From: Pelagibacterium sp.
GTDB lineage: Bacteria > Pseudomonadota > Alphaproteobacteria > Rhizobiales > Devosiaceae
Length of the DNA stretch: 46,728 nucleotides
NCBI GenBank assembly: GCA_002723255.1
Contig: PBNW01000074.1
Coordinates: 1-46,728 of the forward strand
Direction of reading: 5' to 3'
Shown: piece after piece, positions 1-46,728 of the stretch
Layout of the letters: every line of letters starts with the position of its first letter
How positions within the stretch are numbered: position 1 is the stretch's first letter
Program-made: the position numbers and the translations under genes
Notes under the pieces: generated by a model
What the model saw: only the letters and a program-made list of their open reading frames with translations
Told to the model about the DNA's origin: nothing
The model's database searches: none

Positions 1-1049
1 CCGAGCCTGGCACCTGCAAGGACCGGGAAATTCTGCGCCACGATCCGCACCATCTGATCGAAGGATGCCTGATCGCCGGTCGCGCCATGGATGCTCACGC
101 CGCCTACATCTATGTGCGCGGCGAGTTCATGCGCGAGCGTCAGCGGCTCGAAGCTGCTGTGAAGCAGGCCTACGACGCCAGGCTCATCGGCAAGAACAAC
201 ATTCATGGCTGGGACTTCGACATCATCGTCCATCACGGGGCCGGTGCTTATATTTGCGGTGAGGAAACCGCGCTGCTTGAATCCCTCGAAGGCAAGAAGG
301 GCCAGCCGCGCCTGAAGCCACCTTTCCCCGCCGGTATGGGCCTTTATGGGTGTCCGACCACCGTCAATAACGTCGAGTCCATCGCCGTCGTCCCTGAAAT
401 CCTGCGCCGTGGCGCCGCATGGTTCGCCGGTTTGGGACGTGAGAACAACACCGGCACCAAGCTCTTCTGCGTCTCCGGGCACGTCAACAATCCGGCGACC
501 TTCGAAGAAGAGATGGGTACGCCGTTCGACGTGCTGATCGAAAAGCATTGCGGCGGCATCCGTGGCGGCTGGGACAATCTGCTGGCTGTCATCCCCGGCG
601 GCTCTTCGGTCCCTTGTGTGCCCGGCGAAAAAATTCGCTCAGCCCATATGGATTTCGACGGCCTGCGCGAAGTCGGTTCCTCGCTCGGCACTGCTGCCGT
701 GATCGTCATGGATAAGTCCACCGACATCATCAAGGCCATCTGGCGCCTTTCCGCCTTCTACAAGCATGAAAGCTGCGGCCAGTGCACGCCGTGCCGTGAA
801 GGCACGGGTTGGATGATGCGGGTGATGGAGCGCATGGTGCGTGGCGAAGCGCAAAAGCGCGAGATCGACATGCTGTTCGCCGTCACCAAGCAGGTCGAGG
901 GCCACACCATCTGCGCTCTGGGCGATGCCGCGGCTTGGCCGATCCAGGGCCTGATCCGCAATTTCCGTCCCGTGATTGAAGCGCGGATCGACGCATACAC
1001 CTACAAGTCCACCACCGATGGCGCGGTGCCTTCGGTTGCGGCGGAGTAA
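1..1049 (+). CDS. nuoF: NADH-quinone oxidoreductase subunit F (5' end outside window)
   Basis: This is the C-terminal three quarters or so of NuoF, the peripheral-arm subunit of complex I that oxidises NADH and carries FMN and the N3 [4Fe-4S] cluster. The reading frame is open from the window edge (first full codon at 3) and begins within the family segment [15 protein letters not shown]. Visible marks are the FMN/NADH-site segment [19 protein letters not shown], and the N3 ligands in [11 protein letters not shown] with the fourth Cys in HTICALGD near base 912. nuoG follows after 6 nt, so the two are in one operon. The true start lies upstream of the window. The ATG at base 87 is internal and should not be used as the start. 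Confidence 0.97.
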
Positions 1050-1055
1050 GAACGA

Positions 1056-3149
1056 ATGGCGCAAATCAAGGTCGATGGCGAACTGATCGAGGTTCCCGAT
1101 CACTTCACACTGATGCAGGCTGCCGAGGCAGCTGGCGCGGAAATCCCGCGCTTCTGCTATCATGAGCGTCTGTCGGTGGCAGGCAATTGCCGCATGTGCC
1201 TCGTGGAAGTGAAAGGCGGACCGCCCAAACCCCAGGCAAGCTGCGCCATGAGCGTGCGCGACCTGCGCCCCGGCCCGAACGGCGAGGCGCCTGAAATGTT
1301 CACCAACACGCCGATGGTCAAAAAGGCCCGCGAAGGCGTGATGGAGTTCCTGCTCATCAACCACCCCCTCGATTGCCCGATCTGCGACCAGGGCGGCGAG
1401 TGCGATCTGCAGGATCAGGCCATGGCCTATGGCGTGGATACGTCCCGCTACTGGGAAAACAAGCGCGCCGTCGAAAACAAGCATATCGGCCCGCTGGTCA
1501 AGACCATCATGAACCGGTGCATTCACTGTACCCGCTGCGTGCGCTTCACCACCGAAGTCGCCGGCGTTTCGGAGCTGGGTCTGATCGGCCGTGGCGAGGA
1601 TGCCGAGATCACCTCGTACCTCGAACAGTCGATGACCTCCGAGCTGCAGGGCAACGTCATCGACCTTTGCCCGGTCGGCGCGTTGACCTCGAAGCCCTAT
1701 GCTTTCCAGGCCCGTCCCTGGGAACTCAACAAGACCGAATCCATCGACGTCATGGATGCCGTCGGTTCCAACATTCGCGTCGATTCTCGCGGCGGTGAAG
1801 TCATGCGTGTCCTGCCGCGCATCCATGAAGGCATCAACGAAGAGTGGATTTCCGACAAGACCCGCTTCATCTGGGATGGTCTGCGCACCCAGCGCCTCGA
1901 TCGCCCCTATGTGCGCAAGAGCAAGAAGCTGCGGGCCGTCTCGTGGAATGAGGCATTCGCCGCGGTCGCCGCTCTGGTCAAGACTGCCGAACCGGGCCGT
2001 ATCGGCGCAATCGCGGGCGATCTGGCCGGTGTCGAGGAAATGTATGCCCTCAAGAACCTTATGGGCTTGCTGGGCTCGTCAAATATTGACGCTCGCCCTG
2101 CCGGTTCGGCGCTGGATCCCAAAAAGGGCAGGGGGTCGTATATCTTCAACCCCACGATTGCCGGCATCGAGCAGGCCGACGCGATTCTTATCATTGGCGC
2201 CAACCCGCGCCGTGAGGCTGCCGTGCTCAACGCCCGCATCCGAAAGGCATGGCGCGCCGGCGGTGTGGAAATCGGCGTGATCGGCGAAGCGGCCGATCTG
2301 ACTTACGATTATACGCATCTCGGCGCAGGGATCGACTCATTGGCCGACCTGGCTTCGGGCAAGGGCAGCTTCGCAAAGATGCTCAAAAAGGCCCAGCGCC
2401 CGATTGTGATCGTGGGTGAGGGTGCGGTCACGGGGGCGTCGGCAAAGAACGTTGTCGGCTTTGCCACTGAAATCGCCAAAACGGCTGGCGCCTTGACCGC
2501 AGACTGGAACGGCTTTGCCGTCCTCCATACGGCGGCTTCGCGCGTCGGTGCCCTCGATATCGGACTTGTTCCGGGACGGGGCGGTCTCGATACCGCCGGC
2601 ATGCTCAAGGCCGCCGGCGCGGGAAAGCTTGACGTTCTGTTTGTTCTTGGCGCTGACGAAATCGACATGTCGGGTCTTGGCGAAACCAAGGTGGTATACA
2701 TCGGAACGCACGGCGACGCGGGCGCTCACCGGGCCGATGTCATCCTGCCCGCCGCGACCTACACCGAAAAATCAGCAACCTACGTGAACACCGAGGGCCG
2801 TGTTCAGATGACGGCCCGTGCGGTCTTCGCGCCCGGTGAGGCCAAGGAAGACTGGGCAATTCTGCGCGCCCTCTCGGCGGTTCTCGGCCAGCCGCTGCCG
2901 TTTGACTCGCTTTCGGGTCTTCGTGCGCGGCTTTATGGGGAATATCCTCACCTTGCTCAGCTCGATGCCATTGCGCCGGGCAGTGCTTCCGATGTATCCG
3001 CTCTGGCAGATACTGCAGCGCCGAAGTCGACATACGCTCTGATCTCTCCGGTCGGCGACTTCTACCTCACCAACCCCATAGCGCGTGCATCTGCCGTAAT
3101 GGCCGAATGTTCGCAGCTTATGTCGGGTCTGAAACAGGCCGCGGAGTAA
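1056..3149 (+). CDS. nuoG: NADH-quinone oxidoreductase subunit G
   Basis: NuoG is the 697-residue iron-sulfur subunit that passes electrons along the peripheral arm of complex I. An N-terminal ferredoxin-like domain has the [2Fe-2S] ligands C34, C45, C48 and C63. The His-ligated cluster N5 is seen as H103, C107, C110 and C116. Cluster N4 is C155, C158, C161 and C205. A molybdopterin-oxidoreductase-like domain follows from about residue 215. No Cys set for the extra N7 cluster is visible after residue 210, as expected for mitochondrial-type alphaproteobacterial enzymes. The start ATG lies 6 nt after nuoF. The C-terminus looks complete and the stop lies 9 nt before nuoH. Confidence 0.97.
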   Translation: MAQIKVDGELIEVPDHFTLMQAAEAAGAEIPRFCYHERLSVAGNCRMCLVEVKGGPPKPQASCAMSVRDLRPGPNGEAPEMFTNTPMVKKAREGVMEFLLINHPLDCPICDQGGECDLQDQAMAYGVDTSRYWENKRAVENKHIGPLVKTIMNRCIHCTRCVRFTTEVAGVSELGLIGRGEDAEITSYLEQSMTSELQGNVIDLCPVGALTSKPYAFQARPWELNKTESIDVMDAVGSNIRVDSRGGEVMRVLPRIHEGINEEWISDKTRFIWDGLRTQRLDRPYVRKSKKLRAVSWNEAFAAVAALVKTAEPGRIGAIAGDLAGVEEMYALKNLMGLLGSSNIDARPAGSALDPKKGRGSYIFNPTIAGIEQADAILIIGANPRREAAVLNARIRKAWRAGGVEIGVIGEAADLTYDYTHLGAGIDSLADLASGKGSFAKMLKKAQRPIVIVGEGAVTGASAKNVVGFATEIAKTAGALTADWNGFAVLHTAASRVGALDIGLVPGRGGLDTAGMLKAAGAGKLDVLFVLGADEIDMSGLGETKVVYIGTHGDAGAHRADVILPAATYTEKSATYVNTEGRVQMTARAVFAPGEAKEDWAILRALSAVLGQPLPFDSLSGLRARLYGEYPHLAQLDAIAPGSASDVSALADTAAPKSTYALISPVGDFYLTNPIARASAVMAECSQLMSGLKQAAE

Positions 3150-3158
3150 GGCAGCGAT

Positions 3159-4256
3159 ATGGACTGGATTGTATACGCGCTCGACTATCTTCTCGGTGCC
3201 CCGATCCTCGGGCTCGGCACCATGGTCGGGTTTGTCTGGAAGGCGCTGTTACTTCTGGTGACCCTTTTGGTGTTCACAGCGTATGTCCTGCTCGCAGACC
3301 GCAAGATCTGGGCCGCTGTTCAGATTCGCCGTGGTCCCAACGTGGTCGGCGCTTTCGGCTTGTTCCAGAGCTTTGCCGATCTCCTCAAATTCGTCTTCAA
3401 GGAGCCGGTCATTCCGGCCGGCGCCGACAAGGCGGTCTTCCTTCTCGCGCCGCTCGTAAGCGTCCTTCTCGCTCTTTCGGCCTGGGCCGTGGTGCCGGTT
3501 GCTGAGGGCTGGGCGCTCGCCGACATAAATATCGGCATCCTCTACATCTTCGCGATATCGTCTCTGGGTGTCTATGGCGTCATCATGGGCGGGTGGGCGT
3601 CGAATTCGAAATATCCGTTCCTCGGTGCCCTCCGTTCCGCTGCTCAAATGGTGTCTTATGAGGTTTCCATCGGCTTTGTGATCGTGACGGTCCTGTTGTG
3701 TGTCGGCTCGCTCAATCTGACTCATATCGTGATGGCGCAGCAGGCCGGTGGCCTGGCCCATGTGCTCGGCGTGCCGTGGCTGACCTTCCTGAACTGGTTC
3801 TGGCTGCCGCTGTTCCCGATGTTCGTCATCTTCTTTATTTCCGCACTCGCCGAAACCAACCGCCCGCCCTTCGATCTTCCCGAAGCCGAATCCGAGCTTG
3901 TTGCCGGCTTCATGGTGGAATATGGCTCGACCCCGTACATGATGTTCATGTTGGGCGAATACGTGTCCATCATCCTCATGTGCGCGCTCACCACCATTCT
4001 GTTCCTGGGGGGCTGGACGGCGCCGATCGATCTGCCGCCCTTCACCTGGATCCCGGGCGTCGTGTGGTTCGTGCTAAAGCTCTCGCTGGTCTTTTTCATG
4101 TTTGCCATGGTCAAGGCCTTCGTCCCTCGTTACCGCTATGACCAGTTGATGCGTCTGGGCTGGAAGGTGTTTCTGCCGATCTCGCTGGTCATGATCGTTG
4201 TCGTTGCCTTCGTTCTTCAGCTCACGGGCTGGGGCTGGCACGGCGGCATGGCATAA
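3159..4256 (+). CDS. nuoH: NADH-quinone oxidoreductase subunit H
   Basis: NuoH is the 365-residue inner-membrane subunit at the junction of the peripheral and membrane arms that helps form the quinone chamber. The sequence is a typical multi-span membrane protein. It contains the family segments [20 protein letters not shown] and [20 protein letters not shown] (about residues 230-250), the acidic loop thought to couple quinone reduction to proton pumping. Length fits the family. It sits 9 nt after nuoG and 14 nt before nuoI, in the same operon. Confidence 0.97.
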
Positions 4257-4270
4257 GGAGAGAACCACAA

Positions 4271-4759
4271 ATGAAAGCCTTGCGGTTTCTCGACGCTCTG
4301 CTGCTCAGGGAGTTCGTATCGACGTTCTTTCTGGCAATGCGCTATTTCTTTGCGCCCAAGCCGACCATCAACTACCCGTTCGAAAAGGGCGCGGTCTCGC
4401 CGCGCTTCCGTGGAGAACATGCTCTGCGCCGTTATCCCAATGGCGAAGAACGCTGCATTGCCTGCAAGCTGTGCGAAGCGATCTGCCCGGCCCAGGCCAT
4501 CACCATTGAAGCAGGCCCGCGTCAGAACGACGGCACCCGCCGCACGGTTCGCTACGACATCGATATGGTCAAATGCATCTATTGCGGTTTCTGCCAGGAA
4601 GCCTGCCCGGTCGATGCCATCGTTGAAGGCCCCAATTTCGAATTTGCAACCGAGACGCGCGAGGAGCTTTACTTCTCCAAGGATCGTCTCCTGGCCAATG
4701 GCGACCGTTGGGAGCGTGAACTCGCTGCTAACATCGCCCTTGATGCACCGTACCGTTAG
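4271..4759 (+). CDS. nuoI: NADH-quinone oxidoreductase subunit I
   Basis: NuoI is a 162-residue ferredoxin-like subunit carrying the N6a and N6b [4Fe-4S] clusters that hand electrons towards N2 and quinone. Two classic motifs are visible: [12 protein letters not shown] (C62, C65, C68, C72) and [12 protein letters not shown] (C102, C105, C108, C112). The N-terminal helix ([16 protein letters not shown]) matches the membrane-surface anchor of the family. An SD-like GGAGAGAA precedes the ATG. nuoJ begins 9 nt downstream. Confidence 0.97.
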
Positions 4760-4768
4760 GAGCGACAG

Positions 4769-5377
4769 GTGACCTTGCCGCTGTTTTTCTTCTACCTGTT
4801 CTCGACCATCGTCGTTGCTTCGGCGATCATGGTGATTTCTTCGCGAAATCCCGTGCATTCGGTGCTGTTTCTCATTCTTGCCTTCGTCAATGCGGCGGGC
4901 ATTTTCATGCTGGCCGGGGCCGAGTTTCTGGCGCTGATCCTGATCGTGGTCTATGTCGGCGCAGTTGCGGTGCTGTTCCTATTCGTCGTCATGATGCTCG
5001 ATGTGGATTTCGGCGAGTTACGGCGCGGTATTCTCCAGTATGCGCCCATCGGTATCGTGGTCGGCATCATCCTGCTGCTTGAGTTGCTGTTGGTCGCCGG
5101 CTCTGCCTATCTGGCTCCGGACGCAGCAACTGGTGGCGTGCTCCCGATCGATGGGGGCGTGGAAAACACACGCGCCCTCGGGCGGGTGCTCTACACGAAC
5201 TACATTTACCTCTTCCAGGCGTGCGGCCTCGTGCTTCTGGTGGCCATGATCGGAGCGATCGTTCTGACCCTGCGCCACAAGCCGAACGTCAAGCGCCAGG
5301 ATATTTCCGCGCAGGTCGCGCGGACCAAGGCGACGGGCGTCGAAATCGTCAAGGTCGAGAGCGGAAAAGGGCTATAG
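4769..5377 (+). CDS. nuoJ: NADH-quinone oxidoreductase subunit J
   Basis: NuoJ is a 202-residue membrane subunit (ND6 type) of the complex I membrane arm. About five hydrophobic spans are visible. The conserved stretch [17 protein letters not shown] corresponds to the pi-bulge helix of the family. A GTG start is chosen because TAGGAGCGACA places a Shine-Dalgarno 5-6 nt upstream and the family's N-terminus aligns there. The hydrophilic C-terminal tail (about residues 170-202) is unexceptional for alphaproteobacteria. Confidence 0.95.
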
Positions 5378-5384
5378 GGGGATT

Positions 5385-5702
5385 ATGATGACACCGGCAG
5401 TCGGGCTCGGTCACTTCCTGACCGTAGCAGCCATTCTGTTCACCATTGGCGTGTTCGGGATTTTTCTCAATCGCAAGAACATCATCATCATCTTGATGTC
5501 GGTGGAGCTGATCCTGCTTGCGGTCAACATCAACTTCGTCGCTTTTTCATCCCATCTGGGCGATCTGGTGGGACAGGTGTTCGCACTGCTGATCCTGACC
5601 GTCGCCGCAGCCGAGGCCGCCATCGGCCTTGCGATTCTCGTGATCTTCTTCCGCAATCGGGGCTCGATCGCGGTCGATGACGTCAACATGATGAAGGGCT
5701 AG
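5385..5702 (+). CDS. nuoK: NADH-quinone oxidoreductase subunit K
   Basis: NuoK is a 105-residue, three-helix membrane subunit (ND4L type) of complex I. The segment [20 protein letters not shown], followed by ...[10 protein letters not shown], carries the conserved buried glutamates of the proton path. It starts 8 nt after nuoJ at a tandem ATG-ATG, with a GGGGGA SD just upstream. The second ATG would shorten it by one residue. Confidence 0.95.
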
Positions 5703-5709
5703 GGCGGCC

Positions 5710-7668
5710 ATGATCCAGGCAATTGTATTCCTGCCGCTGATCGGCGCGCTGGTCGCTGGGCTTTTTGGCCGCGCCATCGGGCACAAGCCCGCGGAAATCA
5801 TCACAACATCGCTTCTGATGGGCGCCGCTGCACTCTCGTGGATCGTCTTCCTGCCGTTCTTTCTGGGCGACGGCGAGGCCTATAAGGTTACTGTAATGAC
5901 CTGGATTCACTCAGGCGATCTTCAGATCGATTGGGTGCTCCGCGTCGATACGCTGACGGCCATCATGCTGGTTGTTGTCAACACAGTCTCTTCGCTCGTT
6001 CACCTCTATTCCATCGGCTACATGCACGAAGATCCGCATCGTGCGCGCTTCTTTGCCTATCTCTCGCTTTTCACCTTCGCCATGCTCATGCTGGTGACCG
6101 CCGATAACTTCGTCCAGATGTTCTTCGGCTGGGAAGGCGTGGGCCTGGCTTCCTACCTGCTGATCGGCTTCTGGTACCAAAAGGAATCCGCACGCGCTGC
6201 CGCCGTCAAAGCCTTCGTCGTCAACCGCGTCGGTGACTTCGGTTTCGCGCTCGGTATTTTCGGCACCTTCTTTCTCATCGGCACGCTTGGTTTCGATGAA
6301 ACCTTCGCGGTCCTTCCCGGTGTCGCAGACGCCACGATGCCGTTCCTGTGGTGGGATGCCCACGCGATGACGGTCATCTGCCTGCTGCTGTTTATGGGCG
6401 CCATGGGCAAGTCGGCCCAGTTCCTGCTCCACACATGGCTGCCCGACGCCATGGAAGGCCCAACGCCGGTTTCCGCACTGATCCACGCTGCGACCATGGT
6501 GACCGCCGGCGTGTTCATGGTCGCGCGGCTCTCGCCAATGTTCGAAATGAGCGAAGCGGCGACCCTGTTCATCATCTATATCGGAGCCATAACCGCCTTC
6601 TGCGCGGCAACCATCGGCCTGGTTCAGAACGACATAAAGCGCGTCATTGCCTATTCCACGATGTCCCAGCTGGGTTATATGTTCGTGGCCCTCGGGGTAG
6701 GAGCCTATTCAGCGGGCATATTCCACCTGTTCACCCACGCCTTCTTCAAGGCGCTGCTGTTCCTTGGCGCTGGCTCGGTCATCCACGCGATGCATCACGA
6801 ACAGGACATGCGCAATATGGGCGGCATCGCCCGCAAGATTCCGATCACCTATGCCATGATGCTCATCGGTACGCTTGCCCTGACCGGTGTCGGCATTCCG
6901 GGGACCTCGTTCGGCTTTGCCGGGTTCTTCTCCAAGGACGCGATTATCGAGGCTTCTTATGCCTTTGGTGGCACCGCCGGATCATTTGCGTTCTGGCTTC
7001 TGGTCATCGCCGCCCTGTTCACCAGCTTTTATTCCTGGCGCTTGGTGCACCTCACCTTCCACGGCCCGACGCGTGCCGATCACCATACGTTCGATCATGC
7101 TCACGAGAGCCCGAACGTCATGCTGATCCCTCTCTACGTTCTTGCCATTGGTGCAGTGCTCGCGGGCGTGGTGTTTTACGACGCCTTCTTCGGACATGCC
7201 GAACACATCGCGCACTTCTTCCATGGCGCGATCGTCGTGGATGAGCACATTATCGAGGAAGCGCACGGCGTTCCAACCTGGGTAAAGTGGTCAGCAACCG
7301 TGGCCATGCTGATCGGGTTCGTCACCGCCTGGTACATGTATATCCGCAACCCGTCCGCCCCCAAGCAGCTCGCTGCCGAACAGCCGCTGCTCTACAAGTT
7401 CCTGCTCAACAAATGGTACTTCGACGAGCTCTATGACGCCATCTTCGTGCGACCGGCCCGCTGGATTGGCACTGCGCTCTGGAAAGGGTTCGATGACTGG
7501 CTCGTCGATCAGACCCTGGTAGAAGGCCTCGGCCGCCGGGTCCGGCAAGTAACCGGCTACGTTACGCGCCTGCAGTCAGGCTACCTCTATCACTATGCCT
7601 TCGCCATGCTCATCGGCGTTGCAGCCCTTATCACTTGGGCCATCGCCGCCGGGGGACTTCTGGGATGA
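5710..7668 (+). CDS. nuoL: NADH-quinone oxidoreductase subunit L
   Basis: NuoL is a 652-residue antiporter-like subunit at the far end of the complex I membrane arm. It contains the Mrp/ND5 core, with [20 protein letters not shown] around residue 240 and the conserved Lys/His-bearing helices after it. The C-terminal part ends in the long lateral helix and last anchor span typical of NuoL. Its TGA overlaps the ATG of nuoM (ATGA), which implies translational coupling. Confidence 0.97.
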
Positions 7669-9224
7669 TCCTTGAAAACAACATCCTGACCATCGTTACG
7701 TTTCTGCCGCTGGTTGGGGCCTTCTTCATTCTGCTGACCCCTGGGGGCGACCCCGTCGCTCAGCTCAACATCAAGCGCATCGCGCTTGCCACGACCGTCG
7801 TGACCTTCATTTTCACGCTGGTCATGTGGGGCATGTTCGATCCCGATACGGCGGATTTCCAGTTCGTCCAGAACCATCCATGGCTCGGCGATGTCATCGG
7901 CTATCGCATGGGCGTGGATGGCATCTCGGTGCTGTTTATCGTGCTGACCGGGCTGTTGATGCCCATGTGCATCCTTGCGAGCTGGGATTCGATCACCTTC
8001 CGCATCCGTGAATACATGGTGCTGTTCCTGGTCCTCGAAATGCTGATGATCGGCGTTTTCGCGACGCTCGATCTGGCCATGTTCTACGTGTTCTTCGAAG
8101 GCACGCTGGTTCCGATGTTCCTCATCATCGGCATCTGGGGCGGCAAGAGGCGTATCCAGGCGTCCTACAAGTTCTTCTTTTACACGTTCATAGGCTCGGT
8201 GCTGATGCTGCTGGCCATCATGGCCATGTACTGGCAGGCAGGAACGCTCGATATCGCGCGTCTGCTCGATTACGATTTCCCCGAGAACGTTCAGTATTGG
8301 CTCTGGCTTGCATTCTTTGCCTCGTTGGCGGTAAAGATGCCCATGTGGCCGTTCCACCGCTGGTTACCCGAGGCGCACGTCGAAGCGCCCACGGCCGGAT
8401 CGGTGATCCTTGCGGCAATCCTGCTCAAGCTTGGCGGCTATGGCTTCTTGCGCTTCTCGCTGCCCATGTTCCCCGATGCGTCGCTGTATTTCTCGAACTT
8501 CGTGTTCTTCCTTTCCGTCGCCGCGATCATCATCACTTCGCTGGTGGCGCTGGTTCAAACCGACATCAAAAAACTGATCGCCTATTCTTCGGTCGCGCAT
8601 ATGGGCTTCGTGACGATGGGCATTTTCGCCGGGAATGTTTACGGCGTTCAGGGCGCGATCTTCCAGATGATCTCGCACGGCATCGTATCGGGCGCGCTCT
8701 TTCTGTCGGTCGGCGTTATCTATGACCGCATGCACACCCGTGACGTCAATGCTTATGGCGGGCTCGTCGAACGCATGCCCAAATACGCGTTCGCGTTCAT
8801 GGTTTTCACAATGGCCAATGTCGGCCTGCCCGGCACTTCGGGCTTTGTCGGCGAGTTCCTGACGTTGCTGGCCATCTTCCAGGTCAACACCTGGTTTGCA
8901 GTATTTGCCACCACCGGTGTTATCCTGTCGGCGTGCTATGCCCTTTGGCTCTATCGCAAGATCATCTGGGGTGCGCTCGAGAAGGAAAGTCTCAAATCCA
9001 TTCTCGATCTCAATGCCCGCGAAATGGTGACGATTGTTCCGCTGATCATCCTCACCATTCTCTTTGGTTTCTACCCGGCGCCCCTGATGGATGCGATGGC
9101 CACTTCGGTGGGCGCGCTTGTCGATCAGTATCAGGCTGCCGTCGGCATCGAACCGATGTCTGCGCTCGTCGATGTGACGGTGCCTGCGGCCGATGTCGCG
9201 GCGCCTGCCGCTACGGCCCATTAG
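7665..9224 (+). CDS. nuoM: NADH-quinone oxidoreductase subunit M
   Basis: NuoM is a 519-residue antiporter-like proton-pumping subunit (ND4 type) in the middle of the membrane arm. The family core is seen as [20 protein letters not shown], followed by [15 protein letters not shown]. The conserved Glu of the fifth helix lies in [14 protein letters not shown]. The start is placed at the ATG overlapping the nuoL stop. A longer frame from 7635 would only add nuoL-overlapping codons. The C-terminal 25 residues are rich in Ala, Pro and Val. Confidence 0.97.
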
Positions 9225-9233
9225 GAGGTGAAT

Positions 9234-10679
9234 GTGGTGTCTGAATTTGCCGGTTTCGCCTCTCTGGCGCCCGCCTATCCCGAAATGCTGCTCGCCGTTG
9301 GCGCGCTGGTTTTGCTGCTTGTTGGCGTATTCGCGAAGAAGGAAATAGCGACTGGTATCACCGGTATTGCCATCGGTCTTCTGGTCGCCATTGCCGTGAT
9401 GGTTTCGTTCCTTCCCTCGGAAGGCGTGATCTTTTCTGGCGGCTTCATCAATGACGGCTTTGCCCGCTTCATGAAGGTTCTCATACTTGCTGGGTCGGCT
9501 TTCGCTCTGGTCCTCTCGGTGTCCAGTGCCATCGAAAATGGCCTCAACAAGTTCGAATATCCGGTCCTTATCGTTCTTGCCACATTGGGCATGATGATGA
9601 TGGTGTCGGCCAACGATCTGATGAGCCTGTATGTCGGCCTCGAATTGCAGTCGCTCGCGCTGTACGTTCTCGCAGCTTTCAAGCGCGACAGTGGCAAGGC
9701 AACTGAAGCGGGTCTGAAATACTTCGTTCTCGGTGCTCTGTCGTCGGGGATGCTCCTTTACGGTGCCTCTCTGGTTTATGGCTTCACCGGGCACACACAG
9801 CTCGACCAGATCGCCGAAGCCGTGGCGCTTGGCGAGCGGACACCCGGCATCATCTTCGGCCTGGTCTTTCTGCTCGCTGGCATTGCCTTCAAGATTTCCG
9901 CAGTCCCGTTTCACATGTGGACGCCGGACGTTTATGAAGGTGCACCGACCCCCGTAACCGCCTTTTTCGCATCCGCACCCAAGGTGGCTGCGATGGCTCT
10001 GCTTATTCGGGTCGTGTTCGATGCGTTCGAACCCATCGCCAGCGATTGGCAGCAGGTCGTGATCTTCCTTTCAATTGCCTCCATGGTATTGGCCTCGTTT
10101 GCGGCCATCGGCCAGAACAACCTCAAACGGCTGCTGGCCTATTCGTCCATCGGCCATGTCGGCTTCGCTTTGGTCGGTCTTTCTGCGGGCAACATCATCG
10201 GCGTGGAAGGTGTCGCCATCTATATGGCCGTTTATATCACCATGACCATTGGCACCTTCGCCTGCGTGCTCGCGCTCAAAAACGACGACGGCTACGTGGA
10301 AACAATAGATGATCTGGCGGGTCTGGCCAAATCCCGTCCATTCGTCGCCGCAATACTGGCGTTGTTCATGTTTTCCTTAGTCGGCCTGCCGCCACTTGCC
10401 GGATTCTTTGCCAAATGGCAGGTGTTTCTTGCGGCCATCGAAGCCCAGCTTTTCGTTCTCGCGGTGATTGGCATGCTGGCCAGCGCGGTGAGCGCATTTT
10501 ACTATCTGCGCATCATCAAGGTCATGTATTTCGACGAACCCACCCAGTCCTATGCGGTGCCAGCCATCGAGTTGCGCGTCGTGATGGCACTCACGGGTTT
10601 TTTGGTGCTCAGCTACTTTTTCACGGTAGGGGCGCCTCTGACGGCCATCGCCCATGGCGCCGCCAACTCCCTTTTTTAG
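9234..10679 (+). CDS. nuoN: NADH-quinone oxidoreductase subunit N
   Basis: NuoN is the third antiporter-like subunit (ND2 type) and the last nuo gene. The core segment [20 protein letters not shown] and the following Lys-bearing helix are present. The start is uncertain among three in-frame GTG codons (9228, 9234, 9237). The AGGAGG Shine-Dalgarno occupies 9223-9228, so 9228 overlaps it and is unlikely. 9234 (5 nt spacing) or 9237 (8 nt) fit better. The gene ends 11 nt before birA, so birA is probably co-transcribed. Confidence 0.95.
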
Positions 10680-10690
10680 AGCAGGACCGG

Positions 10691-11524
10691 GTGGTCGCCT
10701 TTCCTCTTCCTGAAAGCGCTGTTAGGGCTGGTTATCGAGTAATCGGCTTTGACAGCGTGGGTTCGACCAACGCCGAAGCCATGAACGCTGCAATGTCGGG
10801 CGATGCGGGAAAAACGTGGTTCGCAGCCCTGCAGCAGACCGAGGGCAGAGGCCGTCGTGGTCGGGCATGGGAAAGCCCCCATGGCAATCTTGCAGCTTCG
10901 CTGATGATGGTGCCTGATGCCCCAGCTGCAGGCCTTGCCGGCCTGGGCTTCGTCGCCGGAGTGGCGCTCAACGCCGCTCTGGCGCGTTTGATTCCCGCGG
11001 CTGCAATTCGGGGCGGGATCGATGGTGCAGACGGCACCGCCGGCGGGGGGCGAGCACGCATAGCATTGAAATGGCCAAACGATGTGCTCGCCGACGGTGC
11101 CAAGCTCGCCGGTATCCTGCTTGAGGCGCAGAAGCGCCCCGACGGACGCACGGCGATCGTTATCGGCATCGGCGTCAACGTGGTCGCAGCGCCGGAAGGT
11201 TTGCCGTATCCGGCCACCTCTCTGGCGACGCTGGGAGCGCCCTTTGATGCCCCCTCGGTCTTTGAGGCACTGGCCGAAAGCTGGGTCGAGTGTTACGAGA
11301 TCTGGAACAACGGAGCCGGTACCAGCCGGATCATCAACCGCTGGCGCCAAAGCGCTGCGGGGATCGGTGCTGAAGTTGCCGTTCAGCGCGGTGATGGTGT
11401 GCTGCGCGGCATTTTCGAAACAATTGATGATGCGGGCCATCTGATTGTCCGCGACGACGAGGGACATCGTATCGCGATAGCGGCGGGCGACGTCCATTTT
11501 GGAACCACGGCAACGCTACGCTGA
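10691..11524 (+). CDS. birA: Biotin-[acetyl-CoA-carboxylase] ligase, regulatory-domain-free
   Basis: This 277-residue protein activates biotin with ATP and attaches it to the biotin carboxyl carrier protein. The motif GRGRRGRAW (residues 52-60) is the biotinyl-AMP binding loop and KWPND (127-131) carries the catalytic Lys. No N-terminal winged-helix DNA-binding domain is present, so this is the monofunctional type that cannot act as the bio repressor. A Gly/Ala-rich insertion lies just before KWPND (about residues 107-122). The GTG start is chosen from an AGGA SD 4 nt upstream and the family N-terminus (GSTNAEAM at 24-31). A birA directly after nuoN is a common arrangement in rhizobia. Confidence 0.93.
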   Translation: MVAFPLPESAVRAGYRVIGFDSVGSTNAEAMNAAMSGDAGKTWFAALQQTEGRGRRGRAWESPHGNLAASLMMVPDAPAAGLAGLGFVAGVALNAALARLIPAAAIRGGIDGADGTAGGGRARIALKWPNDVLADGAKLAGILLEAQKRPDGRTAIVIGIGVNVVAAPEGLPYPATSLATLGAPFDAPSVFEALAESWVECYEIWNNGAGTSRIINRWRQSAAGIGAEVAVQRGDGVLRGIFETIDDAGHLIVRDDEGHRIAIAAGDVHFGTTATLR

Positions 11525-11584
11525 GAGGGCGATTGCCACCAATTTTTGAAAGGGCGTGACCGCAATCCGGTCGCGCGATGGCCT

Positions 11585-13267
11585 ATGGCAAATAAACAGT
11601 CCGGACAGGACGAAATGGTCTTCCTGCCCCTTGGTGGCGTTGGCGAGATCGGTATGAACATGGGGCTTTACGGTTTCGGCCCGGCAGACAACCGCAAATG
11701 GCTGGTGGTCGATTGCGGCGTCAGCTTCGGCGGTCCGGAACTCCCGGGCATCGAACTGGTCATGCCCGATCCCTCGTTTCTCGAAGAAGAGAGCGACAAC
11801 GTTGTCGGTCTTGTGCTCACCCACGCTCATGAAGACCACTACGGCGCCATCCTTGATATCTGGCCAGCCTTCGACAAGCCCGTTTTCGCCGGTCGCTTCG
11901 GTGCCGCCATGCTCAAGGCAAAGCGGATATCGAACAACATCGAGGACGATGTCGAAGTCCAGATATTTACCCCCGGTGTCCCTTTTCAGGTTGGCCCCTT
12001 CAAGGTCGAACCCATCGAGGTTTCCCATTCGATCCCCGAATCCAACGCCTTGCTCATCGAAACGCCGGCCGGCCGTGTGATCCATACCGGGGACTGGAAG
12101 ATCGATCCTTCCCCGATCGGCACCGCACCCACCAACATCAAGCGCTTCAAGGAAATCGGTTCGGACGGCAAGCCAGTGGCCCTGATCTGCGATTCCACCA
12201 ATGCGATGAAAGAGGGCGATAGTCCCTCGGAGACCGAGGTCGGTGTCAATCTCGAGCGTTTGATCGCGACAGCAAAGAATCGCGTCGCCGTTACCATCTT
12301 TGCGTCCAATCTCGGTCGCATGATCTCTATCGCGCGCGCAGCCGCCAAGGCCGACCGCCAGGTCGTGGCGGCGGGCCGGGCCGTGCATCGCATTGCCGGA
12401 ATTGCCCGCGAACTGGGCTTGATGGAAGGCGTGCCTGATTTTCTTGATCAGGACGCCTATGGCTACCTGCCGCGCGACAAGGACGCTTTGATCGCCACCG
12501 GCAGTCAGGGCGAATCCCGCGCCGCGATGGCCCGCATCGCCGATGGCTCGCATCCGGTAATCGATCTGTCGCCCGGCGATATGGCGATCTTTTCCTCCTG
12601 GGCCATTCCAGGCAACGAAAAGGCCGTGCAGGACATCCAGAACAAACTCGTCGACAAGGGTGTCCAGATCGTCACCGGCCGCGACGAAATGATACATGTG
12701 TCTGGCCACCCGAGGCGGCACGAGTTGGCCCAGCTCTACGATTGGCTCAAGCCCGACATCCTCATTCCGGTCCATGGTGAGCCGATGCATCTTGAAGCCC
12801 ACGCAGCCTTCGGGCGTGAAAAGGGCATCAAGACCGTCCTGTCGATCCGCAATGGCGACATGGTTCAGCTCTTTCCCTCCACCAAGCACCACCGCGGCGA
12901 AGTGCGCACCGGCATTCTCTATCTCGACGGCAATCTTCTGTGTACGCCCGAGGAATCGAATGTGCGCGACCGCCGTCGGCTGGCTTTTGGCGGCGTCGCA
13001 ATCGTCAGTCTGGTGGTCAATGGGCGGGGGCAGATCGTCTCAGGTCCAGAATTCGATCTGGACGGACTTCCTGATCTGGCGGACGATGATGATCCGCTCA
13101 GCGCTGTCGCCCAGTCGGCGGCACGGGGGGCGATCAAGAGTTTCCCCGAAAAGCGCCGCTCCGATACCGGGCGCTTTGCCGAAGCGATCCGCCGTGCCGT
13201 GCGGTCCGAGCTGAATGCTGCTTGGGGGCGCAAGCCCATCGTCAAGGTGTTCGTTCATAAGGTATAG
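11585..13267 (+). CDS. rnj: Ribonuclease J
   Basis: This is a 560-residue metallo-beta-lactamase/beta-CASP RNase, which in alphaproteobacteria matures 23S and 16S rRNA ends and degrades mRNA 5'-3'. The zinc motif is HAHEDH (H80, H82, D84, H85). VIHTGDWKID, DSTNA and the beta-CASP segment VSGHPRRHELAQLYDW are all visible, as is IPVHGEP near the end of the core. The start is placed at the ATG giving MANKQSGQDEMVFLPLGGVG, because rhizobial homologues begin just before this FLPLGGVGEIG motif. A TTG at 11546 would add 13 residues with no support. Upstream SD is poor. Confidence 0.93.
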   Translation: MANKQSGQDEMVFLPLGGVGEIGMNMGLYGFGPADNRKWLVVDCGVSFGGPELPGIELVMPDPSFLEEESDNVVGLVLTHAHEDHYGAILDIWPAFDKPVFAGRFGAAMLKAKRISNNIEDDVEVQIFTPGVPFQVGPFKVEPIEVSHSIPESNALLIETPAGRVIHTGDWKIDPSPIGTAPTNIKRFKEIGSDGKPVALICDSTNAMKEGDSPSETEVGVNLERLIATAKNRVAVTIFASNLGRMISIARAAAKADRQVVAAGRAVHRIAGIARELGLMEGVPDFLDQDAYGYLPRDKDALIATGSQGESRAAMARIADGSHPVIDLSPGDMAIFSSWAIPGNEKAVQDIQNKLVDKGVQIVTGRDEMIHVSGHPRRHELAQLYDWLKPDILIPVHGEPMHLEAHAAFGREKGIKTVLSIRNGDMVQLFPSTKHHRGEVRTGILYLDGNLLCTPEESNVRDRRRLAFGGVAIVSLVVNGRGQIVSGPEFDLDGLPDLADDDDPLSAVAQSAARGAIKSFPEKRRSDTGRFAEAIRRAVRSELNAAWGRKPIVKVFVHKV

Positions 13268-13275
13268 CTTAGATA

Positions 13276-13521
13276 ATGCAGCCCTTTACCTATATAGCGA
13301 TCTATTTTGTAATCTGGTGGACCGTGCTTTTTGCCGTCCTGCCTTTCGGGGTGCGTGGCCAGCACGAAGACGGGGAGGTGACAGACGGCACCGACCCGGG
13401 AGCGCCTATCAAGGCCAATCTCTGGCAAAAGGCGCTTGCCACCACCCTGATCTCGGCCGTCCTGACCGTGCTGATCTTCTGGGGCATGTCCAATCCATGG
13501 CTACAGGAATACTGGAGCTGA
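13276..13521 (+). CDS. DUF1467 family small membrane protein
   Basis: This is an 81-residue protein with two hydrophobic spans (about residues 5-24 and 55-72). They are separated by a polar segment containing the conserved-looking PFGVRGQHEDGEV. It resembles the DUF1467 family of alphaproteobacteria, which are commonly found between the RNase J gene and proS. The function is unknown. It begins 8 nt after rnj, so it is probably in the same transcript. An AGCTTAG stretch is the only SD candidate. Confidence 0.85.
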   Translation: MQPFTYIAIYFVIWWTVLFAVLPFGVRGQHEDGEVTDGTDPGAPIKANLWQKALATTLISAVLTVLIFWGMSNPWLQEYWS

Positions 13522-13557
13522 ACAGCCCCGTTGGCCAGCTTTTCAGTTCATCCGGAA

Positions 13558-13685
13558 CAAAAAAATGCAGGGCTAAGGCCCTGCATCTGATTAAAGTTTC
13601 GCGACAATCCACTGGTCTTACAGCGCACAGATCGGGCGGCCAGTGCTCCTCCCTTGACGTTGTCAGCGTCGGCGGGTTGTACCCA
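13558..13685 (-). ncRNA. Candidate trans-encoded small RNA (about 128 nt)
   Basis: The 363 bp between the DUF1467 gene and proS contain no convincing protein gene. On the minus strand there is a full transcription unit: a sigma70-like promoter (13692-13721), about 128 nt of GC-rich sequence, and a strong intrinsic terminator (13559-13586). The putative transcript begins near GGTACAACCCGCC and includes a GGGAGGAGC stretch that could pair with or mimic ribosome binding sites. Location next to proS on the opposite strand recalls the rhizobial alpha-r45 (Smr45C) sRNA family. That match is from memory of genomic context, not from an alignment. Transcription start is inferred from the -10 position only. 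Confidence 0.6.
13559..13586 (-). terminator. Intrinsic terminator of the minus-strand small RNA
   Basis: A perfect 9-bp stem ATGCAGGGC / GCCCTGCAT (13565-13573 and 13578-13586) with a TAAG-type tetraloop is followed, reading the minus strand, by a run of seven T (A tract 13559-13565 on plus). There is no T tract on the plus side, so it terminates minus-strand transcription rather than the rnj-DUF1467 mRNA. Confidence 0.8.
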
Positions 13686-13691
13686 CCTCTC

Positions 13692-13734
13692 TTTATATGG
13701 CGCGGACCCTACCAAGGACAAATTGTCGCGACAA
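13692..13734 (-). promoter_or_regulatory. Sigma70-like promoter of the small RNA with adjacent palindrome
   Basis: Read on the minus strand, TTGTCC (plus 13716-13721) and TATAAA (plus 13692-13697) are separated by 18 bp, giving a predicted start near 13685. Immediately upstream of the -35 lies a perfect 12-bp palindrome, TTGTCGCGACAA (13723-13734), a possible operator. A related half-copy, TTGTCGCGAAAC, occurs inside the RNA (13596-13607). Confidence 0.5.
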
Positions 13735-13884
13735 GTACAAACTTGGAGATTTGTGCGGCAATGACAAAAAACCGACAGGAAACTCGTTGAACGCTCATGG
13801 ACTTGCCTTTTGACCGTTCCTTGCGCTTGATTGCGCAGCCCGGTATTGAGCCCTTGAGTCGGTTCCCGGCAAATCGGAGTTCTC

Positions 13885-15234
13885 ATGCGCCTGTCCCGCT
13901 ATTTCCTGCCCGTTCTCAAAGAGACGCCCAAAGAGGCGGAAATCATTTCTCATCGCCTCATGCTGCGCGCCGGCATGATTTCCCAGCAGGGCGCCGGCAT
14001 GTATGCTTGGCTGCCGCTGGGCTACAAGGTGCTGCGCAAGATTCAGCAGATCATCGAGGAAGAGCAGAATCGGGCAGGGGCTGTCGAACTCCTGATGCCG
14101 ACTTTGCAATCCGCGGATCTGTGGCGCGAATCCGGGCGCTATGAGGATTACGGCAAGGAAATGCTGCGCATGCAGGACCGCCATGAGCGCGACATGCTCT
14201 ACGGTCCGACCAATGAGGAGATGATTACCGACATCTTCCGTTCCTATGTGCGGTCCTACAAGGATTTGCCGCTCAATCTCTACCACATTCAGTGGAAGTT
14301 CCGCGACGAGATCCGCCCGCGTTTTGGCACCATGCGCTCCCGCGAATTCCTGATGAAGGATGCCTATTCCTTCGACCTCGACAAGGATGAGGCCGTCAAG
14401 GCCTACAACCGCATGTTTGTTGCCTACCTGCGCACCTATTGGCGCATGGGGTTGACGGCAATCCCGATGCGCGCCGAAACCGGCCCCATCGGTGGCGACC
14501 TTTCCCACGAGTTCATCGTGCTGGCCGATACGGGCGAGAGTGGCGTGTTCTGCCATGCCGATATGCTCGAAAAGCCGATCCCGCCTGCCGACACAGACTT
14601 TATGGGCGACCTATCCGGCATCGTCGCCGACTGGACGTCGCTTTATGCGGCCACCGAAGACATGCACGATGAAGCCGATTTCGGCGCAAAAGTGCCCGAG
14701 GACAGGCGCATAGCAGCGCGGGGCATCGAAGTGGGTCAGGTCTTTTACTTCGGCACCAAATATTCCGAGCCCATGGGCGCCACCGTAACGGGCTCCGACG
14801 GCAAAGACGTCGCCGTCCATATGGGCTCTTACGGAATCGGTCTAACGCGGATCATTCCGGCTATTATCGAAGCCAGCCACGACGAAAACGGTATCATCTG
14901 GCCGGTCTCGGTCGCGCCCTTTGAGGTTACCCTCATCAACCTCAAATCCGGCGATGCCGAATGTGATGCCGCAAACGAAAAGCTCTACAGCCAGCTTCAC
15001 GCGGCGGGCATAGACGCGCTCTATGACGACCGCTCCACGGGCGCTGGCCAGAAGTTCGCCACCTCCGACCTCATCGGCATTCCCTTCCAACTCATCGTCG
15101 GCCCGCGCGGTCTGGCCTCGGGTGAGGTGGAAATCAAGCACCGCAAATCCGGCGAACGCGAAACCATTGGCATCGAGGATGCCGTTTCTCGCCTGAAAGC
15201 GCTCATCGAGCCTGAACGCAGGGACAACGCTTGA
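13885..15234 (+). CDS. proS: Prolyl-tRNA synthetase, short form
   Basis: This 449-residue class II aminoacyl-tRNA synthetase charges tRNA-Pro. Motif 2 is seen around [20 protein letters not shown], and the anticodon-binding domain forms the C-terminal third. It is much shorter than the roughly 570-residue E. coli enzyme because the editing insertion between motifs 2 and 3 is missing, as is usual in alphaproteobacteria. Editing of Ala-tRNA-Pro would then rely on a free-standing YbaK/ProX-type protein elsewhere. ATG 13885 gives the family N-terminus [15 protein letters not shown]. Its TGA overlaps the TTG start of the next gene. Confidence 0.96.
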
Positions 15235-16598
15235 CCTCCGCCGACGCCGCCCGGCAGCAAAAGGGAACGCGCCCGTTTTCACGGTTTGAGTGGATGGTGT
15301 CCGGCCGCTACCTGCGGGCACGCCGCAGCGATGCGTTCATTTCCGTCATCGCCGCCCTGACCATGATCGGCATCGCCATCGGCGTTGCAACCCTGATCGT
15401 TGTCATGAGCGTTATGAACGGGTTCCGTGACGAGCTTCTGTCCAAGATCCTTGGGCTGAATGGCCACTTTACCGCCTTTCCCATCGAAGAAACGTTCGAC
15501 GATTACGAGGCGGTCCGTGACCGTCTCGAAGGAGTCGATGGCGTGGTTTCCGCAGTGGCATTTGTCGAGGGCCAGGCGCTGGTCACCGGTACATATAATT
15601 CCACGGGCGCCAATGTGCGCGGCATGACACTCGCCGATATCGAGAAGCTCCCCTTGCTCTATTCGAGCGCCCTGGCCGGCGGCTGGGAGGATTGGGACGA
15701 TCTTGAGGGCGTAGCCATCGGCAGCCGCATGGCGTCCCAGCTCGGTGTGACGGTGGGCGATACCATAACCATCGTTACCCCCAATGGCCCGCGCACCCCG
15801 CTCGGCTCAACCCCGCAGATCCGATCCTATCCCGTGAATGTCGTTTTCGATGTTGGCATGGTGGAATTCGATTCTCTGTTCATTTTCATGCCCATCCGGG
15901 CAGCTCAGAACTATTTCCGTCTCTATGAGGACCGGTTGCGCGAAGGTATGGAAGAGCCCGACATCATGGCCAGTGACGAGGAAATCGACGCGGCCTATGA
16001 GCGGATTTACACGGCGACGGCGGTCGAGGTCTTCCTTAACGATCCGGACGCCACCTGGGACAGACAACTCGACCTCGAACAGGCCGCTGGTCGGCCGATG
16101 GTTTTCACCGATTGGCAGCGGCGCAACGCCACCTTCTTTTCGGCCTTGCAGGTCGAGCGCGTGGTGATGTTCACAATTCTTTCGATGATCGTTTTGGTCG
16201 CGGCCTTCAATATCATCTCCAGCCTCGTGATGCTGGTGAAGGACAAGGGCGCTGATATCGCGGTGTTGCGCACCATGGGTGCCACACGTTCCTCGATCAT
16301 GCGCATTTTCTGCATAACCGGAACTGCCATTGGCTTTATCGGGACGTTTGCCGGCTTCCTGCTTGGCTTGGTCCTGGCCCTCAACGCCGAAACCATCAGG
16401 GCTTGGGTGTCCAGTGTCATTGGCGTGGCGCTGTTTCCGCCCGAGGTCTTTATGCTCTCTCAACTCCCCTCGCGGGTTGATGCGCTTGAAGTGACTGTAG
16501 TGCTCGTCATGGCACTGGGGCTGTCTTTCCTCGCTACGCTTTATCCCGCCTGGCGCGCGGCCCAGTACGATCCCGTGGAGGCGCTACGCTATGAGTGA
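15231..16598 (+). CDS. lolC: Lipoprotein-releasing ABC transporter permease (LolC/LolE family, probably LolF type)
   Basis: This 455-residue inner-membrane permease extracts lipoproteins from the inner membrane for transfer to LolA. It has an N-terminal span (about residues 35-57), a large periplasmic domain and three C-terminal spans with the FtsX/MacB core. Only one permease gene accompanies lolD, so it probably works as a homodimer like LolF-type proteins. The TTG start overlaps the proS stop (TTGA). It is preferred over the downstream ATG at 15294, which would remove the conserved pre-TM segment [18 protein letters not shown]. The end overlaps lolD by 8 nt. Confidence 0.92.
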
Positions 16599-17277
16599 CG
16601 TGCTTCTCGAACTCAAGGATGTCCGCCAGACCTATGGTGATGGGGAAGGGGCCGTCCACGTCCTCAACGGCGCCGATCTGACCGTCAATCGCGGTGAGAT
16701 CGTCGCGCTCATCGCTCCATCGGGCGCGGGCAAGTCGACCTTGCTCCACATCTGCGGCCTGCTCGAGCGTCCGACAGCTGGTGACGTCGATATTGACGGC
16801 GAACGGACGGCCAAACTTGCCGACCGTCAGCGCACGCTGCTCCGCCGTCATCTCATTGGTTATGTGTATCAGTTCCACCACCTGCTTCCCGAATTCAGCG
16901 CGCTCGAAAACGTCACAATGCCGCAATTGATTGCCGGTGAGAGCCAACGCGAGGGTGATCAGCGATCGAAGGCGCTGCTTGACGCCATGGGAATCGGTCA
17001 TCGCACCACGCATCGGCCGGCCGAACTTTCGGGCGGGGAGCAACAGCGTGTCGCCATCGCCCGTGCCGCCGCCAACCGGCCAAGCCTCATTCTCGCCGAC
17101 GAACCTACAGGCAATCTCGACCCTGTGACATCCGACACCGTGTTCTCGGCGCTCGCCGAACTGATCCGCCAGCAAAATGCCGGCTGCATCATTGCCACAC
17201 ACAATCACGATCTCGCCCGTAAGGCCGACCGCATCGTGACTATCGTCGAAGGCCGCATCCAGCCCACGACTTTGTAA
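16591..17277 (+). CDS. lolD: Lipoprotein-releasing ABC transporter ATP-binding protein
   Basis: This 228-residue ATPase powers the lipoprotein export permease encoded just upstream. Walker A is APSGAGKST (42-50), the signature is LSGGEQ (145-150) and Walker B is LILADE (165-170), followed by the H-loop in IIATHNHD. Overlap with the permease gene indicates coupled translation. No clear terminator follows in the next 100 bp. Confidence 0.95.
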
Positions 17278-17573
17278 GCTCTGGTCCGTCTGGTTCTGCC
17301 GACACATCAAGAGCCGAGCCGGGACCAGCGGCCGACACTCGTCCATGCGCGTTCGATAGATATTGCGCTGGGTTCCGGGTGGAGGGGAAGCGCTGGCTTG
17401 TCCCATCTTCAACGTCACCTTGGAGTATTTCCCCAAGGGCCAGCTGCCTTGCGCCGAAGCGGGTTCTCACCAATCCGCACTGACGCCGTGTGATCCCTCA
17501 TTACGAGAACCTGGTACCCCAATTGACTGGAAAGACTTTTTTAACCAGCGCGGTCGTCGACCTGTGAACTCCG
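17278..17573 (+). other. Gene-free stretch between lolD and the SOS-like promoter
   Basis: About 300 bp hold no coding frame that I find credible. The short frames here lack SD sites and family-like sequence, and one runs straight through the promoter described next. I see no tRNA and no strong intrinsic terminator. A T-rich CTTTTTTAACC at 17536-17546 is not preceded by a clear stem. Confidence 0.5.
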
Positions 17574-17616
17574 TGGACAAGAACAAATCAAGAATATATA
17601 AGAACAAAACATAAAC
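17574..17616 (+). promoter_or_regulatory. Promoter with two near-consensus LexA (SOS) boxes
   Basis: A -35-like TGGACA (17574-17579) and -10-like TATAAG (17597-17602) are 17 bp apart. Between them lies GAAC-N7-GAAT (17581-17595), and just after the -10 lies GAAC-N7-AAAC (17602-17616). Each matches 7 of 8 positions of the alphaproteobacterial LexA consensus (GAAC-N7-GAAC in this orientation), and both share GAACAAA with a box in front of lexA in this window. One box in the spacer and one at the start site is the same arrangement as at lexA. Binding is inferred. Confidence 0.6.
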
Positions 17617-17636
17617 ACTGTGCAACGGAGGTTTCC

Positions 17637-17735
17637 ATGCTCGATTTCGTCAAGGACTTCATGGCTCTGGTTTCGCTTACAGCCTTTGGTGGCGTTACGC
17701 TGCTCTATCTCGATATGATGCCCTATCTCGTCTGA
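17637..17735 (+). CDS. 32-residue single-span membrane peptide, SOS-promoted (SidA-like candidate)
   Basis: A 33-codon frame opens at ATG 17637 with a strong GGAGGT Shine-Dalgarno 4 nt upstream. It ends in TGA 87 bp before dnaE. The peptide has a short amphipathic start (MLDFVKDF), one hydrophobic span (about residues 9-25) and a short tail ending PYLV. The size, membrane nature, LexA-type promoter and position beside dnaE recall Caulobacter SidA, a 29-residue SOS-induced inner-membrane inhibitor of FtsW. I recall sidA also lying near dnaE, but cannot check this. Sequence homology to SidA is not shown. It may also be a leader peptide for dnaE. Confidence 0.65.
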   Translation: MLDFVKDFMALVSLTAFGGVTLLYLDMMPYLV

Positions 17736-17822
17736 TTCCCGGCTGTGCATAAGCTGCTGGTGAGGTGGCATCGCACGGCTCGGAATGGCACAAAGACAAT
17801 CCAGCATCTTCGGTTAGCTCAC

Positions 17823-20800
17823 ATGTCCGGTCCCGGTTTCGTCCATCTTCACGTCCATTCGGCCTTCTCGCTGCTTGAGGGAGCATTGCCGCTTGGCACG
17901 ATACTGGATTTGGCCAAGGCTGACGGACAGCCCGCCATCGGTATTGCCGACACCAACAATCTGTTCGGCGCGCTGGAGTTTTCCGAGAAGGCATCGGGCA
18001 AGGGTATCCAGCCGATCATTGGTTGCGAATTGGCGCTCGATTTTGGCGCCGACACCGAAAAGCCATCAGACCGTGTCAATCTGGGCAAAGGGTCCGTAGT
18101 TCTGATCGCCGCCGATGCAGGAGGATTTTCCATCCTCTCCGAGCTCGTTTCGAGAGCATATCAGGAGGGGGTCGACGGGCGTACCGCCATCCACATTGAC
18201 TGGCTGGTCGATAACGCGCTGGGCCTGCTCTGTCTTACAGGTGGGCCCGAAGGAGCCATCGACCCCTATCTCGCCGCAGGGCTTGACGTTCAGGCCGAGG
18301 CGCGGCTGGCGGTTCTTCATCGGGTGTTCGGCGATCGGCTCTATGTCGAAATCCAGCGCCATGACCGCGCGCTGGAAAATGCCGTCGAGCCGCGCCTGAT
18401 CGAACTGGCATATACGCTCGGCCTGCCGCTCGTTGCGACCAACGAGCCTTATTATCCCAAGCCGGATGACTACGATTCCCACGATGCGCTGCTGGCCATC
18501 GCCGCGGGCTCCGTTGTCGCGCAGACCGAGCGCCGGCGCCTGTCGGACCAGCATTATTTCAAGTCGCGCGAGGAAATGATCGCGTTGTTTTCCGATCTGC
18601 CCGAAGCGTTGGAAAACACGGTCGAGATTGCACAACGCTGCAGCTATCGCCCACGCACTCACGATCCCATTCTGCCCAAATTCGCTGCTGCGGACGGAGT
18701 GGGGGAAGAGGAGGCGGTCGCCGCCGAAGGAGAGGAACTGGCGCGCCAGGCGCGTGAGGGACTCAAGATGCGTTTGGCCGATTATGGCCACGCCCCCGAG
18801 CGAACCACCCAGGAATATGAGGAGCGGTTGGAATTCGAGATCAAGGTGATCCGGGACATGAAGTTTCCCGGCTATTTCCTTATCGTTGCCGACTTTATTA
18901 AATGGGCCAAAGCCCACAATATTCCCGTCGGCCCGGGCCGTGGGTCGGGTGCGGGCTCACTGGTGGCCTATGCGCTCACCATCACGGACCTCGATCCGCT
19001 GCGCTACAATCTGCTGTTCGAGCGCTTCCTCAATCCCGAACGCGTGTCGATGCCCGACTTTGACATCGACTTCTGCCAGGAACGCCGTGAAGAGGTCATT
19101 CGCTACGTTCAGGACAAATACGGCTACGAGCAGGTCGCCCAGATCATCACCTTCGGAACGCTCCAGCCACGCGCCGCGCTGCGCGACGTCGGCCGCGTGC
19201 TTCAGATGCCCTACGACCAGGTCGACCGCATCTGCAAGCTGGTCCCCAACAATCCAGCCAACCCCGTGACCTTGGCGCAAGCGATAAACGACGAGCCGCG
19301 CCTGCAGATGATGCGCGACGAGGATGAGACTGTCGCCGAACTCCTGCGCATCGCCGGAAAGCTCGAGGGCCTGTTCCGCCACGCCTCGACCCACGCCGCA
19401 GGCATCGTGATTGGTGACCGCCCGCTGCAAAAGCTGCTCCCGCTCTACCGTGATCCGCGCTCGGATATGCCGGTTACCCAGTACAATCTGAAATGGGTCG
19501 AACCGGCAGGTCTTGTGAAGTTCGACTTCCTCGGCCTCAAGACACTGACCACGATCCGCTATGCCGTTGAAATGGTAAAGGAAACTGGCGTCGACCTCGA
19601 TATCGATGCCATCCCGCTCGAGGATGCGCCCACTTATAAGCTCTACGCCGATGGCGATACCTACGGCATCTTCCAGTTTGAAAGTCCGGGCATGCGGCGT
19701 TCTCTGGTCGAGCTCAAGCCTGACCGCATCGAAGATCTGATCGCGATGAATGCGCTCTACCGGCCCGGTCCGATGGACAATATCCCGAGCTTCATTCATC
19801 GCAAGCACGGGCACGAGGAGGTGGAATACCCCCACGAAACACTCGCCGCGGTACTCGATGAGACTTACGGCATCATTGTCTATCAGGAACAGGTGATGCA
19901 GATCGCCCAGCTCTTGGCTGGCTACTCCTTGGGTGAGGCCGACGTGCTGCGCCGCGCGATGGGCAAGAAGATCAAGGCCGAAATGGACAAGCAGCGCGTC
20001 CGCTTCCAGGAAGGCGCAATCCGCAACGGCATCAAGAAGGGCCAGGCCGACACCATCTTCGACCTGCTCGCCAAGTTCGCCAATTACGGCTTCAACAAGA
20101 GCCATGCCGCAGCGTACGCCTGGGTATCCTACCAGACGGCCTATCTGAAGACCCATTACCCGGAACAATTCTACGCGGCGTCCATGACGCTCGACATGGC
20201 CCAGACAGACAAGCTGTCCGATTTCCGCCGTGAGGCTCAGAAAAAAGGTATTGAAGTCGTCCCGCCTTGCATCAACCGGTCCGAGGTCAATTTCTCGGTG
20301 CGCGATGGCCGCATTTTTTATTCGCTGTGCGCCGTTAAGGGTGTGGGCCGGAACGTTGCCGAACATATTGTCGAGATTCGTGGTGACCGCCCGTTCGGCG
20401 ATCTCGCCGATTTCGCCTCCCGCATCGATCCGAAGGTCATCAATAAGCGGACCTTGGAAACGCTCATAAATGCCGGCGCTTTCGACATGCTCAACAAGCG
20501 CCGCGAGCAACTGGTCGAAGTCATTGATACCATAGTGAACACCGCCCAGCGCGAAACCAGCGGTCGCGCAGATGGCATCGTGGATATGTTTGCGTCCAGC
20601 CAGCCCCAGGCCATTACGCCCCCCGAACATGTCGCGCCCTGGAGCCTCACCGAACGTCTGGCGCGCGAACACGCTGCCATAGGCTTCTATCTCTCCGCCC
20701 ATCCTCTCGATGACTACACCGAGCTGTTCGAGAAACTCCGCGTTCAGCAATGGTCAAGCTTCGAGCGCGCCGCGAGAAATGGCGCCGTTGCCGGGCGTCT

Positions 20801-21266
20801 GGCCGGAACGCTGATCTCGCGCCAAGACCGCCGCACCCGCAAGGGTTCGACGATGGCGATCATGATGTTTTCCGATCCCAGCGGGTCATTCGAGTGCATA
20901 GCGTTTTCCGAGCAGATCAGTGATTTCGGCCGTTGGCTCGAACCTGGCAAGTCGATAGTGCTGGAGGTCGGCGCCGATTCCCGGCCCGACGGTGTTCGGC
21001 TCCGACTCATCAATTGCGAGCCGATAGATGCCTCGGTCGAAAAGCTCGGTCGCCGCATGACGATCTTTGCCGGCAACGAGCGATGCCTTGGGCCGATCAA
21101 ATCCCAGCTCCAGCCGGGTGGGGAGGGGGTTGTCAGCCTCGTGCTGGTCCGCGACGGGGGTGAACGCGAGTACGAAATTGAGCTGCCCGGTCAGTTTCGC
21201 CTCACGCCACAACTGGCCGGCGGGCTCAAAGCCGTTACCGGTGTGGTTGATGTGCGCTTGAACTAG
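17823..21266 (+). CDS. dnaE: DNA polymerase III subunit alpha
   Basis: This is the 1147-residue replicative polymerase catalytic subunit. The N-terminal PHP domain starts with FVHLHVHSAFSLLEGAL. The palm catalytic acids lie in PDFDIDFCQERREEV near residue 410. The finger, helix-hairpin-helix and OB-fold (about residues 980-1060) regions follow in normal order. The start is placed at ATG 17823 because the family begins a few residues before the PHP HLHVH motif. A GTG at 17745 would add 26 residues that look non-coding. It belongs to the DnaE1 group, not the mutagenic ImuC/DnaE2 group, judging by length and intact PHP region. Confidence 0.96.
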   Translation: MSGPGFVHLHVHSAFSLLEGALPLGTILDLAKADGQPAIGIADTNNLFGALEFSEKASGKGIQPIIGCELALDFGADTEKPSDRVNLGKGSVVLIAADAGGFSILSELVSRAYQEGVDGRTAIHIDWLVDNALGLLCLTGGPEGAIDPYLAAGLDVQAEARLAVLHRVFGDRLYVEIQRHDRALENAVEPRLIELAYTLGLPLVATNEPYYPKPDDYDSHDALLAIAAGSVVAQTERRRLSDQHYFKSREEMIALFSDLPEALENTVEIAQRCSYRPRTHDPILPKFAAADGVGEEEAVAAEGEELARQAREGLKMRLADYGHAPERTTQEYEERLEFEIKVIRDMKFPGYFLIVADFIKWAKAHNIPVGPGRGSGAGSLVAYALTITDLDPLRYNLLFERFLNPERVSMPDFDIDFCQERREEVIRYVQDKYGYEQVAQIITFGTLQPRAALRDVGRVLQMPYDQVDRICKLVPNNPANPVTLAQAINDEPRLQMMRDEDETVAELLRIAGKLEGLFRHASTHAAGIVIGDRPLQKLLPLYRDPRSDMPVTQYNLKWVEPAGLVKFDFLGLKTLTTIRYAVEMVKETGVDLDIDAIPLEDAPTYKLYADGDTYGIFQFESPGMRRSLVELKPDRIEDLIAMNALYRPGPMDNIPSFIHRKHGHEEVEYPHETLAAVLDETYGIIVYQEQVMQIAQLLAGYSLGEADVLRRAMGKKIKAEMDKQRVRFQEGAIRNGIKKGQADTIFDLLAKFANYGFNKSHAAAYAWVSYQTAYLKTHYPEQFYAASMTLDMAQTDKLSDFRREAQKKGIEVVPPCINRSEVNFSVRDGRIFYSLCAVKGVGRNVAEHIVEIRGDRPFGDLADFASRIDPKVINKRTLETLINAGAFDMLNKRREQLVEVIDTIVNTAQRETSGRADGIVDMFASSQPQAITPPEHVAPWSLTERLAREHAAIGFYLSAHPLDDYTELFEKLRVQQWSSFERAARNGAVAGRLAGTLISRQDRRTRKGSTMAIMMFSDPSGSFECIAFSEQISDFGRWLEPGKSIVLEVGADSRPDGVRLRLINCEPIDASVEKLGRRMTIFAGNERCLGPIKSQLQPGGEGVVSLVLVRDGGEREYEIELPGQFRLTPQLAGGLKAVTGVVDVRLN

Positions 21267-21276
21267 CCTGTAACGC

Positions 21277-21420
21277 TTGCCATATGGGCGGGGCTGCTAT
21301 ATAGCCCGCAGCGTCAAATCCACATGCAAAGGCGGGCCTGTGCTTTAAACAGGTCCATCCGGTGGCGGGTCTCCGCCTCTTTTCCTTTGCAGAGGCATAA
21401 CCGGTTAAGGAGTATACCAG
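21277..21420 (+). promoter_or_regulatory. Promoter and leader of rpsB-tsf
   Basis: A TTGCCA (21277-21282) and TATAGC (21300-21305) are 17 bp apart, inside TATATAGC-rich sequence. The predicted start leaves a leader of about 110 nt before rpsB. The leader contains repeated GGCGGG/CCGCC-type blocks (for example GGCGGGTCTCCGCC at 21364-21377) that can fold. Such a leader could hold an S2 autoregulatory site, as known for rpsB in other bacteria. That is inference. An AAGGAG SD sits 6 nt before the ATG. Confidence 0.45.
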
Positions 21421-22221
21421 ATGGCATTGCCAGATTTTTCCATGCGTCAACTGCTTGAGGCCGGCGTTCACTTCGGCCACCAGAAGCACCGCTGGAACCC
21501 GAAGATGGAACGCTATATTTTCGGCGTTCGCAACGACATTCACATTCTCGATCTCAGCCAGACCGTTCCGGCGCTCTATCGTGCTCTCCAGCTCATCAGC
21601 GACACCGTTGCCGATGGCGGTCGTGTGCTGTTCGTCGGCACCAAGCGCCAGGCTGCCCCGCTTGTTGCGGAAGCCGCGCGCCAGAGCGCGCAGTATTATG
21701 TCAACTCTCGTTGGCTCGGTGGCATGCTGACCAACTGGCAGACCATTTCGAACTCGATTGCGCGTCTGCGTGAGCTCGAATCGCTCCAGGCGGAAGGCGC
21801 AACGGGCCTGACCAAGCGTGAGCGTCTGCAGCGCAGCCGCGAACAGGAGCGCCTCGAGCGCGACCTTGGTGGCATCAAGGACATGGGCAACATTCCCAAT
21901 CTGATGTTCGTCATCGACACCAACAAGGAAGCCAACGCGATCAAGGAAGCCCGCCGTCTGGGTATCCCGGTCGTTGCTATCGTCGACACCAATTGCGACC
22001 CTGACATCGTCGATTACGCGATCCCAGGCAATGACGACGCGGCGCGCGCCCTTGAACTTTACCTGTCGCTGGTTTCCAAGGCCGCAATCGATGGTATCGC
22101 CCGCTCGTCTTCGTCGATGGGCCGCGATATCGGCGCTTCCGAGGAAGTGCTCGAAGAGCCGGCCCTTGAAGCCGAGCCTGCTGCCGAACAGCCGGCTGAA
22201 GGTGAAACCGCGCAGGCATAA
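21421..22221 (+). CDS. rpsB: 30S ribosomal protein S2
   Basis: This 266-residue small-subunit protein is needed for S1 docking and translation initiation. It begins with the family segment [20 protein letters not shown] and contains [13 protein letters not shown] and [14 protein letters not shown]. The C-terminal tail (about residues 225-266) is Ala/Glu/Pro-rich, a common alphaproteobacterial extension. A clear AAGGAG SD precedes the ATG. tsf follows after 100 nt that contain a strong hairpin. Confidence 0.98.
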
Positions 22222-22273
22222 TCGCCCGCGCGTCATCTCCCCGACACGCATTTATTATTATCCGTGCCCATGA

Positions 22274-22295
22274 TCCCGCGCCGCCCGGCGCGGGA
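22274..22295 (+). other. Strong hairpin between rpsB and tsf
   Basis: The arms TCCCGCGCCG (22274-22283) and CGGCGCGGGA (22286-22295) are perfect inverted repeats, with a small loop. There is no T run after it, so it is more likely an mRNA processing, stability or partial attenuation element than a full terminator. Confidence 0.55.
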
Positions 22296-22321
22296 ATTGG
22301 GGCAGACAAAGAGGTATCGAG

Positions 22322-23248
22322 ATGTCAATCAGTGCAGCAGATGTGAAACAGCTCCGCGAAATGACCGGCGTGGGCATGATGGACTGCAAGAAGGCGCTCA
22401 CCGAGACCAATGGCGACATCGAGGCCGCAATCGATTGGCTGCGCTCGAAAGGCCTTGCCAAGGCTGCCAAGAAGGCAGATCGCATTGCCGCCGAAGGTCT
22501 TGTGGGTATTGCCGTTGAAGGCAACCGCGCCGCAATCGTCGAAATCAACTCTGAGACCGATTTCGTTGCCCGCAACGAACAGTTCCAGGGCATCGTCCGC
22601 AACGCCGCAAAGCTGGCACTGGACGTCAATGGCGACGTCGACGCGCTGGCTGCGGCGCAGTTCCCCGGCACCGGCCGCACCGTGTCTGGAGAACTGACCG
22701 AAGCCATCGCCAAGATCGGCGAAAACATGACTCTGCGCCGCGCCGCGGTCATGGAAGTCGCTCAGGGCGCCATCGGCACCTATGTCCATTCCTCGATCTC
22801 GGATGGTCTGGGCCGCATCGGCGTCCTTGTCGGTCTGGAATCGGAAGGCGACAAGGACAAGCTCACAGCGCTGGGCCGCCAGATCGCCATGCACGTTGCG
22901 GCCACCAAGCCGCTGTCGCTGTCGTCCGATGATCTCGACCCAGAGGCCGTCGAGCGCGAGCGCGCCGTGTTCTCCGAACAGGCCCGTCAGTCCGGCAAGC
23001 CCGACAATATCATCGAAAAGATGGTCGAAGGCCGCATCCGTAAGTACTACGAAGAAGTGACCCTTCTGGCTCAGACATTCGTGATCGACGGTGAAAACAC
23101 CGTTGAGCAGGCTGTCAAGAATGCCGAGGCCGATGTCGGTGCTCCGATCAAGGTCGCCGGCTACGTGCTCTTCGCCCTCGGCGAAGGCATTGAAAAGCAG
23201 GAATCGGACTTCGCAGCCGAGGTTGCCGCTGCTGCGGGCACCGCGTAA
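22322..23248 (+). CDS. tsf: Translation elongation factor Ts
   Basis: This 308-residue nucleotide exchange factor recycles EF-Tu-GDP. The N-terminal UBA-like domain and the motif [18 protein letters not shown] (about residues 10-27) are present. The EF-Tu-contacting segment [12 protein letters not shown] lies near residue 75. An AGAGG SD lies upstream of the ATG. Its partner gene rpsB lies directly upstream, the usual pairing in bacteria. Confidence 0.98.
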
Positions 23249-23251
23249 CGT

Positions 23252-23270
23252 ATCCGAAATTTTTTCGGAT
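23252..23270 (+). other. Hairpin between tsf and pyrH
   Basis: The arms ATCCGAAA (23252-23259) and TTTCGGAT (23263-23270), with a TTT loop, lie just after the tsf stop. They are not followed by a T tract, so this could be a weak attenuator or an mRNA 3' stabiliser. Confidence 0.35.
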
Positions 23271-23305
23271 TCGTTGTCGCCAAAAGCTCGAAAGCGGGAC
23301 ACTTA

Positions 23306-24019
23306 ATGTCCAGAACCGGCTATTCACGCGTCTTGCTTAAGGTCTCCGGCGAAGCCCTCGCCGGAGACCAGTCATATGGAATCGAGCCCGAATTTCTCAA
23401 TTCCATCGCCCGCCAGATCGTCGATCTGACCCGGTCAGGCATGCAAGTCGCCATCGTCATCGGTGGCGGTAATATCTTCAGGGGCATGGCCGTCGCCGCC
23501 AGGGGTGGCGATCGGGTTATCGGCGACCACATGGGTATGCTGGGAACTGTCATCAATTCCCTTGCCCTGGGCGATGCCATCCGCAGGGCAGGGGGGCGAT
23601 CGCATGTCTTTTCATCGGTTTCCATGCCCTCGATTTGCGATACGTTCACCCAACGTGCCGCTATTGCCGCGCTTGAAGGCGGCGCCACGGTGATCTGCGC
23701 CGGAGGTACTGGCAACCCCTTCTTCACCACCGACACTGCCGCCGCACTCAAGGCCATTGAGTTGCGCTGCGACGTGCTCTTGAAGGGCACCAAGGTCGAT
23801 GGTGTTTATTCCGCCGATCCGGAAAAAGATCCGTCCGCCACGAGATTTGACGCCATCTCCCATGAAGAGGTGATCGCCCAGGACCTGAGGGTCATGGACA
23901 CCGCGGCATTTGCTCTTGCACGCGACAATGGCTTGCCGATAATCGTCTATGCCTTGTCGGACAAGGAAGGTCTGGTGGGCGTTCTCGATGGGCGAACACC
24001 GAGTACGCGCGTTGGCTGA
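23306..24019 (+). CDS. pyrH: UMP kinase
   Basis: This 237-residue amino-acid-kinase fold enzyme phosphorylates UMP to UDP in the cytosol. The N-terminal VLLKVSGEALAG binds phosphate. GGGNIFRG (residues 52-59) and GGTGNPFFTTDTAA are the standard nucleotide and UMP loops. It starts at ATG 23306 in the rpsB-tsf-pyrH-frr order typical of the phylum. Confidence 0.97.
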   Translation: MSRTGYSRVLLKVSGEALAGDQSYGIEPEFLNSIARQIVDLTRSGMQVAIVIGGGNIFRGMAVAARGGDRVIGDHMGMLGTVINSLALGDAIRRAGGRSHVFSSVSMPSICDTFTQRAAIAALEGGATVICAGGTGNPFFTTDTAAALKAIELRCDVLLKGTKVDGVYSADPEKDPSATRFDAISHEEVIAQDLRVMDTAAFALARDNGLPIIVYALSDKEGLVGVLDGRTPSTRVG

Positions 24020-24116
24020 CGCCGCGCGCTTTGATTTAAAAACGACATGATCGCTTGACTGATTGGTCAGGTGATAGCGGGCGGTAGCGCCCAGCAGACG
24101 ACCGGGAGAAGACTTG

Positions 24117-24677
24117 ATGTCCGAAGCGTTCTCACTCGAAAGCCTCCGCACGAGGATGAAAAAGTCCATTGAATCGATGAAGGGCGACCTCGCCGGCCTG
24201 CGCACCGGGCGCGCCAGTGCCAGTCTTCTCGAACCGATCATGGTCGATGCCTACGGCTCGTTGATGCCGCTCAACCAGGTTGCCACTGTTTCTGTGCCCG
24301 AGCCTCGGATGCTCTCAGTCCAGGTCTGGGACCGCTCGATGTCCTCAGCAGTTGAAAAGGCAATCCGGGAATCGTCGCTCGGTCTCAACCCGATGGCCGA
24401 GGGCCAGATCATCCGTGTGCCACTGCCTGAACTCAACGAAGAGCGTCGCCGCGAACTGTCCAAGGTTGCCCATCAATATGCCGAGCAGGCGCGCGTGGCC
24501 GTTCGTCACGTACGCCGCGACGGTATCGAGCTGCTGCGCAAGCTCGAAAAGGATGGTGATATGGGCCAAGACGAAGCACGCTCGGAAACCGACAGGGTTC
24601 AGAAGGCGACCGACGATGCCATTGCTGAGATCGACCAGCTCGTGGCCGCCAAGGAACAGGAAATCATGCACGTTTAG
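24117..24677 (+). CDS. frr: Ribosome recycling factor
   Basis: This 186-residue factor splits post-termination ribosomes together with EF-G. It carries the family signatures [14 protein letters not shown] and [14 protein letters not shown]. The ATG at 24117 is preferred over an in-frame TTG at 24114 because GGGAGAAG lies at a good SD distance and the family starts MSEAF or similar. The 97 bp before it contain TGAC-N6-GTCA-type symmetry, but no confident promoter. Confidence 0.96.
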
Positions 24678-24712
24678 GCGGGCGCCGGCTTGGCTCCGGT
24701 CTGAGGAAACCG

Positions 24713-25462
24713 ATGTCTACACATCCGGCGACAGTATCGATAGAGCCACAGCGCGATCTCAAGATCCCGCGCCATATCGGCGTGATCATGGACGGCAATG
24801 GCCGCTGGGCGAAACAGCGCGGCCTGGGGCGCTCCGAAGGCCACCGGGCAGGTGTTGAGGCCGTGCGCCGCATCGTGGCTCTGGCCATCGATTATGGTGT
24901 CCAATGCTTGACGCTCTTTTCGTTCTCGGCCGAAAACTGGCGTCGCCCACCTGACGAAGTGCGTTTCATCTTCGGCCTCTTGCGGCGGTTCGTTACCTCC
25001 GACCTCGAAAAACTCCACGCTCAGAATGTGCGCATCCGCATCATCGGCGATCGCGAAGGGCTGGAACGCGGCCTGCGCGGAATTATCGAAGACGTGGAAA
25101 ACCGTACGGCCGGGAATACTGGCCTCGACCTGATTATCGCCTTTAACTACGGCGCCAAAACCGAGATTGTGACGGCCACAAGGGCCATTGCGCGCAAGGT
25201 CGCCGCAGGCGAGCTCAAGGCCGCGGAAATCGACGAGGCGACCATAGCCCGTCATCTCGATACCTCCGGACTCCCCGATCCTGACCTCATCCTGCGCACC
25301 AGCGGCGAAATGAGGCTCTCCAATTTCCTGCTTTGGCAATCCGCCTATGCCGAGCTGGTCTTTGTCGAGGAGAACTGGCCCGATTTCGACGAATCGGTTT
25401 TCGTCCGTGCGCTCAAGTCCTACACTGAGCGCGACAGGCGATTTGGCGGTATCAGGACGTGA
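24713..25462 (+). CDS. uppS: Di-trans,poly-cis-undecaprenyl-diphosphate synthase
   Basis: This 249-residue cis-prenyltransferase makes undecaprenyl diphosphate from FPP and IPP for peptidoglycan and other envelope carriers. HIGVIMDGNGRWAKQRGL (residues 21-38) contains the catalytic Asp27. LTLFSFSAENWRRP and the C-terminal RTSGEMRLSNFLLWQSAYAE segment are also typical. The stop overlaps the GTG start of cdsA (GTGA). Confidence 0.96.
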   Translation: MSTHPATVSIEPQRDLKIPRHIGVIMDGNGRWAKQRGLGRSEGHRAGVEAVRRIVALAIDYGVQCLTLFSFSAENWRRPPDEVRFIFGLLRRFVTSDLEKLHAQNVRIRIIGDREGLERGLRGIIEDVENRTAGNTGLDLIIAFNYGAKTEIVTATRAIARKVAAGELKAAEIDEATIARHLDTSGLPDPDLILRTSGEMRLSNFLLWQSAYAELVFVEENWPDFDESVFVRALKSYTERDRRFGGIRT

Positions 25463-26334
25463 CGGAAGAAAAGGGTAGGGCGACGACAGCTTATGCAAAG
25501 CTATGGCCGTTTGGACCGGACCTTCTGCCGCGTCTGCTCTCTGCCATCGTCCTCATTCCTCTCACCGCCATTGCCCTGATTGCCGGCTGGATTCCGTTCG
25601 CTCTTCTCATCGCGCTCGTCATGGCGGGCGCCTATCGCGAATGGGAAGCCATGATTATCGGCCGCCAGTCGGGCTGGCCGGCGGTGTTTTTCATGGGAAT
25701 GATCGCCATAGCCGCCGTTGCCCATCCAATGAACGGGGCCTGGACCAGTGCCATCGTTTTCGGCGTTGCCATTGTTCTGGCCTTGTTCGTCAAGGCGCCC
25801 AACCGGCACTGGCGTATTGGTGGCATTGTGTTTTTTGGCTTCGCCACTGTTGCATTTCTCGCCATTCGCGGCAGTTCGGCCGTTGGCATATGGGCGGGCG
25901 TCTTCCTGGTCTCAGTGGTCTGGATGACAGATATCGGCGCCTATTTTATCGGTCGCATCGTCGGAGGGACCAAGCTGTCCCCGGATGTATCGCCCTCCAA
26001 GACATGGTCGGGCGCGGCAGGCGGCTTGTGCGTGGGCACATTGAGCGGCATTGCGGTGTGGTTTGTCGCCGGCTGGGTGCTCGATACCCCTTCGCCCTTT
26101 GCCATAGGGATGTTGATTTCTGTCGTCGTCTCGATTTCCGGCCAGTTGGGTGATCTCGCCGAGAGTGCGGTAAAGCGTCGCTTCGCCGTCAAGGACAGCG
26201 GTGACATAATCCCCGGTCACGGGGGCCTGATGGACCGTATCGACAGCCTTACATCGGCTGGTATTGTCCTGTGGGGCATCGGGTTGGCCAATCGCGGCCT
26301 CGGCGCGGTACCACAAGGCATTCTGTTCTGGTAA
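25459..26334 (+). CDS. cdsA: Phosphatidate cytidylyltransferase
   Basis: This 291-residue inner-membrane enzyme makes CDP-diacylglycerol from phosphatidate and CTP, the branch point for all phospholipids. At least seven hydrophobic spans are visible. The family signature is present as KRRFAVKDSGDIIPGHGG followed by LMDR (about residues 239-260), and SPSKTWSGAAGG lies before it. The GTG start overlaps the uppS stop. dxr, which normally follows in this cluster, is absent: only 74 nt separate cdsA from rseP. Confidence 0.95.
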   Translation: MTEEKGRATTAYAKLWPFGPDLLPRLLSAIVLIPLTAIALIAGWIPFALLIALVMAGAYREWEAMIIGRQSGWPAVFFMGMIAIAAVAHPMNGAWTSAIVFGVAIVLALFVKAPNRHWRIGGIVFFGFATVAFLAIRGSSAVGIWAGVFLVSVVWMTDIGAYFIGRIVGGTKLSPDVSPSKTWSGAAGGLCVGTLSGIAVWFVAGWVLDTPSPFAIGMLISVVVSISGQLGDLAESAVKRRFAVKDSGDIIPGHGGLMDRIDSLTSAGIVLWGIGLANRGLGAVPQGILFW

Positions 26335-26408
26335 AATGCCGGCGCGACAAATTTGGGTCATAACGCCCCCGCCATGGTTTGTCATGGCATCGCTTCAAAG
26401 GGATTTAG

Positions 26409-27518
26409 ATGATCAGTGAACTTCCGTTCTTCCTGAACTACATCATACCCTTCCTGGCCATTCTTACGGTCATCGTCTTCGTCCATGAGATGGGGCACTA
26501 TCTCGTGGCTCGCTGGAACGGGGTGGCCATCGACGCTTTTTCGATAGGCTTTGGCCCCGAACTGATCGGTTGGAACGACAAGCGTGGCACAAGGTGGCGT
26601 ATCGCGGCCTTTCCACTGGGTGGCTACGTCAAGTTCACGGGCGACATGAACGCGGCAAGTGTGCCCGATCCGGATACCGGCCGCTACGACCCGGCAATCC
26701 GGCCCAATCTGTTTGCCAACAAGTCGGTCTTCCAGCGTATGGCCGTCGTGGTCGCAGGCCCGGCTGCCAACTTTCTTCTCACGTTCCTGATTCTCTACGC
26801 CATGCTGCTCGGCTATGGGCGATTGACGCTCGATCCGGTGGTTGGAGATGTGGTTGCCGATTCGCCGGCCGCCATGGCGGGTCTGGAGTCGGGAGACCGC
26901 TTTTTGTCGGTCGATGGTTACGACATACGTGGCTTTGAAGACGTTCAACGAATAATCTCGACCGCGCCAGAGCGCACCGTTCCCATGATTATAGAACGGG
27001 ACGGAGATCGTCTGGACCTCTCGCTGGTTCCGCGCACGGAAATCACGACTACCCGTTTCGGGCGTGAGCTCAAGGTGGGCCGGATGGGCGTCACGCGTGA
27101 CGTGAGCGAGGGCGACATCGTGCTGTACCGCCCAGGGCCATTGGAAGCTGTTGGCATGACGTTCGAGGAAATCTCGTTCATCATCGATCGGACGCTAAAC
27201 TTTCTTGGCGACATTTTCATAGGCCGCGCCGATCTCGATCAGGTGGCTGGTCCGGTTGGCATGGCGCAGGTTTCGGGCGAGGTCGCCACGCTGGGCCTGT
27301 TAGCATTGGTTAACCTTACGGCACTTTTATCGCTAAACATCGGCATAATTAACCTGTTCCCAGTCCCTATGTTGGATGGTGGTCATCTGATGTACTACCT
27401 CTACGAGGCTGTGCGCGGCCGTCCCCTGAGCCAGCGCGTTCAGGAAATCGGATATCGCATAGGCTTTGCCCTGGTGTGTACGCTGATGGTTTTCACGCTG
27501 ATCAACGATCTGGTCTGA
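26409..27518 (+). CDS. rseP: RIP metalloprotease (site-2 protease), RseP family
   Basis: This 369-residue intramembrane zinc protease cleaves anti-sigma factors and remnant signal peptides. The HEMGH motif (residues 26-30) in the first span and the NLFPVPMLDGG motif near the C-terminus supply the metal ligands. A PDZ domain fits residues about 125-205. The length suits alphaproteobacterial homologues with a single PDZ, shorter than the two-PDZ E. coli enzyme. The gene precedes bamA, as is usual. Confidence 0.95.
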   Translation: MISELPFFLNYIIPFLAILTVIVFVHEMGHYLVARWNGVAIDAFSIGFGPELIGWNDKRGTRWRIAAFPLGGYVKFTGDMNAASVPDPDTGRYDPAIRPNLFANKSVFQRMAVVVAGPAANFLLTFLILYAMLLGYGRLTLDPVVGDVVADSPAAMAGLESGDRFLSVDGYDIRGFEDVQRIISTAPERTVPMIIERDGDRLDLSLVPRTEITTTRFGRELKVGRMGVTRDVSEGDIVLYRPGPLEAVGMTFEEISFIIDRTLNFLGDIFIGRADLDQVAGPVGMAQVSGEVATLGLLALVNLTALLSLNIGIINLFPVPMLDGGHLMYYLYEAVRGRPLSQRVQEIGYRIGFALVCTLMVFTLINDLV

Positions 27519-27664
27519 AGTCGGGCCAGCGGCAGGCAGCGCGCGGTATCAAGGGGTTAGCAAGTGTTGCATGATTACATGTCTGGCCATCTTTTGGCCG
27601 CAGGGCAGGGGGTTTCACCTTGCCCGTCGAGGAAAAACAGGTAAAACCTGTCATCGGAGTATGG

Positions 27665-27691
27665 GGGAATCCACGTCTTGAGACGATTCCC
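27665..27691 (+). other. Bipartite hairpin in the bamA leader
   Basis: GGGAAT/ATTCCC (27665-27670 and 27686-27691) encloses CGTCT/AGACG (27674-27678 and 27681-27685) with a 3-nt bulge. It lies 33 nt upstream of the bamA start, so it may affect mRNA stability or translation. The rest of the 206 bp gap holds no gene I can support. Confidence 0.4.
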
Positions 27692-27724
27692 GGTCCAAGT
27701 CTCAAAGGGCAAGCAAGAACAATC

Positions 27725-29845
27725 ATGATGAAATCAGCCAAGCTTTTGCACAGCGTCCTCCTCGCCATGGCGCTTTTCACCTTTGCGCCTTTTATCGGAA
27801 GTGCCGCGCTGGTTCTGAGTGTTTCGCCTGCGCAGGCCCAGGTGGCTGAGGGGACCGAGGTCTCGGCGATCGGGTTCGACGGCAACAGCCGATTTAATGA
27901 CAACCAGCTTTCCGCAATGGTGGATGTGGCCGCGCGCCGGGTTTACACTCAGGCTGGCATTGCCAACGACATCCAGACAATCCAGTCCGCCTATACCCAG
28001 GCCGGCTATTCCAATGTAACGGTGACCTCAAGCACCGAGCCGACGACTGATGGCCGGGTCCGCGTCTTCTTCCAGGTCAATGAGGGTGATCGCGCAGGCA
28101 TTGCCGCGATCAACTTTACCGGCAATAATTCCATCAGCTCGATGGTGCTCAAGGGCGTTGTCACCACCAAGGAAACCCACATTTTCAGCTGGCTGTTCCG
28201 CGATGATCTCTACAGTGAGGACCGCCTTGCCGTCGACCGTGAGCGCGTTCGGCTCTACTACGCCAATCGCGGCTTCCCCGATGCGCGCGTTTTGTCCTCG
28301 GTCGCCGAGTTCGACGCCACCCGCAACGCCTATTTCATCAACTTTACCGTCGATGAAGGCCAGCGCTATGATTTTGGGAACATCGCCATTGAAACCTCGA
28401 TTTCGGGCCTTGATGCGGACGCCCTGCGTGGCGGGATCAGCACCGGTTCGGGCAGCCGCTATTCTCTTTCCGATCTCAGCGAATCCACCTCAGAGCTTGC
28501 GTTGCGCGCGACCAATCAGGGCTATCCTTTTGCCGAAGTTCGCCCACGCATCGATCGTGACATCAACAGCAATACCTTCAATGTGACCTATCTGGTCGAT
28601 GAAGGTCCGCGTGTTTATGTCGAGCGCATCAACATCACCGGCAATACAAAGACCCGCGACTATGTCATCCGCCGCGAGTTCGACTTCGCCGAGGGCGATC
28701 CGTTCAACCGGGCGCTGGTGACCAAGGGGCGTGCCGATATCGAATCCCTGGGCTTTTTCTCCTCGGTGCAGGTCACATCCGCGCCGGGCAGCTCCCCGGA
28801 CCGCGTCATTTTGAATGTGGCGGTCGTCGAGCGCAGCACCGGCGATTACGGTGTTGGTGCCGGCTACTCTACGCGTGACGGCATTTTTGGTGAAATATCG
28901 CTGACAGAACGCAACTTCCTTGGTCGCGGCCAGTATCTGCGCATCGCCCTTGGCCGTTCTGAAAATGGCGAGACCTATGACTTCAGCTTCACCGAGCCAC
29001 GCTTCATGGGGCTGCGCATATCCGCTGGCGTCGATGCCTATCGGCGCGTAACGGTCGAGGGGTCCACCTTCTCGTATGGAACCGAAACCACAGGTGCCCA
29101 GCTCCGCTTCGGCCTTCCGGTCGCTCAGGATCTGACGCTCACCACGCGTCTCGGCCTCGAACAGGTGACATTTACCGATGATGAAGCGCCCGCGGCACCC
29201 GCCTATATCGGCGGAACCCGTGACCGCCTGACTGTCGGCTACACGCTGACCTACGACACGCTCGACGACCAGCAGCGTCCGACAGAAGGCATGATTTTGT
29301 CCTTCTCGCAGGATTACACGACGCTCACTGCCGACTTCCTGAAGACCGAAGTCAGAGCGCGCGTATACTATCCGATCTGGGAAGAAATGGGCGTGGTCGG
29401 CAGCTTGCGTGGCCAGGCCGGCACGATCACCGATATCGGTGGCAGCGGCATCCACCCCACTGATACCTTCCAGCTCGGGCCGAACCTTGTCCGTGGCTAT
29501 CGCTTCGGTGGAATGGGTGCCCGTGCGGCCGGAACCGGCGACGCGCTTGGTGTACTCTCTTACGCTGGACTGTCCGCCGAAATCGACTTCCCGCTGCCCT
29601 TCCTGCCCGAAAACTGGGGCCTGCGCGGTGCGGTTTGGGGTGATGTCGGCTGGATAGACGGCATTCCGGCTGGTGGATATGAAACGGCCGACGGTATCGG
29701 CAACCCGCTCAAATCCTCGGTCGGCGGTTCGCTGATCTGGGAATCGCCGCTGGGTCCGCTGCGGGGTGATTTCGCCCATGTGATCGAACCCGACACCTTC
29801 GATCGCACCCAGGTGTTCCAGCTGACGCTTTCGACACTGTTCTAA
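27725..29845 (+). CDS. bamA: Outer membrane protein assembly factor BamA, four-POTRA form
   Basis: This 706-residue outer-membrane protein is the core of the BAM machine, which folds beta-barrels into the outer membrane. A signal peptide ends at about residue 38 (SPAQA). Only four POTRA-like repeats are evident: from [32 protein letters not shown] and [10 protein letters not shown]. The barrel begins at about residue 345 ([17 protein letters not shown]). Rhizobial BamA usually has five POTRAs and about 770 residues. The first repeat here aligns best with POTRA2, so POTRA1 seems lost. ATG 27725 is chosen because it gives the signal peptide start. A TTG at 27620 would put 35 polar residues before it. 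Confidence 0.93.
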
Positions 29846-29869
29846 TCGTCCGCTCTTATTGAAAAAACG

Positions 29870-29904
29870 GAAACCGCGGCGTATCAGAGCCGCGGTTTCT
29901 TTTT
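29870..29904 (+). terminator. Intrinsic terminator between bamA and lpxD
   Basis: An 11-bp perfect stem, GAAACCGCGGC / GCCGCGGTTTC (29870-29880 and 29889-29899), has an 8-nt loop and is followed by TTTTT. It ends at 29904, only 11 nt before the lpxD ATG, so lpxD has either its own promoter or depends on read-through. Confidence 0.8.
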
Positions 29905-29915
29905 CAGGCGCAGCA

Positions 29916-30938
29916 ATGATCGATCCCCGATTTCACCAGTGCATTGGCCCGCGGCTTTTGTCGGACTTGCTCGTTGCCGCAGGGCACAAAGCGTTGGCGG
30001 GCAATCTGGCTTCGAACCCTTTGATCGAAGGCGCCAGCGATCTGGCCGATGCCGGTGCCGCCAACATGTCGTTCGCGGCCAGTAAGTCCTATGCCGATCA
30101 ATTGGCCCGCAGCCGTGCAGGGGCCGTGCTGGCCACCGCTGATCTTGCCGCTTCCGTCGCCGACCATGCGACAGCAATATTCTGCGAAAAGCCCTACGAT
30201 GTCTTCGTCGACATCCTCAATGTGTTCTATCCCGACGATGGCGCGTCGGTTATTCGCGCCTCGACATACACCGATCCTGCTCCGCTGATTGAGCCCGGCG
30301 TGACACTAGGTGCCAACGTCAGTGTCGGGCCGGGCGCGCAAATCGGTTCGGGCACCGTCATTGGTGCCAATACCACCATCGGCGCGGGTGTCACCATCGG
30401 GCGCGATTGCGTCATCGGCTCCAATGTTTCGATCGAATGCGCCTATCTGGGCAATGAAGTTGTCATCCAGCCCGGTGTCGTCATCGGCGCAGAAGGTTTC
30501 GGCTTCCAGTTGCGCTCCGACCGGCATCGCAAGATACCACAACTGGGCCGCGTCATCATTCAGGACCGCGTCGAGCTCGGAGCCAACACAACCGTCGACC
30601 GCGGCACTCTGGGCGATACGGTCATAGGTGAGGGCACCAAGATCGACAATCTAGTTCAGGTGGGCCACAACTGCCGTATCGGTCGCAATTGCGTCATTTC
30701 GGGCATGTGTGGGTTGTCGGGGTCAACGATCCTGGAAGATGGCGTCGTCATGGGGGGCGGCGCCGGCACGGCGGGGCATCTGCGGCTGGGCGCCAACACG
30801 CTTGTTCTGGCACGTTCAGGCGTTACCCACAGCTTTCCGGCCGGCTCCAATATTGCCGGGGCGCCTGCCCAGGATGTAAAGATGTGGAAGCGAGAAATCG
30901 TAGCGGTAAGACGGTTGTCAAAAGGGGATAAGACTTGA
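29916..30938 (+). CDS. lpxD: UDP-3-O-(3-hydroxyacyl)glucosamine N-acyltransferase
   Basis: This 340-residue acyltransferase adds the second hydroxyacyl chain to UDP-GlcN in lipid A synthesis. An N-terminal uridine-binding domain (about residues 1-105) is followed by hexapeptide repeats forming a left-handed beta-helix. The catalytic His lies in [10 protein letters not shown] (about residue 250). ATG 29916 is chosen because the frame upstream runs through the terminator hairpin. Its TGA overlaps the TTG start of fabZ. Confidence 0.95.
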
Positions 30939-31423
30939 GTACCCTCAGTCCTGATACGGCCAAGCAGGCCACTGAACTCTCCACAATGGAGATTGATGCC
31001 GTCCTGAACGCGCTTCCGCATCGCTATCCATTTCTGATGATCGACCGCATCATAGAAATCGACGGCGACAATTCGGCCATCGGCATCAAGAACGTGACCT
31101 TCAACGAGCCTCAGTTCCAAGGCCATTTTCCCGGCGAACCCATTTTTCCCGGTGTGTTGATCATCGAGGGCATGGCCCAGACGGCCGGCGCCATCGTCAT
31201 CAATCTCGAGAACAAGTCCGGTGACAGGCACATTGTCTATCTTTTGACGATCGACGCGGTGAAGTTCCGCAAGCCGGCCAAGCCTGGCGACAAGCTTGAA
31301 TATCACATAAAAAAAATCCACCGCCGCAAGACTGTCGGGCGTTATGAAGCAAAGGCCATCGTGAACGGTGTCGTCGTCGCAGAAGCCGAAATCGGCGCGA
31401 TGATCGTCAAGGAACAAGCGTGA
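30935..31423 (+). CDS. fabZ: 3-hydroxyacyl-[acyl-carrier-protein] dehydratase
   Basis: This 162-residue hot-dog-fold enzyme dehydrates 3-hydroxyacyl-ACP in fatty acid elongation, competing with LpxA/LpxD for the same substrate pool. The catalytic His64 lies in [13 protein letters not shown] and Glu78 in [10 protein letters not shown]. The TTG start overlaps the lpxD stop and has an AGGGGATA SD. An ATG at 30986 would remove 17 residues and lacks an SD. Confidence 0.95.
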
Positions 31424-32229
31424 CTGCATCCATCCATCCCACAGCCATCGTCAGCGAAAGCGCGACGTTGGGCGAAAACGTGCAAGTTGGCCCCTATTGC
31501 ATCGTGGGGGGTGACGTCACCCTTGGGGATGGCGCAAGGCTCGTGTCCCACGTTTCCATCGACGGCCGCACCGAGGTTGGCGCCCGAACGACGATTTACC
31601 CCTTCTCGTCCATCGGCCATCCGCCGCAGGACCTCAAATTTGAAGGTGAGCCAAGCACGGTATCGATCGGCAGCGACTGCGTGTTGCGCGAATACGTAAC
31701 CATCAATCCCGGCACCGCCGGCGGCGGGATGGAAACGCGGGTCGGCAACAATTGCCTGCTCATGGTCGGCGTTCACATCGCCCATGATTGCCGCGTGGGC
31801 AACCATGTGGTCATGGCCAATCAGGCCTCCCTGGCCGGCCATTGCGTAGTCGATGATTACGTCCGGTTCGGCGGCATTTGCGGTGTTCATCAGTTCGTAC
31901 GCATCGGCGCCCACGCTTTTGTCGGCGCCATGTCGTTTGTCGAAAACGACGTCATCCCCTACGGCTCGGTGCTTGGCAATCGAGCCTATCTCGGCGGTCT
32001 GAACCTTGTTGGCCTCAAGCGCCGCAAGTTCGACCGTGAGTCCATCCATGCGCTCCGGGCCGCCTATCGCATGATTTTTTCGAGCGAGGGTACGCTGCGT
32101 GAGCGTATTGAGGACGCCGCCGAAATCTTCGAGGGCGAAGCGCTCGTCGAAGAAGTCATTGAGTTCATAAGAAAGCCGTCCGAGCGCGCGCTCTGCATGC
32201 CACGCAACGGCACGCCAGCCGAACAATGA
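31420..32229 (+). CDS. lpxA: UDP-N-acetylglucosamine O-acyltransferase
   Basis: This 269-residue enzyme catalyses the first lipid A step, moving a 3-hydroxyacyl chain to UDP-GlcNAc. Left-handed beta-helix hexapeptides fill residues 1-190. The catalytic His is in [14 protein letters not shown], and the C-terminal helical domain follows. The GTG start overlaps the fabZ stop (GTGA), and its own TGA overlaps lpxI (ATGA), so fabZ-lpxA-lpxI are tightly coupled. Confidence 0.95.
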
Positions 32230-33053
32230 CCGTCCCGGGCCGATTGGCGCTCGTCGCCGGATCGGGCGACCTTGTGCCTCAGGCCATTGCCGCCGCTCGC
32301 GACGCCGGGTGGGAAGTTCGCGTGCTCACGCTCCAGCCGCGCCCCGATCTGGAGGCCGAGCATCCCTTCCAGATCAAAGTGTCCCGCCCAGATCAGGTGC
32401 TGCGCGAAATCCGCCGATTCAAGGCCACTCACGTTTGCGCCGTGGGCGGCATGCACATGTCGGACAAGGAGCGCGAGACTTTCGCCGAATTTGCTGGCGA
32501 CAAGGACGCCGCCGCCAAAGGCGACAGCAAGCTGTCGCAGCTCGGGGCAGCCCTTCTCAAGATATTGGGCCTACCCTTCATCGGCGTGCACGAAATCGTT
32601 TCCGATCTTCTCGCACCGCAAGGGCAAATCGGCGCTGTCCATGCCGATGACGCGTTGATCCGCACAGCCGAATTTGCCTTTGCCGCCGCACGTAAGGCCG
32701 GTTCCCTCGATCTTGGCCAGGCGCTCGTCGCTGCCGGCGCCCGGATCATTGCCACCGAAGACATCGGTGGTACCGACGAACTGCTCACGCGGTGTGCCGC
32801 CTATCGCGAACGCGGCCTTATCGGAAACGGGCGCGGTCGTCTGGTGCTGGCCAAAACCTCAAAGCCCGGGCAGCCCCTGCACGTCGATCTTCCCGCTATC
32901 GGTAAAAACACCGTCGCACTGGCTCAAAACGCCGGCATCGAGGCCATTGTCGTTGAGACCGGGCGCACCTTGTTGATTGGTCGCGACGAGCTCATTTCAG
33001 CCGCCAATGCCGCCGATATCGCGCTTGTCGGCATTGCTGCCCAAGATGACTAG
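32226..33053 (+). CDS. lpxI: UDP-2,3-diacylglucosamine diphosphatase LpxI
   Basis: This 275-residue enzyme cleaves UDP-2,3-diacylglucosamine to lipid X and UMP, replacing LpxH in most alphaproteobacteria. Matching features are an N-terminal nucleotide-binding-like domain beginning RLALVAGSGDLVPQAIA, and a C-terminal DUF1009 domain with GARIIATEDIGGTDELL and GQPLHVDLPAIGKNTV. Position between lpxA and lpxB confirms the role. It overlaps lpxB by 8 nt. Confidence 0.92.
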   Translation: MTVPGRLALVAGSGDLVPQAIAAARDAGWEVRVLTLQPRPDLEAEHPFQIKVSRPDQVLREIRRFKATHVCAVGGMHMSDKERETFAEFAGDKDAAAKGDSKLSQLGAALLKILGLPFIGVHEIVSDLLAPQGQIGAVHADDALIRTAEFAFAAARKAGSLDLGQALVAAGARIIATEDIGGTDELLTRCAAYRERGLIGNGRGRLVLAKTSKPGQPLHVDLPAIGKNTVALAQNAGIEAIVVETGRTLLIGRDELISAANAADIALVGIAAQDD

Positions 33054-34164
33054 CGTTTTCGTACTCGCTGGCGAGGCGTCAGGCGATCGCATTGGTGCCA
33101 ATCTGATAGCCGGCCTGCGCCGTTCTCGCCCCGATCTTTCCATATCCGGGGTCGGTGGCGATGCCATGGAAGGCGAGGGGCTCTCCTCGCTGTTTCCAAT
33201 CGACGATCTTGCGGTCATGGGCTATCGCGACGTTATCGTGCGGCTTCCGCTCTTGCTGTGGCGGGCGCGCCAGGTCGTCTCCGCCGTAATGCGGCAACAA
33301 CCGGGCGTCGTCGTCCTCATAGATGCGCAAGTCTTCTCCAAGGTCGTCGCCAGATCACTGCGCAAACGGGGCTATGGCGGCGCCATCATTCTTTATGTCG
33401 CCCCGGCCGTCTGGGCGTGGGGCGCCGGGCGGGCCCGAAAGTTGGCGGGCATCTTTGATGAGGTGCTCAGTGTCCTTCCCTTCGAGCCTGGGGCCATGCG
33501 AAGCTTGGGCGGTCCACAAACCGCCTATGTCGGACACCCCGCGCTTGAAAAATATTCCATGCGTTCGGTCCAACCTGCCGCCGGTCCCATATTGCTGCTC
33601 CCGGGCAGCCGTAGGGGCGAAATCACTCGTCATCTTCCCATGATGGCTGAAGTGGCGCAACGCTTGTCGGCTCACCCTTCCGTCACTGGTTTCATCATTC
33701 TCTCCACACGGTCGCAGGCGGCCCGCATTTCGCGCATAGTGGCCCAATGGCCGATCCCGGTGTCGGTGGTTGTGACCGCGCAGGATCGCCAGTCCGCAAT
33801 CGAACAGGCCATCGCTGCTGTTGCCGTCAGCGGCACCGTTACACTCGAGCTTGCGCTTGCCGGGGTCCCTCACATCCTGACCTATGTGGCCGAAGGCGCC
33901 CAGGTGCGCATGTTCAAAAGGGCAACGACGCGCTTTATCGGCTTGCCCAATATCATCGCAGAAAAAGAGGTGATCCCGGAAGTCCTGTTCGCTCACAAGG
34001 GCGAGCCGGAAAAACTGGCTGACGCCGCCTTTGCTCTGGTCGACGCGCCAAATGAGTTGGCTTCCCAAGCAGAAGACTTCCGCCAGATCCGCACTCTCAT
34101 GGAAAAAGGGGCACCGGAAGCGCCCCTTCAAGATCCTGTCGAAAGAATTCTGGCCCGTATCTAG
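33046..34164 (+). CDS. lpxB: Lipid-A-disaccharide synthase
   Basis: This 372-residue GT19 glycosyltransferase joins lipid X to UDP-diacylglucosamine. The N-terminal [18 protein letters not shown] and the later [11 protein letters not shown] and [16 protein letters not shown] segments match the family. ATG 33046 overlaps lpxI by 8 nt. A longer frame from 32977 would lie inside lpxI. Its TAG shares a CTAG with the stop of gltA on the other strand. The last coding bases contain the probable gltA terminator. Confidence 0.95.
34103..34128 (-). terminator. Probable gltA terminator inside the 3' end of lpxB
   Basis: Read on the minus strand, AAGGGGC and GCCCCTT (plus 34122-34128 and 34106-34112) form a 7-bp stem with a 9-nt loop, followed by T residues (plus A103-A107; two of the five are in the stem). 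It lies about 33 nt past the gltA stop, within lpxB codons. Confidence 0.5.
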
Positions 34165-35450
34165 CGGGCAGAGATATCCACGTAATCGCGCTTGGTTGCG
34201 CCGTTATAGAGCTGGCGCGGACGGCCGATCTTTTTCTGCGGGTCGCCGATCATTTCCTTCCACTGGGCAATCCAGCCCACGGTGCGCGAAAGCGCGAAGA
34301 TTGCAGTGAACATGGAGGTCGGGAAGCCGATCGCATCGAGAATGATACCCGAATAGAAATCCACATTCGGATAGAGCTTACGCTCGACGAAATAGGGGTC
34401 CTCCAGAGCGATCTTTTCGAGTTCCTGGGCAACCTGCAGCGTCGGGTTGTTTTCAACACCCAGCAAGTCGAGAACCTCACGCGCCGACTCCTGCATTACG
34501 GCAGCCCGGGGATCGTAATTCTTGTAAACCCGGTGCCCGAAGCCCATTAGGCGGAACGGATCGTTCTTGTCCTTGGCCCGCGCGATAAATTCAGGGATGC
34601 GGTCAACCGTTCCGATCTGGCGCAGCATGTTGAGAGCAGCTTCGTTCGCCCCGCCATGCGCCGGGCCCCATAGGCACGCCACACCCGCAGCAATACACGC
34701 AAACGGATTTGCATCCGACGAGCCGGACAGACGAACCGTTGAAGTCGAAGCGTTTTGCTCATGGTCGGCATGAAGCGTAAAAATGCGGTCCATGGCTCTG
34801 GCGACCACCGGATCGACCTTGTATTCCTCGGCCGGCACGGCAAAGCACATGTGCAGGAAGTTTGAGGCGTAGTCGAGATCGTTACGCGGATAGACAAAGG
34901 GCTGGCCCACCGAATATTTGTAGGCCATAGCCGCAATCGTCGGCAGCTTGGCGATCATCCGGATCGAAGCGATTTCACGCTGCTCGGGGTCCGAGATGTC
35001 TGTGGAGTCGTGGTAGAACGCCGCCATCGCACCAACGACGCCGGTTACGATTGCCATCGGATGCGCGTCGCGGCGGAACCCGCGATAAAAATAGTGCATC
35101 TGTTCGTGCACCATCGTGTGACGTGTCACCCGGTTCTCGAAGTCCCGTAGATCGGCTTTCGATGGCAACTCGCCATAGAGCAACAGATAACAGACTTCGA
35201 TATACGAGCTGTTGTCCGCAAGCTGGTCGATCGGATAGCCGCGATAGAGGAGTTCGCCCTTGTCGCCATCGATATACGTGATGGCGCTGTCGCAGGCTGC
35301 TGTCGACGTGAACCCGGGATCGTAGGTAAACAGCCCGGTCTGGGCGTACAGCGAGCGAATGTCGATGACATCGGGCCCAACCGTGCCGCTGAGCACCGGG
35401 AACTCATAGGTCTCATCGCCCAGAGTAAGTTTTGCCGATTGTTCGCTCAT
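34161..35450 (-). CDS. gltA: Citrate synthase (type II, hexameric)
   Basis: This 429-residue enzyme condenses oxaloacetate with acetyl-CoA to citrate at TCA cycle entry. Active-site His residues lie in [15 protein letters not shown] and [14 protein letters not shown], and the N-terminal domain has the [15 protein letters not shown]-like family segment. Length and N-terminus fit the Gram-negative NADH-sensitive type. The strong SD (GGGAGG) is 8-10 nt upstream. gltX lies 189 bp upstream on the same strand. A perfect palindrome in that gap may regulate it. Confidence 0.96.
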
Positions 35451-35575
35451 TCATGTGCCTCCCGGGTTTCGGCCCAGATATGCCGCAAGCACCAGGCTCG
35501 CCCGCTCTGAGCACGCACAATGACGTCTTTGAAAAATGCTTCGCTTGGGTATCCGAAATTGTCACACCATGCAAC

Positions 35576-35596
35576 TACGTCAAGGTTCTTGACGTA
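35576..35596. promoter_or_regulatory. Palindrome upstream of gltA (possible operator)
   Basis: Arms TACGTCAAG (35576-35584) and CTTGACGTA (35588-35596) are perfect inverted repeats separated by 3 bp, in the 189-bp gap between gltX and gltA. On the minus strand the second arm contains TTGACG, which could be a -35 of the gltA promoter, though no convincing -10 is placed. The regulator is unknown. Confidence 0.45.
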
Positions 35597-35639
35597 TAGG
35601 TAAATATAGATCGCAATTCAGAAAACAGCGAGGATGGCG

Positions 35640-37076
35640 CTAGGAATGAACCCCGGTGCCAACGCCCACTACATCTGAAAGCCGGGCCAAGCTCTCTTCG
35701 CGCCCAATCAATACCATGACCTCGAAAATGCCCGGCGAAATTGTTCGCCCCGTAAGGGCGGCCCGCAAGGGTTGGGCAACCTTGCCCAGCTTCAACCCCA
35801 CTGTCTCTGCATAGGTCCGCACGGTCCCATCCAGACTTTCGACGGACCAGCCATCGAGGGACGAAAACGCGGTCGTCAACGCTGCCAGATGCGCAACGCT
35901 CTCTTCATTGAGCAGTGCTGCCGCCTTTTCTTCGATAGGAAGCGGCCGTTCCGCATAGATGAACTGCGCCAGGTCGATCAGCTCCAGTACGGTCTTGGCA
36001 CGCGGTTGAAGCTCTGGAATGGCAGCAAGCACGGTGTCCTTGTTGGAAACCAGCCCGGCATAGTCCGCATTTCGCCCGGTTTCCGATGCCGTCTCGACCA
36101 TCACATCGTAGAGCCGGGCAGGGTCGGCCGAGCGGATATAGTGGCCGTTTAGATTGTCGAGCTTGACGAAATCGAAGCGTGAAGCGCCCTTGTTAAGGGC
36201 CTCGAGCGAGAACCACTCGACCATCTGGTCGGTCGAAAATATCTCGTCATCGCCATGCGCCCAGCCCAGGCGGGCAAGATAATTGCGCAACGCTTCGGGC
36301 AGGTATCCCATTTGCCGATAGGTTTCGACCCCCATGGCGCCATGCCGCTTGGAAAGCTTTGCGCCATCCGGCCCGTGGATCAGCGGAATATGCGCCATTT
36401 CCGGGATATCCCAGCGCATGGCCCGATAAATCACGATCTGCCGGGCGGCATTGGTCAGATGATCGTCGCCCCGGATGATATGGGTAACGCCCATGTCGTG
36501 ATCGTCAACTACCACGGCGTGCATATAGGTGGGTGTTCCATCAGAGCGCAGGATGATGAAATCGTCGAGGTTTTCAGCCTTGAAGACCACATCGCCCTGC
36601 ACCCGGTCCTTGACCACGATGTCACCGGACTGTGGGGCCTTGATCCGTACGACAGGCTTGACACCCTCAGGCGCTTCTGATGCATCGCGGTCGCGCCAGC
36701 GCCCGTCATAGCGCGGCGGGCGGCCTTCGGCGCGCGCTTTGTCGCGCATCTCGGTCAATTCCTGAGGCGTGCAATAACACTTGTAGGCATTACCGCTTTC
36801 GAGCAGTTCTAACGCAATCTCGGCGTGCCGGTCTGCCCGCACGAACTGGCTGATCGGGGTCCCGTCCCAATCGAGGCCAAGCCAGCTCATGCCGTCCAGA
36901 ATGGCCGCCACGGCGGCCTCGGTAGAGCGCTCGCGGTCGGTGTCTTCAATGCGCAGCAGCATCTTTCCACCCATCTTGCGCGCGAACGCCCAGTTGAACA
37001 GTGCGGTTCGCGCGCCCCCGATATGCAGGAAACCTGTGGGAGAAGGCGCAAAACGCGTTACGACGGGTTTGGACAT
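35640..37076 (-). CDS. gltX: Glutamyl-tRNA synthetase
   Basis: This 478-residue class I synthetase charges tRNA-Glu, and in bacteria without GlnRS also tRNA-Gln. HIGH is seen as LHIGGART in [20 protein letters not shown] (about residues 8-27), and KMSKS as KLSKRH (about residue 245). The anticodon-binding region forms the C-terminal third. The start is the ATG at 37076 giving [13 protein letters not shown]. The longer open frame upstream (to 38030) only reads the antisense of comEC. The gene is divergent from comEC, with 78 bp between them. Confidence 0.95.
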
Positions 37077-37154
37077 AAGGCTTACCGCTTGGAGAAATGT
37101 TTGGCCCGTGTGTACCATAGCGCCCAACGAGCGCAAGGGTTGGGGGCGCGCAAG

Positions 37155-39275
37155 ATGGTCGACTTTCCTGTCGCCAAAAATCTTCGGCAGGGACGGGCGG
37201 CTGGGCCGCTTGCGTGGCTCGTGGCCCGGATCTCTGCTCTTTGTGCTGGCTTGCGCATGGCGGTCCTCGACGCCGTGACCCAGCGTCGCAACTTCATTCT
37301 CTTTCCCTTCTTCATGATCGCCGGGCTCATCGTCTATCGCGTGCTTCCAAGTGAACCGGCGTTTATTGCTCTCGCGACCCTGATCGGTTTCACCTTCGCA
37401 ACTGCCTGGCTTGGCCGTGATCGTGCCCCGATCCGGGAAATTGCACTTCTTGCATCGATGTTCGCTCTCGGCATGGTTCTCCTGCCCGTTCATGGTGCGC
37501 TGTTCGGTACCCGGATGCTCGAGAGCCCCCGCTATGGCACCTATACGGCGAGCATTGAGGCTGTCACCTACAACGATGGCAGCGAGCAGCGCTGGGTCCT
37601 TTCCGATGTCGCTGGCGAATTGGATTGGACGCTCCCCAATGTTCGCCTGGCCCGCGTCACTGTGCCCGGTGCTTACGATGTTTCCCCCGGCGACATCATA
37701 ACGGCTCGCATCCGCTTTTATCCGGTTCCGCCGCCCGCCGTCCCGGGCGGCTACGACTCCCAGTTCGTGAGCCATTTTGATGGCATCGGTGCCTATGGAA
37801 CTGCATTCGGCGATATCGAAATCTCGAAAAGCGCCGCCGGGGAGCTGTCGCGCGCGGTCAAGGACCTTCGCGCCGCCATCACAACGCGTATCGTGTCCCA
37901 ACTTGGCGAACGCATCGGTGGAATCGCCGCGGCGCTCGTCACCGGCGATCAGAGCCGGATCACCGACGATGACCGCAATCTGATGGCATCGGCCGGCATC
38001 GCCCATGTCATTGCCATTTCCGGTCTGCACCTGACGCTGGTGGCGGGCACCATGTTCGCCTGCGTTCGCTTTTTTCTCTCACTGGGCCATGGTGTCACCC
38101 AACGCTTCCCCATAAAAAAGATCGCCGCGGGTTTTGGTATTGCCACGGCGCTAGCCTACATGGTGATTTCGGGTATGGTTATCCCGGCGGTGCGCTCGAC
38201 CATCATGCTCGCGCTCATCTTTGCCGCCATCATTGCCGGGCGGCAGGCGCTGACCATGCGCAACGTGGCGATCGCCGGTCTGGCAATCATCGTTTTCGAA
38301 CCCACCAGCGTCTTCCGCGCTTCTTTTCAGCTCTCCTTTGCCGCCGTCATCGCTTTGATAGCGGCTTACGAATTGGCTCGGCGCAATCGGGAGGACAGGG
38401 AACGCCCACAGCGGGGCAGGGCGCTGACCCTGATGCTCGATATTGCTACCACCAGCATCATCGCCGGTCTGGCAACACTGGTCTTTACCGCCTACCACTT
38501 CCAGCAGACCGCGCCATTCGGGGTGTTGGGTAACCTAATGGTTATGCCCATCGTGAGCTTTGTAATGATGCCTGCTGCTCTGCTCGGAGCCTTGCTGCTC
38601 CCTCTTGGCCTCGAGGCCATTCCCTATGCTGGGCTCGGCTGGAGCATCGAGGCTATGCTCTGGTGCGCCGGTTTCGTCCGAAATTTGAGCGGCGGGTTCG
38701 ACCCGAGCCCCATACTGTCCCCGGTCGCACTCGGCGTCGCTCTGTTCGCATTGGCATGGCTGGCCTATTTTCGAACCCACATGCGCATAATTGGCCCCAT
38801 TGTCGCGGTTCCGCTCATCGCTTTTTTCTGTCTCGAGCAGGCGCCCGACATATTCATTGCCGATCAAAGCCAGGCATTGGCCGTTCGCAGCGGAGACCGG
38901 GTTGCCCTGATCGCCGGCCGCAACAATACCTTTGCCACCACCATCTGGTCAGAACGCTATCTGACGGTTATCGAAGACGCCCACACCGCCACAGGTTGCG
39001 ACAGTCTGGGCTGCGTCCTCTCGACCGAGGAGGGCTATACCGTAGCGCTGGTCAAATCTCGCGACGCGTTTGACGAAGATTGCCGCATCGCCGAGATCGT
39101 CATCGCCCGCCTGACTGCGCCGCCCCAATGCAAGACGGCAGCCAAACTGGTTGTCGACGCTTCAGACCTCGCACGCTATGGCGCTCATATGATCGATTGG
39201 AATGGCCCCGATCTGCCGCCAACAATCCGCACCGCCATCGACGGACCGGACCGCCCCTGGCGCATCCAGCTTTAG
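37155..39275 (+). CDS. comEC: ComEC/Rec2-family DNA uptake membrane protein with degenerate C-terminal domain
   Basis: This 706-residue multi-span inner-membrane protein belongs to the channel family for single-stranded DNA uptake. An N-terminal membrane segment and DUF4131-like domain (about residues 45-220) are followed by the competence domain, with [14 protein letters not shown] and [12 protein letters not shown] near residues 260-300. The C-terminal region (about residues 560-706) resembles a metallo-beta-lactamase fold ([20 protein letters not shown]) but shows no HxHxDH motif. ATG 37155 is chosen to avoid overlap with gltX antisense sequence. An earlier in-frame start at 36825 would run through gltX. 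Whether it supports natural transformation is unknown. Confidence 0.88.
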
Positions 39276-39310
39276 GGTCTTGAGGACAACTAGGCCAAGT
39301 CAAAGAAAAT

Positions 39311-40018
39311 CTAGTAGCGCCGTAGCAATCCCACCAGTCGTCCCTGAACCTTGACGCGGTCAGGACCGAAAATCCGGGTTTCGTAAGCCGGGTTGGCCGC
39401 CTCCAGCGCCACGGCGTTTCCCTTCTTGCGCAGGCGTTTAAGGGTTGCTTCCTCGTCATCGACCAGCGCGACAACGATCTCACCATTTCCGGCAGCATCC
39501 TGCTTGCGAATCAAGACCGTATCGCCGTCGAAAATCCCGGCATCGATCATCGAATCCCCCCGCACTTCGAGCGCGAAATGTTCTCCAGAACCCAGCATTT
39601 CGGGTGGAACCGCAATGGAATGAGAGTGAGTCTGGATCGCCTCGATCGGCACACCCGCCGCAATGCGACCCATCACCGGAATGGCCACCGATCCGCCATT
39701 GTCCTGGCGGGGCGCCACGGTTTTGGCTGGCACCTTGCCCAGTGTACCCTCGATCACCGAAGGTTCAAACCGCGCCTTGCGCCCGCCCAGCGACGGATTC
39801 ATCGAATCCGGCAGCTTAACGACTTCGAGCGCTCGAGCCCGGTTGGGCAATCGGCGGATAAAGCCACGCTCTTCCAGCGCCGTGATGAGCCGGTGGATGC
39901 CCGACTTCGATTTCAGATCCAGCGCTTCCTTCATTTCGTCGAACGAGGGCGGAATGCCGCTCTCTTTCATCCGCTCATGGATGAACATCAGAAGTTCGTG
40001 CTGTTTACGCGTCAACAT
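39311..40018 (-). CDS. lexA: LexA repressor
   Basis: This 235-residue SOS repressor self-cleaves when stimulated by RecA filaments. The winged helix-turn-helix lies in residues 1-65 ([20 protein letters not shown]). The autocleavage bond is Ala121-Gly122 in [12 protein letters not shown], and the Ser-Lys dyad is Ser156 (RGDSMIDAG) and Lys194 (ATLKRL). Two LexA boxes lie directly upstream, so it autoregulates. It ends 35 bp from the end of convergent comEC. Confidence 0.97.
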
Positions 40019-40046
40019 TGGCGGATCCCTCGGCGGCGTCGAATCG

Positions 40047-40091
40047 GAACAAATATTGAACTTTTATACATGTTCCGTAAATGTTCCGCAA
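40047..40091 (-). promoter_or_regulatory. lexA promoter with two consensus SOS boxes
   Basis: On the minus strand TTGCGG (plus 40086-40091) and TATAAA (plus 40063-40068) are separated by 17 bp. Two perfect GTTC-N7-GTTC boxes are present: plus 40072-40086 lies in the spacer and plus 40047-40061 covers the expected start site. This is the alphaproteobacterial LexA motif and gives an internal consensus for this genome. Confidence 0.85.
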
Positions 40092-40146
40092 GCGTCCACT
40101 GTAATCACGGCTCTAGCAGCGCCGCTCGATTGCCGGCCGGAGCGTT

Positions 40147-41244
40147 CTATTGATCGCTCAACCGCACCGCATATTCGTTCGAGAGCATGTCGAGTATGCG
40201 CTTGCGGACCGCCGGATCGATCGTCGTCCCTTCGATAAAAAGGGCTTCCGCCGCGCGATCGGTGACCTGCTCATAGGCCCCCAGAACGCTTGAAACTTCG
40301 GCGCGATACTGGGGGTCGGCAAAGATATCACGCCAGGCCTGGCGCCATGTCTCGACGATTTCCGGCGGCGTGCCGCCCGGTAGAATCACCATCTTCTGAG
40401 CGGCAAATCCGGCGATATTGAAAGCGCGATAGGCCTCATAGTCGGGCCCGGAAGGCGGCTCGCCGTGTAACATCTCATACACTTCTTCGACGATGGGCAG
40501 ATCGGGAAAGGTAGGATCGCGCTGCATCACACCATTTTCGTCGAGGATGCCCCAACTCATAAGTGGCACGGCGTCGCCAGCCTCGGCCATCGGAACAACA
40601 TTGCGCAAGTACGAGGCCGTTGTCTGGTAGTCGATGCTGACTTCGCCTCGTTCCATGGCGATCAGCCCGTCGGCGCGACCGGTGTAGCCGAACACATAGC
40701 TGACATCAAAACCAAGTAACCGGAATGCCAGCATGGGAACGAGGTCGAGCGACGTTGGCCCCTGGCTCGCAAACACCAGGGTCTGGTCGGCAAGCCTGTC
40801 GATGTCGTCGGGACCCTCGACCCCCGTTCCGGGCGCGACGTAAACCACCCCTCCGGTCGGTGCAACCATCACCACTTCCCAGTCTTTGTAATCGTAACGC
40901 ACACGCAGATCGCCCAGCAGGTAGGGAAATTGTGTCGATCCCGAAGTCCCCAGAATGGTCAGCCCGTCCGGCCGGGCGCGGCTGGCAAACGTGTTGGGAC
41001 CACGGGTGCCGCCACCGCCGGGTTCATTGACGATTTCGATTTCTGGATGACCCGGCAGGTGCCGGGTCAGAAATGGCGCATTGAACCGCGCCCAGGTATC
41101 CGAGCCCCCGCTCCGGCTAAAGGGAATGATCCACTCGATGGTCTCGCCCTGGAAACTGACCTCGGCCAAGGCCGTGGTCGCGGGAGCCAGAGACAATCCA
41201 AATCCCGCGCTCAAGGCCCGTGCCCAACGCAGCAGTCCGCTCAT
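40147..41244 (-). CDS. Tripartite tricarboxylate transporter substrate-binding protein (TctC family), copy 1
   Basis: This 365-residue periplasmic binding protein of the TctC/Bug family would deliver a carboxylate ligand to a TctAB permease. A signal peptide ends at about residue 27 (TTALA). Family segments include WIIPFSRSGGSDTWARF and LGTSGSTQFPYLLG. It is clearly paralogous to the plus-strand copy at 43770 along its whole length, by eye about half identical. There is no permease gene beside it on its strand. The GGAGGAGG SD is strong. The ligand is unknown. Confidence 0.9.
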   Translation of the reverse strand: MSGLLRWARALSAGFGLSLAPATTALAEVSFQGETIEWIIPFSRSGGSDTWARFNAPFLTRHLPGHPEIEIVNEPGGGGTRGPNTFASRARPDGLTILGTSGSTQFPYLLGDLRVRYDYKDWEVVMVAPTGGVVYVAPGTGVEGPDDIDRLADQTLVFASQGPTSLDLVPMLAFRLLGFDVSYVFGYTGRADGLIAMERGEVSIDYQTTASYLRNVVPMAEAGDAVPLMSWGILDENGVMQRDPTFPDLPIVEEVYEMLHGEPPSGPDYEAYRAFNIAGFAAQKMVILPGGTPPEIVETWRQAWRDIFADPQYRAEVSSVLGAYEQVTDRAAEALFIEGTTIDPAVRKRILDMLSNEYAVRLSDQ

Positions 41245-41453
41245 AATCCTCCTCCAATGACAGGCGTGAACCGATGATCCTCCGAGCGCAGGCCGGTCCG
41301 GCCAATGTCTAACGCCTCATTGGGCGCGAGGCCACCCCTCACGGAAATTTGCTTGCCAGCCAGGTCCCGGCGGGGTCACATTGTCCAAACAGAAGGGGCT
41401 TTGCGCCGCGCGATCCCTGCTGTTGAAAAAATGAACACGGAGGGTAGAGGCGT

Positions 41454-42128
41454 TTGCGCATCGTTTTGATCGAAGACAACACAATGTTGGCGCGCGCAGT
41501 CATTCAGTCATTACAGGACGAAGGGCACGCCGTCGATTGGCTGGCCAATGGCGATGATGGCGCTCAATTTCTGTCAACCGAGGGCGCCGATCTGGCCATT
41601 GTCGATATCAACCTTCCCAAACGCAGCGGCCTCGATGTCATTCGCACTCTGGGCACCGAACGCAACGATATTCCCGTGCTTGTGCTGACGGCCCGCGACA
41701 GCCTCCATGACCGTATCATCGGACTCGACGCGGGCGCCGATGACTACATGACCAAGCCCTTCGAAATGGCCGAGCTCAATGCGCGCGTGCGCGCCCTGGG
41801 GCGCCGCAGGGGCCAGCGTGTGCACAACATTGAGGCCATGGGACAGCTCAGCTACGACAGGCTTTCGCGTCAGCTCGTAGGCCCTGATGGACTGATAGCT
41901 CTTCCCCGGCGCGAACTTGCGCTTTGGGAGGTGTTGTTCGACCATGCCGAGCGTGTCGTGCCCAAGGACGCCCTGTGCGACAGCATCTATGGGACAGGTG
42001 CCGATATCGACGTCAACGCTGTCGAGTTGCTGGTGTCCCGCCTGCGCCGCAAGATCGAACCGTTCGGCATCACAATAAGGGCTATCCGCGGGCTCGGCTA
42101 TGTGCTCCGCCCGGTGGCGGTCCAATGA
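41454..42128 (+). CDS. tctD: Two-component response regulator, TctD-like (OmpR family)
   Basis: This 224-residue regulator has a receiver domain with acidic pocket E7/D8, phosphoacceptor D51, T79 and K101, followed by an OmpR-type winged-helix DNA-binding domain (about residues 130-222). The start is TTG at 41454, preceded by GGAGGG, and gives the family start MRIVLIEDN. It overlaps the kinase gene by 4 nt (ATGA). Its place between two tctC genes suggests it controls the transporter in response to its substrate. Confidence 0.9.
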   Translation: MRIVLIEDNTMLARAVIQSLQDEGHAVDWLANGDDGAQFLSTEGADLAIVDINLPKRSGLDVIRTLGTERNDIPVLVLTARDSLHDRIIGLDAGADDYMTKPFEMAELNARVRALGRRRGQRVHNIEAMGQLSYDRLSRQLVGPDGLIALPRRELALWEVLFDHAERVVPKDALCDSIYGTGADIDVNAVELLVSRLRRKIEPFGITIRAIRGLGYVLRPVAVQ

Positions 42129-43558
42129 GCGCTGGACCTGTCAGTACACGAAGCCTTCGCGCCCGGCTTTTTGTGCTGCTGGTCGTACCGTTGATCTTTG
42201 TTGCCTTGGCCTCGAGCGCCGTGCGCTATTGGTCGGCGCAGAACATGTCCAAAGACCTCTACGACGACACGCTCAAGGTGGTGGCACACGCCGTTGCCCG
42301 CGAGGTTGTGCTGACCAAGGGTGACCTTGTTGCCGATGCGCTGCTTGATTCTCTGGTCGGCGCGCTGGGCGATCCGATCTATTATCAGGTTCGCGCCGCC
42401 GACGGCCGCTTCGTGACCGGCCACTCCGACGCGCCGGTGCCCTCGGCCAACCTGGTGGTTCCGGGTGGCACACCGGTCTTTTTCGACAGCACATACAACG
42501 GTCGACCGGTCCGAGCTGTCATCCTGCGTGAATTCATAGCTGATATCGATTTCGATGGCTGGACCACGGTTCAGGTTTGGCAAACGGTCACCCAACGGCA
42601 GGCTCTGTCTCTCTCGCTCGTTGGCCAATCTGTTTTCAATCTCCTGCTTATCGTTGGCTCTGCAGCGGTTCTGTTCTGGTTCGGCATCAATCGGGGTCTG
42701 ACCCCGCTCACCGATTTGCGAAGCGCCGTGGGATTGCGCTCGGCCAGCGATTTGCGCCCCATCCGCCGCCCGGTGCCCCACGAGGTTGCTCCATTGGTCG
42801 AGACCATCAACAGCCTGTTTGCTCGGCTCAAGGACGAACTCGATAGGCGCAACGCCTTTATTGGCAACGCGGCCCATCAATTGCGCAATCCAGTTGCCGC
42901 CATTCAGGCCCAGGCCGAGGTCGCCCTCAGCGCGAGCAGCGACCACGGTCGCACGGCCCGTCTGCAGGATTTGGCGCAAGCGGCGCGCCAGCTTTCGCGC
43001 ATGAGCCATCAATTGCTCAATTTCGACATCGCCAATGAGGGCAGGGGCGACGACCTGCAACCACCATCCGACCTCACCCGGCTGGTCGCCGATGTGGCCC
43101 GCCGGCATGTGCCCCGTGCCCTCAAGGCCCATGTCGATATTGAACTTGAATCTGCCACCGAGCCGCTGCCGGTTGCCGGCAACCGCGTTATGCTTGAAGA
43201 GGCGATCGACAATCTCATCGACAATGGTCTCAAATATGGCTGTGCCGAAGGCGGACGGCTTTCGCTCGCTGTCGAGCGTGTGGGCAATATGGCCGCCCTA
43301 ACCGTGTCCGATGATGGTCCCGGTATTCCGCCCGAAGCCAGCGACCGGGTGTTCGACAGATTTGTGCGGCTGTCCGACGACAGCGATGGAGGATGCGGCC
43401 TTGGCCTGTCTATCGTCCGGGCCATTGCTCAACGGGCGGGGGGTGATGTTGGTATCATCTCCGTCGAAAGCGGTTGCACGATACGCCTCGAACTGCCCGT
43501 AGCCCAATCGCAAAAGGCCGCTCAGGGCCCTGGAAACGGGGCGATGGCGGCCGAATAG
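42125..43558 (+). CDS. tctE: Sensor histidine kinase, TctE-like
   Basis: This 477-residue membrane kinase is the partner of the upstream regulator. It has spans at about residues 13-35 and 165-187 with a periplasmic TctE-type sensor domain between them. A HAMP-like linker is followed by the H-box with His251 (NAAHQLRNPVA) and the N-box N363/N367. The G1 box is DDGPG (396-400) and the G2 box GCGLGLS (423-429). The H-box reads HQLRNPVA where TctE-type kinases usually have HQLRTPLA. The ATG overlapping tctD is the start. A longer frame to 41924 is antisense-like extension inside tctD. Confidence 0.9.
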   Translation: MSAGPVSTRSLRARLFVLLVVPLIFVALASSAVRYWSAQNMSKDLYDDTLKVVAHAVAREVVLTKGDLVADALLDSLVGALGDPIYYQVRAADGRFVTGHSDAPVPSANLVVPGGTPVFFDSTYNGRPVRAVILREFIADIDFDGWTTVQVWQTVTQRQALSLSLVGQSVFNLLLIVGSAAVLFWFGINRGLTPLTDLRSAVGLRSASDLRPIRRPVPHEVAPLVETINSLFARLKDELDRRNAFIGNAAHQLRNPVAAIQAQAEVALSASSDHGRTARLQDLAQAARQLSRMSHQLLNFDIANEGRGDDLQPPSDLTRLVADVARRHVPRALKAHVDIELESATEPLPVAGNRVMLEEAIDNLIDNGLKYGCAEGGRLSLAVERVGNMAALTVSDDGPGIPPEASDRVFDRFVRLSDDSDGGCGLGLSIVRAIAQRAGGDVGIISVESGCTIRLELPVAQSQKAAQGPGNGAMAAE

Positions 43559-43573
43559 TCGCGGGTTTTGTGC

Positions 43574-43594
43574 CGGACAGCTTTCCGACAGCTT
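43574..43594 (+). promoter_or_regulatory. Tandem direct repeats upstream of tctC (possible TctD sites)
   Basis: CGGACAGCTT (43574-43583) and CCGACAGCTT (43585-43594) repeat with an 11-bp period, the spacing at which OmpR-family dimers bind. They lie about 180 bp before the tctC copy 2 start, in the 211-bp gap after tctE. A promoter cannot be placed with confidence. Confidence 0.4.
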
Positions 43595-43769
43595 GGTGTT
43601 GCATGATGCATTCCAGCAGACATCCGTTGTTTCCGCATTTCCTTGCCATGCCTCGGCAAAGGCCGGAGAAAATCAGGGTGCAACGCTCGGATGGACCGAA
43701 GGCCGCTGGGGAGGCGCGGCGTGGGGACGATGCGGAGGTCTGCCCGCGAACTCTATGGGAGGATCCTAT

Positions 43770-44876
43770 ATGAAAAATGCACTTCGCTTCGCGCGGGGTT
43801 TGGCCGTGTCCGCCGTTATGGCGGCCTCGATTGCCATTGCGCCGGCCTCTGTTCAGGCCCAGGAGGTCGACTTTTCCGGCCAGACAGTTGAATGGTGGAT
43901 TCCGTTCTCAGAAGGTGGGGGGTCCGACGTCTGGGCGCGCTTTTACGCACCCTATCTGTCCAAGCACCTGCCCGGGCAACCAAACGTGATCGTTCGCAAC
44001 GTCCCCGGCGGCGGCTCGATCACCGGCGCCAACGAATTCGTCGCACGCGCCGAACCCGATGGACTTTCTCTGCTTGGTACTTCGGGTTCGACCCAGTTCC
44101 CGTTCCTGCTCGGCGATAGCCGCGTTCAATATGACTACGCCGAACTTGAGCCCGTTCTGGTTTCCCCGACCGGCGGTGTGGTTTACGTCCCGGCCAGCCT
44201 CGGGATTTCCGACGCATCCGAAATGGGCGAGCTCATGGGCACCGAACTGGTTTATGCCAGCCAGGGCGCAACCTCGCTCGATCTCGTTCCGCTTTTGGCC
44301 TTTGAAGTGCTGGGCCTCGACGTGCGTCATGTCTTCGGCATGACCGGCCGCGGCGATGGCCGTCTGGCATTCGAGCGTGGCGAAGCCACAATCGATTACC
44401 AGACCTCGTCAGCCTACCTCACCAACGTAGTCCCGCTTGTCGAAGCCGGCGACGCTGTTCCGCTCTTTTCTTGGGGCGTGCTCGATTCGGAAGGCAACGT
44501 TCAGCGTGACCCGACCTTCCCCGATCTGCCACACTTCCTTGAAGCTTACGAAATGGTTCATGGTGAAATGGGCGCAGCAGGAATCGAACTGCAGGCCTAT
44601 CTCGCCTTCTTTGGTTCGGGCTTTGCTGCCCAGAAGCCGGCCATGCTTCCCAACGGAACTCCGCCTGAGATCGTGGCGGCCTACCGTCAGGCTTTCGTCG
44701 ACGCCGTCGCCGATCCTGAACTCCAGGCCGCAAAGGTTGAAATCTTGGGTGAATACGACCAGGCCGTCGGTGACGAGGTAGCCGGTGTTTACACCGCTGC
44801 GACGACCATCGACCCTGTGGCCCGTGACTGGGTGCGTCAGTTCCTGACAGAGAACTACCAGGTCACTCTCGAATAG
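43770..44876 (+). CDS. tctC: Tripartite tricarboxylate transporter substrate-binding protein (TctC family), copy 2
   Basis: This 368-residue periplasmic solute-binding protein has a signal peptide ending at about residue 30 (ASVQA). WWIPFSEGGGSDVWARF and LGTSGSTQFPFLLG mark the TctC/Bug fold. ATG 43770 follows a GGGAGG SD and gives the signal peptide. The frame further upstream to 43593 is not supported. The permease gene lies downstream, so this is the copy most likely paired with the transporter. At about 340 mature residues it is slightly longer than typical TctC. Confidence 0.93.
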   Translation: MKNALRFARGLAVSAVMAASIAIAPASVQAQEVDFSGQTVEWWIPFSEGGGSDVWARFYAPYLSKHLPGQPNVIVRNVPGGGSITGANEFVARAEPDGLSLLGTSGSTQFPFLLGDSRVQYDYAELEPVLVSPTGGVVYVPASLGISDASEMGELMGTELVYASQGATSLDLVPLLAFEVLGLDVRHVFGMTGRGDGRLAFERGEATIDYQTSSAYLTNVVPLVEAGDAVPLFSWGVLDSEGNVQRDPTFPDLPHFLEAYEMVHGEMGAAGIELQAYLAFFGSGFAAQKPAMLPNGTPPEIVAAYRQAFVDAVADPELQAAKVEILGEYDQAVGDEVAGVYTAATTIDPVARDWVRQFLTENYQVTLE

Positions 44877-44890
44877 GCCGTGTTTTCAGC

Positions 44891-44919
44891 GGTGCCGCGG
44901 CTCAGAGAGCCGCGGCACC
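44891..44919 (+). other. Strong intercistronic hairpin between tctC and tctA
   Basis: GGTGCCGCGGCTC (44891-44903) pairs perfectly with GAGCCGCGGCACC (44907-44919) over 13 bp with an AGA loop, 15 nt after the tctC stop. Only a weak T-rich stretch follows. It probably stabilises tctC mRNA or reduces read-through, so the binding protein is made in excess over the permease. Confidence 0.65.
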
Positions 44920-45009
44920 GTCGCTTTCCTGATGCGCGCTTGTCGTGCTCCGCGATAATGCTGCGCCGGCACCCGAACCTGCGTTCGGCAAAACTCACGA
45001 GTAACCAAT

Positions 45010-46728
45010 ATGCTCGACGTACTTTTTTCAGCACTCGCTGAACTGCTGACCCCTCACCACATGATGTTTCTGACCCTCGGCGTGCTGCTGGGCCTGGTCA
45101 TTGGCATTCTGCCCGGCCTTGGCGGCATCGTCGGTTTGTCACTGCTGCTGCCTTTCCTCTACGGCATGGATCAAACCTCGGCACTGGCCATGCTTATCGG
45201 CCTCGTCGCCATCATTCCCACCTCCGACACCTTTGCGTCGGTGCTGATGGGCATTCCAGGCTCGACGGCCAGTCAGGCAACCGTTCTCGATGGATTTCCA
45301 CTCGCCAAGAAGGGGCAGGCTGCCCGCGCGTTGTCGGCGGCGTTCTCGGCTTCGCTCATGGGCGGTCTGTTCGGCGCCCTGATCCTTACCGGCTTTGTTG
45401 TTATCGCCCGCCCGCTTATCCTGAGCTTTTCCTCGGCCGAACTGTTCGCCCTCACTCTTTTCGGCCTCTCGATGGTCGGCGTCCTCTCGGGCAACAACCT
45501 TGCCAAGGGCGTCGCTGCTGCCGCTTTGGGCCTGGCCTTCGGCGCCGTCGGCGCAGCGCCAGCCACTGGCGAGTATCGCATGGATTTCGGCCTGCTCTAT
45601 CTCTCGACCGGTATTCCGCTGGTGATCGTGGCGCTGGGCCTGTTCGCCGTGCCCGAAATTGTCGACCTGCTGCGCGGTGGCTCCTCGATTGCCAGCAAAT
45701 CTTCTTCTCTGGGGCAGGGGTGGCGGCAGGGGCTCAAGGACACTTGGACCTACAAATGGCTCGCTCTACGCTGTTCGGGCCTTGGTGCAGTCATCGGCGC
45801 CATCCCCGGGCTTGGCGGCTCGGTCGTGGACTGGATCGCCTATGGCCACGTCGTTCAGACCTCTAAGGACCGCTCGCAATACGGCAAGGGTGATATTCGA
45901 GGTGTGATCGCGCCGGAATCCGCCAACAATGCCAAGGAAGGCGGTGGGCTCATCCCCACGCTTTTGTTTGGCATCCCCGGCTCGGGGTCCATGGCGGTGT
46001 TTCTGGCGGGCCTCATCCTCCTCGGCATCCAGCCGGGTCCGGCGATGGCCGACCGCAATCTGGATGTGACCTACACCATCGTGTGGTCACTGGCCCTGGC
46101 CAACGTGATCGGCACACTGCTCTGCATCGTCGCCGCACCTGGTATCGCGCGCCTGACCACCATCCGCTACACGCTCATCGCGCCGTTCATGATCATGGTC
46201 ATAACGTTTGCGTCCTTTCAGGCTACCCGGTCTCTCAACGACCTTGTTGCTCTGCTGATCGTGGGTGCCATTGGCGTTCTTCTCAAGCGCTTCGGCTGGC
46301 CGCGTCCAGGCTTCCTGATCGGTTTCGTTCTTGCCACCCAGGCCGAACGATATCTTTATCAGGCAGTCCAGTTCTCGGGTTGGGGTTTTCTCACCCGTCC
46401 GCTGGTTATCGGTATCATTGTGCTCACGGTGGTGTCGGTCTGGCTCGGCGCCCGCACCCGGCCGGGCGAAGAGGCGGCAAAGGTCAGCACCGAAGGTACG
46501 ACCGAACTCGCTCAGGCGGGCCAGTTATGGCCTCAGATACTGTTCGGGGTTGCAGTTCTTGCTGGCTTTGCCTTCGTGTTCTGGGAATCGTTCGGCCTGT
46601 CACAGCTTGGCGGCATCTTCCCCACATGGGTCGCCGTCGTCGGGATCGTGGCAACGCTTGTTGCCATGGTGCCGCTACTGACGGGCAAGACGGAATCCAC
46701 TGCCAATTTCGATACCGAGGTCACCCCG
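45010..46728 (+). CDS. tctA: Tripartite tricarboxylate transporter permease TctA with TctB-like C-terminal part (3' end outside window)
   Basis: The frame is open for 573 codons from ATG 45010 to the window edge. The first 490 residues or so are TctA, the large secondary permease of the TTT family, with two family motifs: GILPGLGG near residue 32 and GAIPGLGGSVVDW near residue 264. GIPGSTASQA lies near residue 80 and LFGIPGSGSMAVF near residue 320. From about residue 500, LWPQILFGVAVLAGFAFVFW and GGIFPTWVAVVGIVATL resemble the small TctB subunit. No separate tctB lies between tctC and tctA. The SD is weak. Confidence 0.85.
   Translation, partial: MLDVLFSALAELLTPHHMMFLTLGVLLGLVIGILPGLGGIVGLSLLLPFLYGMDQTSALAMLIGLVAIIPTSDTFASVLMGIPGSTASQATVLDGFPLAKKGQAARALSAAFSASLMGGLFGALILTGFVVIARPLILSFSSAELFALTLFGLSMVGVLSGNNLAKGVAAAALGLAFGAVGAAPATGEYRMDFGLLYLSTGIPLVIVALGLFAVPEIVDLLRGGSSIASKSSSLGQGWRQGLKDTWTYKWLALRCSGLGAVIGAIPGLGGSVVDWIAYGHVVQTSKDRSQYGKGDIRGVIAPESANNAKEGGGLIPTLLFGIPGSGSMAVFLAGLILLGIQPGPAMADRNLDVTYTIVWSLALANVIGTLLCIVAAPGIARLTTIRYTLIAPFMIMVITFASFQATRSLNDLVALLIVGAIGVLLKRFGWPRPGFLIGFVLATQAERYLYQAVQFSGWGFLTRPLVIGIIVLTVVSVWLGARTRPGEEAAKVSTEGTTELAQAGQLWPQILFGVAVLAGFAFVFWESFGLSQLGGIFPTWVAVVGIVATLVAMVPLLTGKTESTANFDTEVTP

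Follow-up and report, generated by a model that had tools for sequence, protein, structure and literature searches.

The DNA between lolD and dnaE of Pelagibacterium sp. holds a 32-codon open reading frame behind two putative LexA boxes. Is this frame a gene, and does it encode a counterpart of SidA, the division inhibitor of Caulobacter crescentus reportedly described by Modell et al. in 2011? A preliminary description of the window (the whole stretch of 46,728 nucleotides analysed here, contig PBNW01000074.1 of assembly GCA_002723255.1) had proposed a SidA-like inhibitor on the grounds of size, membrane span, SOS control, and a dnaE neighbour. Our best reading, which we hold to be quite probable, is that the frame is a sidA ortholog and that its product is an SOS-induced membrane peptide that would halt division at FtsW, a function carried over from Caulobacter.

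The Gene, Its Promoter, and Its Neighbours

The features of the locus are collected in Table 1. The short gene with a Shine-Dalgarno sequence that had been described between lolD and dnaE was recovered, and both neighbours were identified by profile. The best NCBIfam match of the upstream neighbour is to LolD, with a score (263.3 bits) below the cut-off of that family (307.75). The presumed repressor gene lexA is the single place in the genome above the TIGR00498 cut-off, a second, weak match reaching 39.9 bits. The peptide matched no family of Pfam or NCBIfam at E ≤ 10, and it is predicted to fold as one helix over residues 2-31 (AlphaFold2, single-sequence, mean pLDDT 94.3).

Table 1: Features of the probable sidA locus and the presumed repressor gene in the window.
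Feature	Position	Strand	Basis
lolD, upstream neighbour	16591..17277	+	PF00005 3.5e-32; top NCBIfam TIGR02211 LolD 1.6e-78
Peptide promoter, -35 element (TGGACA)	17574..17579	+	sequence reading
Putative LexA box 1, GAACAAATCAAGAAT on the + strand, 7/8 core bases, within the 17-bp spacer	17581..17595	-	GTTCN7GTTC, one mismatch
Peptide promoter, -10 element (TATAAG) after a 17-bp spacer	17597..17602	+	sequence reading
Putative LexA box 2, GAACAAAACATAAAC on the + strand, 7/8 core bases, over the expected start site	17602..17616	-	GTTCN7GTTC, one mismatch
Shine-Dalgarno GGAGG, ATG 5 nt downstream	17627..17631	+	sequence reading
Probable sidA ortholog, gene of a 32-aa predicted single-helix membrane peptide	17637..17735 (with stop)	+	frame MLDFVKDFMALVSLTAFGGVTLLYLDMMPYLV, conservation, synteny, profile match
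dnaE (DNA polymerase III alpha), downstream neighbour	17823..21266	+	NF004226 1445.1 bits, above cut-off
lexA, presumed repressor	39311..40018	-	TIGR00498 183.3 bits, above cut-off

The two boxes claimed for this promoter, one in the spacer and one at the start site, were located with GTTCN7GTTC, the LexA box motif stated for Caulobacter in excerpts of PMC12700426. The first base of box 2 is also the last base of the -10 element. This TATAAG is kept in 12/12 loci of the genus and the -35 TGGACA in eight of the twelve, the remainder having TTTACA, TCGACA, TAGACG, or TAGACA. A generic sigma-70 scan called no promoter upstream of the peptide; its rule requires T as the last base of the -10 element, which is G here.

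Single boxes with one mismatch are near chance in the window (47 found, 35.5 expected, and 4 of 100 shuffles reaching 47). The peptide boxes are the only same-orientation pair spaced 15-28 bp apart in the window, and 60 random sequences of the same dinucleotide make-up held a mean of 0.25 such pairs and a maximum of 2. The case for the boxes depends on conservation rather than on the window alone. As for the earlier statement that their layout is exactly that of the lexA promoter, the arrangement is indeed alike, since the latter (TTGCGG-17-TATAAA) also has one box in the spacer and one past the -10 element, but the second lexA box is reversed and the lexA boxes are the better matches. The lexA promoter (40019-40097) thus carries two perfect, oppositely oriented boxes around TATAAA, as expected for autoregulation.

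Conservation in the Genus and Family

When 61 genomes, including that of the window, were searched with the peptide, 34 gave a match at E ≤ 10, among them 12/12 genomes of the genus. The homologous loci L001-L029 (28 from the family of the window and one, L025, from another family) have dnaE downstream in 28/29 (the exception, within 1.5 kb, being L021) and lolD upstream in 26/29 (the exceptions being L010, L016, and L018). A thirtieth candidate, L030, was dropped as a homologue: it is part of a frame of 648 aa, and both lolD and dnaE are absent from its surroundings. A LexA box with at most one mismatch was found upstream of the peptide in all 29 loci and a perfect one in 19; no box of the window (L001) or of its closest relatives, L002-L004, exceeds 7/8 core bases.

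Translation of the frame and purifying selection on it are indicated by a pN/pS of 0.235 within the genus (66 pairs, first 31 codons) and by the 52/17/120 split of the non-majority bases of the 12 genus loci over codon positions 1/2/3. The +2 frame is likewise open in 12/12 genus loci, but it varies least at the third codon position, a pattern that speaks against it as the coding frame. The preliminary description had set a refuting condition, that close relatives fail to conserve the frame or the LexA half-sites; both are kept.

A Related Peptide Upstream of dnaE in Caulobacter

Four Caulobacter genomes were found through an S-layer gene, and the region upstream of their dnaE was read. Directly before dnaE, all four have a 29-aa frame with a Shine-Dalgarno sequence and two boxes, GAACN7GAAT at -48 and GAACN7GAAA at -30; the dnaE neighbour named in the preliminary description is thus borne out. 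In the genus of one of the four, Caulobacter sp. Root343, dnaE was matched in 41/41 genomes searched. The family frame is present in 31/31 Caulobacter loci read (30 of those 41 plus one further Caulobacter locus), and in 30/30 of those with at least 250 bp of upstream sequence. Most of these frames are 29 aa long, with boxes near -50 and -30; one locus, L231, is without a box, and its match begins 150 bp from the contig end. Some Caulobacter loci (L204-L207, L215-L217, and L221-L223) have a third, perfect box, GAACATCTTGTGAAC, located about 16 bp ahead of box 1.

A nucleoside hydrolase gene lies upstream in 22/31 Caulobacter loci, for example next to the frame in L205 (PF01156, IU_nuc_hydro, 6.9e-78), and lolD lies beyond it in 14 of those 22. 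The hydrolase thus sits between lolD and sidA in 14/31 loci (e.g., L208, L209, and L216); in L207 lolD is nearer, and among the first four loci this one alone also has lolD within reach. These neighbours fit the published locus tags: sidA is CCNA_02004 (PMC10769358), CCNA_02005 is an inosine-uridine preferring nucleoside hydrolase (PMC3667746), and dnaE is CC1926 (PMC1839093; the CB15 and NA1000 numbers belong to different series). According to PMC4211646, SidA has 29 aa, resides in the inner membrane, and interacts with FtsW. Since size, control, and neighbours agree, the Caulobacter 29-aa peptide is almost certainly SidA, identified here by its size, LexA control, place, and locus tags rather than from a printed sequence.

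Direct BLASTP of the window peptide against the Caulobacter peptide gave no match. Profile-profile alignment (hhalign) related the two families with an E-value of 1.6e-5, a probability of 79, and 33% identity over 18 ungapped columns from residue 1. A model built from the window family only ranked 13/15 Caulobacter peptides above all 3000 pooled shuffles. In the reverse direction, which is a weak test with a narrow Caulobacter-only model, 0/28 window-family peptides beat all 5600 pooled shuffles; 16 of them ranked within the top 1.5%, and ranks for the remaining 12 ranged from 2.7% to 57%. The two ends are bridged by intermediate peptides, for example MQALARDVAALVALALFASSLMLWINILSQVG (L045) and MARWVRDTLSLASCGGFVWVMWQAALLTSAA (L120), each of which scores on one of the two models. 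Orthology of the window gene with Caulobacter sidA is well supported, although the BLASTP result and the weak reverse test count against it. The SidA-like reading of the preliminary description, which claimed no sequence tie, is supported by the conservation of frame and boxes, by the Caulobacter peptide before dnaE, and by the fit of the locus tags, and relatedness at the profile level goes beyond it.

The window gene and SidA are alike in their place directly before dnaE, in two LexA boxes at similar spacing, in a very small product (29-32 aa) with one predicted membrane helix, and in the pattern [KR][DE]xxAL.S...F, besides the profile match to the Caulobacter sequence identified as above. 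They differ in low pairwise identity (6 of the first 18 positions) and in their C-terminal halves (YLDMMPYLV versus an 11-residue stretch), and activity has been demonstrated for the Caulobacter peptide only.

Breadth across Alphaproteobacteria

The survey covered 288 distinct loci with dnaE, after removal of duplicates (the window, which recurred as L090; 11 order loci from its family; and the class locus L102, a copy of the accepted L064). Fifty-one of them (within L001-L087) had been chosen for a matching peptide and were all accepted, and frequency can be read from the other 237 only. Searches were ranked by likeness to the dnaE of the window, and the order and class loci comprise the top 30 of each plus 80 picked by hand, so that they are no random sample. 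An earlier class-wide search with the first profile had returned mostly noise, with dnaE at 4/29 of the loci L059-L087 (L059, L064, L068, and L077). The iterated family model was counted on its own training set of ORFs, which makes its E-values optimistic; the reverse strand served as a guard.

At E < 0.01 the model accepted an ORF on the sense strand in 158/288 loci, with 141 distinct frames, and, when the same gaps were scanned on the reverse strand, in 1/288 (L269). Among the loci not selected by peptide, 107/237 were accepted: all 31 of Caulobacter, 66/98 of the order, and 10/108 of the class. When at least 250 bp of upstream sequence was required, the figures were 66/97 for the order and 10/106 for the class, leaving 31/97 and 96/106 without a family ORF. 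By a hand count, the accepted members come from 21 families in the window's order and, besides Caulobacter, 7 families outside it. The spread is patchy; the loci from families f30, f31, and f33 (4, 3, and 2) are all without the peptide by the model.

LexA boxes accompany the accepted frames. A box with at most one mismatch lies within 110 bp upstream in 141/158 accepted loci versus 7.1% of base-shuffled sequences, a perfect box in 111/158 versus 0.4%, and two boxes 15-28 bp apart in 58/158 versus 0.06%; among the non-accepted loci, a perfect box between -500 and -40 was present in 13/127. A strict scan for a perfect box, a Shine-Dalgarno sequence, and a hydrophobic short frame matched 122/285 loci on the sense strand and 0/284 on the reverse. 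These matches comprise 112 of the 158 accepted loci and 10 of the 127 non-accepted ones.

The ten extra loci are L113, L139, L179 (family f93), L093, L094, L173, L284, L285, L294, and L331; their peptides, for example MSKRNYLKNGFEFVVFASVLATLVFWSEIVHSFTG (L139), are perhaps divergent forms of SidA or replacements of it. The single reverse-strand match, L269 (genome G128), has an E-value of 1e-8, and two perfect LexA boxes 21 bp apart were seen on the same strand, about 170-190 bp ahead of its longest accepted frame. With these boxes, it may be a real inverted copy of sidA. On the window-family model this inverted frame scores as high as the Caulobacter peptides, which counts against the ortholog reading.

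SidA is treated as a C. crescentus inhibitor in excerpts of a review (PMC9578287) and of a recent paper (PMC13396833). Our search of the open-licence literature found no description of SidA outside Caulobacter, though an earlier remark on its conservation is possible, and the checkpoint may be far more widespread than work on Caulobacter alone shows.

Does the LexA Site Serve the Peptide or dnaE?

Alternatively, the boxes could regulate dnaE, and the small frame could be a leader or an upstream ORF on its mRNA. PMC3323433 records dnaE of Caulobacter as LexA-controlled and gives the same for multi-chromosome alphaproteobacteria from comparative work. The peptide also stands close to dnaE (87 bp from stop to gene in the window, and in some Caulobacter about 31 bp), and a scan of the intervening sequence in the window detected no terminator-like site, which makes co-transcription likely. 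The spacing across loci argues the other way. In 120 loci, the distance of the outermost perfect box to the peptide motif has a standard deviation of 15 bp and that to dnaE one of 104 bp, and the peptide stop-to-dnaE distance varies from 21 to 591 bp; the regulatory sites are tied to the peptide and not to dnaE. The conservation moreover covers residues, beyond a mere open frame, and the Caulobacter gene at the same place is sidA, which has a function of its own. A mere dnaE leader is thus an improbable account of the frame.

Because the box keeps a steady distance to the peptide and a loose one to dnaE across this variable gap, we conclude that the LexA site is the sidA promoter. The LexA control that was reported for dnaE may really be that of sidA. 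At the same time, dnaE may well be carried on the transcript of the peptide, given the short gap and the lack of a terminator-like site within it.

Proposed Mechanism and Its Meaning

By orthology with Caulobacter sidA we infer the following course of events. LexA would bind one box between the -35 and -10 elements and the second over the start site, and the promoter would be shut. Upon DNA damage, active RecA would lead LexA to cleave itself, and a burst of the peptide would be induced. With its short, charged N-terminus (K6 D7), the peptide would enter the inner membrane as a single helix and would contact FtsW, and the late divisome (the FtsW/FtsI/FtsN septal complex) would be blocked, such that cell division would be withheld until repair is complete. 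The proposed target was found in 12/12 relatives searched, exactly one FtsW in each; a search of the window's own 84%-complete assembly with the FtsW model gave no match, which we read as an assembly gap. Functional data outside Caulobacter were not found in the open-licence literature searched.

TisB is a small, SOS-induced, membrane-depolarising peptide. A product of the TisB/DinQ sort in place of a divisome inhibitor would agree with the size, the single span, and the LexA control of the window gene. Such a peptide is nevertheless unlikely here, since the gene is homologous and syntenic with sidA, the product of which acts on FtsW in Caulobacter, and is conserved at one chromosomal place. 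That a chance frame stands behind chance boxes, to which the near-chance number of single one-mismatch boxes in the window might point, is already refuted by conservation, with the peptide in every genus genome searched, the low pN/pS, and a strict scan that matched on the sense strand only, and its probability is negligible.

We lean, with little more than even confidence, towards a wider picture in which SidA is an old alphaproteobacterial SOS checkpoint of the lolD-sidA-dnaE neighbourhood that many lineages have lost or relocated. In this picture, the LexA regulation assigned to dnaE in alphaproteobacteria would belong to the sidA promoter, and a shared transcript may couple the arrest of division to a renewed supply of replicative polymerase, in polar-growing Hyphomicrobiales as well. 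SOS division inhibitors are mostly lineage-specific according to passages of PMC4211646 and PMC9578287. The SidA peptide is short enough to be missed by gene calling. A class-wide SidA family, if true, would provide a ready candidate for the damage-induced halt of division in Hyphomicrobiales and other alphaproteobacteria, would offer the distinct frames accepted by the model as natural variants for mapping the FtsW contact, and would lead to a reinterpretation of the known LexA site before dnaE. Because the prediction concerns a single small gene and implies a clear-cut phenotype, it is directly testable.

Comparison with Other Division Inhibitors

DidA of Caulobacter is likewise a small protein with a single span that is induced upon DNA damage and inhibits division (PMC4211646). 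Unlike the window peptide, it has 71 aa, is SOS-independent and driven by DriD, binds FtsN, and is unconnected to the lolD-dnaE locus. YneA of Bacillus, SosA of Staphylococcus, and ChiZ of Mycobacterium are alike in being damage-induced membrane inhibitors of late division. In PMC13396833, these three are predicted to touch TM7 of FtsW, and SidA is predicted on the opposite face of TM7.
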